Positions 1 through 64,000 of a stretch of 64,000 nucleotides of DNA are shown piece after piece. The position numbers and the translations under genes are program-made. The notes under the pieces are model-generated. The model had not been told where the DNA came from and ran no database searches. It saw only the letters and a list, made by a program, of their open reading frames with translations. Position 1 is the first letter of the stretch, and the number at the start of each line of letters is the position of its first letter. This DNA comes from Nostoc sp. FACHB-152. Its GTDB lineage: Bacteria; Cyanobacteriota; Cyanobacteriia; Cyanobacteriales; Nostocaceae. The stretch covers positions 124,001-188,000 of the forward strand of contig NZ_JACJRV010000005.1 in assembly GCF_014697475.1 (NCBI RefSeq), written 5' to 3'.

Positions 1-153
1 AACTTTTTGCTGAGAGATTTGTTTTAATATTTTTTGTGCAGTCATATACTTAATATTTAAAATATTTATCGTAATTAAGAACTATAATTTTTATTTATTT
101 AGTGATTTTTGCAATTATCTAGTCAATAATCTCAGATTCATCAATAAAACACA

Positions 154-261
154 ATGTCAGTTAAGACAGTTAAGAAGACAGTTACGAAGACAGTTAAGAC
201 ATTTAAGACAGTTAAGAAGAAAGTTAAGACCGTTAAGATAAATAAAAAACTACTAAATTAA
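154..261 (+). CDS. Possible 35-residue Lys/Val/Thr-repeat micro-ORF
   Basis: An ATG opens a 36-codon frame made almost wholly of KTV and KKTV repeats and ending in TAA. The repeat units are 9 and 12 bases, always multiples of three, so the frame stays open across the whole repeat. There is no clear ribosome binding site upstream and I recognise no family. It may simply be a tandem repeat whose period is a multiple of three. If translated, it would be a very basic peptide. Confidence 0.22.
   Translation: MSVKTVKKTVTKTVKTFKTVKKKVKTVKINKKLLN
157..240. repeat. Tandem repeat of CAGTTAAGA-type units
   Basis: About eight imperfect copies of a 9-base unit (CAGTTAAGA), some extended to 12 bases (CAGTTAAGAAGA), lie head to tail. 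Differences between copies are single bases. The rest of 1-523 is AT-rich with no other gene visible. Confidence 0.8.
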
Positions 262-407
262 TTGGCTGATTTTGAGCAGCCTACATTAAAATCTCTAAAT
301 TGAGATTTCAGATGTTTGACAACTGCGCGCAAACCGACGCATCATCTCCTGTAATATCATGTCCGACTAATCAGTTCTAGTTCGATACATCTGTGCAGAA
401 ATGACAA

Positions 408-436
408 AAGCCTCTCTCCTTGTGGGGTAGAGGCTT
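408..436. terminator. Hairpin downstream of the porin gene
   Basis: An 8-bp inverted repeat (AAGCCTCT / AGAGGCTT) with a 13-base loop lies about 90 bases past the porin stop codon. It belongs to repeat DNA that resembles the element at 32554-32712. No strong T run follows on the minus strand, so a terminator role is only possible. Confidence 0.3.
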
Positions 437-523
437 CTAAAGCCTAATTTTTCATTTTAGTTAAGGATATTTCAGCCCATCTCCGCCTCAGAGAGGTTTG
501 GGGAGAGGTTCATCGAACTCACG

Positions 524-2215
524 TTAAAACAGAAATGTACTGCGAATAATACCAATAGTAATTGGGTCACTGTCTGGTGTATGACCTGGTTCTAAGATAT
601 GAATTATACCTGGTGTAATGCTAATGTTATCTGTAACCTGAAAACGGTAAAAAGCTTCAATTTGTGTTGTGCTTCCTGGTTGTCCTCCCGCACGTCCCAA
701 ACCTGTATTGATAAAGTCAGGAACATTATTACCCACAGGTAGAGTGCTACTAGTAATTTTCGGGGGTTGTCCGATATAAATGCCGCCCAAGTTACCCTTA
801 GCAAACAAATCAGGAAAATTCAAAAATACCATGTAATTCGTCGTTTCGACATGACCCGATCGCCCAGGAATATTTGATTTAGTATAGCCACCCCAAGCAC
901 CTAAAGTCACACGGGGCGAAATTTGCCAATTGACGGTAGCACCATAAGCGTTAGTTTGTAAAGGTGCTGACTGGCCAGTAGTTTCGCTAGTCGCTGTTAA
1001 ACACTCATCACCCACAAAGGTCAACAAACAACCATCAGAAGCGTAATTGTTGACATAATACAAACTCACATCCACCGCATCAACGGGTGTTAAGAGCAAC
1101 TGTATGCCTGTTGTTGTATTGCCATCAAACAAACCATTGCGTCCATCAGGATCACCAGGAGTGTAACTAGAGTACAAAGCTTGCAAACTAGCACGTTTAG
1201 CAAATTGCCAATCGATCGCAATTCCACCATGACCAAAACCTATATTTAAGATAGGGTTTCTCTGAGCAAAGTAGGATAATGGGCCTGTAGCTCCACTTTC
1301 ATATCGGTTGGGGCCACGGAAAGCCGTTGTCATACTTACGCCTTCTGTTCCCACCATGAGAGCTAAGTTGTCCGTAACTAACCAGTGATAATTTAAGTCA
1401 GTGATAGTCAAGTTATCTGTGGGATATTCATAACCAAGCACAACGTCATTACTAAATCTCGGCTGTGTACTACCTTTTCCCTGTAACAAACCTGTATATA
1501 AATAACTGCGGGGCGTTAGTTGGCTGGTTAAAGATAGCAGTGATAAAGATATAACATTCGCGTTTGTGCCTGCATCTTCTGTATCTTTTACGCCATCTCT
1601 AGGATTAATATCAGCACGATTACCTGTCCGTCCTTGAACACCAACAACTGCTAGCCCACTCAGTTTAGTTGTAGGAGAAAATTGGTTAGCCTCGATTTCT
1701 GCGGTGCGTACTTCTAAGCTATCTATTCGCCCACGCAAAGTAGCTAATTCGCTGCTAAATTCTGTTTGCAGGCGTTGAATAGTAGCTAAATCTGCACGCG
1801 TTACTACTTCTGCTGTTGTTGCTGAAATGATTTGATTAATTTTGTCTAAACAAGCATTGACACCTGCGGCAAATTCATATCTGGAAATAGCGCGATCGCC
1901 CCGAAATTGGTTACTAGGATAACCAGCAATGCAGTTATAGCGTTCTACTAAAGATTGTAAAGCAGCAAAAGCCCAATCACTAGGTTGGACATCATTGAGT
2001 TGCGAAACCGATGTGACTTGTGCCATCGATTCCGTATTTTCTCCTAGAAAATTACCTGTTAATAATGTAGAAGATTTATCTTGATAATTTGTAATTGAAT
2101 TTATTGTTTGTTCTACTTCTGTACTGACGTAATCTTGAGCGAATGCTTTTTCTGATACACTATTGCATCCCGCAACTATTAAAGATGTAAATAACCAGAA
2201 TTTAATATTATTCAC
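524..2215 (-). CDS. Cyanobacterial SLH-domain porin (OprB family)
   Basis: This is an outer-membrane porin of the cyanobacterial iron uptake/SomA type. Counted from a GTG at 2215, a hydrophobic signal region (residues 5-20) is followed by an S-layer-homology domain at about 67-125 (motif WAFAALQSLVERYNC), which should bind the pyruvylated cell-wall polymer. A short coiled coil follows at about 138-178, then a long beta-strand-rich OprB-like barrel ending in phenylalanine, as outer-membrane proteins do. An ATG at 2320 would add 35 residues ahead of the signal sequence, so I prefer the GTG. The sequence VAGC in the signal resembles a lipobox, but cleavage after KAFA is more usual for porins. 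The stop codon lies in the edge of a repeat (513-527). Confidence 0.85.
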   Translation of the reverse strand: MNNIKFWLFTSLIVAGCNSVSEKAFAQDYVSTEVEQTINSITNYQDKSSTLLTGNFLGENTESMAQVTSVSQLNDVQPSDWAFAALQSLVERYNCIAGYPSNQFRGDRAISRYEFAAGVNACLDKINQIISATTAEVVTRADLATIQRLQTEFSSELATLRGRIDSLEVRTAEIEANQFSPTTKLSGLAVVGVQGRTGNRADINPRDGVKDTEDAGTNANVISLSLLSLTSQLTPRSYLYTGLLQGKGSTQPRFSNDVVLGYEYPTDNLTITDLNYHWLVTDNLALMVGTEGVSMTTAFRGPNRYESGATGPLSYFAQRNPILNIGFGHGGIAIDWQFAKRASLQALYSSYTPGDPDGRNGLFDGNTTTGIQLLLTPVDAVDVSLYYVNNYASDGCLLTFVGDECLTATSETTGQSAPLQTNAYGATVNWQISPRVTLGAWGGYTKSNIPGRSGHVETTNYMVFLNFPDLFAKGNLGGIYIGQPPKITSSTLPVGNNVPDFINTGLGRAGGQPGSTTQIEAFYRFQVTDNISITPGIIHILEPGHTPDSDPITIGIIRSTFLF

Positions 2216-2411
2216 AATTAGCTTAGGTTTCAATTTTTTATACTGTACACACCATACTGAAGTTTGAGTGTAAGCAAAAATATCTTTTTTAGCATGAGAA
2301 TTTGTACCGACTTTGTACAATCTGGGACAAAAAACGAACTGGGCAATCAGGGAAAACGCGAGTATAAAAGAAAAGATAGCCGCCTACCAACTAGATTGAA
2401 AGAGAATTAAT

Positions 2412-4736
2412 ATGGCACATTGGTCGCACAAGCTATCACCAAAATTTTTGAGACGCAATCCGGCTTCCCCAAAGGCTGAAACTAACGTGCAGCAACCACA
2501 GAAAGGAGGTCTGCTGTCATCAACATTGGTGATCGCGCTTTTAATCAGTAGTGCTGGGTTAGTTTTGATTTTTGCTTGGTTGAGTATTCTATTTATCTTT
2601 AATCCAGAAAAAATAGGCTGGATGAATAAGTTTTTACCAGAATGGGCGCAAATTTCCTTCGGCTATAGTGAACACCCCCACACTCTGGCAGAAATTAAAG
2701 CCAGTTTGCAGCAACAGAAACAAACATCTGGGGAACAATTAGTTTTGGATGAGGGCGAAAACTCTTTTTTATTGCCAGTTTTTCAGCAACGTGTCAATTG
2801 TCAGTCTGAGTGTCAAGAACTGGTAGCACTGCAAGTTTATCAACTAGCAAAAGACGCTGAATTACAATCAAAAACAGAAAAATATTATCGTTTAGCTACG
2901 CAACTATCGGTCACAGGTCTAGAAAAATCTTTTATTGAAGGGACAGCAGAACAGGAGGAAACCAAAACTTTTTTACCTTTAACCCAAGTGCAACGCTTTG
3001 AAGGCGACACACCTGCAAAGGGAGTCTGGTTTTATCTGCGGGGTCAATATCAACAAGGCAAAAGTGCGCTCGCTTACGGTCAGATTTTGTACTACAATCC
3101 AGAACGCACTAACATACAACAACTTTTATCGTGGAAAAGTCCTACTGAGGAATTACCTCAATGGCAACAAATCACTGGTGGCGGTGATAAAGAGTTAGTT
3201 ATCAATCTAACAGTGGGTTTAGAACCTCACTTACAAATTTACCAGGTCAAACCTACCAAGCTTTATCTCAACCCGATTCAGTTAGAAAAAATCAGTCTCG
3301 CAACGCCAGCTATTCAGGATACTGCTTACCAAAATGCATTAAAAATTGCCCGTAGTGGTCTATGGACACCAGCTTTAGAATCTTTAAAGTCAATTCAAAA
3401 ACAACGCAAAAACCCATTACCAGCAACAGCGCAAGCGCAAATCGATCTCATTGGTCAATATGCTCAAATTACGCAAACTCAAGCTGATAAAATTTGGGCG
3501 AGTCCCAGTGAACAAGTATTGGCAGATTTAATCGATGGTCGTTGGGGCAAAGCTTTAAAAGTGTTTGCAGCATCATCGCAAAATATCCAAGAAATTGCTA
3601 CCTTGCTGAAAGCAGACAAGGGCAGGTTATGGAATCGCACAGTAGCAGCATTGCAAGTTAATCCAGAACAACCAGAGGTACTTGCTTGGGGTGCGTTGAT
3701 TGTAGCTGTTCAGCAAGGGGAAGACAGTGCTCATTCTTGGCTACAACAGCAGCCAAAAATCACAAAAGCAAATCTCGCTGAGATTCAAAGCTTATTAAAA
3801 CGTCTGAATACTGAGGTAGCAAAGGCCTATATCCCAGCTAATCATCCTAGTCAAATTATTGGTGCAGCAGAAGTAATTTCGCAAGTCAAATCTCACCAAT
3901 GGCTGCTAGCAGATTCTCAGTCTGACCTCAAACTTCCAGACAATCAAGTTTGGTATCGAATCACAGTCAGTGCATTTCAAGATGGTAAAAACTGGTTGAA
4001 TTACCCTTTTGAGGATGTGCATTCTCAGAAAAATGACCCAGGTAAATTTCTTTGGGCTAATTTGGGTCTGAATGTTGATTCTGCCATTCAAATAATTGCC
4101 CGTTTACCAGATGGAGAACAAAAAATCTCTACCGCCACAATTAAGGGAGTGCAATTACACAATGGTAATTTACAGTTGTTGGCAGCTGGCGAACCCGTAC
4201 CTGAAAATCACAACACTTTTGGGTTGCGTCCGTTAGCTTTAACTAATGATGCACTCGAATGGGTGCAACCATCTCCTATTACCCTAGCGGAAATGTCTCG
4301 CCAAAATCCTCAAGGAGTCAAGACTTTATTACCAATCCTCTGGCGTTATTTGCAAGACTCTGGCGAGTTAACTGCGGATGAGTCTCCTAATTTTTCTCAA
4401 CTGGAAGAAATTTCTGCTGACTGGCCAGTGCAAGTCATTGATTTAAACAATGATCACAAGCCGGAGACTGTGCTTACTATCTCAGAGGCTGCGATCGCTA
4501 CATTAAAAAATTCTTCACTAAAAACACCTGCCAATCAGAAACAACAGTACCGTCCTCGGACTTTAATCGTTTCTGATAGTGGTAAAGTTATTTACACCGA
4601 TTTTCAAGGCAATACCCAACAAGCCTTAACAGCGATCGCCAGAGTATCTGATGAGCAATCTTTAGCTTTACTCGTAGAAAATGAGCATAATTATAGCCTC
4701 CAGCGTTGGTCAGACAAAACTCAACGCTTTGAGTAA
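2412..4736 (+). CDS. Large membrane-anchored protein of unknown function
   Basis: I do not recognise a named family. The 774-residue protein has a basic N-terminus, one strong transmembrane segment at about residues 36-62, and then a long soluble part that should face the periplasm or thylakoid lumen. Residues around 300-470 look alpha-helical and resemble tandem helical repeats. The C-terminal 150 residues look beta-rich and include DLNNDHKPE, an acidic loop like the calcium loops of FG-GAP or EF-hand-like repeats. It stands alone, divergent from the porin with about 200 bases between them. Conservation in cyanobacteria is my expectation, not something the sequence shows. Confidence 0.7.
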   Translation: MAHWSHKLSPKFLRRNPASPKAETNVQQPQKGGLLSSTLVIALLISSAGLVLIFAWLSILFIFNPEKIGWMNKFLPEWAQISFGYSEHPHTLAEIKASLQQQKQTSGEQLVLDEGENSFLLPVFQQRVNCQSECQELVALQVYQLAKDAELQSKTEKYYRLATQLSVTGLEKSFIEGTAEQEETKTFLPLTQVQRFEGDTPAKGVWFYLRGQYQQGKSALAYGQILYYNPERTNIQQLLSWKSPTEELPQWQQITGGGDKELVINLTVGLEPHLQIYQVKPTKLYLNPIQLEKISLATPAIQDTAYQNALKIARSGLWTPALESLKSIQKQRKNPLPATAQAQIDLIGQYAQITQTQADKIWASPSEQVLADLIDGRWGKALKVFAASSQNIQEIATLLKADKGRLWNRTVAALQVNPEQPEVLAWGALIVAVQQGEDSAHSWLQQQPKITKANLAEIQSLLKRLNTEVAKAYIPANHPSQIIGAAEVISQVKSHQWLLADSQSDLKLPDNQVWYRITVSAFQDGKNWLNYPFEDVHSQKNDPGKFLWANLGLNVDSAIQIIARLPDGEQKISTATIKGVQLHNGNLQLLAAGEPVPENHNTFGLRPLALTNDALEWVQPSPITLAEMSRQNPQGVKTLLPILWRYLQDSGELTADESPNFSQLEEISADWPVQVIDLNNDHKPETVLTISEAAIATLKNSSLKTPANQKQQYRPRTLIVSDSGKVIYTDFQGNTQQALTAIARVSDEQSLALLVENEHNYSLQRWSDKTQRFE

Positions 4737-4792
4737 AATCGCTCAACATTCAGATTAAACCAAAGCAGGCGATCGCCTTAATTAAACCAAAT

Positions 4793-4981
4793 TTATTCGT
4801 CTGACTCAGGCGCAGCCAGTCTTTGCTCTTTCAAGTTTTGCAATTGTTGCAACAGAGAGTCAATTTCTGCTTGCAAATTTTTAAACTTCGCTTGCTGATC
4901 TGCTTGATAAAAAGACTTATTTAAATCACTCACCAAGGTAGCTTGGCATTTTCTTTCTGAAACAGGAGATGAAGTAGACAT
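4793..4981 (-). CDS. Small coiled-coil protein, unknown function
   Basis: The 62-residue protein has a Ser/Thr-rich start and, from about residue 18, a continuous amphipathic helix rich in Leu, Gln, Lys and Glu that should form a coiled coil. The C-terminus is acidic. No catalytic motif is visible. It ends 57 bases from the end of the convergent upstream gene and is followed by a gap of about 450 bases, so it is probably monocistronic. Proteins of this size and pattern occur in other cyanobacteria, but I cannot assign a role. Confidence 0.6.
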   Translation of the reverse strand: MSTSSPVSERKCQATLVSDLNKSFYQADQQAKFKNLQAEIDSLLQQLQNLKEQRLAAPESDE

Positions 4982-5438
4982 CGCTTACTAACTCAATACA
5001 CAACTCAACTCACACCAATATTAAATATTATAGTAATGTAGGTTTAAGGATTGTTAAATTATTGTATATTTTCCATCATATACTCTAATAGTTTATGTGT
5101 TTTGTGATAAGTGACAACGATAAGTAGGGTTTTGTTCCAGAGCTAAAAAGTTTTGGGTAGAAAGTTGGAAATGCCGATCACAAAGGCAATACACCAAATT
5201 TAGCTCCAAGATATTCTGACTTTTGCAAAAAAATAATACCTGTTGCATCTAAAACTCGGTGCTACAGCAGGTTATGGTAAACTAACAATCTGCTTAAAAT
5301 AAAATCATCACTAAAACACTTAGACTAAAAGAGATAATATTCTTTTAGAATCCAAAGTTTAATGGCAGCAGAAGGCAGAAAATTTGCTTTCTGAAGCTTC
5401 CTTATCTGCAAATCTTTAGCGAAAAACTGTTAAATCCT
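4982..5438. other. Intergenic region upstream of thrC
   Basis: This AT-rich spacer separates the divergent small coiled-coil gene and threonine synthase and must hold both promoters. I see no strong hairpin, riboswitch-like fold or repeat in it. Confidence 0.5.
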
Positions 5439-6530
5439 GTGACTGTGAGCTTGTCTGTTGCTAAATCTCATCGCCAACCCTGGCCCGGACTGATAGAAGC
5501 CTATCGTGAGTACTTACCTGTCAGCGAAAAAACGCCTGTTGTTACTCTCTTAGAGGGTAATACTCCCTTAATTCCGGTGCCAGCGATCGCAGAGCGTATT
5601 GGCAGACAAGTAAGTGTGTTTGTAAAGTACGACGGTCTTAACCCTACTGGCAGCTTCAAAGACAGGGGGATGACTATGGCCATTTCCAAAGCGAAGGAAG
5701 CCGGGGCAAAGGCAGTAATTTGTGCGAGTACAGGTAACACCTCAGCAGCAGCAGCAGCGTATGCGCGGCGTGGTGGCATGAGTGCCTTTGTGTTGATTCC
5801 TGATGGTTATGTCGCGCTTGGCAAATTAGCCCAGGCTTTGGTGTATGGGGCTGAAGTGCTGGCCATTCAAGGAAATTTTGACCAAGCCTTAGAAATTGTG
5901 CGCGAGATGGCAGAAAGCTATCCGATAACCTTAGTTAATTCCGTCAATCCTTATCGCTTAGAAGGGCAAAAAACAGCAGCCTTTGAAGTAGTTGATGCTT
6001 TAGGTAATGCCCCAGACTGGCTATGTATCCCCGTTGGTAATGCCGGGAATATATCAGCATATTGGATGGGCTTTTGTCAATATCATCAAGCCGGGAAGTG
6101 CGATCGCCTACCGCGCATGATGGGATTCCAAGCCGCAGGTGCCGCACCTTTAGTAAATGGTCAACCTGTAGCGCATCCTGAAACCATCGCCACAGCAATT
6201 CGGATCGGCAACCCTGCAAGTTGGGATAAAGCGATCGCCGCCCAATCTTCCAGCCAAGGCAGTTTCAATGCTGTTACCGATGCTGAAATTTTAGAAGCTT
6301 ATCGACTTTTGGCATCATCAGAAGGGATTTTCTGTGAACCTGCCAGTGCGGCTTCTGTGGCAGGCTTGTTAAAAGTTAAAGACCAAGTACCAACAGGCGC
6401 AACAGTAGTTTGTGTGCTGACAGGTAATGGACTCAAAGACCCAGACACAGCCATTAAACACAATCAAAGTCAATTTAAACAAGGCATCCCCGCAGAACTT
6501 AAAGCTGTAGCTGAAGCAATGGGATTTTGA
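5439..6530 (+). CDS. thrC: Threonine synthase
   Basis: The enzyme converts O-phosphohomoserine to threonine with pyridoxal phosphate, the last step of threonine synthesis in the cytoplasm. Fold-type II PLP motifs are present: the Schiff-base lysine is K74 in GSFKDRGMT, the cofactor phosphate region is [14 protein letters not shown] (about 97-110), and [13 protein letters not shown] (about 203) and [10 protein letters not shown] near the C-terminus are typical of short bacterial threonine synthases. The length of 363 residues fits that class. The start is GTG; no in-frame ATG lies close upstream. The stop codon abuts a heptamer repeat array. Confidence 0.93.
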
Positions 6531-6568
6531 TAGGTGACAGGTGACAGGTGACAGGTGATAGGTGACAC
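6530..6568. repeat. Heptamer short tandem repeat (TGACAGG units)
   Basis: Five to six units of a 7-base repeat (TGACAGG, variant TGATAGG) begin at the thrC stop codon. Related or complementary arrays occur at 7386-7411 and 52255-52277. These are the short tandemly repeated repetitive sequences typical of heterocystous cyanobacteria. Confidence 0.85.
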
Positions 6569-6729
6569 AATATGGTTCGGTTAAGCATTTTTAACTTGTA
6601 ATCTGGTTTTGGGAAAAGGTTAAAGGGTAAGGGTTAAAGGTTTTCTTCTACTTTTGTCCCTTCCCCTTTCCCCTTTAACCGAAAGGTATTGCCTAACTAC
6701 CTTGCTTATTGCTATATGAAGTGTGTACT

Positions 6730-7188
6730 TTATACTTCAGACCTTTCTGCCCTTTCTCTTGCCAAGCCATCAATAGCATCACCTAAAGCGGTGGTGAGGC
6801 TTTTGCGAGTTTGGGCATGACTTTCCTGTTCAGTTTTAAAAGCTTGCAGCAGGCGATCGCGTTCTTTGGTAACAGCGATCAGTTTCGCCTGCAATTCCTC
6901 GACAGCTTGAATTTGTTTGATTTCGGCTTGTATAGCAGCTGTGGCTTTACCGTCAGCGAGTGTTGCTGCATCAATACCCTGGAGTTTGTGGATTTCTGCC
7001 TTGAGGGATGCGATCGTCTGCTGCAAAAGATGAGTATCTGTGCGGCGTTGTTCGGCTTCGGTGTTGTAAAGTTTACGCCATTTTTCCGCACTTTCCCAAG
7101 CAGAATTTAGGTCATGCTGCTTTTGGGCAAGTTGTTGTCTGAGTGCTTGTATTTCTTCTAACCACTGTTGTGTCAAATCTTGCGCCAT
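6730..7188 (-). CDS. Coiled-coil protein, unknown function
   Basis: The 152-residue protein is predicted to be almost entirely alpha-helical, with Leu, Gln, Glu and Lys in heptad spacing from residue 8 to about 130, and no membrane segment or catalytic motif. It would form a long coiled coil in the cytoplasm and could be a scaffold or a partner of a larger complex. I recognise no named family. Tandem-repeat spacers bound it on both sides, so it is likely transcribed alone. Confidence 0.65.
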   Translation of the reverse strand: MAQDLTQQWLEEIQALRQQLAQKQHDLNSAWESAEKWRKLYNTEAEQRRTDTHLLQQTIASLKAEIHKLQGIDAATLADGKATAAIQAEIKQIQAVEELQAKLIAVTKERDRLLQAFKTEQESHAQTRKSLTTALGDAIDGLARERAERSEV

Positions 7189-7228
7189 AGATGCTTACCT
7201 GTTTTGTTTATCAAGACCTTTGGTTAAT

Positions 7229-7342
7229 TATAGGAATCCGGTTTGATTACTGAAAATACTTATGTAGAGAGGCAATAGGCAATAGGAAAGAAGGAATAAA
7301 GGTATAGTGAGTTTTTTTCAGAAATCAAATATGAGTCCTATA
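7229..7342. repeat. 114-bp MITE-like element, copy 1
   Basis: The ends form terminal inverted repeats: the left 28 bases and the reverse complement of the right 28 bases agree at 23 positions, both starting TATAGGA and ending CTGAAAA. The centre holds CAATAGG heptamer repeats. A second copy lies at 33769-33897 with the same ends and a longer CAATAGG array. No coding capacity is present. Confidence 0.7.
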
Positions 7343-7419
7343 GTTATAATTCCCACAATCATTGCACCCTACCCCCAACCCTTCGACCTGTCACCTATCA
7401 CCTGTCACCTGTTAGACCA

Positions 7420-9867
7420 TTAAGCTTGGACTACAAAATCTAATGCAGTGAGTTTGGGGAAACTAGTGAGTTGAGCAAATTGACCGCCATCGCCAAATCC
7501 CGGCAAAATACCATTGGCGTTGTAGAATAAACGACCGTTAGTAGAATCGTAAACGATCGCTCCTTGGGTAATACCTTGTAGCAATGGCTGTCGGTTATGA
7601 CAGCAACCAACTTTAACAAAATCAATGGGATTGAGACTATTACCAGGCGCAGTTGTGAGTTCAGTAAATGTACTTGGATCTAAGACAATCTTGTCGCGTT
7701 GGTAACGACGAAAATCAACAATGGTGTCTACCCCTAAATCACCACGAGTAAAAGGTTGATGGCTGTTAAACACAAAGCGATCGCTACCAGCCCCACCAAT
7801 AAGAGTGTCATTCCCAGCACCACCGTTGAGAATATCATTAGCACCCTTACCTAAAAGAGTGTTATTACTAGCGTTGCCAATCAAAATATCATTTCTAGAA
7901 GTCCCTGTAAATCTATATCGCGGCACGATACTTACAGTAGTAATAGCCACCTGACTAGTATTTGAATGTGCTTGTCCATCATCAACCACAAACTCAATAT
8001 TTCGGCTGCTGGGGTTGGCAGAGGTAGCAGTATTGTTATAAGTAACAGTCCGCAAAACTTTTTGGTAATTCGCTACTGTATTCTGACCAACCAAAGTCAA
8101 AGTACCATTTGTGCGATCGTACCTGGCAGTAATTCCGGTACCAGTTGTGTCAGCACTGAGACTTTCGGTTTCCCCGTCATCGATATTGGTAATTTTAATA
8201 GTGGCTTGCTGAAGTGTAGAAGTGTTGCTATCACTAAGGCTAAGGTTAGCAGCATCGATAACTCTTACCGATGAACCATTAAAAGTAGCTGCATAATTAA
8301 TACCTGCTCGATTACCATTGAGATCCAGAATAGGTGCAGCATTGCCGTAGATAACGTAACCTTGTCCAGCATTACTAATATTATTGGGTGCAGCCAAATA
8401 TGCGCCAATAATTACATCATCAACACCATCATTATTGATGTCTCCAGCTTGACTGACAGAAACGCCAGAAAAGTCGTTCGCAGAAATCCCATTGATGGCA
8501 AAACCATTGTTCCCATCCAAGTCTGAGAGGTTAAGGGAACCACCACCGCCGACATTGGCACCACCAAACACCACATAACTTTGCCCAGCCCTAGAATTAT
8601 CGTTAGGGGAAGCTCTCAGTGCGCCAATAATCAAGTCGCCATAGCCGTCTTTGTTGATATCTCCAGCACCGCTAACAGAAAGGCCTAAACCATCATCAGC
8701 AGCAATACCGTTAATCGCAAAGCCATGATTACCATTGAGCGCAGAAAGATTGAAACTCCCATTAGCTCCTACTTCTGCGCCGCCAAACACTACATAACTT
8801 TGCCCAGCCGCAGAATTACCATTAGGAGCAGCACCATCTGCGCCAATAATCAAGTCGTTATAACCATCACCATTAACATCTCCGCCACTACTAACAGATC
8901 TGCCTGATAAGTCACCGGCATGGATGCCATTGATTGCAAAGCCATTACTACCATTGAGGGCGGAGAGATTAACACTACCATTACTACCCACTCCGGCACC
9001 GCCAAATACCACATAGCTTTGCCCAGCCCCAGAATTAGCATTGGCTGAGGCTCTCAGTGCGCCAATAATCAAGTCATCAATACCATCACCATTAATGTCA
9101 CCAGCATGGCTGGCAGAAACACCTAAAAAATCGGTGGCATTCAAACCGTTAATTGCAAAGCCATTGCTACCGTTTAAATCAGACAGATTAATAGTGCCAC
9201 TACTACCTACATTGGCTCCACCAAACACCACATAGGTTTGCCCAGCTGCGAATTTTCTATTGGGGGCGGCAAAATATGCACCAATAACTAGGTCATTATA
9301 GCCATCGTTATTAATATCTCCGGCATCGTTAACAGAGATACCTGAATCGTCACCGGCATTGATGCCATTGATTGTAAAGCCATTGCTGCCGTTGAGGGCA
9401 GAGAGATTAAAAACGCCGTTATTACTAACGTTTGTGCCACCAAACACTACATAGCTTTGCCCAGCACGTTTTTTGCCATCGGGATTAGCATAGTTAGCCC
9501 CAATAATTAGATCAGCAATACCATCTCCATTCACATCTCTGGCATTGCTAACCGAGTTACCTGAATAATCAAACTCAGATTTGCCGTTAATAGCGAAGCC
9601 ATTAGTGCCATTGAGGTTAGAGATGTTCACAACTCCATTAGCACCGATATTTTGACCACCAAATACTACATAGCTTTGCCCAGCATCAGTTTTGCCGTCA
9701 GAACCATCAGCAAAATTAGCTCCAATGATTAGGTCATCAACACCATCATTATTAATATCCCCAGCATTACTAACGGCAACACCTAAATAAGCATTCGTTT
9801 GAGTACCGTTGATAATAAAGCCGTTAATACCGTTGATATCAGCGAGATTAAATACCGAATTAGCCAT
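7420..9867 (-). CDS. Secreted FG-GAP repeat protein with RTX calcium-binding C-terminus
   Basis: Residues 1 to about 485 consist of seven tandem FG-GAP (integrin-alpha N-terminal type) repeats of about 68-70 residues, each with a calcium loop like DINNDGVDDLIIG and ending GQSYVVFGG, so a beta-propeller is expected. About residues 490-640 form a cadherin-like domain. One hemolysin-type RTX block follows (GNDTLIGGAGSD), then a conserved C-terminal region found in RTX-type exported proteins. There is no N-terminal signal peptide, which fits type I secretion through the C-terminus. The repeats are also tandem at DNA level, so copy number can change by recombination. It may be an adhesin or sheath protein; the ligand is unknown. 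Confidence 0.85.
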   Translation of the reverse strand: MANSVFNLADINGINGFIINGTQTNAYLGVAVSNAGDINNDGVDDLIIGANFADGSDGKTDAGQSYVVFGGQNIGANGVVNISNLNGTNGFAINGKSEFDYSGNSVSNARDVNGDGIADLIIGANYANPDGKKRAGQSYVVFGGTNVSNNGVFNLSALNGSNGFTINGINAGDDSGISVNDAGDINNDGYNDLVIGAYFAAPNRKFAAGQTYVVFGGANVGSSGTINLSDLNGSNGFAINGLNATDFLGVSASHAGDINGDGIDDLIIGALRASANANSGAGQSYVVFGGAGVGSNGSVNLSALNGSNGFAINGIHAGDLSGRSVSSGGDVNGDGYNDLIIGADGAAPNGNSAAGQSYVVFGGAEVGANGSFNLSALNGNHGFAINGIAADDGLGLSVSGAGDINKDGYGDLIIGALRASPNDNSRAGQSYVVFGGANVGGGGSLNLSDLDGNNGFAINGISANDFSGVSVSQAGDINNDGVDDVIIGAYLAAPNNISNAGQGYVIYGNAAPILDLNGNRAGINYAATFNGSSVRVIDAANLSLSDSNTSTLQQATIKITNIDDGETESLSADTTGTGITARYDRTNGTLTLVGQNTVANYQKVLRTVTYNNTATSANPSSRNIEFVVDDGQAHSNTSQVAITTVSIVPRYRFTGTSRNDILIGNASNNTLLGKGANDILNGGAGNDTLIGGAGSDRFVFNSHQPFTRGDLGVDTIVDFRRYQRDKIVLDPSTFTELTTAPGNSLNPIDFVKVGCCHNRQPLLQGITQGAIVYDSTNGRLFYNANGILPGFGDGGQFAQLTSFPKLTALDFVVQA

Positions 9868-10346
9868 AATTTAAGTTGTGTTTAACAAAAATATAAACAA
9901 TGTGAAGGCGATCGCTTCCTATTAATAAGCACGATCGCTTCAACTAATCAATAGCTCGTCAGGCAGAATAATGGTTAATAACCTTGTATAACCACTATTT
10001 TAGGAATAACAAAAATGATGATTATTCTTAAGTAGTAATTTTGTGCAGATTGAAAAAATTTAAATAAGACCAAGCTCCTTCAAAGCGGTGAATGGCAACT
10101 TGGATAAGATTTTGGAGTCTATTAAAAGGTAGAACCTGCAAATTTTATTTATGAAGAATATAAGAAGATTTTGTTAAATGATTTATGGGAAAAAAGTAAA
10201 ATTACCCAAATTATTCTAATTTTTATGGAGAATTTTTCCTCATTTCTTAATAAAGGTGGGCATGAAAAAATTAATAAGATAGATGCGATCGCGGTGACAG
10301 ATTTGGCAGATTATGAGATGATACTCAGCAGAAATCAAGATAAATC
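9868..10346. other. Intergenic region between divergent FG-GAP and YihY genes
   Basis: AT-rich spacer with HIP1-related GCGATCGC and CGATCGC sites near 9908 and 9930. A TTG-started frame here runs into the next gene in another frame and has no support as a gene. I see no clear hairpin. Confidence 0.5.
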
Positions 10347-11240
10347 ATGGTTCAGCCTCGTTTTGTCCGCTTCTTTCGCCATCTCAATGGGCGCACAATC
10401 AAGAAAACTGTGGCGAGGACAATTGAACGACGACTTTTAGGACTGGCCGCAGAGATTGCCTTTAATGCCATGTTATCTTTATTTCCGGCAATCTTGGCTG
10501 TACTGACAGCAATCGGCTTAATGGCAGAATCTTTACAAAATACGTTTAAACAGTTGGCGGCGTTATTAAGTCAAGTTGCACCAGAAGAAGCGATGACCTT
10601 GATTCGGGATTTTGCTACTACAGAAATTGCCAACTCTAAAAATAGTAGTTTGTTTTCTCTGAGTTTTGCGATCGCCATTTGGACGGCTTCTGGTGCAGTT
10701 AGTACAGCAATGACTGCTTTTGACCAAATTCATAAAATGCCGCCAGAGAAGCTACGCCCCTTCTGGAAAGCCAAACTCGTTTCTTTAGGCTTAACAGTCG
10801 GTACAATTTTACTTTTGATGTTGGCTTCTTTCTTTGTCTTTGTTAGCGACTTAGTATTGCGACTAGTTGTGTATGAGCATGGCTCTTTACTATTTTTGCT
10901 GCATCTTTGGCAATTGTTACGCTGGCCTTTAACCTTAATTATTGTTGCCACCGCCTTTAGTTTTATTTATCGCTATGGCCCCAGCAAGTGGAACCCAGGA
11001 ACCCCAATCATGCCAGGGGCAATTTTGGCAGCAGTTTCGTGGGCAGTAATTTCGGCACTGTTTCGGCTGTATGTGGCCAATTTCGGCAACTACAATCGAG
11101 TTTATGGTGCTGTCGGAACTTTTATAGTTTTAATGCTCTGGCTGTGGATGAGTGCGGCTGTTTTGCTGATAGGTGACCAGATGAATGTGATTGTTGGTGA
11201 AGATATGCGCCATCATAAGGAAGAAGGGGCTAGAGACTAG
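10347..11240 (+). CDS. YihY/BrkB family inner-membrane protein
   Basis: This 297-residue protein has about six transmembrane segments and the pattern of the YihY/BrkB family: the amphipathic region LAAEIAFNAMLSLFPAILAVL (about 35-55), the loop after AIWTASGAVSTAMTAFDQIH, and the conserved end YGAVGTFIVLMLWLWMSAAVLLIGDQMN. A TAA stop lies in frame six bases upstream of the ATG, which fixes this start. The family lies in the plasma membrane and its transport role is not settled; it was once mis-called ribonuclease BN. The C-terminus is short and charged. The protein is probably transcribed alone. Confidence 0.88.
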   Translation: MVQPRFVRFFRHLNGRTIKKTVARTIERRLLGLAAEIAFNAMLSLFPAILAVLTAIGLMAESLQNTFKQLAALLSQVAPEEAMTLIRDFATTEIANSKNSSLFSLSFAIAIWTASGAVSTAMTAFDQIHKMPPEKLRPFWKAKLVSLGLTVGTILLLMLASFFVFVSDLVLRLVVYEHGSLLFLLHLWQLLRWPLTLIIVATAFSFIYRYGPSKWNPGTPIMPGAILAAVSWAVISALFRLYVANFGNYNRVYGAVGTFIVLMLWLWMSAAVLLIGDQMNVIVGEDMRHHKEEGARD

Positions 11241-11367
11241 AGGCTAGAGTTAGGGGTTTGACAAATGACCATTGACTCATAAATTAAGTATTAGGACAAA
11301 CTCTTGTCAAATAGCCATACAAGATTAAAATATTGAACGGTTCAACCTGAAAAAAGCGATCGCTTTC

Positions 11368-11871
11368 ATGCCTGATCCTTACTCACAAATTCCTCATATA
11401 GCTCCTGATGCTACATCCTCATTAAGGCGACTGCGCCAACTGAGTCGAGTTCTTGATCAAGCCTTTACTATTCCTGGCACAAGAGTTAGTGTCGGGTTAG
11501 ACCCACTGTTAGGGCTTATACCTGTTGGCGGTGATGTTTTAGGATTGGTATTTTCCAGCTACATCATTTTAGAATCAGCACGAATGGGTGCATCCAAAGC
11601 TACGTTAGGTAGAATGATTTTGAATCTAATTATTGATAGCTTGGTTGGAAGTTTACCTGTAGGCGGAGACTTGTTTGATTTTGCCTGGAAATCAAATGAA
11701 TATAACATTAAGCTATTAGAAGAACACTTAAAAAGTCCCCGCAGTAACCAAAAAGCAGACACTTGGTTTGTTTTAGCAGTTCTGGTTGGATTATTATTAA
11801 TAGGCATTGTCTTAATTACAATACCAGTAATATTAATTAGCGCACTGTGGCGATTATTAACTGGTGCTTAG
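11368..11871 (+). CDS. DUF4112 family membrane protein
   Basis: The 167-residue protein matches the DUF4112 pattern: a helical start (LRRLRQLSRVLDQAF), a sequence with DPLLGLIPVGGDVLG and a second related motif GSLPVGGDLFDFAWKSN, each ahead of or after a hydrophobic segment. A third strong membrane segment lies at about residues 133-160. The paired G-x-x-PVGGD motifs are the hallmark of the family. Function is unknown. The next gene starts 3-18 bases after its stop codon, so the two are probably co-transcribed. Confidence 0.8.
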   Translation: MPDPYSQIPHIAPDATSSLRRLRQLSRVLDQAFTIPGTRVSVGLDPLLGLIPVGGDVLGLVFSSYIILESARMGASKATLGRMILNLIIDSLVGSLPVGGDLFDFAWKSNEYNIKLLEEHLKSPRSNQKADTWFVLAVLVGLLLIGIVLITIPVILISALWRLLTGA

Positions 11872-11889
11872 ATATTGATTAATAACAGC

Positions 11890-12825
11890 ATGAAAGATTG
11901 GTGGCAAGCAACTTTTCCCCAAGGGCGGCAAAGTTTAATTATTACTGATGCTCAAGGATATCCCGTACAAATTGCTTATGGTGAAATAGGTACAGGTAAG
12001 CCTTTAATTTTATTACATGGGATGGGTAGTTGGAGCTATAACTGGCGTTATAGTCTTGAGCCGCTATCGAAATATTTCCGTGTTATTTGTTTTGATGCTA
12101 AAGGGTTTGGATTTTCTGAAAAACCCTGTTATCGTCGAGAAGATGATGGACATCAAGTGATTGAATTAGAGCGCATTATTGAGGGTTTATGTGATGAACC
12201 TGCTGTTGTTGTGGCAGAGTCGCTAGGCGGTTTAGTTGCTTTAGCACTGGCGCAAGAAAGACCTGATTTAATTGCGCGGTTAGTAGTAGTTAATGTACCA
12301 ATTTTTGCTGAACGGCTGCCTCATTGGGTAATGTATGTACTCGCGCAAACACCATTAGAAATATTGCAAGCCATAGACTCTTTACGTTTGCCATATTTAG
12401 TAGCCCCGCTAGTCAGAGAAATTATGGCGATCGAAAGACGCAGAGTATTATTTGATCCATCAATTTTGTCACAAGAAGATGTGTATTGGATCACCTATCC
12501 TTTTGTTGAATTGCCGGGAACTGTAGTGAAAGTTGCTGAAGATTTACAACTAGCAGCTAAAGAAATTGAAAACTGGCAAATAAATAAACCCAATATGCTG
12601 ACTAGAATTCAAAACAAGCTATCTACTATTGAATGTCCCACGCTTATTTTGTGGGGCGATAAAGATAGTTGGTTTCCTGCTAGTCATGGAGAAAAACTAC
12701 ATAAATGTATTGCCAATTCCAAGTTTCAAATTTTAACTGACTGTTATCATGATGCTTCTACTGGTTCTGCAAAAGTTATAAATGCCTCTATTGTGGAGTT
12801 TTTGCAGGAAACAAATTTTATTTAA
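11890..12825 (+). CDS. Alpha/beta-fold hydrolase
   Basis: This soluble hydrolase has the oxyanion-loop motif HGMGSW at residues 43-48, a nucleophile elbow VAESLGG with Ser111 (first Gly of GxSxG replaced by Ala), a probable acid in LWGDKDSWF, and a late histidine in CYHDAS. These give a complete Ser-Asp-His triad. About residues 130-230 form a cap. The substrate cannot be told from sequence; family members include esterases, haloalkane dehalogenases and perhydrolases. An ATG at 11890 is preferred over an in-frame TTG at 11875. It follows the DUF4112 gene closely. Confidence 0.85.
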   Translation: MKDWWQATFPQGRQSLIITDAQGYPVQIAYGEIGTGKPLILLHGMGSWSYNWRYSLEPLSKYFRVICFDAKGFGFSEKPCYRREDDGHQVIELERIIEGLCDEPAVVVAESLGGLVALALAQERPDLIARLVVVNVPIFAERLPHWVMYVLAQTPLEILQAIDSLRLPYLVAPLVREIMAIERRRVLFDPSILSQEDVYWITYPFVELPGTVVKVAEDLQLAAKEIENWQINKPNMLTRIQNKLSTIECPTLILWGDKDSWFPASHGEKLHKCIANSKFQILTDCYHDASTGSAKVINASIVEFLQETNFI

Positions 12826-13143
12826 CCATGTCCTACCTCAGGGAACGCTCCGCGTGGATTGCTTCTTTGATGCCAATTTGCCGATAAGCAGCTTCGATTG
12901 AAAGCTGCTTTTTGCCCCCTGTCTTGACAGAGGTTTTAGGACTTCCCGTGAAAAGTCTGAGTAACCGCAACGGAGCGATCTTCTCCTCAAGGAGACGCTA
13001 CGCGAACACGAGTAAATTTCTTATCCGAAGCGTATTGGGGTAGCAGGCGAAATGTCGATAAAATCTAAGATGAACAAAGAACGAGATAAATCATTAAACT
13101 GAGAGTTAGTTGCCCTGCTGGGATTGACCATCCCCTACATAAA
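12826..13143. other. Intergenic region with GC-rich dispersed repeats
   Basis: This spacer holds GC-rich pieces such as GGGAACGCTCCGCG near 12841 and GGAGACGCTACGCGAAC near 12990, of the kind repeated near 18170-18245, 21465-21540, 43795-43880 and 54115-54150. A 9-bp inverted repeat (AGCAGCTTC / GAAAGCTGCT, with one bulge) sits near 12889-12911. No gene is visible. Confidence 0.5.
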
Positions 13144-14343
13144 ATGACTAAAGAAACTACGAGAATTGTGATCCTTGGTGGAGGCTTTGGTGGCCTTTAT
13201 ACTGCTTTGCGCTTAAGCCAGTTACCTTGGGAATCTCAACAAAAGCCCGAAATTGTACTGGTAGATCAAAGCGATCGCTTTCTATTTTCCCCCTTACTCT
13301 ACGAATTACTCACTGGTGAACTGCAAACTTGGGAAATTGCCCCGCCGTTTGCTGAACTTCTCCAAGGTACAGGAGTACGCTTTTACCAAGCCGTTGTGTC
13401 AGGCATTGATATCGACCAGCAACGGATACAATTACAAGACGGCCCAGAAATACCCTACGACAGATTAGTGCTGGCCTTAGGTGGAGAAACACCATTAGAT
13501 ATCGTTCCTGGCGGCGCATCCTACGCCCACCCCTTCCGCACAGTTAATGATGCTTACCGTTTAGAAGAACGCTTACGAATTCTCGAAGAATCTGAGGCTG
13601 ACAAAATTCGTGTGGCAATTGTTGGGGCTGGTTATAGCGGTGTCGAACTTGCTTGTAAATTAGCTGACAGATTAGGCGACAGAGGTAGGTTGCGGTTAGT
13701 TGAAATTAGCGACCAAATTTTACGCACATCCCCAGAGTTTAACCGCGAAGCCGCTAAAAAAGCTTTAGAAGCAAGGGGTGTATTTATTGATTTAGAAACC
13801 AAAGTTGAAGCAATTACCGCAGATACCATTTCACTGGAATACAAAAATCAGGTAGATACAATTCCTGTAGATTTGGTGATTTGGACTGTAGGTACAAGGG
13901 TAGCTCCTGTAGTCAAAGTCTTGCCTTTAAAGCAAAACCAGCGAAATCAAATTAGTACTACACCAACGCTACAAGTTCTCGACTATCCCGAAATCTTTGC
14001 TTTAGGTGATTTAGCCGACTGTTGTGATGCCGAAGGCCAGCAAGTCCCGGCTACAGCACAAGCTGCCTTGCAACAAGCTGATTATACTGCTTGGAATATT
14101 TGGGCTTCCTTTACCCAGCGACCTTTACTTCCCTTCCGCTATCAAAAGTTAGGCGAAATGATGGCACTGGGAATAGACAACGCTACCTTAACTAGTTTAG
14201 GCATCAAATTAGATGGTTCTTTAGCGTATGTTGCCCGTCGCCTTACCTACCTCTATCGGATGCCGACTTTCGATCATCAACTCAAAGTTGGTTTTAATTG
14301 GCTAGTCCGTCCTATTATAGAGACACTTTCTCAGTCAATCTAA
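13144..14343 (+). CDS. ndbB: NAD(P)H:quinone oxidoreductase, NdbB-like (demethylphylloquinone reductase type)
   Basis: This is a type II NAD(P)H dehydrogenase, a single-subunit flavoprotein. It has an N-terminal FAD dinucleotide-binding motif ILGGGFGGLYTA (about residues 10-21), a second nucleotide site VAIVGAGYSGVELA (about 158-171), and the FAD-contact motif IFALGDLADC near the C-terminus. From memory, the whole chain follows Synechocystis NdbB closely (FLFSPLLYELLTGELQTWEIAPPF and the C-terminal RRLTYLYRMPTFDHQLKVG). That enzyme reduces demethylphylloquinone in vitamin K1 synthesis. There are no long hydrophobic helices; membrane contact would be peripheral. It is followed by a HAD protein gene 33-36 bases downstream. 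Confidence 0.8.
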   Translation: MTKETTRIVILGGGFGGLYTALRLSQLPWESQQKPEIVLVDQSDRFLFSPLLYELLTGELQTWEIAPPFAELLQGTGVRFYQAVVSGIDIDQQRIQLQDGPEIPYDRLVLALGGETPLDIVPGGASYAHPFRTVNDAYRLEERLRILEESEADKIRVAIVGAGYSGVELACKLADRLGDRGRLRLVEISDQILRTSPEFNREAAKKALEARGVFIDLETKVEAITADTISLEYKNQVDTIPVDLVIWTVGTRVAPVVKVLPLKQNQRNQISTTPTLQVLDYPEIFALGDLADCCDAEGQQVPATAQAALQQADYTAWNIWASFTQRPLLPFRYQKLGEMMALGIDNATLTSLGIKLDGSLAYVARRLTYLYRMPTFDHQLKVGFNWLVRPIIETLSQSI

Positions 14344-14379
14344 ATCTCATATTCAAAATACATAATCACAAACAGTTTG

Positions 14380-15030
14380 ATGGAACGACCGAAAGTTATT
14401 TTCCTTGATGCTGTCGGCACAATCTTCGGCGTAAAAGGCAGTGTGGGCGAAGTATATAGTCAAATAGCCAGAGAATTTGGTGTCACCATTTCTCCGGCTA
14501 GATTAAATAAAGCTTTTGTCCACAGTTTTAAAGCAGCACCGCCACCGATATTTCTCGATGCAGAACCAGCAGACATCCCGCAACGGGAGTTTGACTGGTG
14601 GCGGACAATTGCGCTCAATACCTTTGAAACTGCTGGCGCTCTCAAGCAATTTCCTGACTTTTCGGCTTTTTTTAGTGAACTTTACATTCACTTTGGTACT
14701 GCTGAACCGTGGTTTATTTATGCTGATGTGTTGCCATCGCTGATGAACTGGCGGCGTTTGGGTATTGAAATGGGAATTATTTCTAACTTTGATTCTCGAA
14801 TTTACTCAGTATTGCAAAGTTTAGGACTGAGCGATTATTTTACCTCTGTCACTATTTCTACCCAAGCACGCGCAGCGAAACCCGATCCCGAAATTTTTAC
14901 TGTTGCTTTAGAAAAACATAATTGTCCGCCAGAGGCAGCATGGCACATTGGCGACAGCATTGTCGAAGACTATCAAGGGGCGAAAGCAGTTGGGATGAGA
15001 GGAATTTGGATAAATCGGGAACAAAAATAG
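14380..15030 (+). CDS. HAD superfamily (subfamily IA) hydrolase, REG-2-like
   Basis: The protein has HAD motifs in order: motif I FLDAVGTI near the N-terminus, motif II around GIISNFDSR, motif III lysine in ARAAKPDPEIF, and motif IV HIGDSIVEDYQGA. A helical cap lies between motifs I and II. Motif I has Asp then Ala-Val-Gly-Thr, so the usual second aspartate (general acid) is Val; this occurs in the REG-2-like group of HAD-IA proteins. Phosphatase activity may therefore be weak or different. ATG at 14380 follows an in-frame TTG at 14377. The substrate is unknown. xisH begins one base after its stop codon. Confidence 0.82.
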   Translation: MERPKVIFLDAVGTIFGVKGSVGEVYSQIAREFGVTISPARLNKAFVHSFKAAPPPIFLDAEPADIPQREFDWWRTIALNTFETAGALKQFPDFSAFFSELYIHFGTAEPWFIYADVLPSLMNWRRLGIEMGIISNFDSRIYSVLQSLGLSDYFTSVTISTQARAAKPDPEIFTVALEKHNCPPEAAWHIGDSIVEDYQGAKAVGMRGIWINREQK

Positions 15031-15031
15031 A

Positions 15032-15451
15032 ATGTCTGCTAGAGACAAATTTCATAACGCTGTCAAACAAGGCTTAGAAAAAGAAGGATGGATAATTACT
15101 CATGATCCATTACGTATTGAATATGGTGAAGAGGATAAAATTTCGATAGATTTAGGAGCAGAGCAACTTCTAGGAGCAGAAAAAGCTGAACAAAAAATAG
15201 CCGTAGAAGTTAAAAGTTTCCTAAGCGATTCAGCGATTTTTGATTTTCATCTAGCTTTGGGGCAATTTTTGAATTACCGTCTAGTTTTAGAAGAAACTGA
15301 ACCAGAACGCCGTCTGTATTTAGCTGTTCCTATTGAAGCCTATGATTCATTCTTTTATCGAGATTTACCCAAAGCTTCTATTAAGAAATATCAACTTAAA
15401 TTAATAATTTATGACTCAAGAAATGAGGTAATTGTCAAATGGATAAATTAA
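15032..15451 (+). CDS. xisH: XisH family protein
   Basis: The 139-residue protein is XisH, named for its role with XisI and XisF in excision of the fdxN element in Anabaena heterocysts. It has the family start MSARDKFHNAVKQGLEKEGW, the core IDLGAEQLLGAEK and the strand VEVKSFLS, which resembles the catalytic core of PD-(D/E)xK endonuclease folds (E and K of VEVK). It overlaps xisI by 13 bases, so the pair is translationally coupled. No XisF-type recombinase or fdxN element is present in this window, so this is one of the many free-standing XisH/XisI pairs of cyanobacteria. Confidence 0.93.
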   Translation: MSARDKFHNAVKQGLEKEGWIITHDPLRIEYGEEDKISIDLGAEQLLGAEKAEQKIAVEVKSFLSDSAIFDFHLALGQFLNYRLVLEETEPERRLYLAVPIEAYDSFFYRDLPKASIKKYQLKLIIYDSRNEVIVKWIN

Positions 15452-15774
15452 ACAAATATCGCCAATATATTCAGCAGTTATTAACAGAAGAATCTCAGGG
15501 AAAAACGTTAGGAGGAGATATTGAAACAGAAACAGTCTTTGATTTAACCAATGATCGTTATTTATTAATTGACTTGGGATGGAATGGACATCAGAGGATT
15601 TACAACTGTGTGCTTCATTTAGAAATTAGAGAAGAAAAAATTTGGATTCAACGCAATCAAACAGACACACTAATTACCGATATATTAATAGCCAACGGCG
15701 TTGCAAAAGACGATATTATTTTGGGGCTTCAACCTCCATATATTCGAGAATATACGGGATTTGGAGTTGGTTAA
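15439..15774 (+). CDS. xisI: XisI family protein
   Basis: This 111-residue partner of XisH has the typical N-terminus (DKLNKYRQYIQQLL), the central strand pair DRYLLIDLGWNGHQRIYNCVLH and the conserved end LGLQPPYIREYTGFGV. In the fdxN system XisI is required with XisH for excision; the biochemical role is not known. Comparative-genomic work has suggested that XisH-XisI pairs behave like a toxin-antitoxin-like module. The 13-base overlap with xisH supports a two-gene operon. A spacer with a repeat-derived hairpin (ACCCAACGATGATGTTGGGT) follows the stop codon. Confidence 0.93.
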   Translation: MDKLNKYRQYIQQLLTEESQGKTLGGDIETETVFDLTNDRYLLIDLGWNGHQRIYNCVLHLEIREEKIWIQRNQTDTLITDILIANGVAKDDIILGLQPPYIREYTGFGVG

Positions 15775-15892
15775 ACAAATTAGTATAAGTTAAAGGGAGT
15801 TTTAGTAGATTGAGTGGAGTAACCCAACGATGATGTTGGGTTCCACTTCGTTACACCCAACCTACTAGCTGTATAGAGCAGGGTAGAGAAAT

Positions 15893-16252
15893 TTATGCTA
15901 TGGATTCAGACACCAATCCTGACATATCTAATACTCGCTCTGACCAAGCGTTAGATTGTTCTGATATTTTTTTGCGTTCGCTATCATTAGACCAAATACT
16001 ATCTAAAGTTAATTTCCATCGTGCTAGTTGAACTTGAATGTTAACCAGTTCTTCCGCATATTCTGGTTCAATTTCTGCTGCTGTCCATTCAATAAACCAC
16101 GTGGTTTCCTCTGCTAAACTCTCAACAGCTTCTTTATAAGTGCTGTTACAAAATGTTCTAATCCTGGCTAAATTTGAAGCTATATGACCTAAGCGAGTTG
16201 ATGTATTAACACTTTGAAATCGTGCTTTTTTTTCATCTAAATTCTGGTTCAT
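15893..16252 (-). CDS. Hypothetical helical protein
   Basis: I do not recognise this protein. It is about 119 residues from the ATG at 16252, wholly helical in appearance, with aromatic-rich helices (TTWFIEWTAAEIEPEYAEEL and ARWKLTLDSIW) and no membrane segment. An in-frame TTG at 16261 is a less likely start. Its start overlaps the end of a frameshifted gene upstream (stop at 16233-16235), so the two were probably one operon. Confidence 0.6.
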   Translation of the reverse strand: MNQNLDEKKARFQSVNTSTRLGHIASNLARIRTFCNSTYKEAVESLAEETTWFIEWTAAEIEPEYAEELVNIQVQLARWKLTLDSIWSNDSERKKISEQSNAWSERVLDMSGLVSESIA

Positions 16253-16582
16253 ATCCCCCAATCAACTCCTGAGTGATTTTTTGTACACGTTCTTGAATTA
16301 CTGGGTCTTGAATTAACATTGAGCGATTATTTTGGCTGGGGCGAATATTGATAATTGATTCAAAAGCTATTGATTGGTTAAAGGGAACCCAATCAGCACC
16401 CCAAATATCTCGCTGTTTACTACCGTTTTAGTAGTATTAAGCCTATATTTAAGAGATTTGTTGTCTGATTCAATTTTTGTTATTTGTTCTTTTAATTGTC
16501 GCTCTGTTTTATAGGTTTCGTCATTAATCTTTCGCAAGTAGGAAAACTCATCTTTTCGATTTTGTTTTATTTTGTTCTTCAT
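16233..16582 (-). pseudogene. Frameshifted gene of unknown function upstream of the helical protein
   Basis: An N-terminal coiled-coil frame from the ATG at 16582 is lysine-rich and runs to a stop at 16367. A second frame, offset by one base, covers about 16425 down to 16233 and encodes a plausible C-terminal region (KQRDIWGADWVPFNQS, then VIQERVQKITQELIGG). The second frame has no start of its own and is preceded by a stop, so the simplest reading is one gene with a single-base deletion (or two-base insertion) near 16420. The 350-base span is one base short of whole codons. The protein family is unknown to me. I cannot exclude two separate fragments. Confidence 0.5.
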
Positions 16583-16602
16583 CAATTGCTTTCCTATCTT
16601 AC

Positions 16603-16646
16603 AATAAAGCATCTATTGTATCAAAAATTACAATAGATGCTTTATT
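16603..16646. repeat. Perfect 18-bp inverted repeat with 8-base loop
   Basis: The left arm 16603-16620 (AATAAAGCATCTATTGTA) is exactly complementary to the right arm 16629-16646, with loop TCAAAAAT. It sits just upstream of the broken gene. The arms are AT-rich and without a T run, so it looks more like a small mobile or regulatory palindrome than a terminator. Confidence 0.85.
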
Positions 16647-16840
16647 ATATTATGATGCTAAAGAATTTATTTTGTTAAGATTTGGTATAGAATGGACTAA
16701 GTGAGTTAAACCTCTCAAAATATCAAAAATATCAGCCTTAGATTTAATCTTAAATTACAGCTTATGGAGGAGACTGTCTTTGTTGCAGCCTCCAACTTAT
16801 ATAAGCTGTATAATAAGACTTTTAACTAACACAAGAAAAG

Positions 16841-17386
16841 CTATAAGAACTGACGTGCTAAGAAAAAGCTCGTAATTGATTTTGCATCTATTGGTTCGCC
16901 TGCTAAAATTGCTTTTTCCAGTTCCTCTGGTGTCATTAGCACAGTTTCAATATCTTCGTCTTCGTCTTGCTTGGGTGGTGTTTCTAGCTTTTGTAAATCT
17001 TGGGCTAGAAAAGCGTAAATAATTTCATCAGAGTAACCAGGCGCAAGGAAAAATTCGCCAAGTTTGCGCCATTTTTGCGCGCTATAACCAGTTTCTTCCT
17101 CAATTTCACGCATGATTGTATCTTGAGGGTCTTCGTTGTATTCTAAAGTACCAGCAGGAAATTCTAATATCCTTCCTTGAACAGCAAAGCGATATTGACG
17201 CACCAGTACTAATTTCCCTTCTGGTGTCACAGGCACAGCTAACGCCCCTCCTGGGTGACGAATACATTCCCATTCGCCTTCTGATTTGTTAGGTAAACGC
17301 AAGCGATTTACCTCAAAATCAAATTTACGTCCTTTATAAAACAGGCGTTGTTTTAACAGCTGTGGTAATTCTCTACCTAGTGGCAT
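16841..17386 (-). CDS. NUDIX hydrolase, ADP-ribose pyrophosphatase type
   Basis: The protein hydrolyses a nucleoside diphosphate linked to another moiety, most likely ADP-ribose, in the cytoplasm. The Nudix box is complete at residues 79-101 (Gly79, Glu85, then REIEEETGY), with the catalytic glutamates E97 and E98. The pattern VRQYRFAVQGRILEFPAG just before the box is typical of the ADPRase subgroup, as is the length of 181 residues. It lies 72 bases downstream of folK on the same strand and is probably co-transcribed with it, a pairing that could clear toxic nucleotides but has no known link to folate. Confidence 0.9.
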   Translation of the reverse strand: MPLGRELPQLLKQRLFYKGRKFDFEVNRLRLPNKSEGEWECIRHPGGALAVPVTPEGKLVLVRQYRFAVQGRILEFPAGTLEYNEDPQDTIMREIEEETGYSAQKWRKLGEFFLAPGYSDEIIYAFLAQDLQKLETPPKQDEDEDIETVLMTPEELEKAILAGEPIDAKSITSFFLARQFL

Positions 17387-17458
17387 AGTTATAGTTTTAT
17401 CTTTTCAAAATACACAGACAAACACTGCGGTCGTTTGCAGAATCAGAGTTTTGCGTGT

Positions 17459-18061
17459 TTATGGGTGGTGACTTAAATTGCTCTTCAGTAAATGTACATC
17501 AGAACAGTCTACATCTTTTACCAACTGTTTGATCGCATATCCGGAAACTGGTTCTATCCAATCTGGGGCAATTTCGGCTAGGGGGACTAAGACAAATGCT
17601 CGTTCACGCATCCGTGGGTGAGGAATTTGGAGAGTTGGTGTGTCTAGAATTACCTGATCATACAACAATAAGTCTAAATCCAGTGATCGCGGCCCCCAAC
17701 GTTCTTGTCGCACTCGCCCAAATTTCTGTTCTGTGGCTAACAAAGTATCTAATAATAACTGCGGTGTCATTGCTACTTGCAATATGGCACAACCATTAAT
17801 GTAATCTGGTTGTGGTGGCCCTACTGCTTTGGTTTTATACCAACTAGATGCTGATTTTAATTCAATTCCTGGTAGTGCAGCTAACTGGGCGATCGCTGTT
17901 TCTAATATTGTTTGAGAATCACCAAGATTGCTACCCAGAGCTAACGCAGCCAAAATAGGCAACTCATTCCCAAAGATTTTTTGCCCACTATCTTTAGACT
18001 GATTTATTATATTTTGATCCCCATTATCGTTAAATATTTTTAACAATTTTTCTTTACTCAA
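17459..18061 (-). CDS. folK: 2-amino-4-hydroxy-6-hydroxymethyldihydropteridine diphosphokinase
   Basis: HPPK transfers pyrophosphate from ATP to 6-hydroxymethyl-7,8-dihydropterin in folate synthesis. Signature sequences are LALGSNLGDS (start of the fold), the substrate loop region, RWGPRSLDLDLLLYD (metal-binding Asp-x-Asp) and IPHPRMRERAFVLVPLAEIAPDW. The catalytic core begins at about residue 37; the first 36 residues are a polar, Asn- and Lys-rich extension that most HPPKs lack. An internal start is possible, but no ATG occurs between the first methionine and the core. The nudix gene follows on the same strand. Confidence 0.93.
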   Translation of the reverse strand: MSKEKLLKIFNDNGDQNIINQSKDSGQKIFGNELPILAALALGSNLGDSQTILETAIAQLAALPGIELKSASSWYKTKAVGPPQPDYINGCAILQVAMTPQLLLDTLLATEQKFGRVRQERWGPRSLDLDLLLYDQVILDTPTLQIPHPRMRERAFVLVPLAEIAPDWIEPVSGYAIKQLVKDVDCSDVHLLKSNLSHHP

Positions 18062-18299
18062 TTAAATATAACTTGGTGGAAAATCTTAAAAAAATCAACT
18101 AGTAATTTGACAAAAGATTTTATGTATAAATGAATTCAGTTAAAAATTTATAGGATAATATACTAACACGAACGTAGTGAGCTAACCCCTAAACTCTGTT
18201 TTAGGCGGAGAGCTTGCGCCGACTTGAAGCGAGGAACTAACGTGGGGAAGCGCACCTCCTGGTTCAAGCAACAAGCACCAAATTTTGAGTGACTTTGGC

Positions 18300-18306
18300 A
18301 AGGAGG
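18300..18306 (+). promoter_or_regulatory. Strong ribosome binding site deciding the PBP start
   Basis: AAGGAGG is followed after eight bases by TTG at 18315. Such an exact anti-16S match is rare in this window, and it lies inside the longer frame that would start at 18285. Confidence 0.6.
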
Positions 18307-18314
18307 AGCTGCGA

Positions 18315-20720
18315 TTGTCGCCTGGGAATCAATACAAGAACAAGGAATCCACTCAAGAAAGCTTACCCCCAAGCAAACTAGCAAAGGTAAAGCAGCTATT
18401 TGGCAAAATGGGTAATGTTCCATCTGGGATATTGACCACATTTAGCAGTCGGGAAAAGCCGTTCTATCGTCGGTTCTGGTTTTGGGCAATACTAACAGTA
18501 GGTGGTGGGGTAGTAGGGACAAAATACTTCATTACCTCGATAGATAAGACTTTGCCGGATAAATCGGAACTCCAAGCAGTTGTTCGAGAGCAAACGTTAA
18601 CAATTAAAGCGGCTGATGGTACTATCCTTCAGCAACAAGGAGAAGCTAGTAGAGAACAACTCAAAATAGAACAAATTCCCGATAAATTAAAAAAAGCTTT
18701 TATCGCCTCAGAAGATCGCAGATTTTCAGAACATAAAGGTGTTGATCCCCAAGGTATTTTGCGGGCAGGTTTAAATAACTTGCGATCGCAAGGTGTGGTA
18801 GAAGGTGGTAGCACCATCACTCAACAATTAACGCGTATTCTCTTCCTCAGCCAAGAGCGAACAATTTGGCGCAAACTCAAAGAAGTCCGCCTCGCTCAAA
18901 AAATAGAAACAGAACTGACCAAAGACCAGATTTTAGAGCGTTACTTAAATCTGGTGTATTTAGGCTCAGGGGCTTACGGTGTTGCAGATGCAGCCTGGGT
19001 TTACTTCAGCAAACCAGTAGACCAACTTACCTTAGCAGAAGCAGCCACAATTGCAGGTTTGGCACCAGCACCCAGTGCCTACTCCCCAGAGAACAATCCT
19101 GAAGCAGCTAAAAAACGGCGAAATCTCGTATTGCAACGGTTGCGGGAAGATGGAGTAATTACCGAAGCCGAAAGACAAGCAGCCTCCCAAGAACCGCTAG
19201 TTGTTAAAAGCAGTCCACCGAAACGCCTAGAAAAACAATCGCCTTACTTTACCAGCTACATCCAACAAGAATTACCTAAATATGTACCTGCTGATGTGTT
19301 ATCTACAGGAGGTTTAACTGTAGAAACATCCCTAGACCCGACTTGGCAAAAAGCAGGCGAAGAAGCAGTGGCTAAAGTACTACGTAATCAAGGGCGTTGG
19401 GAGAACTTTAAGGAAGCAGCCTTAGTATCTATTGATCCCCGGAATGGGGAAATTAAAGCGATGGTTGGTGGTAAAGATTTTGATAAGAACCAATTTAATC
19501 GCGTTACCCAAGCCAAGCGTCAGCCAGGATCAACCTTTAAAGGGTTTGTCTACGCGGCGGCGATCGCCGCCGGCAAAAACCCCTACAATACCTATGTCGA
19601 TGCTCCTTTAGTAGTTGATGGTTATGAACCAAAAAACTACGGTGAAACCTTCCGGGGAGAGATGAATATGCGAGATGCCCTCACTCGCTCGGTGAATATA
19701 GTTGCGTTAAAAGTCTTGTTAGATGTGGGGTTTGAGCCAACCATCGAACTAGCGCATAAAATGGGCATTAAATCAAAACTCAATCCCCATTACTCTCTAG
19801 CTCTTGGTTCCAACGAAGTCAATCTTTTAGAATTAACTAGTGCTTACGGTAGCTTTGCCACTCAAGGATTACACACAGAGCCACATGGAGTGCGACGCAT
19901 CCTCAACCGCCAAGGTCAAGTTATTTGGTCAGCAGATTTTAAACCTGAACGCGCACTCGATTCTGAAAGTGCCGCAATTATGACCTGGATGCTGCGTAAC
20001 GTTGTGGAAGCTGGTACTGGTGGAGCCGCTCAACTAGATAATCGACCTGTAGCAGGCAAGACTGGCACTTCTGATGAAGCCAGGGACTTGTGGTTTATTG
20101 GCTACATTCCCCAAGTAGTAACAGGGGTTTGGCTAGGTAACGATAACAACCGCCATACCTATGGCAGCAGTAGCAGTGCCGCCTACACTTGGCACGAATT
20201 TATGGAAAAAGCTGTTGAGGGAATGCCAGTCGAAAAATTCCCCGCCCGACCAAAGTTAGAAGGTCGTAAAGGGACTATTAAAGCCCAACCCATCAAGCCA
20301 GGGAAGGTACAGAATCGTTCAATATCCTCTGATGATGATGACGATTCAGAACGGTCAAATTACCGTAATGACGATGATAGCGGCTCATCCAGACGCAGAC
20401 GCAGAAGTAGTTATCGTTACCAACAGCAAGAGGATAATACAGAAACAGAAAGACCAAGAAGAAGACAGCGTTATCGTAGTGTAGAAAACGACTCCAGCAA
20501 CACGGTAACAGAACAACCTCGTCGTAGAAGAAGATATCGGCAAGCTGAATCAGATTCTCCTACACCCCGCAGGTCGCGCCGAGTAGAATCAGATTCTCCT
20601 ACACCTCGCAGCTCTCGACGGGCTTCATCTTCTAGTAGTGGTAGTTCTAACTCTTCAAGTTCTGGTTCTGCATCAACACCTTCTTGGCGGGAAAGACTCA
20701 GACCAGGTTCTTCACAATAA
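18315..20720 (+). CDS. Class A penicillin-binding protein (PBP1, transglycosylase-transpeptidase)
   Basis: This bifunctional peptidoglycan synthase polymerises glycan strands and cross-links stem peptides outside the plasma membrane. It has a cytoplasmic basic start, one membrane anchor (about residues 55-74), a GT51 domain (ASEDRRF with catalytic Glu133; EGGSTITQQLTR) and a transpeptidase domain with S406-TFK, S459-VN and K582-TG. The C-terminal 130 residues are low-complexity: acidic blocks (DDDDD), then Arg/Ser/Tyr-rich and Ser-rich repeats, including a duplicated ESDSPTPR unit. A perfect ribosome binding site, AAGGAGG at 18300-18306, lies eight bases before a TTG at 18315, so I choose that start; a TTG at 18285 would add ten residues. 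Confidence 0.92.
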   Translation: MSPGNQYKNKESTQESLPPSKLAKVKQLFGKMGNVPSGILTTFSSREKPFYRRFWFWAILTVGGGVVGTKYFITSIDKTLPDKSELQAVVREQTLTIKAADGTILQQQGEASREQLKIEQIPDKLKKAFIASEDRRFSEHKGVDPQGILRAGLNNLRSQGVVEGGSTITQQLTRILFLSQERTIWRKLKEVRLAQKIETELTKDQILERYLNLVYLGSGAYGVADAAWVYFSKPVDQLTLAEAATIAGLAPAPSAYSPENNPEAAKKRRNLVLQRLREDGVITEAERQAASQEPLVVKSSPPKRLEKQSPYFTSYIQQELPKYVPADVLSTGGLTVETSLDPTWQKAGEEAVAKVLRNQGRWENFKEAALVSIDPRNGEIKAMVGGKDFDKNQFNRVTQAKRQPGSTFKGFVYAAAIAAGKNPYNTYVDAPLVVDGYEPKNYGETFRGEMNMRDALTRSVNIVALKVLLDVGFEPTIELAHKMGIKSKLNPHYSLALGSNEVNLLELTSAYGSFATQGLHTEPHGVRRILNRQGQVIWSADFKPERALDSESAAIMTWMLRNVVEAGTGGAAQLDNRPVAGKTGTSDEARDLWFIGYIPQVVTGVWLGNDNNRHTYGSSSSAAYTWHEFMEKAVEGMPVEKFPARPKLEGRKGTIKAQPIKPGKVQNRSISSDDDDDSERSNYRNDDDSGSSRRRRRSSYRYQQQEDNTETERPRRRQRYRSVENDSSNTVTEQPRRRRRYRQAESDSPTPRRSRRVESDSPTPRSSRRASSSSSGSSNSSSSGSASTPSWRERLRPGSSQ

Positions 20721-20726
20721 TTAGGG

Positions 20727-20752
20727 AATAGGCAATAGGCAATAGGCAATAG
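20727..20752. repeat. CAATAGG heptamer repeat
   Basis: Three to four copies of the heptamer CAATAGG lie 7 bases after the PBP stop codon. The same unit occurs inside both copies of the MITE-like element (near 7270 and 33815). Confidence 0.8.
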
Positions 20753-20830
20753 TAAAAAGTTATTTATTGTTTCCTGTTGCCCTTTCCCTATTCAAAAAAA
20801 TACATTCTTGTTCCCTGAAAAAATGCTTTC

Positions 20831-21442
20831 ATGACTGCTGAGTTACCATCACCTGTTTCATCTGAGTTGTTTGCTACTTTATTACAAGCTGGAAAAGATA
20901 GCGATCGCCCATCTGCTACGGTAGTAGTTGATGCTCTATTACAAGCCGAAAAAACTGCCAAACAACAACGGCTTACCTATAATTTTGATTCTCTTGTCGG
21001 AAAATGGCGACTATGCTTTGCTACTGGAACTCGCAAAGCTAAACAGCGAGGCGGAATCATTTTAGGTAAAGGTTTTTATTGGCCTAAATTTACGCCAACT
21101 TACATTACCTTTACTGGAAAAACACTCATAAATGAAACTTCAGCCAAAGCAGAAATTAGCAATCAAGTACAACTAGGGCCAGTGTTGTTAAAACTCACAG
21201 GGCCAGCCAAATATTTAGGCAAAAAAAACCTTTTAGCATTTGACTTTACCCACATACAATTTAGTTTATTTGGTCGTACTATTTACAACAAACCTATCCG
21301 TAATTCTAAAACGCAAATAGAAGATTTTGACAACCAACCCATAGGTAAATTACCCTTTTTCGCCTTCTTTTTAGCCACCGAAAATTTAATCGCAGCACGT
21401 GGTCGAGGCGGCGGACTAGCACTATGGATAAGAGAAAAATAA
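20831..21442 (+). CDS. PAP/fibrillin-like protein
   Basis: The 203-residue protein resembles plastid lipid-associated protein (PAP/fibrillin) family members: an N-terminal helix, the strand motif SLVGKWRLCFATGT (about 55-68), a run of antiparallel strands ending in an Arg/Gly-rich tail with a final beta strand (GRGGGLALWIREK). In cyanobacteria and plastids such proteins bind lipids or quinones at the thylakoid surface or in plastoglobules. There is no signal peptide or membrane span. It stands alone, 110 bases after the PBP gene. The assignment is by pattern and could be wrong at family level. Confidence 0.6.
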   Translation: MTAELPSPVSSELFATLLQAGKDSDRPSATVVVDALLQAEKTAKQQRLTYNFDSLVGKWRLCFATGTRKAKQRGGIILGKGFYWPKFTPTYITFTGKTLINETSAKAEISNQVQLGPVLLKLTGPAKYLGKKNLLAFDFTHIQFSLFGRTIYNKPIRNSKTQIEDFDNQPIGKLPFFAFFLATENLIAARGRGGGLALWIREK

Positions 21443-21464
21443 TTTACGAAATCTAAAAAACTCT

Positions 21465-21545
21465 GCGCTACTCCGCGCTACGCCAGTTACTACAACGTGG
21501 CGAAGCCGCTCAACGGAGTGCCTTGGGAACCCGCGCAACGCACTG
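21465..21545. repeat. GC-rich dispersed repeat
   Basis: A GC-rich stretch (CTACTCCGCGCTACGCC and GTGGCGAAGCCGC) breaks an AT-rich spacer and resembles stretches near 12841, 18180-18245, 43795-43880 and 54115-54150. No coding frame covers it. Confidence 0.55.
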
Positions 21546-21570
21546 GCTCAACTTTGCATACCTCTGCATT

Positions 21571-22161
21571 TTAAATCTCATAGTACCAAACCTCTTCTTC
21601 TCGTACCACAATGCGATGTAGAGATAAACGGTCAATCAAACCTCCCTCCTCAAATTGACCCAAAATTCGAGTGATAGTCACGCGCGTAGAACCAAGCATT
21701 TCAGCTAAGTCTTCATGAGTTAACCGCATATCTATTAAACGTCCTTTCTCAACTTCACAACCAAACTTTTTAGATAACCATGCTAATAATTTAATCAGCA
21801 TAGTATCTACTTTTTTATAACTACGAATCACCATCAACTCTTGAGCCTGTTGAATATGTGCTAAAAGAGTTTCTTGTGGTTGATACCATTCTTCTATAGA
21901 TAAAGTCTTTACTTCTACTTTTGTTAAACACTCCATCTGATAAGGTTCCATTTTTGACAAAACCTTACCAACCGTATCTCCAGGCCCCCATAATCCTAGA
22001 GCAACTGTTGTACCGTCTTCTAAATAAGTGAATGTCCGCACGAAACCCTTTTCAATCTGCCAGAGAATATTTTCATGGTCTGGCAAGAATGAACGCCTGG
22101 TAAAATGCTGCTTGGCATTTCTGGTAGATGGGTTAGACAAGCTGGAGTGTAAAGACACCAT
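21571..22161 (-). CDS. Crp/Fnr family transcriptional regulator
   Basis: The protein has an N-terminal cyclic-nucleotide-like sensor fold (about residues 25-110; FTYLEDGTTVALGLWGPGDTVG), a long dimer helix (about 112-140), and a C-terminal Crp-type winged helix-turn-helix (LTHEDLAEMLGSTRVTITRILGQFEEGGLI, helix 2 with the R/T/R recognition pattern). It lacks iron-sulfur cysteines of Fnr, and the sensor pocket lacks the usual cAMP-binding RE signature, so the ligand is unknown. It resembles NtcA-class regulators but is shorter. It lies beyond the metal island, which it could also serve, though no MerR-type operator precedes it. Confidence 0.85.
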   Translation of the reverse strand: MVSLHSSLSNPSTRNAKQHFTRRSFLPDHENILWQIEKGFVRTFTYLEDGTTVALGLWGPGDTVGKVLSKMEPYQMECLTKVEVKTLSIEEWYQPQETLLAHIQQAQELMVIRSYKKVDTMLIKLLAWLSKKFGCEVEKGRLIDMRLTHEDLAEMLGSTRVTITRILGQFEEGGLIDRLSLHRIVVREEEVWYYEI

Positions 22162-22316
22162 GATGTATAGACCGATTTTTCGATATATTAACCGTAGTAT
22201 ACATATATATCAAATTTCATGAGTCTATAGGTCTTTAAAAAACTGTTCTTCCCAGTCAGGAGTAAAAGAAGCAGGGGGAGCAGAGGAAGAAACTACCTCC
22301 CCTAATGTCTCCAGCC

Positions 22317-23201
22317 TCAGCTTGTAACATTTATCCAAAAATCAGCAGTGATGATTTTACCATTGCGATTGAACTGACCCCAAAGCTTATACTTTCCTGG
22401 CTGTGGAAAGCTAGTCATAAAATGAACCTGTCCAGTCGGGGTATTTTGTAGTGCGTGAGCATGGATGTAATCTGCTGCTGTTAATGGGGTTGAATGTCGC
22501 AGGATAACTAAATGTCCTTGTTCTCCTAAGTAAGGCTGTAAATCTGTAAGCGGTTGATTGTTAGAAGCATCTTTTAAGTGAAAAATTAAAGTGACTTCTT
22601 TACCTGCTTTTACAGTGGCTTCAGAGAGAGCAAGATTGACTTTAGTATCACTGAAAGTTTTACTACGCTTAATGTCAATTTCTGGAGCAGCAATAGTTAT
22701 TCCTGGAACTTGTGTTTTCAATACAGAGATTTGTTCTGCTTGACCAGTAGGTTTGTAGTCACTAAAAAATGTGTAACCACCAGCTTGGGGAAAATTAGCT
22801 TCAACTTCAAACTGCCCATTATCTTTATATACGGGATGAAGATGACTAAAATACTGAAGATCATCACTGACAACAATCAAGTGCATTAACTTTTCTTGGA
22901 AAGTGTCAAAATTTGTAATTGTCTTTCCATCAAAATCGTGAACCTCAATCAATATCGGAATCCTTGTATTCTGGCTAATGGTACTAGAAATTGTGAGTTT
23001 TGCCTGAGTTACTGCTTTCTTTTCACCATGAACTGTGCTACTTGTTGAATGTTCTGTATGATGGTTATCACTTATTAAAAAGTCTTCATGCTGATGTGTA
23101 CTAACAGATATTGCTTTTTCTTCAGCTTTAGGTAATAACGAACAACTTTGAGCAATGAATAAAGTAGTAGTTATTGCGATCGCATTGATAAATCTTTTCA
23201 T
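22317..23201 (-). CDS. Periplasmic lipoprotein, metal-island member
   Basis: A 20-residue signal ends in the lipobox AQSC, with Cys20 as the lipidated residue. After a His-rich linker (HQHEDFL, DNHHTEH) come two beta-rich, immunoglobulin-like domains. The first has HLIVVSDDLQYFSHLHP; the second repeats the pattern with HLVILRHSTPL and HAHAL, so His residues cluster in matching places and suggest metal binding. The gene has its own MerR-type promoter at 23253-23283, the same operator as the pump and ATPase genes. A role as periplasmic metal-binding or chaperone protein for the RND pump is inferred. I do not know a named family. Confidence 0.75.
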   Translation of the reverse strand: MKRFINAIAITTTLFIAQSCSLLPKAEEKAISVSTHQHEDFLISDNHHTEHSTSSTVHGEKKAVTQAKLTISSTISQNTRIPILIEVHDFDGKTITNFDTFQEKLMHLIVVSDDLQYFSHLHPVYKDNGQFEVEANFPQAGGYTFFSDYKPTGQAEQISVLKTQVPGITIAAPEIDIKRSKTFSDTKVNLALSEATVKAGKEVTLIFHLKDASNNQPLTDLQPYLGEQGHLVILRHSTPLTAADYIHAHALQNTPTGQVHFMTSFPQPGKYKLWGQFNRNGKIITADFWINVTS

Positions 23202-23252
23202 TGACTTTGCTCCATTAGTGAATTTACGAATTATCTACTCAACATAAAATCA

Positions 23253-23283
23253 CTTTAAATTGTCTAGTTAGCTGGAGAGTCAA
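23253..23283 (-). promoter_or_regulatory. MerR-type operator-promoter A (lipoprotein gene)
   Basis: Read on the minus strand, TTGACT (23278-23283) and TTAAAG (23253-23258) are separated by 19 bases, the long spacing of MerR-controlled promoters. The spacer overlaps an imperfect 22-bp palindrome at 23259-23280, with one good half (TGGAGAGT on the plus strand) and one weak half (five of eight bases). Confidence 0.75.
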
Positions 23284-23378
23284 GAGGAAAAATCAAATAA
23301 TTATTAGTTGATTCTATATTAATAAAAAATCACGTTTATTATTTTTAATAAACGCGCATTAAGATTTATATCTCCTGA

Positions 23379-26300
23379 TTATTTTGCTAACTCACCTGCT
23401 GGATATTTAGCCTTTGGTAAACCTGCAAACCGCATACGAATTTGGCTAATCACGATATACAGGATAGGTACTACAAACAAACTCAAGAAAGTAGCAACGA
23501 ACATTCCACCAAAGACAGCAGTACCAAGAGATTGACGGCTAGCTGACCCTGCGCCTGTAGCGACAACAAGCGGCCAAGTTCCCAGTAGCGTAGAAATAGC
23601 AGTCATGATAATTGGTCGTAAGCGTTCTCCAGAAGCTTTGACGGCTGCTTTGGTAATTGAAAAACCTTGGTCGCGTAATTGGTTAGCAAATTCAACAATT
23701 AAAATTGCATTTTTACTAGCTAAACCAATTAACATCACTAAACCAACCTGACAGTAAACATCGTTATACAAACCACGCCATGATTGAGCTAATAATGCTC
23801 CTAAAACAGCTAAGGGAACTGATAATAAAATAATCAAAGGGTCAACGAAGTTATTGTATTGAGCAGCCAGCACTAGGAAAACGAAGAAAATTCCTAGACC
23901 AAAAATAATTGGTGCTTGACCACCAGATTCTAATTCTTCTAAAGTAATCCCTGACCATTCGTAGCCCATATTTTTTGGTAAGACAGTAGTGGCTAAACTT
24001 TTCATCGCTTGGATTGCTTGTCCAGAACTAAAACCAGGTGCAGCTGCGCCATTGATTTCTATTGAACGATACAGGTTGTAGTGGTTAATTGTTTGCGGCC
24101 CGGTAGTTGGTCTTACTTTAACCAAACTACTGAGGGAAATCATCTCACCTTGTCTAGAACGCACATATAGTTGTCCAATATCTTCTGGGTTGGCGCGAAA
24201 CTGTTGATCTGCTTGAACATAGACTCGGTACGTGCGACCAAAAGCATTAAAGTCGTTGACGTAGCGTGAACCGATGAAAGTCTGCAATGTGCTAAAGATA
24301 TCTCTAACAGGGACTTGTAAGGCTTCGGCTTTTTCTCGATCTACTTCGATAAGTAACTGCGGTGCGTTAGCGGTGTAGGTACTAAATACTCCTTGCAGTC
24401 CTGGTGTTTGATTTGCTTTGCCGATTAAATCATGACTGATTTTGACTAAATTATTGATGTCGCTATTATTTCTGTCGCCTCTATCTTGCAACTGAAACAC
24501 AAAACCACCCACACTACCTAAACTTTGGATAGTCGGAGGATTCACCGCAAACACGGCTGCGTCTTTAATTGCTGACAGTCCACCTCTAGCTTGATTCACA
24601 ATTGCTGATGCTGTTTGTTGGGCTGTTTTTCGCACATCCCAAGATTTGAGAGGTGCAAATATTAAACCTCTGTTGGGAGTGTTACCACTAAAACCAACAC
24701 CACCCATTGCAAAGGTACCTTTAATCTCTGGTATTTTCAGCAGTGTTTTTTCTGCTTGCTTCGCAACTTCACGGGTGTAGTTGAGTGAAGTGCCATCTGG
24801 CCCCTGTATTAAGTTAATAAAATAACCTTGGTCTTCTTCTGGTAAAAATGCTGTCGGTACGCGCAGGTAAAGCCAGCCTGTCCAAACCAAAGATGCAATA
24901 AATAAAACCACAACAACAATTTTTAAGTGGATAAGCAACCGGAGAATTTGTTGGTATCCTTTTTGCATCCAGTCAAGTAACCAATTAATCGCTCCAAAAA
25001 TCCAGCCTAGTAAACCGCGTGGTTTTTGAGTTTTCCGCAACAACATAGCTGCCAGAGCTGGAGTTAAGGTAATAGCAATAAAAGTCGAAAGTACAATTGA
25101 GAAAGCAATTGTCAGTGCAAATTGTTTATATAGTTGTCCCGTTGTTCCAGGGAAGAATCCCACAGGAATAAACATAGCCATGAGTACGAGGGATGTGGCA
25201 ATTACCGCCCCAAACAGTTCTGTCATGGATTCACTAGCCGCCCGCCGGGGATTCATCCCTTTACTCTGGATAAAGCGGTTAATTTGTTCGACGATGATGA
25301 TTGCATCGTCTACCACCATCCCCGACCCTAAAGTCAAACCAAACAAAGTCAAGCTGTTAAGTGAAAAATCGAAAATTTTTACAAAGGCAAACGTTCCAAT
25401 TAAAGAAATCGGAATTGTAATTGCGGGAATGAGGGTAGTACGCCAGTCTTGTAAGAAAACAAAAATTACTAAGACAACCAGCACAATTGATTCCAATAAA
25501 TTTTTGACAACTTCCTGACGAGACGCTTCGACAAATAGTGAAGAATCATAGGGAAATTCGTATTTCAAACCAGGTGGAAAGTCCTTTGCAATTTGCTCCA
25601 TTTCGGCTTTTACCGCATTGGCAATTTTTAAAGCATTGCTCCCAGGAATTTGCAGAATTTGATAGCCGACAGCAACGTGACCACTATAGCGAGCAAAGGA
25701 ACTGTAATTTTCTGCCCCAAGTTCAGCACGACCAACATCTCTTAGTTTCACAAGTGTGCCATCTGTATCCGCTTTGATGACCATGTTTTCAAATTCGTCA
25801 GCTTCTTTTAGTCTCCCTTGAGTTTGCAACTCGATTTGATACATTTGCCCATTTGGTGCGGGTGGCTGTCCAATACTCCCAATACCCAACTGTAAGTTTT
25901 GTTGGTGAAGGGCGTTAATTACATCCTCTGTCGTCAGTTTGCGATTGGCAAGTTGAGTCGGGTCAAGCCACAACCGCATCGCATAGCGGCGATCGCCAAA
26001 AGTTGCAATATTACCTACACCTTTAATGCGTCTGAGGCGGTCTAAAACATAAAGGTCGGCGTAGTTACTAATAAAAGTGTCATCATATTTATCACCTTCG
26101 CTATACATAGCCATCGCTAAGACGATACCACTGGATTGCTTTGTGACAGAAACGCCCGTTTGTCGGACAACTTCTGGCAGTTTTGGTTCTGCAAGCAAGA
26201 CGCGATTCTGCACATCATTAGCTGCAACATCGATGTTATATCCTTGCTCAAAAGTGACAACGATGTTACTAGTACCATCACTGCTGCTGGTTGAGGTGAT

Positions 26301-26534
26301 ATATTTCAAGCCCTCGACACCATTAATTTGGCGTTCTAAAACTGTTGTTACTGTATCTTCTACAACTTGAGCGTTAGCACCAATGTAATTTGCAGTGACA
26401 TTGATTTGCACAGGACTGATATCTGGGTACTGCTCTACTGGTAGTAGCGGAATGCTGATTATACCTACCATGAGCATTACTAAAGCGCAGGCGATCGCAA
26501 ATACAGGTCGCTTAATAAAAAAATTCGCAAACAT
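23379..26534 (-). CDS. RND efflux pump, HAE1 (AcrB-like) inner-membrane subunit
   Basis: This 1051-residue proton-driven exporter has the AcrB layout: TM1 at the start (FFIKRPVFAIA), a large periplasmic loop (about 35-335), six membrane helices with the proton-relay pair in GMVVDDAIIIVEQ, a second loop (about 560-870) and a final helical bundle with GLASKNAILIVEFANQL. The conserved HAE1 opening KRPVFA and the Asp-Asp pair separate it from metal-type HME pumps (CzcA/CusA), so its substrates may be hydrophobic compounds even though it is under a MerR-type promoter. It lies 35 bases after the adaptor gene in one operon. No TolC-like outer-membrane gene is in the window. Confidence 0.95.
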   Translation of the reverse strand: MFANFFIKRPVFAIACALVMLMVGIISIPLLPVEQYPDISPVQINVTANYIGANAQVVEDTVTTVLERQINGVEGLKYITSTSSSDGTSNIVVTFEQGYNIDVAANDVQNRVLLAEPKLPEVVRQTGVSVTKQSSGIVLAMAMYSEGDKYDDTFISNYADLYVLDRLRRIKGVGNIATFGDRRYAMRLWLDPTQLANRKLTTEDVINALHQQNLQLGIGSIGQPPAPNGQMYQIELQTQGRLKEADEFENMVIKADTDGTLVKLRDVGRAELGAENYSSFARYSGHVAVGYQILQIPGSNALKIANAVKAEMEQIAKDFPPGLKYEFPYDSSLFVEASRQEVVKNLLESIVLVVLVIFVFLQDWRTTLIPAITIPISLIGTFAFVKIFDFSLNSLTLFGLTLGSGMVVDDAIIIVEQINRFIQSKGMNPRRAASESMTELFGAVIATSLVLMAMFIPVGFFPGTTGQLYKQFALTIAFSIVLSTFIAITLTPALAAMLLRKTQKPRGLLGWIFGAINWLLDWMQKGYQQILRLLIHLKIVVVVLFIASLVWTGWLYLRVPTAFLPEEDQGYFINLIQGPDGTSLNYTREVAKQAEKTLLKIPEIKGTFAMGGVGFSGNTPNRGLIFAPLKSWDVRKTAQQTASAIVNQARGGLSAIKDAAVFAVNPPTIQSLGSVGGFVFQLQDRGDRNNSDINNLVKISHDLIGKANQTPGLQGVFSTYTANAPQLLIEVDREKAEALQVPVRDIFSTLQTFIGSRYVNDFNAFGRTYRVYVQADQQFRANPEDIGQLYVRSRQGEMISLSSLVKVRPTTGPQTINHYNLYRSIEINGAAAPGFSSGQAIQAMKSLATTVLPKNMGYEWSGITLEELESGGQAPIIFGLGIFFVFLVLAAQYNNFVDPLIILLSVPLAVLGALLAQSWRGLYNDVYCQVGLVMLIGLASKNAILIVEFANQLRDQGFSITKAAVKASGERLRPIIMTAISTLLGTWPLVVATGAGSASRQSLGTAVFGGMFVATFLSLFVVPILYIVISQIRMRFAGLPKAKYPAGELAK

Positions 26535-26569
26535 AAACTTATTCTTTGTAAATAAAAATCTGGATTTAG

Positions 26570-27880
26570 CTAAGGCTCAGGAATAATAGGAGTGCCATCT
26601 CTTAAATTGATTAAACCGGAAACAATAATTTTTTCTCCTGCGGTTAAACCTTTCAGCACTTGATACTGATTACCCTGGATACTACCTAGCTCTAAAGGTT
26701 TGAGCCGTGCTACTAACCCCTGTTCCTTAGGTGAAAATTCAGCTACATAAACAAAGGTTTCTGCACCCAAACGGATAACAGTTGTTGTAGGAATTAATAC
26801 TCCTGGGCGTTTGTCCCAAACCACTTTAGCTTTCACGAATTGGTCGGCTCGCAACTGTCTCCGGGAATTATCAAATAGTGATTTGACTAAGACTGACTGA
26901 GTATCGTTAGCGGTGTTGGGAGCAATGAAAAATATTCGACTGCTTCCGAGATTTTTACCTCGTTCGTCAATTAACTGCAATGTCATTCCAGGACGTAATC
27001 GGGTTGCTTGCTGAACTGGTACGGAGATATTGACTTCTAGAGTTTGATTTTCGGTGATAGTTGCTAATTGCGTCGAAGTATCAACAAAATCACCGATTTT
27101 GATGGGGATATCGCCCACTTTGCCAGCAAAAGGAGCAGTAATTTTGTAGTATTTCAACTGGACTTGTTGTTGCTTGGTAGCTGCTTGAGCTTGCTGTACT
27201 GCTTTTTCGGCTTGAGAAATCGCAGCTTTTTGGGCTTGAATTTGGGCATCCATCGCATTCAAACTGCCTTTAGCTGTAGCTAGTTTGTTAGCGTATTGAT
27301 CTTGAGTTTGGCGAGATATCGCACCTTCCGCAGCCAGATAAGAGTACCTTTGGTAGTCCAACTCGTTTAGCTTGACATCAGCTTGCTTAGATAAACGTTC
27401 AGCTTCTATAGATTTGAGAGTCGCTTTAGCATTTTCGAGTTGCGATCGCGCCGCCATTGCTGCTGCATCCACACCGCTAACTACTGCTTTTTGTTCTTCT
27501 GCATCTATTTGTAAAATTGGTGTACCTGCTTTTACTTCATCGCCGGATCTCACAAAAATCTGGCTGACTTGTCCTTGAATTCTGGGACGGAGAGTGACTG
27601 AGCGGCGAGATTGGAGGTTAGCAATAAAACTTGAACTTTGTTCAATTGTGCTTGCTTGTAGTGAGGATAATTTAACTTTTACGCCAGGAGGTGCAACATC
27701 TGTAGCTACTGGGGATTTCTGGGTGGGAGTCAGCACTCGCCAACTAACAATACCTCCACCTACTAAGAATAAGGTTAGCAATAGCCAAAGCCACGGTCTT
27801 GTTAAGTGCGGTAACTGTAATTCAGTCTCGAAATCATCATTTATATCTAGAATAGGGGTTTGGTTTTCCAAGGGGTTCAT
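26570..27880 (-). CDS. RND periplasmic adaptor (membrane fusion protein)
   Basis: The 436-residue AcrA-type adaptor links the inner-membrane pump to an outer-membrane channel. It has a cytoplasmic start, one membrane anchor (about 29-48), a lipoyl half-motif (VTLRPRIQGQVSQIFVRSGDEVKAGTPILQID, split over about 95-126), a long alpha-hairpin (about 135-245), the second lipoyl half (YYKITAPFAGKVGDIPIKIGDFV) and beta-barrel and membrane-proximal domains. It is the first gene of the pump operon, with a leader of about 140 bases after operator B. Confidence 0.93.
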   Translation of the reverse strand: MNPLENQTPILDINDDFETELQLPHLTRPWLWLLLTLFLVGGGIVSWRVLTPTQKSPVATDVAPPGVKVKLSSLQASTIEQSSSFIANLQSRRSVTLRPRIQGQVSQIFVRSGDEVKAGTPILQIDAEEQKAVVSGVDAAAMAARSQLENAKATLKSIEAERLSKQADVKLNELDYQRYSYLAAEGAISRQTQDQYANKLATAKGSLNAMDAQIQAQKAAISQAEKAVQQAQAATKQQQVQLKYYKITAPFAGKVGDIPIKIGDFVDTSTQLATITENQTLEVNISVPVQQATRLRPGMTLQLIDERGKNLGSSRIFFIAPNTANDTQSVLVKSLFDNSRRQLRADQFVKAKVVWDKRPGVLIPTTTVIRLGAETFVYVAEFSPKEQGLVARLKPLELGSIQGNQYQVLKGLTAGEKIIVSGLINLRDGTPIIPEP

Positions 27881-28018
27881 GTTTGAGGAATTCCTATAAA
27901 TTCAATTGAGAACTTTCTATCAACAATTAGTCTTTTGCCAACTGTTGATAGACTTTAAAAAACCCTATATTGATGGATAACTAACAGAGTTTTAATTAAT
28001 TTACTCAACTTGGAATTA

Positions 28019-28049
28019 GCTTAAACTCTCCATCATCCTGGAGAGTCAA
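28019..28049 (-). promoter_or_regulatory. MerR-type operator-promoter B (RND operon)
   Basis: On the minus strand TTGACT (28044-28049) and TTAAGC (28019-28024) are 19 bases apart. The spacer region holds a palindrome at 28025-28046 with perfect 8-bp halves, ACTCTCCA-N6-TGGAGAGT. It lies about 140 bases upstream of the adaptor start. Confidence 0.85.
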
Positions 28050-28087
28050 GAGTAAAATCAAAAAAATCAACCACAAATAAACAAACA

Positions 28088-28124
28088 AAAAGTCTGAGCG
28101 GAAGCTTACTCTGCTCAGACTTTT
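28088..28124 (-). terminator. Terminator after merR
   Basis: A perfect 12-bp stem (AAAAGTCTGAGC / GCTCAGACTTTT) with a 13-base loop is followed on the minus strand by a run of Ts. It lies between the end of merR and operator B, so it should stop merR transcription before the pump promoter. Confidence 0.75.
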
Positions 28125-28250
28125 AACAACAGATGTCCACAAATACATCCTCGTGTTTATCTGTGTGAATCTGTTGTTTTATATATAATTAACTTTTTAT
28201 TTTTGTACTAAAGACCGTTGATATTTATATCTCTAGCTTGACAAAACTAT

Positions 28251-28664
28251 TTATTCATTTTCGATAATTGGGCAAATAGTTGAATGGTCATTATCAGGTT
28301 TTATTTCCCAACCAGAAAGCAACCCTGATAATTCTTGTCTCAAAATCAATAATTGCTGAATTTGTTCATCAATAGCTTTTACCTTATCTTCCAGTTTAAT
28401 TTTGATATGCTCACAAGGTAATTCTCCCTCATCATGAACATTTAAAAATTCCTTAATCTCTAACAAACTTAATCCTAAACTTTGAGCGCGTTTAATAAAA
28501 TGCAGTCGCTCCAAAACTTCAGAGTTAAATAATCTAAATCCACCCTCAGTTCTGCCTGATGATTTAAGTAGGCCAAGTTCTTCATAGTAGCGAATAGTTT
28601 TAATTGGTACGCCGCTTTCTTTGGCGACTACACCAATCTGTTTTGCTTCTGCTTGGGCTAACAT
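28251..28664 (-). CDS. MerR family metal-responsive regulator
   Basis: This is a 137-residue MerR activator. The winged helix-turn-helix is at residues 9-45 (IGVVAKESGVPIKTIRYYEELGLL), followed by a dimer helix (about 88-117) and a C-terminal metal loop. Cys84 lies where ZntR has Cys79, and His127 and Cys131 (HSTICPIIE) match the ZntR loop; CueR-type Cu(I) sensors have Ser at the first position. Only one of the two CueR loop cysteines is present. A divalent-metal or mixed specificity is therefore inferred. The ATG at 28664 is preferred over a TTG at 28673. The gene has its own copy of the operator (C), so it should regulate itself. Confidence 0.9.
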   Translation of the reverse strand: MLAQAEAKQIGVVAKESGVPIKTIRYYEELGLLKSSGRTEGGFRLFNSEVLERLHFIKRAQSLGLSLLEIKEFLNVHDEGELPCEHIKIKLEDKVKAIDEQIQQLLILRQELSGLLSGWEIKPDNDHSTICPIIENE

Positions 28665-28704
28665 ACTTACCAAACCTTCAGTGAGATATGATTGCTAATT
28701 TTAA

Positions 28705-28735
28705 TCCTAAACTCTCCATTTAGCTGGAGAGTCAA
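28705..28735 (-). promoter_or_regulatory. MerR-type operator-promoter C (merR itself)
   Basis: On the minus strand TTGACT (28730-28735) and TTAGGA (28705-28710) are 19 bases apart, around a perfect-halved palindrome at 28711-28732 (ACTCTCCA-N6-TGGAGAGT). It points toward merR, 41 bases downstream. The PaiB-like gene diverges from the other side. Confidence 0.85.
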
Positions 28736-28850
28736 GCATGAAAAGTATCGTTATTTATAATGCTTACCCACTCATGGTTTTGGTCAGCCATTCGGTTGAA
28801 TAAGTAAGCGAAGCCGTAATAAACTACGTCATCATTATGATTTTCAGACC

Positions 28851-29492
28851 ATGTACATCCCAACCGCTTTTCGAGAAGATGACATTGAGAAACTGGTCGC
28901 TTTCATGCGTGCTAATAGTTTTGCTACGTTAGTATCTATTTTGAATGATGTCCCTGTTGCTTCACATATCCCGCTTGTTGTCACAGTACAGAACGGTGTT
29001 GTTAAGCTGTCAGGACATCTTGCTAAACCCAATCCTCAATGGCAAGGTTTTGGCGTTGGTCAGACACTTGCTGTCTTTACCGGGCCTCACGCTTACATCT
29101 CACCATCTTTGTATGAGAAGGAACAGAGTGTACCGACGTGGAACTTCATCGCTGTACACGCCTACGGAGTACCTCAAATTATCACCCTCGGAGATTCGCC
29201 AGAACAGATGGATAAAATAATTGACGAGATGATTGATACTTATGAATCTGAGTATAAATCTCAGTGGCATAACTTATCTCATAACTTCCGCGAGGGAATG
29301 ATGAATGGCATCATTGCTTTTGAGATGACCGTCACACGCTTAGAAGGGAAATACAAACTTAGCCAAAATCGCAGTCATGCTGACCAGTATAATGTTGCAC
29401 ATACACTGCTACAAAGTTCAGAGCCAACTGTTCAGGCTATAGGTGCAGCAATGAAACAGAACCTTGAAAAGGATGGAGATTCGCCCAAATAA
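28851..29492 (+). CDS. FMN-binding protein, PaiB family
   Basis: The 213-residue protein is a PaiB-type FMN-binding protein (called a negative transcriptional regulator in Bacillus). It has the family start MYIPTAFREDD, the strand ATLVSILNDVPVASHIPL, the FMN-region motif HLAKPNPQW and the highly conserved VPTWNFIAVHAYG. A split-barrel flavin fold is expected, so oxidoreductase activity is possible. It is divergent from merR with the operator between them, but the promoter elements point only the other way, so control by MerR is not shown. It converges with the cupredoxin gene, 27 bases apart. Confidence 0.9.
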   Translation: MYIPTAFREDDIEKLVAFMRANSFATLVSILNDVPVASHIPLVVTVQNGVVKLSGHLAKPNPQWQGFGVGQTLAVFTGPHAYISPSLYEKEQSVPTWNFIAVHAYGVPQIITLGDSPEQMDKIIDEMIDTYESEYKSQWHNLSHNFREGMMNGIIAFEMTVTRLEGKYKLSQNRSHADQYNVAHTLLQSSEPTVQAIGAAMKQNLEKDGDSPK

Positions 29493-29519
29493 TCGAACTG
29501 ATGATTTTTGTGCAGAAAT

Positions 29520-30119
29520 TTATTCCTTGACAGTGCCTAAAGATTTGGGTTGAAGTTTGATCATCGTTTCATCTTTAATAGCGATCGCGCCTTGAATGTC
29601 TGATGCTTCGGCTTGGATTTCACCGCGAAACATATTCATTCCGCAGGTGAAAAGATATGTTCCGGCTTGTTCGGGTGTAAATTCCACAATTGTTACCTGA
29701 TTAAGCGGTAAATCTGCGGCAATATGAAAGTCTGGAATTATTACTTGTTCTAAGCAACTGCTGGGATCTTTGCGTTCAAATTTCAGTCGTACTGGTGTCC
29801 CCGTTTGCACTACAATTCGACTTGGTTCATATCCGCCATCAACAGTAACGGTTACTTCCTGGACATTTCCACCTGTTGCAATTGCTTTTTGAGATTTGGA
29901 TTTACTCAGCAAGAACCACCAGAGTTCTAAACCAATGAGTCCCAACCCGCCGAGGGTGACGGCCACCTTCCTCTCTAAGGGTTGATCAATACGTTGAAAT
30001 TGATTGGTTTGGACTGAGTGTGTCTCATGGGATGTTTGTGTTGCTGCTTCACCAGATGCAATTGCGAATAAAATGCCTAAACTTGCTATACTGCCTATAA
30101 GTGCTGTTCTGTTCACCAT
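29520..30119 (-). CDS. Membrane-anchored cupredoxin-domain protein
   Basis: The protein has an N-terminal signal-like segment (about 5-26), a second membrane helix (about 52-71) and a C-terminal cupredoxin fold (about 85-170). Possible copper ligands are Cys122, His132, Cys159, Met161 and Met163 (LFTCGMNMFRG), with the family pattern GGYEPSRIVVQTGTPVRL. Such domains resemble those fused to copper ATPases and EfeO. It lies 83 bases after the Cu(I) ATPase gene on the same strand, so it is likely co-transcribed from operator D and could accept exported copper in the periplasm. Confidence 0.85.
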   Translation of the reverse strand: MVNRTALIGSIASLGILFAIASGEAATQTSHETHSVQTNQFQRIDQPLERKVAVTLGGLGLIGLELWWFLLSKSKSQKAIATGGNVQEVTVTVDGGYEPSRIVVQTGTPVRLKFERKDPSSCLEQVIIPDFHIAADLPLNQVTIVEFTPEQAGTYLFTCGMNMFRGEIQAEASDIQGAIAIKDETMIKLQPKSLGTVKE

Positions 30120-30202
30120 TGAAAAATCTCCTGTGTTGAAAAAAGGGGCTAGAGATTAGGGGCTAGGGACTAGAGAAGAAAGTGTTAAGTAAAACACAAA
30201 AA

Positions 30203-32506
30203 CTAACCTCTAACACCTTTAGGTTGAAATTTACGTAAACGCAGCGCATTGGTGACTACAGAAACTGAACTAAAAGCCATTGCTGCACCGGCGATAATCG
30301 GGTTAAGTAACCAACCGAAGAAGGGATAGAGAATACCAGCAGCGATGGGAATACCAGCAACGTTATAAATGAAGGCAAAGAATAAGTTTTGGCGAATGTT
30401 GCGAATTGTGGCGCGACTGAGTTGAATTGCTGTAACTATGCTTTGCAAATCACCAGAGATTAAAGTGATGTCACTAGCTGCGATCGCCACATCTGTACCA
30501 GTCCCAATCGCAATTCCCACATCGGCTTGAGCCAAGGCTGGTGCATCATTTATACCATCACCAACCATCGCCACAATTTTAGATTTTATTCTCCTCTGCT
30601 CCCCTGCTCCTCTGCTCCCCTGCTCCAGTTGCAGCACTTTAACTACTTCGGCTTTTTGATCCGGGCGGACTTCTGCTAAGACTCTTTTGATACCAACTTC
30701 ACGAGCAATACTTTCGGCGGTGCGCTGGTTATCACCTGTAAGCATTACAACTTCTAAACCGAGTTTTTGCAATGCTTTTACAGCTTGGATGGAAGTAGGT
30801 TTAATTGCATCAGCAATCCCCATCACTCCTTTGATTTCGCCATCAACTGCTAACCAAACGGCGGTTTTACCCAGATATTCTAAGCGTTCTTTGTCTTGTT
30901 GCAAAGCTTGAGTGTTAATACTTAATTCTTCCATCCAACGTTGTGTCCCAATTTGCACAAGACAGTTAGCCACTATACCTTGCACGCCACTACCTGCTAC
31001 AGCCTCAAAATCTCTAACATCTGCTAATGGTACTTCCTGAGATTGAGCGTACCTAACAACTGCTTCTGCTAAAGGATGCTCAGAATTACGCTCTACCGAT
31101 GCGGCTAGTTGTATCAGCTTAATTTCGTTACCATTAGCTGTACCGTTAACTGTGACAAAATCTGTAACTGTCGGTTTACCTTGAGTAATTGTGCCAGTTT
31201 TATCTAACACAATTGTTTGAATCTGGTGCGCTAATTCTAAGCTTTCGGCTCCTTTAATTAAAATGCCGTTTTCTGCACCTTTACCTGTACCTACCATGAC
31301 TGAGGTTGGTGTAGCTAAACCCAAAGCACAAGGACAAGCGATAATTAACACCCCAACTGTAGTTATCAATGCCAGGGTGACATTACCTATGATGTTGTAC
31401 CAAATTATGAAAGTGAGGATAGCGATCGCAATTACCGCCGGTACAAACCACCCAGTAACTTGGTCTGCTAACCTCTGTATAGGAGCTTTTGAACCTTGCG
31501 CTTGTTGCACTAATTGGACAATTTGCGCCAGTACAGTATCCTTACCAACTCTTGTCGCTCGAAATTTGAAACTCCCAGTTTTATTGATAGTTGCGCCGAT
31601 GACTTCATCCCCTGGTTGCTTTTTCACAGCTACACTTTCGCCAGTCACCATCGCTTCATCAACTGTCGATGTCCCGTCAACTACTTCGCCATCAACAGGA
31701 ATTTTCTCCCCAGGACGAACCAGCACCACGTCACCAATTTTTACTTGTTCAATCGGTATATCTATTTCTTGTCCGTTGCGAATCAACCTTGCTGTCTTCG
31801 CTTGCAAACCAATCAGCTTGCGGATAGCCTCTGAGGTTTGCCCTTTGGCGCGGTTTTCAAACAGCCGTCCTAACAAAATCAAAGTAACGACAATTGCCGC
31901 CGTTTCATAATATATATCTGGACTTAAACCCTGAGCAATAAAAAAGCCAGGAACTAAAGTAGCAAATAGTGAATAGAAATATGCTGCACTTGTGCCTAAA
32001 ACAATTAACGTATCCATTGTGGCAGCATGACGCTTGAAAGCCTTCCAGGTATTGGCGTAAAAGGAGTAACCGCACCAAAACTGTACAGGAGTAGTCAGAA
32101 CTAATTGCAACCAAGGGTTATGCAACCATGCTGGAATGAAAGGTAGGTTTAACCCTGTCATCATTGGTAGTGAGCCAATTATCAACACAGTCCCAATGAT
32201 GCCCCCTACTGTCACCTTTCGCTGCAAATCACGAGATTCTTTCTGGCGATATCTTTTTTCTTCGTCATCTTCTCCCGCCATCAAGTTTTGTTCTTGGAGG
32301 GGATAGGCAGAATAACCTGCTGCATCCACCGCATTTTGGATAGCTTGTAAGTCTGTTGTTTTGGGATCGTAATCTACTGTTGCCTGTTCTGCCCCAAAAT
32401 TCACGCTACATTCATTTACACCTGGGACAGAACGAATTGCATCTTCTACACTTTTGGCACAGGAAGCGCAACTCATACCGCGTAATTTCAGTGTGGCATT
32501 CTCCAT
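30203..32506 (-). CDS. copA: Cu(I)-type P1B ATPase
   Basis: This 767-residue ATPase pumps monovalent copper (or silver) across a membrane. It has one N-terminal metal-binding domain with GMSCASC (residues 10-16), the actuator TGE (288-290), membrane metal site CPC (391-393), phosphorylation site DKTGT (435-439), HP near 477 and GDGINDAP (649-656). The late membrane motifs YN (714-715) and MAFSS (743-747) mark subgroup P1B-1 (Cu+). An extra stretch of about 13 residues near 630-642, rich in Gly, Arg and Gln, is encoded by repeat DNA. The ATG at 32506 follows an AGGAG site seven bases away; an upstream ATG at 32548 is less likely. Confidence 0.93.
30591..30626. repeat. 8-bp tandem repeat inside copA
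   Basis: Four copies of an 8-base unit (CTGCTCCC/T) preceded by a partial copy lie within the copA frame, just before the codons for GDGINDAP. A related sequence (GGGGGAGCAGAGG) is in the intergenic spacer near 22273. Reading frame is kept. Confidence 0.8.
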
Positions 32507-32553
32507 CTGTCTACTCCTATTACTAAGTAGGACTAAGCTGAAACACATCTAAA

Positions 32554-32712
32554 TTAACGTGAGTTCGATGAACCTCACCCCAACCCCTCTCCGACGCGGA
32601 GAGGGGCTTAAATATGTTTAAAACTCAACACAAAATAAAGGTTTTGAAGCCTCTCTCCTTGCAGGGGAGAGGTTTGGAGAGGGGTTTTTTAGCTCTGTCG
32701 AACTCAGGTTAA
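32554..32712. repeat. 159-bp MITE-like element with 15-bp terminal inverted repeats
   Basis: The left end TTAACGTGAGTTCGA (32554-32568) and the reverse complement of the right end (32698-32712) differ at one of 15 bases. The interior has CCTCTCC/GGAGAGG-rich palindromic segments. A partial copy ends at 513-527, and related interior sequence occurs at 39053-39150. It has no coding capacity and lies in the copA leader. Confidence 0.7.
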
Positions 32713-32734
32713 ATTACATAACCACTCGTAAAGG

Positions 32735-32787
32735 TCGTCCTTTGTCATTAGTCATTTGTATTTACAAAGGACAAATAACTAATGACA
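32735..32787. repeat. Palindromic dispersed repeat in the copA leader
   Basis: GTCATTAGTCATTTGT pairs, with one mismatch, with ACAAATAACTAATGAC further on, and GTCCTTTGT pairs with ACAAAGGAC. Related short pieces (TTGTCATTAGTCATT type) occur near 43720-43755 and 59600-59660. Confidence 0.65.
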
Positions 32788-32846
32788 GCCTCAACCAGAG
32801 AATGTGCAACTTAAACGCATACCAGCCTAGCTAACAACTATCCTTA

Positions 32847-32877
32847 TCTTGAATCCTCCAGTGAACTGGAGAGTCAA
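32847..32877 (-). promoter_or_regulatory. MerR-type operator-promoter D (copA-cupredoxin)
   Basis: On the minus strand TTGACT (32872-32877) and TCAAGA (32847-32852) are 19 bases apart, around a palindrome at 32853-32874 (ATCCTCCA-N6-TGGAGAGT, one half with two changes). It lies about 340 bases upstream of the copA start, with the 159-bp element between. Confidence 0.8.
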
Positions 32878-33008
32878 GAGGTAATTTTGAAGAATTCCAC
32901 CTCAGTTCAAATCCTGTACTTAAAATGCTATAAAAGTCTGTTCACCAAGGACTTTTCGGTTCAGATTATTTTTCTAGGAAATTTATCCTTTAAATAACTT
33001 AATAATTC

Positions 33009-33325
33009 TCAGCTTTCTTCTTGTGTATCCTCTATTTTTTGAAAAATTCTCTCCATATCCTGCGCTCCATGAAGGATACGTACAATCTCTATCCCTTGTT
33101 CTATGGAACGGTAGAAAATAAGATAACTTTCAACGGGAAAGCACCTTAAGGAAGCCGCTAAATCAGATCGCTGCCTTCCCATTTGTGGAAATTTCGCTAA
33201 CTTCGGAAATTTTTCTCTGAGCTTATCAAAAAATTGTCAGCAGCCTGGGGATTGTTTTCGGCAATATAATTCCAAATATTTTCAATATCTTGCATTGCCT
33301 GTTGAGAAATCTTAAAGCGGCTCAT
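33009..33325 (-). pseudogene. ParE/RelE-type toxin, frameshifted
   Basis: From the ATG at 33325 the frame reads MSRFKISQQAMQDIENIW and continues as a ParE-like toxin until a run of six Ts (33228-33233), after which it soon stops. Adding one T to the run restores a full frame of about 105 residues, with LREKFPKLAKFPQMGRQRSD and the ParE-like strand region SYLIFYRSIEQGIEIVRILHG, ending at 33009. The 317-base span is one base short of whole codons. The start overlaps the antitoxin stop by four bases (ATGA). A homopolymer sequencing error or a phase-variable tract are the other explanations. Confidence 0.8.
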
Positions 33326-33681
33326 AGTGTGCTGTTATCAGCTAACTTCTTTCTTCCCCGTGCGGCAATTTCCTCAAACAAAATAGAAATAGACTCTTCA
33401 TTATATTCTTTGTATTCACCATTCTCTAACTGCTCTATGCCAATGGCGATTTCTCGCTTTAACGCTTCTAGCTTAAGTTGTTTAAGTTCTTTTTCCATCT
33501 GTTCCAATTGATCTATCATCTCCTGAAACGCTTGTGCTTCCTGCACTACAACCTCAGCTTTACCATTAACGGTTAGCACCAGTGGTGATTTTGTTGCTTT
33601 TATATGCTCTACGTAGTCTTTAGCATTCCGCTTAAAGTCTGTAAGAGTTTGAATATTTTCCAAATTAATTTTATTAACCAT
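33322..33681 (-). CDS. Antitoxin, Phd/YefM family
   Basis: The 119-residue protein has the Phd/YefM N-terminal DNA-binding domain (IQTLTDFKRNAKDYVEHIKATKSPLVLTVNGKAEVVVQEAQAFQEMID) and a long charged C-terminal helix (about 60-90) with a tail that would wrap the toxin. It lies directly upstream of, and overlaps by four bases, the frameshifted ParE-type toxin, the usual antitoxin-first order. In intact pairs the antitoxin neutralises the gyrase-poisoning or ribosome-acting toxin and represses the operon. Here it would be an orphan unless the toxin frame is restored. Confidence 0.9.
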   Translation of the reverse strand: MVNKINLENIQTLTDFKRNAKDYVEHIKATKSPLVLTVNGKAEVVVQEAQAFQEMIDQLEQMEKELKQLKLEALKREIAIGIEQLENGEYKEYNEESISILFEEIAARGRKKLADNSTL

Positions 33682-33768
33682 AGCATCAAATAAAGTGCTT
33701 TATAGATATTATATTAGATGTTTAAACCGAAATGAATGCTCACATAATCAAGAAAGTCAAATTTAATC

Positions 33769-33897
33769 TAGAGGAATTCGGTTTGATTACTTAAAATACT
33801 TGTGTAGGGAGGGAATAGGCAATAGGCAATAGGCAACAGAAAACAAGGCAGGTAACGATGTACCGATTTTTTTCAAAAATCAAATATGAGTCTTATA
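33769..33897. repeat. MITE-like element, copy 2 (129 bp)
   Basis: This copy has the same ends as 7229-7342 (GGAATTCGGTTTGATTACTT on the left, CAAATATGAGTCTTATA on the right) and a longer internal CAATAGG array. The size difference between the copies is partly due to heptamer number. Confidence 0.7.
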
Positions 33898-33927
33898 TTT
33901 CTTTGTAAAGCTGCGCTAAAACTGCAA

Positions 33928-33956
33928 AAACCCAGTTTTTTCAAAAAACTGGGTTT
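33928..33956 (-). terminator. Strong hairpin downstream of the LLM operon
   Basis: A perfect 14-bp stem (AAACCCAGTTTTTT / AAAAAACTGGGTTT) with a one-base centre lies 21 bases after the last gene of the operon at 33978. The T run inside the stem can act as termination signal in either direction. Confidence 0.6.
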
Positions 33957-33977
33957 AAGAATGAGTAAATTAAAAAT

Positions 33978-34349
33978 TTACAACCAATCTCGATAAGCAG
34001 AGATTTCATGCACACTAATTTCTAACGGCTCACCTTTACCAAAGGGGGGATAAACTTTGATTTTGGCGTTGGTGGTAAATCTCTCTAATCTATTGCCTAA
34101 TTGGGCAATATTGCTGACTATATGCCAGTAAGATACGATGTCAGGGCAATCAATTACTAACAACACTTTCGTGTTTTTATCAGTTAAATACCACTGACAA
34201 TTATTGAGTAGAGCTTGAGTAATGCGATCGCAACTGTGATAAAAACATCGCCCAATCGATTGCTCTAACTCTAAGTGCAGCATTCCATCCTCTTTTGTTA
34301 CCTTAGTTGGAGGTAAATCATCGGGTGGAAGCTGGTTTAATTTAGACAT
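33978..34349 (-). CDS. Hypothetical protein in the LLM operon
   Basis: I do not recognise this protein. Counted from the ATG at 34349 it has 123 residues. The N-terminus is polar (QLPPDDLPPTKVTKEDG), then a mixed alpha/beta fold with the strand VLLVIDCPDIV and a C-terminal beta segment. There is no signal or membrane span. Its start overlaps the end of the LLM oxidoreductase gene by eight bases, so the two are translationally coupled and likely work together. Confidence 0.65.
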   Translation of the reverse strand: MSKLNQLPPDDLPPTKVTKEDGMLHLELEQSIGRCFYHSCDRITQALLNNCQWYLTDKNTKVLLVIDCPDIVSYWHIVSNIAQLGNRLERFTTNAKIKVYPPFGKGEPLEISVHEISAYRDWL

Positions 34350-35349
34350 AATTGCGTACCTCTTGGTTGTAGCACTGCAAACTCTCGATGTTTTTTTGCA
34401 TATCAAACGACGTGGGTTTGAGTGCTAATGTACCCAGATTCAATTCGTCTTGGAATTTTTTGATTTTGTCTCGACAAGTGATAGCATCACCAATGATTGA
34501 ATTTTCAATCAAATAGTCTTCGTCAAAACAAATGTTTGTGCGGTCAAATGGTTTATGACCGTTGTTAGTGGAACTATTCTGCATTACTAACGCCGAATTA
34601 GCTTTCATTTTTTGGCTAAATTGGCGGATGAAAGGCATTGCTTCACTGATGGCGGCTTCGTTAGTTTTGGCAACAAAAAAGAAACGCGCTAATACAAAGT
34701 TATCCGCACCACTAGGATTAATATCTCGATATTGGCTAACGGTCTTTTTCAATCTCTCTAGCGCAAAGGGTGGCCCTCCCATCAAGCTAAAGGCATTTTT
34801 AGCCGCGAATTCTATGCTTGTATCATCACCACTGGCTATATATACCGGAATTTGCTGTTGCAAAGGTTTGGGGTGAACGGTGAGGCGATCGCAGTGATAA
34901 TATTGCCCTTGAAATGAAACTTCATTTTCATATAACAGCTTTTGAATCAAAGCTACTGCCTCTAACATTCTGGCGCGAGATTCTCCCATCGAAATCGCAA
35001 AATGTTGATTTTGCTGAGGGAATGGCCCGCCTTTGGCAACTCCAAATAATAATCTGCCATTGCACAAGTTATCCAAAGTAGCAATATCTTCTGCTACCCG
35101 AATCGGGTTGTGAAAGGGAAGTAAAACCGCCGCCGTGCCTAATTTAATTGTTGAGGTAACACCAGCTAGATGTGCCATCAATACCAGCATCGAAGAACTG
35201 AGATTGACTTCACTAAAATGATGTTCACTCACCCAAGCTTCGGCAAAGTTTAAGCTTTCGGCTTGTCTGACTAAGGCAACTTGTTCAAAAATAGCGCGAC
35301 GGGGATTTTTGTGATGATTTTCGTAATTGCAGAAAAGTCCAATTTTCAT
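34342..35349 (-). CDS. LLM-class flavin-dependent oxidoreductase
   Basis: The 335-residue protein is a luciferase-like monooxygenase of the bacterial F420/FMN TIM-barrel class. It has the family start MKIGLFCNYENHH, the conserved AWVSEHHFSEV (about 38-48), GTAAVLLPFHNPIRVAEDIATLDNLCNGRLLFGVAKG (split over about 72-108) and the late sequence PVYIASGD. Such enzymes oxidise organic substrates with reduced flavin and O2; the substrate cannot be told. It sits between two small unknown genes in one operon, with 12 bases to the upstream one and an eight-base overlap with the downstream one. Confidence 0.9.
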   Translation of the reverse strand: MKIGLFCNYENHHKNPRRAIFEQVALVRQAESLNFAEAWVSEHHFSEVNLSSSMLVLMAHLAGVTSTIKLGTAAVLLPFHNPIRVAEDIATLDNLCNGRLLFGVAKGGPFPQQNQHFAISMGESRARMLEAVALIQKLLYENEVSFQGQYYHCDRLTVHPKPLQQQIPVYIASGDDTSIEFAAKNAFSLMGGPPFALERLKKTVSQYRDINPSGADNFVLARFFFVAKTNEAAISEAMPFIRQFSQKMKANSALVMQNSSTNNGHKPFDRTNICFDEDYLIENSIIGDAITCRDKIKKFQDELNLGTLALKPTSFDMQKNIESLQCYNQEVRNYV

Positions 35350-35361
35350 TGTTTGCTATTC

Positions 35362-35724
35362 TTAGGTTGCTACCATTTGCAACTCCAACCACAAGCGCGG
35401 ATCGGTATCTTTTAGCTTCGATTTGGGATCTCGAATTAAGCGTTTAGCGTTCATACAAACTACTTGAACTAATCCCATATTGTCTGCTATATCTCTGAGT
35501 ATTCTTTGTTGTTCTCTTACATAAGGCAGCATTTCCTCAGAGCAATAAATACCTATGTATTGCAAACGTCTAGGAGGCCTTCCCCAAAAACAGGTAATCA
35601 CTTTCACATGACACCCGTCTAGTAGTTCCCCAACTTTTGGATAATACTCGCTGACGATTCTTTTGAATTCTGTAGCGATGATATCTTCAGTAATCATTTT
35701 AACTGATATTTCTGTAGCGTTCAT
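35362..35724 (-). CDS. Hypothetical protein, first gene of the LLM operon
   Basis: The 120-residue protein is not in a family I know. It is a compact alpha/beta protein with strands (CHVKVITCFWG, LQYIGIYCSEE) and helices (VREQQRILRDIADNMGL), six cysteines including the pair in GCHVKVITC, and no signal peptide. It may start at the GTG at 35727 or at the ATG at 35724. It lies 12 bases upstream of the LLM oxidoreductase gene, so a shared role, perhaps as a partner or substrate-binding protein, is inferred only from position. Confidence 0.6.
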   Translation of the reverse strand: MNATEISVKMITEDIIATEFKRIVSEYYPKVGELLDGCHVKVITCFWGRPPRRLQYIGIYCSEEMLPYVREQQRILRDIADNMGLVQVVCMNAKRLIRDPKSKLKDTDPRLWLELQMVAT

Positions 35725-35900
35725 CACGCTATTTAATATAACATATATTTGTCAATTAAGCATGACATAAAGGGTATTTTATATTACTATTTATTGTTAA
35801 ATAATCTATAGAGACTATGGCAATTTATTTATTAAATTCTGGGGGAGATAGAGAGTAGGGCGTGGGGAGTAAGGTCATTCATTTAGGATAAGATAAACTA

Positions 35901-35933
35901 AGATCCCCGACTTCTTTAAGAAGTCGGGGATCT
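35901..35933. terminator. 16-bp perfect palindrome with one-base centre
   Basis: AGATCCCCGACTTCTT and its exact complement flank one T, 44 bases beyond the end of the small-gene cluster. Similar palindromes are common dispersed elements in cyanobacteria, and it could also act as terminator for the cluster. Confidence 0.6.
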
Positions 35934-35977
35934 AAAACTTCATAACTTTTGATAGATGTTCTAGATAATCAAGTTTA

Positions 35978-36289
35978 TTATCGAGATTTTCGCTCTGCTA
36001 CTAATACTTCAGCAACCATTTCAGGTAAATCACAAAGGTCAGAAAATCCCTCTTTACCACTGATAGGAGAAATAAAGGTATAGCTTGGATCGCACTCTCC
36101 TGTATCGTAGACTTGAATAAACCATCGATCAGGAAAGCCTTCTATACCTAATTCTACAATGTACCAATACTCGCCAACTAAACAAGATTTTATAATCGTA
36201 AACCACTCTCTGTATTCGTCACGAATATTCCAGTCTGCTAAGAGAAACTCTAACGCTATATGTCCAGCATCAGTTGCCGTCAGTAGCAT
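35978..36289 (-). CDS. Hypothetical protein
   Basis: I do not recognise this 103-residue protein. It is a small soluble alpha/beta protein rich in aromatic residues (EYWYIVELGIEGFPDRWFIQ), with a beta-hairpin pattern typical of small immunity- or SUKH-like folds, though I cannot assign one. It starts two bases after the stop codon of the helical-domain gene upstream, so they are co-transcribed. No toxin-like gene adjoins them. Confidence 0.65.
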   Translation of the reverse strand: MLLTATDAGHIALEFLLADWNIRDEYREWFTIIKSCLVGEYWYIVELGIEGFPDRWFIQVYDTGECDPSYTFISPISGKEGFSDLCDLPEMVAEVLVAERKSR

Positions 36290-36291
36290 GA

Positions 36292-36558
36292 TTACTCCTT
36301 ATTTGGCACTTCGGAATTTTTTAAATCTGGGTATAAGCCTAATTGTTTGGCAAGCTCACGCGCTACATGAAATAAAAATTGTGCGCCATCTTGATTACCT
36401 TCGTGAGCAAACATAGTTGCAACTCTAGCCATTGCTTCTACGAAGTTAGCATCAATTAATTCTGAATGAGCTTCTAAAACTTCTGGTTCTTGACCATTAG
36501 GACAGTGAAGTAATTTATCGATTAAATCAAAATATTGGGCTTGCCGTTCGTCTGTCAT
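36292..36558 (-). CDS. Free-standing helical domain related to cyanobacterial TPR/CHAT protein N-termini
   Basis: The 88-residue protein is all-helical (YFDLIDKLLHCPNGQEPEVL, then ELIDANFVEAMARVATMFAHEGNQDGAQFL). From memory this pattern resembles the N-terminal domain that precedes TPR repeats in many large CHAT/TPR proteins of filamentous cyanobacteria, here without the rest. It may be a small partner of such proteins or a remnant of one. It lies two bases upstream of the next gene and 30 bases downstream of the membrane-protein gene. Confidence 0.65.
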   Translation of the reverse strand: MTDERQAQYFDLIDKLLHCPNGQEPEVLEAHSELIDANFVEAMARVATMFAHEGNQDGAQFLFHVARELAKQLGLYPDLKNSEVPNKE

Positions 36559-36588
36559 GTTATTTTGTAATTTTGTAGCGTGAATAGC

Positions 36589-37017
36589 TTATTTTTCAAT
36601 ACTTTGTTGCCAAAGTCTTTCTAACATTTCTACTTGTTCTTGAAATACGGCAGCGCGATAAGCTAAATACCTGTCGTATACAAGAATTCCTAACCCGATA
36701 CAAACTGGGGTTAGCAAGATAAACCATTGCAAGATAATGGCAGCTTTATATACAAAATCAGTAGTTAGCGGTTCGTTCACGACGTTGCGATCGCAATAAT
36801 TGACGCTAGCCTGATGTGGCGAGTAATGAGTAATTGCAGCCGCAGGATCTAAGGCTTGATTTACTTCGTCAATCTTATTAACTTCACAAGTTGAATTCTG
36901 TGCCTTAACTAACTCCCCATGTTTTTCCCAAACTACTTTTAGGACTACCATCGCTGGAGAAATTACTATTAATGTTACGAGGCAAACCGTGAGAACATTT
37001 AGAAGTTTAACTTTCAT
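36589..37017 (-). CDS. Small membrane protein, unknown function
   Basis: The 142-residue protein has an N-terminal membrane segment (about 6-27), a polar central part of 60 residues with two cysteines (STCEVNK and NYCDRN) that should face outward and could form a disulphide, a second membrane segment (about 90-112) and a helical cytoplasmic C-terminus with a coiled-coil-like pattern. I recognise no family. It heads a run of three same-strand genes with short gaps. Confidence 0.6.
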   Translation of the reverse strand: MKVKLLNVLTVCLVTLIVISPAMVVLKVVWEKHGELVKAQNSTCEVNKIDEVNQALDPAAAITHYSPHQASVNYCDRNVVNEPLTTDFVYKAAIILQWFILLTPVCIGLGILVYDRYLAYRAAVFQEQVEMLERLWQQSIEK

Positions 37018-38073
37018 CCTGGAGGTAGAATCTAGATACTAGAGGTTAGGTGCTAGGGGCTAGATAAGAGCGTTTTATCAGTATTCAATAACTAAAAAAT
37101 AATAGTTTTTTGTCTATTAAAAGACACTAGCTATTAGCTGGTGACTAATTATCTGGTTTATAAAAATTCTATTTTTATACCTGTAGACTTAACGCCTTTT
37201 CACCCAGAAATGCTGTTTTATATCTTGAGCAACAATGTGGGAGTTAAGAAGTCCCCCCTAATTCGCTAGCAAGCTAGAAAACTTCGGGGGGTAGAGGGGA
37301 ATCTCTGCGTAAATCCTATATGTGTTATATCAGCCGACTTTCTCAACACCTGTTTAGTTGGTGTAGGTTAAGTTTATTAAATTGATTAAAGTTGTACTCA
37401 AAGCCGCAAACAACCACTGCACAAGCTTTGCAAAATTTTTGCGGGAATGGGTGCTAGTATTTTCGGGTAAAGGTACTAGTATTGCTGAGGTGGGGTTCGG
37501 GGATTTTTGCACTCAGCCTCAAAGCTAGACTGGTTATCATTAAAAACGATTTTTTTGAACAAATTTTGATGAATAAATTTTGTACTCAAGATTAAGATTG
37601 AATGCCTTAAATAACTAAAATTAATTAAAAGTTCAATTAAATAAATTCAAAATCTCAAGTTGTAATTATTTAATATATTGCTGTGTTTAATTTACATTTT
37701 AGAGCTTTATATTAGGAAATTCAGATATTTAATCAAACTGTTAAATAAGCTGTTGATTTTATTTTTAAACTATTGAAGAATATGAAGGGGATTTTTATCA
37801 TCCTGCTTTATTAGACGGAAGTAAGCAAATTAAGTTTCAACAAACAAACTGAAGTTTAGTATTTCACAATACTTAAAAAGTTAAATTTTAAGTCAATGGT
37901 AGTAGACAATACGAATTTAGGTGTAAATTAACCAAAATTATTTCTTGGGATTACATATTTATGCTTTAGTGAGAGTAAATAGGTTTGGCGATCGCTCACC
38001 CCAGCAGTTACCCAAAAATGATTGTTATAAGTAAAGATGCTGCTTTAAAATTAAAGATTTTAGGAGTTAATTT
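37018..38073. other. 1-kb intergenic region upstream of cysK
   Basis: It starts with tandem CTAGAGG/CTAGGGG-type repeats (37033-37070). GC-rich repeat pieces lie at 37250-37310 and the rest is AT-rich. A 27-codon fragment reading EEYEGDFYHPALLDG at 37769-37852 lacks a start. GCGATCGC lies at 37989. No gene is supported. Confidence 0.5.
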
Positions 38074-39018
38074 ATGCGAATTGCTAAAGATGTTACAGAA
38101 CTTATCGGCAGAACTCCGTTAGTTCAACTTAATAAAATTCCGCAAGCAGAAGGAGCAGTCGCGCGGATAGTTGCCAAACTAGAAGGTATGAACCCAGCCG
38201 CTTCTGTTAAAGACCGGATTGGCGTGAGTATGATTAATTCAGCCGAAGCCGAGGGTTTTATTAAACCCGGTAAAACTGTTTTAGTCGAGCCAACCTCTGG
38301 AAATACCGGAATCGCCCTAGCAATGGTCGCAGCAGCCCGTGGTTATAGCTTAGTTTTAACTATGCCAGAAACCATGAGCCAAGAAAGACGCTCGATGCTG
38401 AGAGCCTATGGTGCAAAACTAGAATTGACACCAGGCCCAGAAGGAATGCGCGGCGCAATTCGCAAAGCCGAGGAAATTGTAGCGAACACACCCGATGCAT
38501 ATATGCTGCAACAGTTTCGCAACCCAGCTAACCCAAAAATTCACCGCGAAACCACCGCCGAAGAAATTTGGGAAGATACAGATGGGGAAGTAGATATTGT
38601 GATTGCTGGCGTTGGTACTGGCGGGACAATTACCGGAATTGCCGAAGTATTGAAACAACGTAAACCGAGTTTACAGGCGATCGCAGTTGAACCCAGCAAT
38701 AGCCCTGTCCTCTCTGGTGGTGAAGCAGGCCCCCATAAAATTCAAGGTATCGGTGCAGGATTTGTCCCCGATGTGCTGCGCTTGGAACTAGTTGATGAAG
38801 TCATCAGAGTCAGCGATGACCAATCTATGATTTACGGGCGGCGTTTAGCTAAAGAAGAAGGTTTACTGTCTGGGATTTCTTCGGGTGCGGCTTTGTGTGC
38901 TGCATTGCAAGTAGCAAAACGACCAGAAAATGCTGGTCGTTTGATTGTGATGATTCAGCCTTCCTTTGGTGAACGTTACCTCAGTACAGCAATGTTTCAA
39001 GATTTGAGCCTTAGTTAA
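38074..39018 (+). CDS. cysK: Cysteine synthase (O-acetylserine sulfhydrylase)
   Basis: This PLP enzyme makes cysteine from O-acetylserine and sulfide in the cytoplasm. The Schiff-base lysine is K46 in [10 protein letters not shown]; the substrate loop TSGNTG is at about 73-78, and the cofactor phosphate loop [10 protein letters not shown] at about 178-187. The C-terminal SGISSGAA motif is intact. Length of 314 residues is normal for CysK. A cysteine-dioxygenase-like gene lies 0.8 kb away on the other strand, so cysteine formation and breakdown sit close together. Confidence 0.94.
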
Positions 39019-39110
39019 GAAGGCGAAAGTTAAAAGGAAAAAGTAAAATTAACCCCTCTCCAAACCTCTCCCCTACAAGGAGAGAGGCTTAAAAAGCTTA
39101 TGATCTTGCT

Positions 39111-39137
39111 CCTCCCTCTCCTACAAGGAGAGGGAGG
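39111..39137. terminator. Hairpin between convergent cysK and NifO-like genes
   Basis: A perfect 12-bp stem (CCTCCCTCTCCT / AGGAGAGGGAGG) with a three-base loop lies between the two stop codons. Nearby sequence resembles the interior of the 159-bp element, so the terminator may be repeat-derived. Confidence 0.6.
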
Positions 39138-39159
39138 CTGGAAGGGAGAGGTTACTTAT

Positions 39160-39639
39160 TTAATGTTTGCAATTACCATGACCGTGACCATGTTCATGGT
39201 CATGGTGGTGATTACCGCCGTGGGCGCAGCCTTGTAAATCCTTGCTCATCAGGTCTTCACTCATCTCTTTGAAGGATTCATCTACAGGTTTTAAGCCAAT
39301 CCAAGCGTCAAGCTTTTCCACTTCAAAACCGACTTCGCGGCGATCGCCTACTTGAAGTAGAGGGCGACGAATTAATAACGGGTCGCGCAACATTTGTACC
39401 AATGCGGTTTCTGCATCGATGGTTTCAGGAACGATTTCACCAGATTTAACACGCGGCGCAGCCCGGTTAAACCATTCAGCTACAGGGCGATTACCAAAAA
39501 ATGACCGTAAACGCTCAATTGTCCAAGGTTCGGTTAATAAGTTGTATGCAATTACTTCATGACCAGCCGCAGTCAGCAAAACTTTTTGTCTAGTACCATT
39601 TTTACAGCCTGGTTTTTCATAAAAAATTACTCTTGCCAT
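39160..39639 (-). CDS. NifO/ArsC-Spx-like protein with histidine-rich tail
   Basis: The protein (159 residues from the ATG at 39639) has the ArsC/Spx thioredoxin-like fold of nitrogenase-associated NifO proteins: the start MARVIFYEKPGCKNGTRQK with one cysteine, then LLTEPWTIERLRSFFGNRPVAEWFNRAAPRVK (in two helices), and LIRRPLLQVG. The last 25 residues are a His/Asp-rich tail with two cysteines (HHHDHEHGHGHGNC), a metal-binding segment often seen in nickel or zinc proteins. The substrate is unknown. A TTG at 39654 is an alternative start. It is not next to nif structural genes in the window. Confidence 0.82.
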   Translation of the reverse strand: MARVIFYEKPGCKNGTRQKVLLTAAGHEVIAYNLLTEPWTIERLRSFFGNRPVAEWFNRAAPRVKSGEIVPETIDAETALVQMLRDPLLIRRPLLQVGDRREVGFEVEKLDAWIGLKPVDESFKEMSEDLMSKDLQGCAHGGNHHHDHEHGHGHGNCKH

Positions 39640-39704
39640 TGTGCTTGCTCCCAATCCACTTTATGGTTTAGGGCTTACGCAGAGAACCCTCTAAGGTGAA
39701 AATA

Positions 39705-39811
39705 GAGGTTAGAGACTAGGGCTAGAGACTAGATAAGAGAGATTTTAAAGGGCTGAGTACTGAATAAAAATAGTATTCCCTAACCTCTAGCCTCTAGCCT
39801 CTAGTCCCTCC
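39705..39811. repeat. CTAGAGG-type heptamer repeats
   Basis: Several units of TAGAGACTAGGGC type at 39705-39735 and the complementary CCTCTAGCCTCTAG array at 39780-39805 form an inverted pair upstream of the NifO-like gene. Related arrays are at 11227-11256, 30144-30176 and 37033-37070. Confidence 0.75.
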
Positions 39812-40423
39812 TTAAAACTTCCGTGCAGTCTGGGTTACTAAATCAAACTCAAATCTTTGTTTTGGATCAGTTTCCCCATAAATATTGAAAGTTACAGTTG
39901 GTTCATCACCGACTGCTTGCACGCTATGAATTGCATCGGGAGTGAAGCTGACAATATCTCCTGGAGATAAAGTTATTTCTCCCGTCTGTTCAATTTTATC
40001 TGGAGATTTTGAATCGTTGTTGCGTCGCCAAAAAGTGTTTTTTTCTTGACCTTTTAACACCGCTACAACTCCCCAAGTTCCATGATTATGTATTGTTGAA
40101 GTTGTCCCTGGTGCAAAAGTTACTGTTTGGACAGTCAACGGAAAACCTAATTCATCGTATAAGAGAATAACAGAAGTACCTGTTTTCGGACAAGGCTCTA
40201 GATGTTGACTTCTGACCCAGTAGGAATTGGCAATTAAGCGTCTCACCAACATCCTAATTTCTGGCAGACGGCTAGACTCATCCTCAATACCATTGAGAAC
40301 ATCTTCCACCTCAGTCAAAAAACGATAGAGGCGATAATTATCTCGCAATAAATCCCATGCTCTTACAGATTTACAGATTTGATACTGACCTTCTCCAGTG
40401 AGTAGCCAATCCCTACCTTGCAT
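39812..40423 (-). CDS. Cysteine dioxygenase-like cupin
   Basis: The 203-residue cupin should bind one iron and oxidise a thiol such as cysteine to a sulfinate with O2. The metal histidines are in TSTIHNHGTWG (two His) and AIHSVQAVGDEPTVTF (third His), with TVTFAPG and LSPGDIVSF between. This is the cysteine-dioxygenase type arrangement, but the substrate is inferred. The gene starts five bases after the stop codon of a small 55-residue frame, so it is probably the second gene of an operon. Confidence 0.82.
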   Translation of the reverse strand: MQGRDWLLTGEGQYQICKSVRAWDLLRDNYRLYRFLTEVEDVLNGIEDESSRLPEIRMLVRRLIANSYWVRSQHLEPCPKTGTSVILLYDELGFPLTVQTVTFAPGTTSTIHNHGTWGVVAVLKGQEKNTFWRRNNDSKSPDKIEQTGEITLSPGDIVSFTPDAIHSVQAVGDEPTVTFNIYGETDPKQRFEFDLVTQTARKF

Positions 40424-40428
40424 AACTT

Positions 40429-40596
40429 TTAAAATCTAAATTGAGAAGCTGAAGGCGTGACAATTACTGGCATTGCATACCAAGGTGAACTAGTATCAGG
40501 AAAATTCACAGGAGATAAGTTAATACTAGTGGGGAATGGATTTTCTGGAAACTTAAATGTGGAAAGAGGTCGATACACAGAAAAATTGTTCATCAT
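40429..40596 (-). CDS. Small 55-residue ORF preceding the cysteine-dioxygenase-like gene
   Basis: The frame opens with two ATG codons (40594-40596 and 40591-40593) and ends at TAA at 40429-40431, five bases before the cupin gene start, a gap typical of translational coupling. The peptide is rich in Pro, Ser, Phe and Asn (YRPLSTFKFPENPFP), without cysteines, a signal peptide or membrane segment. There is no strong ribosome binding site. No family is known to me. It could be a leader peptide or a small structural protein; the tight spacing is the main evidence. Confidence 0.4.
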   Translation of the reverse strand: MMNNFSVYRPLSTFKFPENPFPTSINLSPVNFPDTSSPWYAMPVIVTPSASQFRF

Positions 40597-40683
40597 GGTT
40601 TGTAAATTTTGACCGTTGAGTGTTGGTAAGTATTTGTTCTTGGTAAATTGTCAAATTACTATTGACAATTGACTTTTGACTGT

Positions 40684-41169
40684 TCAATCATCTTCCTCTG
40701 CTGGGCGTGTCAAAATATCCAGGAGGATACCAGCACCATAATCATTTTTGGGGTCAATTTCTTGCACCCTGATGCTGATTTCTTTAGCTTGTTCTAGGTT
40801 TCCTAATTTAGCTAAAACCAAACCAGTAGCAGAGTAGGCATTTAAGTACAATCTGATTTGGTTTTCTTCCCTCCGATTGATAAGTATGGGTTTTAGCTGT
40901 TCCCAACTTTCAGGAAAATTTTCTGCTTTCTTAATTTTATCTAATAATTTCGATGTTGTTTGCAAGGCAAGAGAATAATTATTTTTGTAGTAAAAATATC
41001 TATATGCTGAAACTAAAATGTCTGTATTGTCTCCGGCTTCTGTGATAGCTTGTTGCATATATTTCTCGGATTCAGAATTATTATGCCAAGTATCTGCTGC
41101 TAAGATTAGTAACTTTTTGACATTTTCTGGTACTTGAAACCAAGAAAATCTATTGGTATCGATTTGCAT
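40684..41169 (-). CDS. Helical-repeat (TPR-like) protein downstream of cox genes
   Basis: The 161-residue protein is entirely helical with paired-helix repeats like TPR (EKYMQQAITEAGDNTDILVSAYRYFYYKNNYSLAL; ATGLVLAKLGNLEQAKEISIRVQEIDPKNDYGA). It has no signal or membrane segment. It begins 66 bases after coxC on the same strand, so it is likely the last gene of the cox operon and may help assemble or regulate the oxidase; that role is inferred from position only. I know no named family. Confidence 0.7.
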   Translation of the reverse strand: MQIDTNRFSWFQVPENVKKLLILAADTWHNNSESEKYMQQAITEAGDNTDILVSAYRYFYYKNNYSLALQTTSKLLDKIKKAENFPESWEQLKPILINRREENQIRLYLNAYSATGLVLAKLGNLEQAKEISIRVQEIDPKNDYGAGILLDILTRPAEEDD

Positions 41170-41235
41170 ATTTGTGAATGGGGAGTGGGGAGTAGGGAGT
41201 AGGAAGTGGAGTAATTTACTACTCCCTACTCACTT

Positions 41236-41832
41236 TTAAAACTGAGTCAGAATGTACAACAAAGAAAACAGAACAATCCAAATGATGTCTACGAAGTGCC
41301 AGTAAATTTCTGCCATTTCGATGCCGGTGTGTTTGGTGGCTGAATAATGGCCGGGACGCTGCGATCGCTTTAATACTCCTAAAATCAATAACAGTCCCAC
41401 AAATACGTGCAAGCCGTGGAAGCCTGTCATGATGTAAAAGCAGTTGGCGAAGACGTTGGCTGTCATGCCATATCCTAAGGTTAGGTACTCATAAACTTGA
41501 CCTAACAAGAACAGCGCGCCCATGATGGCGGTAATTTTGTACCACTTTTGCATTCCGGCAACGTTATTCTTTTTAATTGCGACATCGCCAAAGTGAATGA
41601 CAAAGCTACTAGACACCAGAATGATGGTGTTAATTGTCGGTACGAGTAATTCTACTTCTGTTCCTTCTGGCGGCCATACTGGTGTAGTGCCGCGAAAGAA
41701 CAAGTAAGTAGCAAAGAATCCGCCGAACATCAGGGATTCTGAGATGAGGAAGGTTAATAATCCCGGAACTCGCAAATCTGGATGATGTTCGGCATCATGT
41801 CCGTGATGTTCGCTGGGTGTGGCGACTGTCAT
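41236..41832 (-). CDS. coxC: Cytochrome c oxidase subunit III
   Basis: The 198-residue subunit III of the aa3-type oxidase has about five membrane helices, the family sequences FLISESLMFGGFFATYLFFRG (about 28-48), NCFYIMTGFHGLHVFVGLLLI and the final EIYWHFVDIIWIVLF. The short, five-helix form is normal in cyanobacteria. It follows coxA (160 bases between them) in the coxBAC order. The location beside cnfR and fdxB matches the heterocyst-associated cox2 locus of Anabaena, so expression in heterocysts is inferred. Confidence 0.95.
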   Translation of the reverse strand: MTVATPSEHHGHDAEHHPDLRVPGLLTFLISESLMFGGFFATYLFFRGTTPVWPPEGTEVELLVPTINTIILVSSSFVIHFGDVAIKKNNVAGMQKWYKITAIMGALFLLGQVYEYLTLGYGMTANVFANCFYIMTGFHGLHVFVGLLLILGVLKRSQRPGHYSATKHTGIEMAEIYWHFVDIIWIVLFSLLYILTQF

Positions 41833-41917
41833 ATTTTTACCATTTGAAATTCTTTGACCTCTTCCCTGATTTTGAGGGAAGAGGAGGTTTTTAACGCAAA
41901 GTATCGCGGTGAACCAG

Positions 41918-41944
41918 CGCTGCGGGAGGGTTTCCCTCCGCAGG
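41918..41944. repeat. GC-rich hairpin between coxA and coxC
   Basis: CTGCGGGAGGG and CCCTCCGCAG pair with one bulge around a TTT loop. It is part of the dispersed GC-rich repeat family seen elsewhere in the window. Confidence 0.55.
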
Positions 41945-41992
41945 CGACTGGTGAACCCTAAGGGAGGTTAACGCAAAGGTGCGCGGAGTTCT

Positions 41993-43672
41993 TTAGGTGC
42001 TGGCTTCTGGTGTTGCGGTGGGTTGTACTTCTACACTATGACCGTAGTCGTAGGGGCCATGAGTTACTACTGGTAAGACTTCCCAGTTCTCAATTAGAGG
42101 GGGTGAACTGGTTGTCCATTCTAAGGTTAAGGCACGCCAAGGATTATCACCAGCGACTTCGCCTTTACTCCAACTCCAAAGAATATTGATGGTAAAGGGG
42201 ATGACTGATAAGCCTAAGACAAATGCGCCAATGGTACAAAGTTGATTCAAGCTAATGAATTGGGGGTCATACATTGCTACTCGTCGGGGCATTCCTTGCA
42301 AACCTAATTCGTGCATAGGTAAGAAGGTGAGGTTAGTCCCAATGAGTGTGAGGGCAAAGTGAACGCGTCCCCAAGCTTCGTTTAGCTTGCGTCCGGTCAT
42401 TTTGGGGAACCAGTGATATATACCTGCGTAAATACCAAACACGGAACCGCCAAATAAGACGTAGTGGAAGTGTCCGACTACATAGTAAGTATCGTGGACA
42501 TGAAGATCAAAGGGGGCTGTTCCCATTGTCACGCCGCTTAAACCACCCATGACGAACATCGACAACAAGCCAATGGCGAATAGCATCGCGCTGGTGAAGC
42601 GGATTTTGCCACCCCAGAGAGTAGCAACCCAGCCGAAAATCTTCACGCCAGTAGGAACGGCAACAATCAGGGTAGAGATGGTGAAGAAAATCCGCATCCA
42701 ACCGGCTGTACCACTGGTAAACATATGGTGTACCCAGACGAACAAACCGACAACGCAAATTGCCAAACTGGAATAAGCGATCGCTTTATATCCGAAAATT
42801 GGCTTACGCGCGTGAACGGGAATCACTTCGGACATGATGCCGAAGATGGGCAGAATCATCAGATATACTGCCGGGTGAGAGTAGAACCAGAATAAGTGTT
42901 GGTAAATAACAACGTTACCACCTGCATCTGGTTTAAAGAAGGATGTGCCGAAGTTGAGGTCAAACAACAGCAGCACTAAACCCGCAGCTAATACAGGTGT
43001 GGAGACAAGTGCTAGGACGGAGGTGGCTAAAATTGCCCAGCAGAATAAGGGTAGTTGATCCCATTTCATACTGGGGACTTTCATCATTAGGATGGTGATG
43101 ACAAAGTTTAGCGAACCCAAAATTGAGGAAGTTCCGACTAAGACAATCGCCAAAATCCACATAGATTGGGCAATTGGCGCGGTGACTAAACTTAGTGGTG
43201 GGTAAGCTGTCCAACCTGATTGGGAACCACCAAAGAAGAAACTTCCTAACAGGAGTAATCCGGCTGGTGGGTTTAACCAAAAGGCAACTGCATTCAGCTT
43301 GGGGAATGCCATATCTCTAGCACCAACCATCAACGGTACTAAATAGTTACCAAATCCCCCAATCGCACTGGGAACAATCCATAAGAAAATCATGATTGTT
43401 CCGTGGTTGGTCATGAAGGCGTTATACAGATTGGGGTCGAGTAAATCTGCCTCTGGTGTGGCGAGTTCGGCGCGAATTGCGATCGCCATCAATCCACCGA
43501 TGAGATAAAACAAAAACGCCGTGACTAGATATTGAATCCCAATTACCTTATGATCTACGTTGAAGGTAAAGTAGTCGTACCATTTCCACGCCTTGGGATG
43601 TAAGTTATGGGCAACCGTCACTTTGGGATTCTTATCTGGTGGTGTATTCCGAGGTAATTCTGTTTGTGTCAT
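41993..43672 (-). CDS. coxA: Cytochrome c oxidase subunit I
   Basis: This is the catalytic heme-copper subunit (559 residues, 12 membrane helices). The CuB site and heme ligands are visible: the first heme-a histidine in YNAFMTNHGTIMIFLW, CuB His and the cross-linked Tyr in HLFWFYSHPAVY, the His pair in VWVHHMFTSG, and the heme ligands in YYVVGHFHYVLF. Proton-pumping A1-type residues (ETA/SY-like region) are consistent with an aa3 oxidase. It couples oxidation of cytochrome c or plastocyanin to O2 reduction. The C-terminal tail is polar. Gene order coxB-coxA-coxC. Confidence 0.97.
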   Translation of the reverse strand: MTQTELPRNTPPDKNPKVTVAHNLHPKAWKWYDYFTFNVDHKVIGIQYLVTAFLFYLIGGLMAIAIRAELATPEADLLDPNLYNAFMTNHGTIMIFLWIVPSAIGGFGNYLVPLMVGARDMAFPKLNAVAFWLNPPAGLLLLGSFFFGGSQSGWTAYPPLSLVTAPIAQSMWILAIVLVGTSSILGSLNFVITILMMKVPSMKWDQLPLFCWAILATSVLALVSTPVLAAGLVLLLFDLNFGTSFFKPDAGGNVVIYQHLFWFYSHPAVYLMILPIFGIMSEVIPVHARKPIFGYKAIAYSSLAICVVGLFVWVHHMFTSGTAGWMRIFFTISTLIVAVPTGVKIFGWVATLWGGKIRFTSAMLFAIGLLSMFVMGGLSGVTMGTAPFDLHVHDTYYVVGHFHYVLFGGSVFGIYAGIYHWFPKMTGRKLNEAWGRVHFALTLIGTNLTFLPMHELGLQGMPRRVAMYDPQFISLNQLCTIGAFVLGLSVIPFTINILWSWSKGEVAGDNPWRALTLEWTTSSPPLIENWEVLPVVTHGPYDYGHSVEVQPTATPEAST

Positions 43673-43794
43673 AAATTAGTCCTACCCGGCGGGAAGCCGC
43701 TAATGCGTCTATGTCATTGGTCATTGGTCATTTGTCCTTTGTCATTGGTTAGTTAATTCAGACTTATGCACAGATAATGGAAAATCGAACCACA

Positions 43795-43880
43795 GAGGCG
43801 CAGAGAAGCCGGTGCGTTGGGCGGGTTCCCCGACTTGTTCGCCTTGGTCTCCGATGAGGAGAAGCAACTGGCGCGACACT
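43795..43880. repeat. GC-rich dispersed repeat between coxB and coxA
   Basis: A GC-rich block (GGTGCGTTGGGCGGGTTCCC, GGTCTCCGATGAGGAG) lies in an AT-rich spacer that also has TCATTGGTCATT tandem repeats (43720-43755). It resembles the stretches near 12841 and 21465. Confidence 0.5.
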
Positions 43881-43929
43881 GAGGAATAAGAGTTTCAGAG
43901 AGTTATTGTGTAAGTCTTAGTACCATTGA

Positions 43930-44898
43930 CTATTGACCTTTGACTATTGACTCTAGAGTTGTTGCACTTACGCCCAGGTGTTGGATGTGGGGTGCAAGAA
44001 ACTCGGATGTTGATAAGTCGGCTGGATTAACTGCAACAGCTTGATGCAAATCAGGCTTTTGGGCAACTTGGCTTTCTTTTAACCAGCTATCGTATTCTGC
44101 GGGTGTGTGGACAATGACTTGCGATCGCATGGAACCGTGATAACCTCCACACAGTTCCGCACAAACTACAGGATATGTACCTGTTTTTGTGGCGGTGAAT
44201 CGCAGTTCGGTGGGGATACCTGGAAGCGCGTCTTGTTTCAGGCGGAATTGAGGAACCCAAAAGGCGTGAATCACATCCTGTGCTGACAAATTCAACTGGA
44301 CATCAGCACCAATAGGAACGTGCAATTCACCAGTAGTAACGCCACTGTTGGGATACTCAAAAATCCAAGCAAACTGCATTCCGGTAACGTTCACTACTAA
44401 ATCAGCAGGTTTGCTTTGGCTGTTGCGCGCACCAATGCCAATGCTTGGGGCTGTTTTCGATTCTGCGGTATTGTTGAGAGTTGCCGCTATTGCGCTTCCT
44501 GAAGCAACATGAGCCGGAGAATGAGGATGATTTCCTGGCTCAAAACCTCCCATCTGATTAAAAACATCTACGCTATAGATGCCTAAGCCAATGACAATCA
44601 CTGATGGGATGGCTGTCCAAAAAATTTCTAAGGGAACATTGCCCTCTACTGGTAAACCATCAGTATCATCACCGCGACGGCGACGATACTTGACTAAAAA
44701 AACGAGAATAGTTCCTTCTACAACCAGAAATAAAGCGATCGCAATGGTAAACATGATATTGAAAAATCCGTCTACCAAAGGTGCTTGTAGTGAGGCTTGT
44801 TCTGGTAATAGCGTGTGGTTGTGACCAATCCAAACACTCAAGGCTGTAACTACTATGCCAGCAACTAGCGTCCATAGTGAAACAGGAATTTGTTGCAT
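43930..44898 (-). CDS. coxB: Cytochrome c oxidase subunit II
   Basis: Subunit II (322 residues) brings electrons to the oxidase through the dinuclear CuA centre. Two membrane helices lie at about 8-26 and 46-70. The C-terminal cupredoxin domain has the first CuA histidine in SAQDVIHAFWVP and the ligands in VCAELCGGYHGSM (two Cys, Glu carbonyl, His and Met). A Gly/Ser/His-rich loop separates helix and domain. It is the first gene of the coxBAC operon; its leader contains no obvious known operator. Confidence 0.96.
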   Translation of the reverse strand: MQQIPVSLWTLVAGIVVTALSVWIGHNHTLLPEQASLQAPLVDGFFNIMFTIAIALFLVVEGTILVFLVKYRRRRGDDTDGLPVEGNVPLEIFWTAIPSVIVIGLGIYSVDVFNQMGGFEPGNHPHSPAHVASGSAIAATLNNTAESKTAPSIGIGARNSQSKPADLVVNVTGMQFAWIFEYPNSGVTTGELHVPIGADVQLNLSAQDVIHAFWVPQFRLKQDALPGIPTELRFTATKTGTYPVVCAELCGGYHGSMRSQVIVHTPAEYDSWLKESQVAQKPDLHQAVAVNPADLSTSEFLAPHIQHLGVSATTLESIVKGQ

Positions 44899-45467
44899 AA
44901 AAGCTCCTGTAAGTATGAAGTATGAAGTATGAAATGTTATAGTTAACGCTTCAATTTTTATACTTCAGCAGCATCAATAACTCCATCATGGAAAACAGTA
45001 CAAAAGCTCATCATCAAATTTTTACGATATTTGATTTTTAACTTTTGACTTCTACTTATTAAAGTTGTATCTCATCCCCTATAAAAATTGGGGGAATTTT
45101 CCAGATCTCTTCAGATCCTTCCCCCAAAACTTAACAATATTTCTAATGACTATCACAAGAGTACCTTCTACTTCTACAACAGTTAGTTGTTTAAAGAGGG
45201 TGCTATTAGTTCTAATATTGAACAGTAAAAATAGCAGCAAGTATGATTTAGTTAGTAATAAACAATTTACAATTTACGCATTCGTTTACTATGAACTTTT
45301 TATCCAGTTCTAGTAAATATATAGCAATTGAAGCATAGTTTAGCCCATTAACAGATACACAAGAATTTTAACCCTGTCACCTGTCCCCTGCTATATAAAT
45401 TCCCCTCTAGTTACCTTGCTTAATCCCCCCCTTATCAAAACAACAACTGTGAACAGTCACCAAATAT
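44899..45467. other. Intergenic region between coxB and fdxB
   Basis: It contains a TATGAAG heptamer array (44915-44935), the coxB promoter region, and a terminator-like hairpin at 45088-45127. An ATG frame on the plus strand at 45065 is not supported as a gene. Confidence 0.5.
45088..45127 (-). terminator. Terminator on the fdxB side
   Basis: TTGGGGGAA and TTCCCCCAA form a 9-bp stem with a 22-base loop, and on the minus strand the stem is followed by TTTTTAT. It is about 340 bases beyond the fdxB stop codon. Confidence 0.6.
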
Positions 45468-45761
45468 TTAGTTGTTTAATTCAGCGTGGGTGTAGCAGTT
45501 CTTCGGACAAATCCGGGCGCAAGCTACGCAACCAATGCAGTTCTCTGGATGAGCAACTACCATTACTTTGCGCTCGATTTCATCATCTTCTTCGTCTTCT
45601 ACAAATTCGCCTTCTTCATTGAGTGCTTTTAAATCCAGCACACTATAGCCACAAACTTTAATGCATCTGCCACAGCCGATACATTTATCTTTGTCAATCT
45701 CCTGGGCAAATTTAGGTGTCCAGGTCTTACCTCCAAATGTCAATCCTGTTAGTGTTGCCAT
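45468..45761 (-). CDS. fdxB: Ferredoxin III, nif-specific (two 4Fe-4S type)
   Basis: The 97-residue ferredoxin has two cysteine motifs: Cys27-30-33-37 ([11 protein letters not shown]) and Cys75-78-81-85 ([11 protein letters not shown]), separated by an acidic stretch ([12 protein letters not shown]), which is the pattern of the nif-specific ferredoxin III family. It would shuttle electrons for nitrogen fixation in the cytoplasm. It diverges from cnfR, with about 1 kb between them. The pairing of fdxB with cnfR is known from Anabaena-type genomes. Confidence 0.93.
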
Positions 45762-46768
45762 GAATAAACCTTCGGCGATTTTGCCTATCTAATCGTTTGT
45801 ACTTAATTTCATACTAACTTAATCTAATTGTTTTGTTTTGTTGTGAAACGATTAATTTTTCTTTCATTAAAGTTTGATGACTTTTATCCTAATTTCAAAT
45901 TTTATTTTATTAATTAAATGAGATTTTATAGCAATAAATTTTGGAGAATTTTCATAAAAAGCCCAGCATTAAATCATGTGTGAACTACAAGACTCCCAAA
46001 TTGTTTAAGAATTTGGGAATCTGAGACATATATACTAAGCCAAATAAATTCCTAGCAAGGTAATTACTACCTATATTAATAATGAAATTACTTCGCAGCT
46101 TTAAGCCGAACTTAAAAATCTAGTAATTCGCTATACACAACATATGTTATTCAGTTACATAAATATATTTTCAATTTGTATTAGCCAAGTATTGTTAATT
46201 AATAATAAAAATGCACGAATCATGGTAATAGAGAGGAATTTAGGCATCTTCAGTAAAAATGTAACTTTTATAGCAGCAGTTAGCATGATATTAAATATTA
46301 AAATTATTAATAAATGCTATTTTTAGAAATAATTGTGTATATAAATATTCGGCAAAAATCTTTAGGGTAAGCTTTTGAAGGCAAAGGTTAAAGATTAAGA
46401 ATAAAAAAATATGAAAGCTTAAGAAAATTTCCTAAGCTCATGATGAACAAAATCATCTAAATATTTATGAAATTTATAGTTAATGAGGAACTAATATTCG
46501 GCTCGGCTTAAAAGCCTGACATAGCCTCCGATTGGATGCAAAGTCTGAATATGGATGTGGGCAATAGACCTCCTGCAAAAATAGTTTTGCAAGAGGGGGA
46601 AAGGTGAAAGGGAAAAGGGGAAGAAACCTTTACCCCTTCGCTTTTCCCCAAGGTGAAGCCTTTACTTATTGCTAGGTAAATAATGTGGTTGCGAGTGATT
46701 AATAAACAGGACACATCCAGGGGGAGACTTGAGCCAAACATCTCAACGATTAGGTGGGAAGAAGTTTT
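45762..46768. other. 1-kb divergent intergenic region between fdxB and cnfR
   Basis: AT-rich and without a supported gene. It contains a palindrome at 45993-46017 (CCCAAATT / AATTTGGG) and a GGGAAAAGG/CCCTTTCCC repeat patch at 46590-46660. Control sites for nif induction should be here, but I could not identify one with certainty. Confidence 0.5.
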
Positions 46769-48358
46769 ATGCCTTATACAATTCCTAACAACAGTTGCGT
46801 TGGATGTGATAACTGCCGTCCCCAATGTCCTACGGGTGCGATTCAGTTAGAAGACGATGAATATTGGATTGATCCTTGTCTGTGTAACAATTGTGAGGGC
46901 TTTTATCCTGAACCCCAGTGTGTAATAGCTTGTCCGACAAATGCTCCCATACCTTGGCAGGCGAAAAAGGGGAGATGTAAAGTCGAACCGCGAGATCCTA
47001 CCAGCCCGGACTTATTTTCTAATGGGAAGAATAACCCTTTTGCTTCAGCGATCGCAATTTGGGAAGCGTGTAATGTATTGGCTCAACGCACCTCCTTAAA
47101 TTGGGAACACGATGCAGAAGGATATTTATGTTACAGCCGACAAGTCAGCCAAGGCAAAGGTGCGATCGCCTTTCACATTCAACATCCTTTCCAAGTTAGC
47201 GATCGGATCACTAATTTAGAAGCGATTGAGACAATGGATATTAGGGCAGCTTGTATCCATTTAATATTTGCTGCCTATGCTACAACCTTAGAACAACCTT
47301 GGGAGCAAGAATTTTCTCTAGATGAACGGCAAATAGAAAAATACTTAGGGCTAGAAAAACGCAAAGACCTAAGTAAAACTGCCAAACTTACCTTAATGAA
47401 AAATCTTGTCCAACAAGCTTGTTCCCTGTTAATTTCCATTGACTGGCCGCAACAAGGCCGCGTCAAAGGATTTTCAGTTACTAAATCTCGCTTGTGGCAC
47501 TTAGTCCATATTCAACACCACTTCCAAGAAGACGACATAGGATGTAAATACCTAGTTGGGCTAACCTTCAAAATTCGCGCTGGAGTCTGGGCGCAGTATT
47601 TTTTAAACAAACAAGCCTGTAAAGAGCGCACCGCCTTCTATCAATACGGCAGTTTGCCAAAAACCGTGCTAACCACCGTCATGAGTATTTGGCAGCAACA
47701 CGAAGGCGCAGTCCGACTCATGCTGTGGTTGCTCTTTAAAACCAAGATGGGTAGAGAACAACGCATCACTGTTCCTACCTTATTACGCATCGCCTATGGA
47801 GAAGAAAAAGTTACCCTAGCCTCCCGACAGCGAGAAGAACGCAAACGGCTACTGCGGACATTTGAAAGTGATTTAGAGGTGCTGAATCATTTGGGAGTCA
47901 AACCCATGTTTGACCCTGTAACTTACCCCTTAGAAATTCAACCATTGTGGGCAAAGTTAATGGGGATACCTGAAGATCCAGACGAAGCCTTAGAATTTTG
48001 GATTAATGATGGTGGTGGCGAAACTCGCCTGACAGATTCCGGCCCTCGCGGCAAATGGAACCTGCTAATGAATGCGCGGATTTTGTCATTTGAACTCCCG
48101 CCAGAATGGGAACAGCAAATCTCTGACTCTGAAAAAAAGCAGCGCCGCACTATCAAAAACAGAAGACGAGTCAGAATTACAGGCGATTTAGTTGGCGAAC
48201 AGATTTTAGAAGCCCGCAAAAACTTAAATCTTTCCCAACGAGAGTTAGCCAAACTCACTGGCAAAAGCCAAAGCTGGATTCGAGATGTCGAAAATGGTCG
48301 TCTGAAAGCGAAAATAGAAGACCAAGCACTGTTACGCAAGGTGCTAAATCTCGCTTAA
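46769..48358 (+). CDS. cnfR: Transcriptional activator of nitrogen fixation CnfR (PatB)
   Basis: This regulator activates nif genes under low oxygen; PatB of Anabaena is needed for heterocyst function. The N-terminus has a ferredoxin-like cysteine set: Cys10, 13, 16, 20 and Cys37, 39, 42, 51, 55 (CVGCDNCRPQC; CLCNNCEG), probably an O2-sensitive Fe-S centre. The C-terminus (about 470-520) has an XRE-type helix-turn-helix (EARKNLNLSQRELAKLTGKS). The total of 529 residues fits. A GTG at 46754 is possible, but the ATG matches the known PatB start. The HTH recognition helix is SQSWIRDVENGR. It faces fdxB and the cox operon. Confidence 0.96.
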   Translation: MPYTIPNNSCVGCDNCRPQCPTGAIQLEDDEYWIDPCLCNNCEGFYPEPQCVIACPTNAPIPWQAKKGRCKVEPRDPTSPDLFSNGKNNPFASAIAIWEACNVLAQRTSLNWEHDAEGYLCYSRQVSQGKGAIAFHIQHPFQVSDRITNLEAIETMDIRAACIHLIFAAYATTLEQPWEQEFSLDERQIEKYLGLEKRKDLSKTAKLTLMKNLVQQACSLLISIDWPQQGRVKGFSVTKSRLWHLVHIQHHFQEDDIGCKYLVGLTFKIRAGVWAQYFLNKQACKERTAFYQYGSLPKTVLTTVMSIWQQHEGAVRLMLWLLFKTKMGREQRITVPTLLRIAYGEEKVTLASRQREERKRLLRTFESDLEVLNHLGVKPMFDPVTYPLEIQPLWAKLMGIPEDPDEALEFWINDGGGETRLTDSGPRGKWNLLMNARILSFELPPEWEQQISDSEKKQRRTIKNRRRVRITGDLVGEQILEARKNLNLSQRELAKLTGKSQSWIRDVENGRLKAKIEDQALLRKVLNLA

Positions 48359-48388
48359 CTGGAGTATTGAACGCAGATATATATAAAT

Positions 48389-48421
48389 AAACACAGATGA
48401 CCTATTAGCATCTGTGTTTTT
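48389..48421 (+). terminator. Terminator of cnfR
   Basis: AAACACAGATG and CATCTGTGTTT form an 11-bp stem with a nine-base loop, followed by TT to complete a five-T run, 31 bases after the cnfR stop codon. Confidence 0.75.
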
Positions 48422-48504
48422 ATCTGCCAATAATTTGCAATTTTTGGCACTTCTTACCGCAGACTTACTGAGTCTAATAGTTTTTAATGCCAAGTTCTCT
48501 ATAG

Positions 48505-49311
48505 TTAAGCCCACTGGGTATCAAAAGCATCCTGACCAGTTCCATAAACTAAGTCGCCATATTCTTGCCATTTAGCTACTTCTTCAGGGGAGAGTGGCGG
48601 AGTATGCAGAACGCTGAGGTTTGCTTCTAATTGCTGCTGAGTTTTTGGGGCGGTAAGTGCTAGGCTGACTGCCGGATTATGTAGTACATAACGGTAGCAG
48701 TCTGCTGCTGTCGGTGGTTGCATCTGCCAGTTTGGATGCTTGGTAAGTAGTGAACCCCAACGTGTACAAGTAAATGCTACTAAGGGAATACCAGCTTTGT
48801 GAGCGTTGGGTAAAACATCTTCTTCTGCTTTGCGGTGTGCCATATTATAACGGTGCATTAACACGTCACACTGCTGGTGCTGTATCATCTCTAATGCGAT
48901 CGCTCGATTATGGGTGGTAATTCCTACATAGCGTACTCGTCCTTTTTGTTGCTGCGATCGCAATTCCTCAAGCACTGCCAGAATTTGTTTGCTATCATCA
49001 CCAGGAAACACATATTCCACAAAAAACACATCTACGCTATCAACATCAAGACGCTGGCGCACAGAGTCGAGGTAACGACGTAAAGAATTAATATCTCTAT
49101 TTTCGCTGCCAGTGGCAACTAAAACCTGTCCCTGGTTAGCTGCTAGGAGGGGTTTGAGTCCATTGAGGAAGTTGTCATACTCTAGACTATAAAAGAAAAA
49201 ATAATTAATTCCGCCTGCAAAAGCTATTGAAATGGATGTACTATCTAGCTGCGGTTGTGCTGCTAAACCGAGAATGCTGGCTTTTTGTCCTTGACGGGTG
49301 ACTAATTTCAC
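48505..49311 (-). CDS. Aldo/keto reductase family protein with altered catalytic residues
   Basis: Counted from the GTG at 49311 (GGAGG nine bases upstream), this 268-residue protein has the aldo/keto reductase TIM-barrel pattern, with IRYV-like GRVRYVGITTHNRAIA and the late segment NPAVSLALTAPKTQQQLEAN. The usual catalytic tetrad is not visible: the Asp of GxxxxDTA is replaced in GGINYFFFYSLEYDN, and neither the Lys nor the His of the usual strand ends is clear. It may be a non-enzymatic or altered-specificity member. A start at 49383 would add 24 residues. Confidence 0.75.
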   Translation of the reverse strand: MKLVTRQGQKASILGLAAQPQLDSTSISIAFAGGINYFFFYSLEYDNFLNGLKPLLAANQGQVLVATGSENRDINSLRRYLDSVRQRLDVDSVDVFFVEYVFPGDDSKQILAVLEELRSQQQKGRVRYVGITTHNRAIALEMIQHQQCDVLMHRYNMAHRKAEEDVLPNAHKAGIPLVAFTCTRWGSLLTKHPNWQMQPPTAADCYRYVLHNPAVSLALTAPKTQQQLEANLSVLHTPPLSPEEVAKWQEYGDLVYGTGQDAFDTQWA

Positions 49312-49386
49312 GGTTAACTTCCTCCACTCCCTAATTTCACTATAGAGTTTAGGGAAGATGAAAGTTAGGTATTGCGATCGCAAAAG

Positions 49387-49511
49387 CTATTTCAGTGACA
49401 GCAATCATAGATTTTGCCTTCGCATTTGTTGTTTTTGCTAAATAATTTTCTATTTCAGTGACAGCAATTATAGATTTTGTGATCGCATTTGTTGTTTTGG
49501 CGATCGCATAG
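49387..49511. repeat. 63-bp direct repeat, two copies
   Basis: The unit starting CTATTTCAGTGACAGCAAT at 49387 recurs at 49450 with a few changes, and a third partial copy follows to 49511. It includes one HIP1-type GCGATCGC near the end of the second copy. Confidence 0.8.
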
Positions 49512-49590
49512 CTTATTTCACAATCCTATATTTACAGGCAATAGCATTTAGATAGGATAGGATTAACAAGATATTGTGTGTCTCAGTTAT

Positions 49591-49827
49591 ATGAGTAGTT
49601 CAAGCGATATTGATGCTCAAGTGACATTGCCGAGGGAATTATATCAGGCGATCATACAACGAGCGCAGGTTCATGGAAATTCGCTGAGTCAGGAAATTGT
49701 AGCATTACTTACTCCTTTACTGATGCAAATACCTGATGAGCTAGAAGAAGAATTTGCAGCATGGGAAGCAGCAAGCGATGAGGATTGGCTAAGTACAGGA
49801 GAAATGCTGGCATCTCTGGGAGAATGA
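49591..49827 (+). CDS. Small antitoxin-like protein (ribbon-helix-helix type)
   Basis: The 78-residue protein has an N-terminal ribbon-helix-helix-like segment (DAQVTLPRELYQAIIQRAQVHGNSLSQEIVALLTPLL, split over about 8-44) and an acidic C-terminal half (LEEEFAAWEAASDEDW) that could neutralise a toxin. No toxin gene follows; hypB is next on the opposite strand. It looks like an orphan antitoxin or regulator. ATG at 49591 is preferred to the upstream TTG-type start at 49576. Confidence 0.6.
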   Translation: MSSSSDIDAQVTLPRELYQAIIQRAQVHGNSLSQEIVALLTPLLMQIPDELEEEFAAWEAASDEDWLSTGEMLASLGE

Positions 49828-49896
49828 GATGGCGAGAGGAAAAAGACTCTGCGTAACTTTGCGTTTACCTTAGCAAGCCTCTGCGTGAAATAAAAT

Positions 49897-50739
49897 TTAT
49901 ACTGTTATAGACAAACTCCCCACCTTTTGCGTCAACCACTTGTACCAACTATCTAAACCCTCACCCGTCATCGCCGACACTTGAAAAACCTGAATATGCG
50001 GGTTTACTTGTTTAGCATATTCAATACAACGTTCCACATCAAACTGCACGTAAGGTAATAAATCAATTTTGGTGAGAATCATCATTTCACTAGCGCGGAA
50101 CATATGGGGATATTTTATCGGCTTATCTTCTCCCTCTGTGACAGACAAAATCACAACCTTCGCCTGTTCTCCTAAATCAAATAAAGCAGGACAAACCAAA
50201 TTACCTACATTCTCAATCATCACTATAGAATTTAGTGGCGGGTTGAGTTGTTGTAAACTTCTTTCTATCATCGACGCATCTAAATGGCAGCCTGTACCCG
50301 TGTTGATTTGCACAACTTTACAGCCTGTTTCTTTGATTTTTTGAGCATCGTTAGTTGTTTCTTGGTCGCCTTCAATTACACTAATTTGTAATTGCTGTTT
50401 TAAATCATTAATAGTACGAGTTAATAATGTTGTTTTCCCTGCACCCGGAGAACTCATTAAATTTAATGCGAGAATATTCCGACCTTTAAACCATCCTCGG
50501 TTTTGGGCTGCTAATAAGTTATTTTTTGCTAAGATATCTTGTTCTAGAGATATGGTTGTGCCGTGAATTTTAGCATGAACTTGTGATGGTTCATCATGAT
50601 GATGGGAATGGGTAATTACAGTCCCATCAGGTAAGGTGTGAGTGTGGGTATGATGGTCATGATGGTGATTAACTTCACCTGTTTCGAGATTTGTAATTTT
50701 GCCTTCAGCATCATCAGAGCAGCCGCAAGTTACACACAT
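49897..50739 (-). CDS. hypB: Hydrogenase nickel incorporation protein HypB
   Basis: HypB is a GTPase that delivers nickel to the hydrogenase large subunit. The N-terminus has the high-affinity nickel site MCVTCGC, then a histidine-rich store (NHHHDHHTHTHT, THSHHHDE, residues 25-49), the P-loop SSPGAGKTTLL (about 96-106), and the GTPase motifs around ETTNDAQKIKETGC and LTKIDLLPY. The length is 280 residues. It overlaps hypA by ten bases and is the last gene of the hyp operon. Confidence 0.97.
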   Translation of the reverse strand: MCVTCGCSDDAEGKITNLETGEVNHHHDHHTHTHTLPDGTVITHSHHHDEPSQVHAKIHGTTISLEQDILAKNNLLAAQNRGWFKGRNILALNLMSSPGAGKTTLLTRTINDLKQQLQISVIEGDQETTNDAQKIKETGCKVVQINTGTGCHLDASMIERSLQQLNPPLNSIVMIENVGNLVCPALFDLGEQAKVVILSVTEGEDKPIKYPHMFRASEMMILTKIDLLPYVQFDVERCIEYAKQVNPHIQVFQVSAMTGEGLDSWYKWLTQKVGSLSITV

Positions 50740-51071
50740 ACTTCCTCTATTTCTATTTCTTTAATTTTGAGTTCTTCGCCAGTTATTAAATCAAGTTGCA
50801 CACTACCACAAGTGCAAATACCAAAAGGTTTTTCAAGAGCAATTTCCGCACCGCATTGGCGGCATTTTGCTAATCCTGGTATTTCGATAATCTCTAATAT
50901 AGAATCTTCTAAAAGTGTGCCTTTAGAGCAAATATCAAAACAAAATTTAATAGCCTCAGGCATAATGGCTGAAAGTTTGCCAATTTCTAATACTACTTTT
51001 TGCACTTTCATGCCTTTGGCGTGTTCGGTGACGATGGCTACAATATTTTGAGTTATTCCTAGTTCGTGCAT
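50730..51071 (-). CDS. hypA: Hydrogenase nickel incorporation protein HypA
   Basis: HypA works with HypB in nickel insertion. The start MHELGITQNI contains the nickel ligand His2. The zinc-site cysteines are Cys70, Cys73 (CRQC) and Cys86, Cys88 (GICTCGS), the second pair being C-x-C instead of the usual C-x-x-C. The total is 113 residues. A longer frame from 51107 would add 12 residues ahead of the conserved start and is unlikely. It overlaps hypB by ten bases. A GCGCAAAG repeat patch (51083-51108) lies between it and hypE. Confidence 0.94.
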   Translation of the reverse strand: MHELGITQNIVAIVTEHAKGMKVQKVVLEIGKLSAIMPEAIKFCFDICSKGTLLEDSILEIIEIPGLAKCRQCGAEIALEKPFGICTCGSVQLDLITGEELKIKEIEIEEVCV

Positions 51072-51122
51072 AATTTTTTGTTTCGCGCAAAGGCGCAAAG
51101 AGCGCAAAGATAAGAAGATTCT

Positions 51123-52223
51123 TTAACAAATTCTTGGTAGTTGGTCGCCAACTAACATATCTACGATACGTTCAGCACCAAAGGCAGTTTTGAGGAAGAC
51201 AACGCCTGGAGGTGAGGCGATAACTTCACCAACTATACAAGCATCTTTGCCAGCAGGATGAGTTTTCATTGCTGATAATACTTTGTCGGCGTTATCTTGT
51301 TTTACTACTACGACTAATTTACCTTCGTTGGCTAAGTACAATGGGTCTAAACCTAAAATTTCGCAAACTCCTTTGACTTCTTCTCTAATAGGAAGAGTGT
51401 CTTCATGAAGACGAATGGCAACATTAGAAGTTAGGGCAAATTCATTTAATACTGTAGCTAAACCGCCACGGGTTGCATCCCGCATGGCATGAATTTCGGG
51501 GCAAACATTGAGGATGGTTTCTACTAAAGTATTTAAGGGTTGACAATCACTTTTAATATCTGTTTCTAAGGCTAATTCACCACGAGCAATTAAAATTGCA
51601 GTACCATGATTACCTAATTCACCGTTAATAATAATTGCATCTCCAGGTTGAATATTGTGAGCGGAAATATTCACGCCTGTGGGAATGACACCAATACCAG
51701 CAGTGTTAATAAATAATTTATCAACAGCACCACGATGTACAACTTTTGTGTCGCCTGTGACAATTTGCACGCCTGCATTTTTCGCTGCGGCTTGCATACT
51801 TGCGATTACACGGCGTAGGGTTTCTACAGGTAATCCTTCTTCTAAAATAACGCTACAGGTGAGATATAAAGGTTTAGCACCGCTAACAGCTAAATCATTA
51901 ACTGTGCCGTTAATTGCTAATTCTCCAATGTCGCTACCAGGGAAAAATAAAGGGTCTACCACATAAGAATCTGTGGTAAATGCGAGTCTATCTCCCTGTT
52001 GTAAAAGATTAGCTAAATTAAAGCTGGCTTGGTCTTCTAATTGAGAAAGTATAGGATTATCAAAGCTACGAACAAAGACATCATCAATTAAATCACGCAT
52101 GGCTTTACCGCCACTACCATGTGCCAAAGTTATGTGAGTATCTCTAATTTTAGGTTGGCGACGGCGGACTTGTTCAATTTTTTGAAACAGGGGATTTTGT
52201 AATTGGTTTGATGTTAAATCCAT
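51123..52223 (-). CDS. hypE: Hydrogenase expression/formation protein HypE
   Basis: HypE dehydrates the thiocarbamate on its C-terminal cysteine to a cyanide ligand for the NiFe site. The C-terminal end LPRIC carries the essential cysteine as last residue. The PurM-like fold shows ITLAHGSGGKAMRDLI (ATP site, about 26-41) and the later GDTKVVHRGAVDKLF. The length is 366 residues. It lies downstream of the tautomerase gene in the hyp operon. Confidence 0.97.
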   Translation of the reverse strand: MDLTSNQLQNPLFQKIEQVRRRQPKIRDTHITLAHGSGGKAMRDLIDDVFVRSFDNPILSQLEDQASFNLANLLQQGDRLAFTTDSYVVDPLFFPGSDIGELAINGTVNDLAVSGAKPLYLTCSVILEEGLPVETLRRVIASMQAAAKNAGVQIVTGDTKVVHRGAVDKLFINTAGIGVIPTGVNISAHNIQPGDAIIINGELGNHGTAILIARGELALETDIKSDCQPLNTLVETILNVCPEIHAMRDATRGGLATVLNEFALTSNVAIRLHEDTLPIREEVKGVCEILGLDPLYLANEGKLVVVVKQDNADKVLSAMKTHPAGKDACIVGEVIASPPGVVFLKTAFGAERIVDMLVGDQLPRIC

Positions 52224-52254
52224 ATAGAATTGATTAAAATAATTTATGATAGAT

Positions 52255-52277
52255 AGGTGACAGGTGATAGGTGACAG
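52255..52277. repeat. TGACAGG-type heptamer repeat upstream of hypE
   Basis: Three to four heptamer units (AGGTGACAGGTGATAGGTGACAG type) lie in the spacer between the tautomerase and hypE genes. The unit matches that at 6530-6568. Confidence 0.75.
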
Positions 52278-52340
52278 AGTTTTTTTGATTTAATAACTAT
52301 TAATATCTTCTGCCTCCTGCCTCCTGCCTTCTAAATAGTT

Positions 52341-52556
52341 TTATCTGCCTGTTTCGTCATGTCTACCGCGATGGCGATCGCAGTGCAATATACCATTAAC
52401 AGCCCAATTTTCACGCTCGAATTCATCAATGTGAATAGTTATCCATTCTGGTTTGGTATCTAAAGATGTGACTAGGGCGTTAGTAATAGCTTCGACTAGA
52501 TGCCGTTTTTTTTCGATGGAGTGACCACGGGCAATTTTAACTGTAACAAAAGGCAT
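52341..52556 (-). CDS. 4-oxalocrotonate tautomerase family protein
   Basis: This 71-residue protein starts MPFVTVKIARGHSIEKKRHL, so Pro2 is the expected catalytic N-terminal proline after Met removal, and the family pattern continues with VEAITNALVTSLDTKPEWITIHIDE. Oligomeric tautomerases isomerise unsaturated keto acids; the substrate is unknown. It sits between hypD and hypE in the hyp operon, a place where a small gene is also found in other Nostoc-type clusters, so a link to hydrogenase maturation or just co-transcription is inferred. Confidence 0.85.
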   Translation of the reverse strand: MPFVTVKIARGHSIEKKRHLVEAITNALVTSLDTKPEWITIHIDEFERENWAVNGILHCDRHRGRHDETGR

Positions 52557-52620
52557 AATTTTCTACTCCAATCCTAAATTTTTGTCTTGTAGCGTTCGGA
52601 TTGCTCACTTTTATATTAGG

Positions 52621-53772
52621 TTATGAAGTTAGGGTTGCTGTTTGTTTTTCAGATAACTTTTTCTGGTTAAAATTAGAAAAGCGTCCGTATTTGTAATAAG
52701 CTGCACAAGCACCCTCCGAGGAAACCATGCAAGTACCTATAGGTGTTTCTGGTGTGCAAGCTGTACCAAATACTTTACACTCCCAAGGTTTTAAAACTCC
52801 TTTAAGGATTTCGCCGCATTTACAAGCTTTATGGTCGGCTACTTTTTGATTAGGTATGGTAAATTTTACTTCCGCATCAAATTCGGCATATTCAGTCCGA
52901 ATTTTTAAACCTGAATAGGGTAGTTCACCTAAACCACGCCACTCAAAAGTTTCGCGCACTTCAAAAACTTCGTTCATGGCTTTAATTGCTATTTGATTTC
53001 CAGCTTTTTCGACGAGTCGGTTATATTGGTTTTCAACTTCGCAACGTTTTTCAACTAGTTGTTTCAATAGCATCCAAATTGACTGGAGAATATCTAATGG
53101 TTCAAAGCCAGAAACGACAATTGGCTTATAATATTGTTGGGCGATAAATTCGTAAGGTTCAGTACCAATTACCATACTGACATGACCTGGCCCAACAAAT
53201 CCATCTAGTTGCAAATCAGGGTTATCTAATAAGGCTTTAAGGGCGGGAATAACTAAAACATGATTGCAAAACATACTAAAGTTGCGTATGTTTTCTGCAT
53301 CGGCTTGAAGGATGGTAAAGGCTGTGCTAGGGACTGTGGTTTCAAAGCCGAGGGCGAAGAAGACTACTTCTTTATTAGGGTTATCTTTGGCTAGTTGTAA
53401 GCTATCTAAGGGCGAGTACACCATGCGGATATCTGCACCTTTAGCTTTGGCTTGCAGGAGGCTGTCTTTGGAACCGGGAACGCGCATGGTGTCGCCAAAG
53501 GTTGCTAATATAACCTTAGGATTTTTGGAGATAGCGATCGCATCATCTAATCTCCCTTTTGGCATTACACACACTGGACAACCAGGCCCGTGTATTAGTT
53601 CAATATTATTCGGCAATATTTCTTCAATACCATATTTAAAAATAGAATGAGTATGCCCGCCGCATACTTCCATAATTTTGATATGTTTATCTAGCTGCTG
53701 GCTGATTTTTGCAATTTCTTTTCGTAAAGCTTCAGCTTTTTCCGGTTCCCGAAATTCATCAACGTATTTCAT
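52621..53772 (-). CDS. hypD: Hydrogenase formation protein HypD
   Basis: HypD is an Fe-S protein that, with HypC and HypE, builds the Fe(CN)2CO centre. Motifs present are MEVCGGHTHSIFKYG (N-terminal Cys), HGPGCPVCVMP, the TIM-like FGDTMRVPGSK, GPGHVSMVIG and the C-terminal cysteine set for the 4Fe-4S cluster (ACKCGEILKG, ECKVFGTAC). The total is 383 residues, typical. It follows hypC and precedes the tautomerase gene. Confidence 0.97.
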   Translation of the reverse strand: MKYVDEFREPEKAEALRKEIAKISQQLDKHIKIMEVCGGHTHSIFKYGIEEILPNNIELIHGPGCPVCVMPKGRLDDAIAISKNPKVILATFGDTMRVPGSKDSLLQAKAKGADIRMVYSPLDSLQLAKDNPNKEVVFFALGFETTVPSTAFTILQADAENIRNFSMFCNHVLVIPALKALLDNPDLQLDGFVGPGHVSMVIGTEPYEFIAQQYYKPIVVSGFEPLDILQSIWMLLKQLVEKRCEVENQYNRLVEKAGNQIAIKAMNEVFEVRETFEWRGLGELPYSGLKIRTEYAEFDAEVKFTIPNQKVADHKACKCGEILKGVLKPWECKVFGTACTPETPIGTCMVSSEGACAAYYKYGRFSNFNQKKLSEKQTATLTS

Positions 53773-53849
53773 AAACTCTAAAGGATAGTTCTCAATAAAA
53801 ACTCTGCGTAACTCTGCGTTTACCTTCGCGCCCCTCTGCGTTAAAAAAA

Positions 53850-54095
53850 TTAACTCATAGCCGCAATTTCCTCTAATAGCTTTAAAGTCTCCACCGCTTC
53901 TTCCTCATTAATTCTATTCATCGCAAAACCAACATGAACTAATACCCAATCCCCCAAACAAGCTTCGGGAGTATGTTGTTCATCAACGATGCAAGCAATG
54001 TTAACTTGACGTTTAACACCAGCAACGTTAACAATGGCTAACTTTTTTTGAGTATCAGTGATTTCAACAATTTGTCCGGGAATTCCTAAGCACAT
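53850..54095 (-). CDS. hypC: Hydrogenase assembly chaperone HypC
   Basis: HypC is a small chaperone that carries the iron centre from HypD to the large subunit. The start MCLGIPGQIVEI has the essential Cys2. The strand HVGFAMNRINEEEA is the family ending. The mature size is 81 residues. A longer frame from 54152 reads through GC-rich repeat DNA and is very unlikely to be translated. Confidence 0.95.
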   Translation of the reverse strand: MCLGIPGQIVEITDTQKKLAIVNVAGVKRQVNIACIVDEQHTPEACLGDWVLVHVGFAMNRINEEEAVETLKLLEEIAAMS

Positions 54096-54111
54096 TTCTA
54101 TTTTCCTTTTA

Positions 54112-54160
54112 TAACGTAGACGCGGTAGCGGCTTCCCGCAGGGTACCGCCAAGGCACAGA
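54112..54160. repeat. GC-rich repeat between hypF and hypC
   Basis: The block GTAGACGCGGTAGCGGCTTC and CCCGCAGGGTACC is a GC-rich island of the dispersed family seen at 12841, 21465 and 43795, inserted between two hyp genes. Confidence 0.55.
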
Positions 54161-54179
54161 GTACGCAGAGAAAAAGAGG

Positions 54180-56627
54180 TTAAGAATTTGTAATTAATTT
54201 TGCAACTGTAATTATGGCTTGTCCTAAAGATAAGCCGCCATCGTTAGCAGGCACTAAGCTATGAGTTAGTACGTTAATTTTTAATTCTTGTAACTGTTGA
54301 GTAACCAACTGAAATAAGATAGTATTTTGAAATACTCCTCCTGTGAGAACTACTTGAGAAATTTGATATTCTTGACACAGAAGCTTAACCATGTTGACTA
54401 CAACATGAGCTAAACTCTTGTGAAATTTAGCAGCTATGACTGATTGAGGAATTTGTCGCTGCAAATCACTGAGTAAAGCTGACCACATTGGTGCTGAGTC
54501 TATACAATAAATATTATCGGAAAAGTTAAAATTTAAAGGATAAATTAGCTTTTCTTCATTATTATTTAAGATGTTAACATCTACTAGGTTTTCTAAGGTG
54601 ATCGCAGCTTGTCCTTCATAGCTACATTCTTCTGTGCAGATACCAATAGCGGCTGCTACAGCATCAAATAATCGTCCTACTGATGAGGCGGGAGGTGAGT
54701 TAATGCATTTTTCTATAGCCTGATTTAGTAAGCTTAGAGGCTTTTGCGCTAAAAATTTTAATATTGCCAAATCAGAATATTCTTGTTGGCACTTATCCCA
54801 AAGATTAGCTGATATTAAGTGGGCGTAAGTGTTTCGCCAAGGTTGATAAATTGCTTGTTCACCACCAATCATTGCAATTGGTTTAAATGTTGCTAGTCGC
54901 TGAAATTTATGATAATCAGCTAAGAGGAATTCTCCGCCCCAAAGTGTGCCATTTTCACCGTAGCCCAAACCATCAAATGCAATACCTAATACTGGTAATG
55001 TATTTAAAGGAATACCATTTTCCGCCATGCAAGCGGCGATGTGGGCGTGATGATGTTGAATTTGATATAGAGTAGTTTGATTTGCCGATGCGAGTTCTTT
55101 ACCGAGTTTGCTAGAGAGATATTCTGGATGTTTATCAATAGCGATCGCTTCTGGTTTATGCTCAAATAAATTCAAGTATAAATTCAGCGTATCTTGATAG
55201 GTATTAAACGCCGCAGCATTTTCTAAATCACCTAAATGTTGCGATAAAATAGCCTCTCCATCACGCAACAAGCAAAAGGTATTTTTTAACTCACTACCCA
55301 TTGCTAAAATTGGTGGTACTTTATCAAATCCTGGTGGTAAATTAATTGGTGCTGGTGCGTATCCTCTCGCACGGCGAAGTATTTGGATTTTCTCACCAAC
55401 AACCCGCGCCACTGAATCATCAACACGGTTAATAATATCTCGGTTATGTAAAATAAAATAATCAGCAATCTTCCATAACTTTTCTCGCGCCTCATCATTA
55501 TTAATACACTGCGGTTCATCAGAAATATTCCCACTTGTTAACACAATTGGTCGATTCATCCGCCGCAAAATTAAATGATGCAAAGGCGTATAAGGTAACA
55601 TGAATCCGAGGCTATTTTGCCCAGGCGCAACAGATTCTGCTATACAATATTGCTGCGTATTCTTATTATCTACAGAACTTACACTAAAATCCTCTAAAAC
55701 TCTTCTTTTCTCTTTTCCTTCGTGTACTTCGCGTTCTTTGCGGTTCGTTTCTTCTTTCTTCCGCAACAAAACAACTGGCGCAGCAGAACTAGCTAATAAC
55801 TCCTTCTCTTTCCTACTGACTATACAATACTCTTCAATTACAGCCAAGTCTCGCGCCATCAAAGCAAAAGGCTTATCATAACGCCTCTTCCTCTGACGCA
55901 ATTTTTGTACAGCCGCTTCATTTGTCGCATCACAAGCTAAATGAAATCCACCTATCCCCTTAATTGCGACAATCTCACCCTTTTGCAACAATGTACAAAC
56001 TGCATCTACATCATCCATCATCGAGAACATAGAAGCAGTCACAGGTTTACCATCAGCACGTTCTAGCCAAGCAGAGGGGCCGCAAACATGGCAAGCTGTA
56101 GGTTGAGCGTGAAATCTGCGATTTTCTACATCATTGTATTCCTCTGTACATTCGGGACACATGACAAACGCAGACATACTGGTATTGCATCTGTCATAAG
56201 GAATGGCGCGAATAACACTCAGACGAGGGCCGCAATGAGTACAGTTAGTAAAAGGGTAACGATAAAACCGACTAAAGGGGTCAAAGATTTCTTTTTGACA
56301 TTGCGGACAAGTAGCCGCATCTGGTGTGATTTCAGTTTTGATTTTGTTGCTGACACTCTGGGAAATTACAAAATCATCAAAGTTATACTCTTCTGTACAA
56401 GAGGTTCTGATTAATTCTTGAATTCTTGCCAAAGGTGGACATTCGTGCTGTAATCTAGCAACAAACTCTGCTATCGCTTCCTCACTCCCAGAGGCGCGAA
56501 TTAATACACCTTGTCCATCGTTACAAACATCCCCTCGCAACCCGCAAGCTTTAGCCAGACGATAGACAGTTGGACGAAACCCTACCCCTTGAACAGTACC
56601 CTTAACTCTGATTTCTTCACTCGCCAT
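54180..56627 (-). CDS. hypF: Carbamoyltransferase HypF
   Basis: HypF makes the carbamoyl group that becomes the cyanide ligand. From the ATG at 56627 (815 residues) the order is acylphosphatase domain (VQGVGFRPTVYRLA), two zinc-finger-like cysteine clusters (CPQCQKEIFDPFSRFYRYPF; CTHCGPR; CPECTEEY), a YrdC-like domain and a Kae1-like domain (HHHAHIAACMAENG). About 40 residues between KK and PGQNSLGFMLPYTPLHHL, charged and unlike other HypF proteins, are encoded by repeat DNA (about 55630-55760). The gene overlaps the NHL protein gene by 11 bases. An upstream start at 56672 is less likely. Confidence 0.96.
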   Translation of the reverse strand: MASEEIRVKGTVQGVGFRPTVYRLAKACGLRGDVCNDGQGVLIRASGSEEAIAEFVARLQHECPPLARIQELIRTSCTEEYNFDDFVISQSVSNKIKTEITPDAATCPQCQKEIFDPFSRFYRYPFTNCTHCGPRLSVIRAIPYDRCNTSMSAFVMCPECTEEYNDVENRRFHAQPTACHVCGPSAWLERADGKPVTASMFSMMDDVDAVCTLLQKGEIVAIKGIGGFHLACDATNEAAVQKLRQRKRRYDKPFALMARDLAVIEEYCIVSRKEKELLASSAAPVVLLRKKEETNRKEREVHEGKEKRRVLEDFSVSSVDNKNTQQYCIAESVAPGQNSLGFMLPYTPLHHLILRRMNRPIVLTSGNISDEPQCINNDEAREKLWKIADYFILHNRDIINRVDDSVARVVGEKIQILRRARGYAPAPINLPPGFDKVPPILAMGSELKNTFCLLRDGEAILSQHLGDLENAAAFNTYQDTLNLYLNLFEHKPEAIAIDKHPEYLSSKLGKELASANQTTLYQIQHHHAHIAACMAENGIPLNTLPVLGIAFDGLGYGENGTLWGGEFLLADYHKFQRLATFKPIAMIGGEQAIYQPWRNTYAHLISANLWDKCQQEYSDLAILKFLAQKPLSLLNQAIEKCINSPPASSVGRLFDAVAAAIGICTEECSYEGQAAITLENLVDVNILNNNEEKLIYPLNFNFSDNIYCIDSAPMWSALLSDLQRQIPQSVIAAKFHKSLAHVVVNMVKLLCQEYQISQVVLTGGVFQNTILFQLVTQQLQELKINVLTHSLVPANDGGLSLGQAIITVAKLITNS
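55630..55760. repeat. Repeat-derived insertion inside hypF
   Basis: The stretch has CTTCGTGTACTTCGCGTTC and TTTGCGGTTCG, resembling intergenic pieces near 51083 and 60165 (CTTCGTGTTCTTTGTGTCC). It adds about 40 codons within the YrdC-like region without breaking the frame. Confidence 0.6.
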
Positions 56628-57801
56628 AGTTAAACCGCCACAGCAAAATTCGGTTATTTCCAGAATCAGCAATTACCGCCGTTTTGCCGCAAATTTTGAC
56701 TCCATAAGGCCAATTCACACTATCTCGCGTCGGGAGTCCATAATTGCGGTTTTCACTTTTGCTTTGACAACTGTTTTGTCCAATAATTGCAGAGGCGATC
56801 GCACCTTGCAATGATAATATTGACTCTGGCTGCTTCCATCCTAGCAACCGCGAATTTGCCGTATCTGCAACTAGCAACCATTCCTCAGTTGTCGCCACCC
56901 CATAAGGCATACTTAAACTACTTGCACTCGGCAAATAAACTCCTTGATTCATTTCTACAAAATGGAAGCTATTTTGTCCTAACACTACCGCACAAGGGGC
57001 ATTATTTTCTGTTGGTATACCTTGCCAAATCATCACTCGATGATTACCCGCATCAGCAACAACTAAATTATTATTCCACACAGCAATATCGTGACACCAA
57101 CGCATACTCGCCGCCGTTGCCGAAGCACCGCCATTTTCATTACGAGAAATCATATCTGGTTGTCCCAGAACTAAATCAGCAGGCTGACCATTTTCTGTAG
57201 GAAATTCCCGCCAAATTAACAACCTTCTATTACCTGTATCCGCAACAAATAGCTTTTCTTGATAATAAAAAACACCGTAAGGCCAGTGCATGGTATTTGC
57301 ATCTGCTTGCTGACTGCCGCGATTTGGTTCATTGTCCACAAAATTAGCCTGTCCTAATACCAAATCGGCTGGAACATTGCTATCTTCTGGCACATTTTTC
57401 CAAATCAAAATTCGGTGATTCCAAGCATCAGCCACCGCTAAACCTTGACCACAAACACAAATTCCTGTAGGTACACTAACCGTTGTTCTTCCTGGTGTAA
57501 CTTTAGCATTTTGTCCTTCGTGGTAAAAGTCTGGTTGTCCAATTACCCAGTCCGCAGGTTGATTATCTTTTGTGGGTAAATTTCGCCATCCTAGTAAGCG
57601 ATGATGTCCTGTATCTGATACCCATAATGGCCCGGTTTCTGATATTAAACAAGCACCACGGGGGCCAAACATTGTTATTGGACTAGGTGCTATTGGTATC
57701 GCTAATTGTTGCGGTTCAAGAGTAGTACCTAAAATTACCTCTGCACCGTTGGGTAATAAAGGTAAATTTGCTAAAGAATTACTGCTATTGGAAATAGACA
57801 T
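56617..57801 (-). CDS. NHL-repeat protein of the hyp/hup region
   Basis: The protein (394 residues from the ATG at 57801) has about six NHL-type repeats: VSDTGHHRLLGW, VADAWNHRILIW, VADTGNRRLLIW, VADAGNHRVMIW, VADTANSRLLGW and IADSGNNRILLW, with QPDF/LGQ links, so a six-bladed beta-propeller is expected. No signal peptide is present. Propellers of this kind are usually protein- or RNA-binding platforms. The stop codon overlaps hypF, so it should be the first gene of the hyp operon and may be an assembly factor. A start at 57822 is possible. Confidence 0.88.
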   Translation of the reverse strand: MSISNSSNSLANLPLLPNGAEVILGTTLEPQQLAIPIAPSPITMFGPRGACLISETGPLWVSDTGHHRLLGWRNLPTKDNQPADWVIGQPDFYHEGQNAKVTPGRTTVSVPTGICVCGQGLAVADAWNHRILIWKNVPEDSNVPADLVLGQANFVDNEPNRGSQQADANTMHWPYGVFYYQEKLFVADTGNRRLLIWREFPTENGQPADLVLGQPDMISRNENGGASATAASMRWCHDIAVWNNNLVVADAGNHRVMIWQGIPTENNAPCAVVLGQNSFHFVEMNQGVYLPSASSLSMPYGVATTEEWLLVADTANSRLLGWKQPESILSLQGAIASAIIGQNSCQSKSENRNYGLPTRDSVNWPYGVKICGKTAVIADSGNNRILLWRFNYGE

Positions 57802-57981
57802 TAACCGCAGATGAAAACTCATATTTATTTAAGACTATTGTTGTTTATCTGCGTGTATCGGTGGTTGCATTTTGAAAAAGAATTATTGGTTAGTAGAGAC
57901 GCAAAATTTCGCGTCTCTACTGGTTATTCACGAATGATTTATAAATGCGATCGCAATTCAACCACGCACTCAAGATTTATA

Positions 57982-58737
57982 ATGAAATCATCCAACGCCA
58001 GCGAGATAACGGCTATGCTTTCCCCCGATCTCAAAAATGCGTTACCCAGTACTGATGAACTGCCATGCTCTGACGATACACCAGTGGATAACGAAGACCA
58101 AAATTTATTGCCCAACATTTTATTATTTTTACTTAACTTAATATGGGCAAATCGCCAAGATTGGTATTTCGGCGTTGATATGGGAGTCTATCACACCACC
58201 GGAGTTAACCCCAGAGTGCCAGTAGTGCCAGAGGCGTTTTTGAGTCTAGGCGTAGAACGGAGAAAAGGCGGTAAATCACGCAAAAGTTACGCCGTCTGGG
58301 AAGAAAATGAAGTAGTTCCCATCCTGACATTAGAGATGGTATCCCACACACCAGGGGGCGAATACGACGATAAAATGGCAATTTATGCCAAACTCGGCGT
58401 ATTGTACTACGTGATTTACAATCCCGAATATTGGCGACGTGACCAACATCAACCGTTTGAAGTGTATAAGTTGATAGAAGGTAACTATCAGTTACAAATA
58501 GGTGAACCTTACTGGATGCCAGAAATAGGTTTGGGTATTGGTAGATATCAGGGTGCAGTGGGTGGCATTCCAATAGAACTACTATCTTGGTATGACGAAC
58601 GGGGTACGCGCTATCTCACCTCAGAAGAACAAGCCGAACAAGAAAAAATACGTGCAGAACAAGCCCAAATTCGTGCCGAACAGTTAGCCCAGTACTTGCG
58701 TTCTCTTGGTATAGACCCAGATAATTTACCTAGTTAG
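57982..58737 (+). CDS. Uma2-type (DUF820) putative endonuclease
   Basis: The Uma2/DUF820 protein (about 251 residues) is a member of the PD-(D/E)xK-like superfamily, very common in cyanobacteria. Visible motifs are GVDMGVYHTTG, VPVVPEAFLSLGVE and the core ILTLEMVS with the following DDKMAIYAKLGVLYYVIYNPEYW. The C-terminal tail is a charged helix with repeated EQA/RAEQ units. The function is unproven. The start is uncertain: ATGs at 57982 or 58015 are better than the more upstream frame start. It converges with the NifU-Rieske gene (23 bases). Confidence 0.82.
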   Translation: MKSSNASEITAMLSPDLKNALPSTDELPCSDDTPVDNEDQNLLPNILLFLLNLIWANRQDWYFGVDMGVYHTTGVNPRVPVVPEAFLSLGVERRKGGKSRKSYAVWEENEVVPILTLEMVSHTPGGEYDDKMAIYAKLGVLYYVIYNPEYWRRDQHQPFEVYKLIEGNYQLQIGEPYWMPEIGLGIGRYQGAVGGIPIELLSWYDERGTRYLTSEEQAEQEKIRAEQAQIRAEQLAQYLRSLGIDPDNLPS

Positions 58738-58760
58738 CAACTACCTATAGGTCACGTTCT

Positions 58761-59603
58761 TTAAGAAAATTGCACAAATACCTTATCACCTTTAATCTGA
58801 ACTCGATATGGTTGCAAAGGCACATCAGCCGCAGTGAGACATTCTCCTGTTTCTAACTTATATTGAAACCCATGTACCGGACAGGTGATGATGCCATTTT
58901 CTACCTTACCCGTGTCTAGGGGCGATGCTAAATGAGAGCAAGCATTGCGGTAACAGGTAATGCGATCGCCTTGTCGATATAAAATTAGCGCATGACCAGC
59001 AACTTTAGTAGCAAATATTCCTAAATCTGGAACTTGGTCAATAGTTGCTACCCGTACCCAAGCCGCCTTAATTTGAGGAGAAAAGGGGCTAGTTATACCA
59101 GTATTGCTATTATCAACCGTAGGGCGATCGCTCACCGCCACAACTTTAGTAACTTCTGGGCAATAATTCTTAATTGCTTGTTCTACTCCCTGGGTTAATG
59201 TCAAATTAGAAGCCGGACAACTACTACAAGTACCAATGAACCTAACTTCGACGGTATCTGGTGGTTTAAAGGCTACTAATTCTATATCCCCGTTATGGCT
59301 TTTTAACCCTGGACGGACTTCTTCTAAAGCTGTTTGAATGCGTTGTAATATCGGGGGTAGTGGTGGTTTAACTAAGTCGTGATATAGCAAAACTGCATAC
59401 ACGATTTCATCCTCAACAGCATGACGCAAAGCTGACATAGACTCTTGTTTGAGACTTTTAATCAACCTCGTCAATGCTTCCTTGTGCAAATCTTCAATTG
59501 CCCTTTTTAGACCGACTGCTACACATCTTTGGCTTTCATCCCAATCAGATATAATCGCCTCAAAACGATTAATTTCTGCAATTAATTCCTCAAGTTTAGT
59601 CAT
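58761..59603 (-). CDS. NifU-domain and Rieske ferredoxin fusion protein
   Basis: The 280-residue protein has a helical N-terminus (1-75), a NifU-like C-terminal-type domain with Cys126 and Cys129 (GTCSSCPAS; about 83-160) and a Rieske [2Fe-2S] domain with ligands Cys222, His224, Cys241 and His244 (CSHLASPL, CPVHGF; about 183-275). It could carry an Fe-S cluster on the first domain and move electrons through the second. It lies between the Uma2 gene and two small membrane-protein genes, within the hyp-hup region, so a role in HupS or HupL maturation or in H2-linked electron flow is inferred. Confidence 0.88.
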   Translation of the reverse strand: MTKLEELIAEINRFEAIISDWDESQRCVAVGLKRAIEDLHKEALTRLIKSLKQESMSALRHAVEDEIVYAVLLYHDLVKPPLPPILQRIQTALEEVRPGLKSHNGDIELVAFKPPDTVEVRFIGTCSSCPASNLTLTQGVEQAIKNYCPEVTKVVAVSDRPTVDNSNTGITSPFSPQIKAAWVRVATIDQVPDLGIFATKVAGHALILYRQGDRITCYRNACSHLASPLDTGKVENGIITCPVHGFQYKLETGECLTAADVPLQPYRVQIKGDKVFVQFS

Positions 59604-59657
59604 TAGTTATTAGTCAATGGTCAATAGTGATTACAAAGGACAAATGACAAATGACAA

Positions 59658-59882
59658 TTATCTCGTTTTGAAATCTTTGAGGAGGAAGGGCATAACCATA
59701 CCTGTAACTAAACTAGACAGGGTTATGGGAATACATAAAGGAGTTTCTGTTTGGGAAAGTGCAATTAGTAACAGCAATCCAATACTAACCCCAATGGTAG
59801 TTTGACGAATAAAATAAACGGGATCGCGTATTAGTTTACCTTGAAGAAATAGCTTGGCTGAATAAAACCCAATTTTAAGCAT
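59658..59882 (-). CDS. Small membrane protein of the hup region, unknown function
   Basis: The 74-residue protein has two membrane segments (about 28-43 and 50-68) after a basic start. No catalytic residue is obvious. It starts eight bases after the stop of the next membrane-protein gene, and both precede the NifU-Rieske gene on the same strand. I recognise no family; it may help anchor hydrogenase-related complexes to the membrane, which is a guess from location. Confidence 0.62.
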   Translation of the reverse strand: MLKIGFYSAKLFLQGKLIRDPVYFIRQTTIGVSIGLLLLIALSQTETPLCIPITLSSLVTGMVMPFLLKDFKTR

Positions 59883-59890
59883 TATGCCTC

Positions 59891-60157
59891 CTAATAATTA
59901 ATCAGCAAATTGAGTACTGCAAGACCTAAAATAATCGCTGGAATTGCACCAGCAGGAGCGAAAAATGCACCTAACATCGCTGAAAAAGAATAACCAATAT
60001 CTTTTCCTGCTAATATCATGCCGCCAATCGCACCGCCAACCATAGAAATGATTGTGGCAATGATGATCCAAACGAATCCGGTAACTATATTGATGTCGCT
60101 AGACACCATACTTGTGAGAAAATCACTCACATTAAAATTACTCAAAATCTCACTCAT
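59891..60157 (-). CDS. Small glycine-rich membrane protein of the hup region
   Basis: The 88-residue protein has a polar N-terminus, then two hydrophobic segments (about 23-45 and 52-86) with GxxxG-type packing motifs (GGAIGGMILAGKD). Two segments so placed suggest a membrane hairpin, perhaps oligomeric. It is one of a pair of small membrane proteins transcribed toward the NifU-Rieske gene. No family is known to me. Confidence 0.62.
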   Translation of the reverse strand: MSEILSNFNVSDFLTSMVSSDINIVTGFVWIIIATIISMVGGAIGGMILAGKDIGYSFSAMLGAFFAPAGAIPAIILGLAVLNLLINY

Positions 60158-60207
60158 TTTTTCTTCCTTCGTGTTCTTTGTGTCCTTGGAGATTCGTTAA
60201 TATATTC

Positions 60208-61182
60208 CTATTCTCCCGTCCGAATTTCCGCTTCCACATCTTTCAATGCCTGATTGACTACTTCTGCTTGTTCAAGTTGTTGATTATCGGTAAATATTGA
60301 CCAAGCTTCTTGATAGTATGCCCGTGCTTGTAAAAGATTATGAGGATTACCTAATTCTGGTTTTTTGGGGTCGTCGGGTAAGTTGAATAAGGCGTTAGCT
60401 TTGTTAGAAATTGTATTAGCGTATTCTAGAGGTGTGTCTCTGGCGTTACGCACTTTTAAGGCTTCGTCATAGGCAGCGATCGCCCTCATGTTATTCTCTA
60501 CAGGATGGGAACTAACTAAATATTGCAAAGCATTACCCAAGTTGTTTTGCAACATCGCATATTCTCTAGGATGGTCAATCAGATTAATATGCTTGAGGGC
60601 GACTTCAAATGATTGCACAGCCAACCCTTGACGCAAGTATTCCCGTTCTGATGCCATCGGCATAGAAAGATAGGCGATCGCAATATTGTTGTATAAAATC
60701 GCATAATCCTGGGGGTAATCTTGCCAAGTAAACACCCGCAAGGCTTCATGATAAGCTTGGATGCTGTCGCTAATTCGCGCCAAGTTATAAGGTGCTAACG
60801 CCTGCAACACCAGTCCAAAATTCATCTGCGCCTCTGCAACTTCTTCGGGTGAAGCTAACCTTTGTAAAATTGGTAACGCCTCTTCATAACCCGACTTCGC
60901 TTGCAATAACATATCCGTCCCCGCACCGGGAATTGCTTGTAATGTTCCAGCCATCCCCACCTGGGCGCGAGCTTTCAGTAGCGGATACTCCTCACCACAC
61001 ATTTCATAAGCCCGGTAATACAGTGAAACTGCATTCCGCAAATCTTGGGCAGTTTTCGGCTTTTTTTGAAAGCCTTGCGCCATCTCGATCAGCATTTCGA
61101 TTTTTTCTGCTGTTGTGGCTGACTCTGAAGTGATAGCCGCGATCGCTGCCTTTACTGCTGAATCTGTAATGCTAGGTGTCAT
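60208..61182 (-). CDS. TPR-repeat protein upstream of the hup genes
   Basis: The 324-residue all-helical protein contains several tetratricopeptide-like repeats (AVSLYYRAYEMCGEEYPLLK, AILYNNIAIAYLSMP, AMLQNNLGNALQYLV, ANTISNKANALFNLP). It has no signal or membrane segment, so it should be a cytoplasmic scaffold. It is the first gene of the minus-strand group that leads to the NifU-Rieske gene and diverges from hupS across a 768-base spacer. A partner in hydrogenase maturation is inferred from this position only. Confidence 0.78.
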   Translation of the reverse strand: MTPSITDSAVKAAIAAITSESATTAEKIEMLIEMAQGFQKKPKTAQDLRNAVSLYYRAYEMCGEEYPLLKARAQVGMAGTLQAIPGAGTDMLLQAKSGYEEALPILQRLASPEEVAEAQMNFGLVLQALAPYNLARISDSIQAYHEALRVFTWQDYPQDYAILYNNIAIAYLSMPMASEREYLRQGLAVQSFEVALKHINLIDHPREYAMLQNNLGNALQYLVSSHPVENNMRAIAAYDEALKVRNARDTPLEYANTISNKANALFNLPDDPKKPELGNPHNLLQARAYYQEAWSIFTDNQQLEQAEVVNQALKDVEAEIRTGE

Positions 61183-61950
61183 AAATTACCATACTTTAGC
61201 TGCTTGAGGAATTTAGTATGCAACACCCACGAAAAATAAAAACACATCCTCACATTTAATCAAAAACCATAATGATTGACGCAGGCTTTGATTCCCTTAG
61301 GCGTAACCATCCTAATATTGCTTGAAACTAAGTCTATATACTAGAAAAGTCTTTCCAATACCTATTTTCTAGTACTCAGGTTCTCAAATTGAGTGCATCA
61401 GTTTTTTTACTATAAAACACTCTATCTCTAAAATTCTAGAGGGAAATTGACAATATTATTATCAAATTTAAATACTTTGTTTATCAAAAAGACTTTTTGT
61501 ATCAGCAGTAAACAAAAAACTTGCCATTCAAAATAATGTATAAGTATTTTTAACTATAAATTTTTCAAAAATAACAATCATTTTGTTCATAAATAGTACA
61601 TTTTAATCTAAACAAAGCTATAAAATTAAAAATAGAAACCCTTGATAAATAAATCATCTAAGCTTAAATTCTAAAATTATTCTAATTCCAGCATCATGGT
61701 GATGGCGTATGGGTATTAACGCTTTTATCAAGCAATATGCTATGTAAAACCATAGCCATTATTTTTCAATTTAATTCGTAAATAATGCCAATTATTAATT
61801 TTTATTTAACAAAAGATAAAAAAGAAAAAAAAATACATTATTCTAAAGAATAAACATTGAATAACAGGTGAGAATCTACAAAGCTGTAGCGGCTTGTCGC
61901 CACAAATCACCTGCATCATGCATGGTAAACAATAGAAAAACCCATAGCCA
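61183..61950. other. Divergent intergenic region containing the hupSL promoter
   Basis: The 768-base spacer is AT-rich and must hold the hupSL promoter. I did not find a clean NtcA consensus (GTA-N8-TAC). A structured segment lies at 61865-61913, just ahead of hupS. No other gene is visible. Confidence 0.55.
61865..61913 (+). promoter_or_regulatory. Three-stem structured segment in the hupS leader
   Basis: CAGGTGA (61865-61871) pairs with TCACCTG (61907-61913), enclosing a hairpin CTACA-AAGC-TGTAG (61876-61889) and a shorter GGC/GCC pair (61891-61901). Together they form a possible three-way junction ending 37 bases before the hupS ATG. I know no riboswitch class with this form, and a chance fold is possible. 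Confidence 0.4.
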
Positions 61951-62913
61951 ATGACGAACGTACTCTGGCTGCAAGGTGGTGCCTGTTCAGGCAACACCAT
62001 GTCGTTTCTTAATGCCGAAGAACCGACAGTCTGCGACCTCATAGCTGACTTTGGCATTAATGTGCTTTGGCATCCTTCCTTAGGATTGGAATTAGGCTAC
62101 AACTTACAAACCCTATTGTGGGAATGCATTCAAGGCAAAATACCTTTAGATATTTTGGTATTTGAAGGCAGTGTAGTAAATGCGCCCAACGGCACAGGCG
62201 AATGGAACCGTTTCGCCGATCGCCCGATGAAAGATTGGCTAACAGACCTGGCCAAAGCTGCAAGCTTTGTTGTAGCTGTAGGCGATTGTGCCACTTGGGG
62301 CGGAATTCCCGCAATGTCTCCCAACCCTAGCGAATCCCAAGGCTTACAATTTCTCAAACGTCAAGAAGGCGGCTTTTTAGGTAAAGACTTCCGCGCCAAA
62401 TCTGGTTTACCTGTAATTAATATTCCCGGATGTCCAGCGCACCCAGACTGGATAACGCAGATATTAGTGGCGATCGCTACCGGACGCATTGCCGATATTG
62501 CTTTGGATGAACTTAATCGTCCGCAAACCTTCTTCAACACCTTTACCCAAACAGGTTGTACTCGCAACGTTCACTTTGCCTACAAAGCCACAACCGCCGA
62601 ATTTGGTCAACGTAAAGGCTGTCTATTCTACGACTTAGGCTGTCGCGGCCCCATGACTCACTCATCCTGCAACCGCATCTTATGGAACCGCGTCTCCTCC
62701 AAAACCCGCGCCGGGATGCCGTGTTTAGGTTGTACCGAACCAGAATTCCCCTTCTTTGACCTCAAACCCGGAACCGTATTTAAGACACAAACTGTGATGG
62801 GAGTTCCCAAAGAAGTACCTCCAGGAGTGAACAAAAAAGACTACGCCTTCCTGACAATGGTCGCCAAAGATGCAGCACCAGCATGGGCAGAGGAGGATTT
62901 TTTCACAGTTTAG
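61951..62913 (+). CDS. hupS: Uptake [NiFe]-hydrogenase small subunit HupS
   Basis: HupS carries the Fe-S clusters that take electrons from the NiFe centre in HupL. The 320-residue form lacks the twin-arginine signal and C-terminal anchor of proteobacterial enzymes, as in other cyanobacteria, so it acts inside the cell. Visible motifs are LWLQGGACSGNTMSFL (proximal-cluster Cys), VAVGDCATWGGIPA, INIPGCPAHPDWI and the C-terminal cluster residues in CLFYDLGCRGPMTHSSCNR and GMPCLGCTEPEFPFF. hupL begins about 100 bases after it. Confidence 0.97.
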   Translation: MTNVLWLQGGACSGNTMSFLNAEEPTVCDLIADFGINVLWHPSLGLELGYNLQTLLWECIQGKIPLDILVFEGSVVNAPNGTGEWNRFADRPMKDWLTDLAKAASFVVAVGDCATWGGIPAMSPNPSESQGLQFLKRQEGGFLGKDFRAKSGLPVINIPGCPAHPDWITQILVAIATGRIADIALDELNRPQTFFNTFTQTGCTRNVHFAYKATTAEFGQRKGCLFYDLGCRGPMTHSSCNRILWNRVSSKTRAGMPCLGCTEPEFPFFDLKPGTVFKTQTVMGVPKEVPPGVNKKDYAFLTMVAKDAAPAWAEEDFFTV

Positions 62914-62954
62914 TTCGTAGTGATGAGACTTATTGCGAAATTCCTTCTTTCCTT

Positions 62955-62984
62955 TGCGCCTTTGCGCCTTTGCGTGAGGCAAAA
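62955..62984. repeat. Tandem CTTTGCGC repeats between hupS and hupL
   Basis: Three copies of a 9-base unit (CTTTGCGCC) and part of a fourth lie in the 99-base hupS-hupL spacer. Similar units occur near 51083-51108. Short repeats at this place are known in other Nostoc hup loci. Confidence 0.75.
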
Positions 62985-63012
62985 AATATTTATGCAAGAG
63001 GTCTACTAACCA

Positions 63013-64000
63013 ATGGGAAAACAAACATTAGATATATCACCCGTCGGTAGAGTCGAGGGTGATTTAGATGTTCGCGTCGAGATTGCCGACGGGTATGTAG
63101 TTAACGCCTGGACTCACGCCGAACTCTTTCGCGGCTTTGAAATTATCCTCCGTGGCAAAGACCCCCAAGCTGGATTAATTGTCACACCTCGAATTTGCGG
63201 TATTTGCGGTGGTTCTCACCTCACCTCTGCATCGTGGGCATTAGATACCGCTTGGGGTACAGAAGTCCCACGCAACGCCATCTTAGCCAGAAACCTTGGT
63301 CAAATCGTCGAAACTATCCAAAGTATCCCTCGCTACTTTTATGGATTGTTCGCTATTGACCTAACAAACAAAAACTACCGTAGTAGTCGCTTCTATGATG
63401 AAGCGGTCAGACGCTTTTCTGCCTTCACCGGGAAATCTTATGAACTCGGCGTGACCATTTCCGCCAAACCTGTAGAAATTTACGCACTCTTGGGTGGTCA
63501 ATGGCCTCACTCTAGTTACATGGTTCCTGGTGGTGTGATGTGCGCCCCTACCCTCACCGATATTACCCGCGCCTGGGCAATTTTAGAATATTTCCGCACC
63601 AACTGGTTAGAGCCAGTTTGGTTAGGCTGTTCTTTAGAACGCTACGAAGAAATCCAGACTTACGATGACTTCATGAACTGGTTAGAAGAAGACATTAAAC
63701 ATCGTGAGTCAGACTTAGGCTTTTACTGGCGTATGGGTCTAGATATTGGTCTAGATAGATATGGTGCAGGTGTTGGTAAATATGTTACTTGGGGTTATTT
63801 AGCCCACGAGGATAGATACCAAAAGCCCACCATCGAAGGGCGGAATGCGGCGATGATTATGAAGAGTGGCGTGTATGATAGTTTCACCGACACTCACACC
63901 TTGATGGATCAGTCCTTCGCGCGTGAGAATTTAACTCATTCTTGGTACGATGAAGGGACAGCAGATATTCATCCAAGCGATCGCACTACAAAACCCATTG
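63013..64000 (+). CDS. hupL: Uptake [NiFe]-hydrogenase large subunit HupL, partial at window end
   Basis: HupL holds the NiFe active site for H2 oxidation. The visible 329 residues begin MGKQTLDISPVGRVEGDLDV and include the N-terminal NiFe-ligand motif RICGICGGSH (L1, two of the four Cys). The C-terminal L2 motif (DPCxxCxxH) and the processing tail lie beyond the window, so the gene is cut off. No interruption by the hupL element known from Anabaena is seen in this part. It forms an operon with hupS. Maturation needs the hyp gene products encoded upstream. Confidence 0.97.
   Translation, partial: MGKQTLDISPVGRVEGDLDVRVEIADGYVVNAWTHAELFRGFEIILRGKDPQAGLIVTPRICGICGGSHLTSASWALDTAWGTEVPRNAILARNLGQIVETIQSIPRYFYGLFAIDLTNKNYRSSRFYDEAVRRFSAFTGKSYELGVTISAKPVEIYALLGGQWPHSSYMVPGGVMCAPTLTDITRAWAILEYFRTNWLEPVWLGCSLERYEEIQTYDDFMNWLEEDIKHRESDLGFYWRMGLDIGLDRYGAGVGKYVTWGYLAHEDRYQKPTIEGRNAAMIMKSGVYDSFTDTHTLMDQSFARENLTHSWYDEGTADIHPSDRTTKPI

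Follow-up and report, generated by a model that had tools for sequence, protein, structure and literature searches.

In the 64,000-nt stretch of Nostoc sp. FACHB-152 that was analysed (the window; contig NZ_JACJRV010000005.1, positions 124,001–188,000), four units share one MerR-type operator-promoter, and both their gene content and the conservation of the sites among other cyanobacteria strongly support this. The four sites are very probably MerR-activated promoters of a copper regulon under the MerR-type protein encoded in the same window (Table 1). This reading draws on the geometry of the promoters, their conservation, the genes behind them and the joint occurrence of motif and MerR relatives, all of them observed at the level of sequence; copper as the inducer and the window MerR as the binding protein are what we infer.

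The operators share the palindrome core CTCTCCA-N6-TGGAGAG and lie at the four places given for it in the preliminary description, with the qualification that the core is exact only in operators 2 and 3. Operator 4 has two mismatches and operator 1 has three, all of them in the arm distal to the -35 element, and none of 100 shuffles of the window yielded four matches at ≤3 mismatches. Six other loci have the degenerate arm of operator 1 (TAGACAAT) ahead of a lipoprotein gene as well. On the minus strand, each of the four sites has TTGACT as its -35 and is oriented, as had been described, toward one gene: that of the lipoprotein, the RND adaptor, MerR or the Cu-ATPase. The 19-base spacing proposed earlier did not hold, as the actual spacer is 20 bp at every window site. 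Among 54 distinct related sites, a -10 hexamer of the form xA...T stands at spacer 20 in 53, although the -10 was outside the search pattern, and at spacer 19 in none, which rules out the shorter spacing. All four window sites thus place a 22-bp dyad within a 20-bp -35/-10 spacer, the over-long-spacer layout of the MerR family. Between the start of the copA promoter and the likely ATG at position 32506 lie 371 bp, a distance explained by a leader that holds repeated sequence.

Table 1. Operators and genes of the locus, with positions counted from the first base of the window
Feature	Position	Strand	Description
Operator 1	23259..23280	(-)	lipoprotein gene promoter; -35 at 23278-23283; -10 TAAAGT at 23252-23257
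Operator 2	28025..28046	(-)	RND adaptor/pump gene promoter; -35 at 28044-28049; -10 TAAGCT at 28018-28023
Operator 3	28711..28732	(-)	merR's own promoter; -35 at 28730-28735; -10 TAGGAT at 28704-28709
Operator 4	32853..32874	(-)	copA-cupredoxin unit promoter; -35 at 32872-32877; -10 CAAGAT at 32846-32851
Lipoprotein	22317..23201	(-)	called from N-terminus; weakly YtkA-like (21 bits, under Pfam cut-off 25.9)
RND permease, HAE1 type	23379..26534	(-)	TIGR00915, 1306 bits vs cut-off 940
RND periplasmic adaptor	26570..27880	(-)	TIGR01730, 196 bits vs cut-off 95
merR-type regulator, 140 aa	28251..28673	(-)	Pfam MerR_1/MerR/MerR-DNA-bind; best solved match 4ua1
Cupredoxin-like protein	29520..30119	(-)	PF13473
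copA, Cu(I)-type P1B ATPase	30203..32548	(-)	TIGR01511, 644 bits vs cut-off 397

The ATPase shows the copper-ATPase subfamily score, the CPC motif and the HMA MxCxxC motif of Cu(I) P1B ATPases, and its sequence contains CASC, CPC, YN and MxxSS, which we take to be marks of this class. It also exceeds the cadmium-family model TIGR01512 (396 vs 313.5) and remains under the cut-off of the E. coli CopA equivalog NF007952 (698 vs 1316). The cupredoxin-like gene, for which the operator scans gave no match of its own, presumably lies in one transcript with copA. The RND permease scores below the cut-off of the heavy-metal model TIGR00914 (CusA/CzcA type; 440 vs 701 bits). For merR the listed start is a TTG, and an ATG three codons in is a possible true start.

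The regulon extends outside the window. A genome scan that combined the palindrome with its -35 half (TTGACTCTCCA-N6-TGGAG) at ≤2 mismatches returned ten distinct places, eight of which have xA...T at spacer 20. None of these eight is located in a long frame; one falls within a stop-free frame of 100 codons. The remaining two are inside stop-free frames (633 and 420 codons) and have no such -10 at spacer 20. At this stringency most places have the promoter layout, and with looser matching the motif sinks to about background: at ≤3 mismatches there were 21 and 33 places per strand against 21 and 19 in the control. The palindrome taken without the -35 was rejected as a genome-wide marker (39 per strand vs 17 for the reversed pattern, ≤3 mismatches), as were three two-mismatch palindromes (C13:116799, C13:151080 and C150:36671), which sit within stop-free frames (223, 738 and 652 codons) and have no -35/-10 pair. 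Four further promoters of this kind were located beyond the window, three of them belonging to a decayed duplicate of the locus and one preceding a DUF305 gene; the latter has a weak -35 (TAGATT), and an HMA chaperone gene follows directly behind the DUF305 gene.

The decayed duplicate, on contig C166, could point to a chance or repeat artefact, in which the four sites would resemble each other by accident or because a mobile element had carried copies of a single promoter; two relatives (L147 and L152) are on records titled plasmids. Conservation largely refutes this explanation, which we regard as extremely unlikely. The 54 related sites keep the arms, the -35 and the -10, and vary in the central six bases and the outer flanks. 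When the half-sites were permuted in the 82 loci described below, where the true pattern has 136 distinct promoters, 104 other orderings gave a mean of 0.125 sites (maximum 4) with true-pattern sites taken out; before their removal, 60 sampled orderings gave a mean of 4.6 and a maximum of 67. The reversed pattern yielded 8 sites when no -35 or -10 was required.

Across 82 cyanobacterial loci, 136 distinct promoters were collected. The first gene after them is merR in 40 cases, copA in 33, a lipoprotein gene in 10, an RND adaptor gene in 6, a DUF305 gene in 4 and an HMA chaperone gene in 3; another gene follows in 30 and none in 10. The counts for merR and copA include the window; the 40 merR sites lie 35–74 bp from the start codon, and a site before the RND adaptor gene recurs in five relatives besides the window. 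One of the 136 promoters is followed by a phytochelatin synthase gene. In the 30 loci that were retrieved by the motif itself, copA is the commonest target and lies downstream of 19 of 34 sites.

Among 243 genomes of the order, the motif (≤1 mismatch) occurs in 78, and the reversed control matches a single genome. A MerR relative (E ≤1e-15) is present in 77 of the 78 motif genomes and in 189 genomes overall, a co-occurrence with a Fisher p of 1.4e-9, uncorrected for kinship; the motif is absent from 112 of these 189 genomes. With a line at 61% identity that was set post hoc, when the list had already been seen, the operator was not found in 8 of 52 loci whose MerR is at least 61% identical and in 24 of 27 below it, some of the loci being short. 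Inspection by eye of eleven lower-identity merR genes placed the operator directly upstream of only one (L211).

These data bear on whether a different regulator, such as a two-component CopR, recognises the sites, with merR as a mere neighbour and one target. CopRS runs copper resistance in Synechocystis, according to the available part of PMC4284471, and in five genomes (G002, G032, G084, G160 and G185) the motif ahead of copA and the listed MerR match are on different contigs or over 2 Mb apart. We nevertheless consider such a regulator very improbable, as a MerR relative is present in nearly every genome that has the motif, merR is the commonest target, and a dyad between -35 and -10 with a 20-bp spacer is the layout of the MerR family in the available passages of PMC1526738 and PMC5045206. 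In its own genome the window MerR has two matches at E ≤0.01, and the sole other protein is a CoaR-type fusion of MerR with CbiC; this second MerR is an unlikely regulator of the sites, given its 32% identity and its CbiC fusion. Synechocystis CoaR (CorR) is likewise a cyanobacterial metal sensor of the MerR family, but differs in its precorrin isomerase domain and in activating a cobalt ATPase gene (PMC4284471, in the part available).

The window MerR scores over the gathering thresholds of PF00376, PF13411 and PF09278 and under the equivalog cut-offs for CueR (TIGR02044, 93 vs 147 bits) and for MerR/ZntR/CadR-PbrR (TIGR02051, 99 vs 151; TIGR02043, 85 vs 168; TIGR02047, 85 vs 151). In the MerR family, a Cys at position 77/79 marks sensors of +2 ions, and the MerR/ZntR/CadR-PbrR sensors combine it with both loop cysteines; CueR has the loop cysteines C112 and C120 and a Ser at position 77. 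The candidate metal ligands of the window protein are C87 and C134. In an alignment with Bacillus MerR (4ua1), the best match of solved structure, C87 pairs with C79, where CueR has Ser; Lys125 stands opposite C114 of 4ua1, so that the first loop Cys is absent and the last is present. The two loop cysteines and Ser of CueR are therefore not found, the protein having the second loop Cys only and a Cys at the Ser position, and neither are the three cysteines of the MerR/ZntR/CadR-PbrR sensors, of which the first loop Cys is missing. By alignment, the Cys pattern is unlike that of both CueR and MerR. The same pair, at the divalent-sensor position and in the last loop with no Cys in between, is seen in 76 of 79 relatives.

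Since the divalent-sensor Cys is present and one CueR loop Cys is missing, the metal could differ from copper. The same regulon and MerR might then respond mainly to another divalent or soft metal (Zn, Cd, Pb or Hg), the copper genes being one component of a wider response. C87, the phytochelatin synthase gene behind one promoter, and the operator geometry, a 22-bp palindrome in a 20-bp spacer as in ZntR (PMC1526738, as far as available), would agree with such an inducer. The core differs from that of ZntR (ACTCTGGAGTCGACTCCAGAGT), and the targets here, in contrast to those of ZntR and Bacillus MerR, are copper genes: the Cu(I)-type ATPase recurs both among the 136 promoters and in the motif-retrieved loci, HMA chaperones, DUF305 and a DUF326 protein are among the targets, and a cupredoxin gene lies beside copA. 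The absence of the first loop Cys of three-Cys sites in nearly all relatives, and the different palindrome (by eye) in the oligonucleotide on which the mercury-linked Slr0701 was tested (PMC6741143, available part), also argue against this explanation, which we judge unlikely. Slr0701 of Synechocystis resembles the window system as a cyanobacterial MerR that controls its own expression and that of a distant metal gene; it is reported to respond to mercury through another operator, and was rejected as the same system on account of that palindrome (PMC6741143, available part).

With copper as the presumed inducer, we tentatively propose, at somewhat less than even confidence, that this cyanobacterial MerR subfamily binds Cu(I) through two cysteines, one per subunit (C87 and C134 of opposite chains), and runs, in many cyanobacteria, a cytosolic copper regulon that joins export to periplasmic buffering and an HAE1 pump, with flavodoxin and phytochelatin synthase also included in some members. 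Such a two-Cys, two-chain site would differ from that of CueR, where both cysteines come from one loop, and from the three-Cys site of MerR.

Activation through DNA distortion is established for the MerR family, and by analogy would operate at these promoters. MerR most likely occupies the four sites and keeps RNA polymerase unproductive; cytosolic copper, most likely Cu(I), would load MerR, the over-long spacer would be untwisted and transcription would start. The genes raised would be merR itself and those for the Cu(I) ATPase and its neighbouring cupredoxin, the HAE1 RND pump and the periplasmic lipoprotein, with the DUF305–HMA chaperone unit as a probable extra target elsewhere in the genome.

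A known system of similar gene content is that of CueR in Pseudomonas aeruginosa, a MerR-family copper regulator that governs an RND efflux pump in addition to copper chaperones and a Cu ATPase, with targets listed as copZ1, copZ2, mexPQ-opmE, copA1 and PA3515-3519 in the available part of PMC12833586; it provides a precedent for placing an RND pump of the drug type under a copper-responsive MerR protein. E. coli CueR has two loop cysteines, whereas the window MerR lacks the first. The GolS/GesABC system of Salmonella is also to be named here. CueR sites are 21 bp (PMC5045206, in the passages available), as opposed to the 22-bp site in a 20-bp spacer here. The Prot-DNA-Korr set in the same passages holds 22 cyanobacterial regulators and HMRTR motifs of 22 bp, and its cyanobacterial members may include relatives of the window MerR and motif; these passages describe no cyanobacterial copper regulon.

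Cyanobacterial copper control has been described via CopRS, PetRP and BxmR in the available portions of the literature, and a search that covered few subscription papers found no published account of a regulon of the present kind. If true, a conserved MerR-type copper regulon would add a further cytosolic sensor in many other cyanobacteria and define its target genes, several of them without known function. It would also allow one to test by what means MerR proteins discriminate Cu(I) from divalent metals without the usual Cys pair, and the promoter would be a candidate copper-inducible part for filamentous cyanobacteria.

The window lies on contig C136 of the 8.6-Mb genome, and its four operator sites are present where the preliminary description had placed them. 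All four begin with TTGACTCTCCA as read on the minus strand, and a four-match outcome was obtained in none of 100 shuffles of the window. The palindrome claimed to be repeated four times is exact at two sites; the others carry two and three mismatches, all within the half distal to the -35. The proposed 19-base spacing was not borne out, as the window sites have a spacer of 20 (-10 hexamers TAAAGT, TAAGCT, TAGGAT and CAAGAT). Among related sites (54 distinct sites from 20 regions around MerR orthologues and three own regions; TTGA, ≤3 mismatches), the combination of A in -10 position 2 and T in position 6 is seen at spacer 20 in 53 of 54 and at spacer 19 in none; these letters played no part in the search that yielded the sites.

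Features of the window, of the genome and of related loci (L numbers, regions examined around merR or the motif)
Feature	Location	Strand	Cases	Context and basis
copA, cupredoxin gene, merR, RND adaptor, RND permease, lipoprotein gene	window	-		
Operators	window 23259-23280, 28025-28046, 28711-28732, 32853-32874	-		
FMN_bind_2 protein (PF04299)	window 28851-29492	+		divergent from merR
Similar gene	L116			divergent from merR; by eye
Repeat, about 163 bp	window 32554-32716			between copA promoter and copA
Second, short inverted repeat	window, about 32740-32790			by eye
C166 copy	L016 8560-10935			
MerR-CbiC fusion, CoaR type	C147:11143 (L024 730-1851)			elsewhere in own genome (G000)
Phytochelatin synthase	L166 775-2328		one	behind operator; Pfam
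DUF326			one	behind operator; Pfam
Methyltransferase			one	behind operator; Pfam
Flavodoxin			group of two	behind operator; Pfam
Thioredoxin-like			group of four	behind operator; Pfam
DMT_YdcZ			group of five	behind operator; Pfam
Glutaredoxin-MauE protein				from outside the 'other' set; Pfam
Small protein	L143 784-1110		group of three	behind operator; no Pfam family
Small protein	L154 10887-11153		group of five	behind operator; no Pfam family
Small protein	L165 10612-10893		group of six	behind operator; no Pfam family
Flavodoxin genes	L169 6915-7830; L165 5073			downstream of operator; Pfam
Flavodoxin genes	L128 9092; L133 9429			downstream of operator; by eye
Phytochelatin synthase-like gene	L126 6099			starts 121 bp from merR operator, opposite direction; by eye

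Genome-wide, the palindrome alone (≤3 mismatches) is weakly enriched, with 39 matches against 17 in the control per strand. The pattern TTGACTCTCCA-N6-TGGAG stayed near control at ≤3 mismatches (21 and 33 against 21 and 19), and at ≤2 mismatches it fell at 10 distinct places, eight of them with the promoter layout. These eight, four in the window, three on contig C166 and one on contig C68, all carry the -10 A and T at spacer 20, which are absent from the two places inside stop-free frames (633 and 420 codons). At the C68 site the -35 (TAGATT) is weak; downstream come a DUF305 protein gene and, immediately after it, an HMA chaperone gene. The C166 sites are three conserved operators left in a decayed duplicate of the locus. 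It comprises a truncated copA start, a promoter directed divergently at a DMT_YdcZ gene, and a merR leader broken (by eye) by an insertion that carries transposase-like fragments.

Conservation was examined in 243 genomes of the order, an even draw from a larger group. A 24-letter pattern (≤1 mismatch) occurs in 78 of them, and its reversed control matched in one genome of the table. A MerR relative (E ≤1e-15) is encoded in 189 genomes, including 77 of the 78 with the motif (Fisher p 1.4e-9, uncorrected for kinship); the single motif genome lacking one, G178, has a completeness of 77%, and 112 genomes have a relative and no motif at ≤1 mismatch. The closest named MerR relatives among the matches listed come from Fortiea, Calothrix, Tolypothrix and Nostoc, which makes a filamentous cyanobacterium the most likely source of the window. 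In 79 named loci (the best 79 of 538 encoding a relative) and three own loci, searched with TTGA, ≤4 mismatches and a -10 required at 20, 136 distinct sites were found across 49 loci. The 104 other half-site orderings gave a mean of 0.125 and a maximum of 4 once sites common with the true pattern were removed; with shared sites kept, 60 sampled orderings gave a mean of 4.6 and a maximum of 67, as near orderings catch the same sites. The operator was found in 44 of 52 loci with MerR at ≥61% identity against 3 of 27 below, a line chosen only after the list had been inspected. This indicates that an operator close to merR tracks the closer MerR clade, although in five genomes (G002, G032, G084, G160 and G185), where the best MerR belongs to the more distant type, the motif stands ahead of copA and a long way from the merR listed.

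The first gene behind the 136 sites is merR in 40 cases, copA in 33, the lipoprotein gene in 10, the RND adaptor in 6, DUF305 in 4, an HMA chaperone in 3 and another gene in 30, with none found in 10; labels were assigned by BLAST against nine reference proteins plus the longest ORF lying within 420 bp, and some are possibly wrong. The 30 'other' genes form 11 groups. Ten proteins, nine representatives of this set and one from a separate locus inspection, were scanned against Pfam; seven were assigned a family, and the three without one are all small. Flavodoxin genes would be surprising members of a copper regulon. In 30 loci retrieved through the motif (one per genome, 30 of the 78 motif genomes), the 34 sites precede copA in 19 cases, merR in 2, DUF305 in 2 and unlabelled genes in 7, with none in 4; some of these loci also hold merR, so that the two sets are only partly independent. 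The distance from site to copA is 371 bp in the window, and at 32 other copA loci it is 40-81 bp in 19, 126 bp in one and 251-400 bp in 12. Queried with the copA leader, where the repeat of about 163 bp lies, the genome gave at least 50 matches of differing length, counting the leader itself; 40 of 226 candidates were scored.

One precedent for a copper MerR protein in control of an RND efflux pump is Salmonella GolS with GesABC. P. aeruginosa CueR, which controls mexPQ-opmE, is another (PMC12833586), and ZntR has a 20-bp spacer containing a 22-bp palindrome, as described in PMC1526738, whose main text contains no mention of cyanobacteria, Nostoc, Anabaena or Synechocystis. Twenty-two cyanobacterial regulators and 22-bp HMRTR motifs were used in PMC5045206. 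Given the ZntR layout and the RND precedents of CueR and GolS, the kind of system is already known; judged from sequence, what seems to set this case apart as a variant is the ligand set of the sensor together with the regulon in cyanobacteria.

The window MerR scored under the curated cut-offs of the MerR, CueR, ZntR and CadR-PbrR models. Among solved structures the closest to it in sequence is Bacillus MerR (4ua1), whose C79 and C123 align with C87 and C134 of the window protein, and whose C114 aligns with K125. Both window cysteines occur in 76 of 79 relatives, with no further Cys in between in any of the 76; the remaining three are cut short (L180) or divergent (L205, L212). This pattern departs both from the Cys pair of CueR and from the MerR site with its three Cys. 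The ATPase scores well over the copper-subfamily cut-off and also passes the cadmium-family cut-off, at a lower score. The predicted gene content (ATPase, HMA chaperones, cupredoxin and DUF305) says copper, whereas by the textbook rule a Cys at position 79 points to divalent metals. One tentative way out, and the novel reading, would be a two-Cys Cu(I) site formed across subunits; we rank this conflict between the Cys-79 rule and the copper gene content as the most interesting point.
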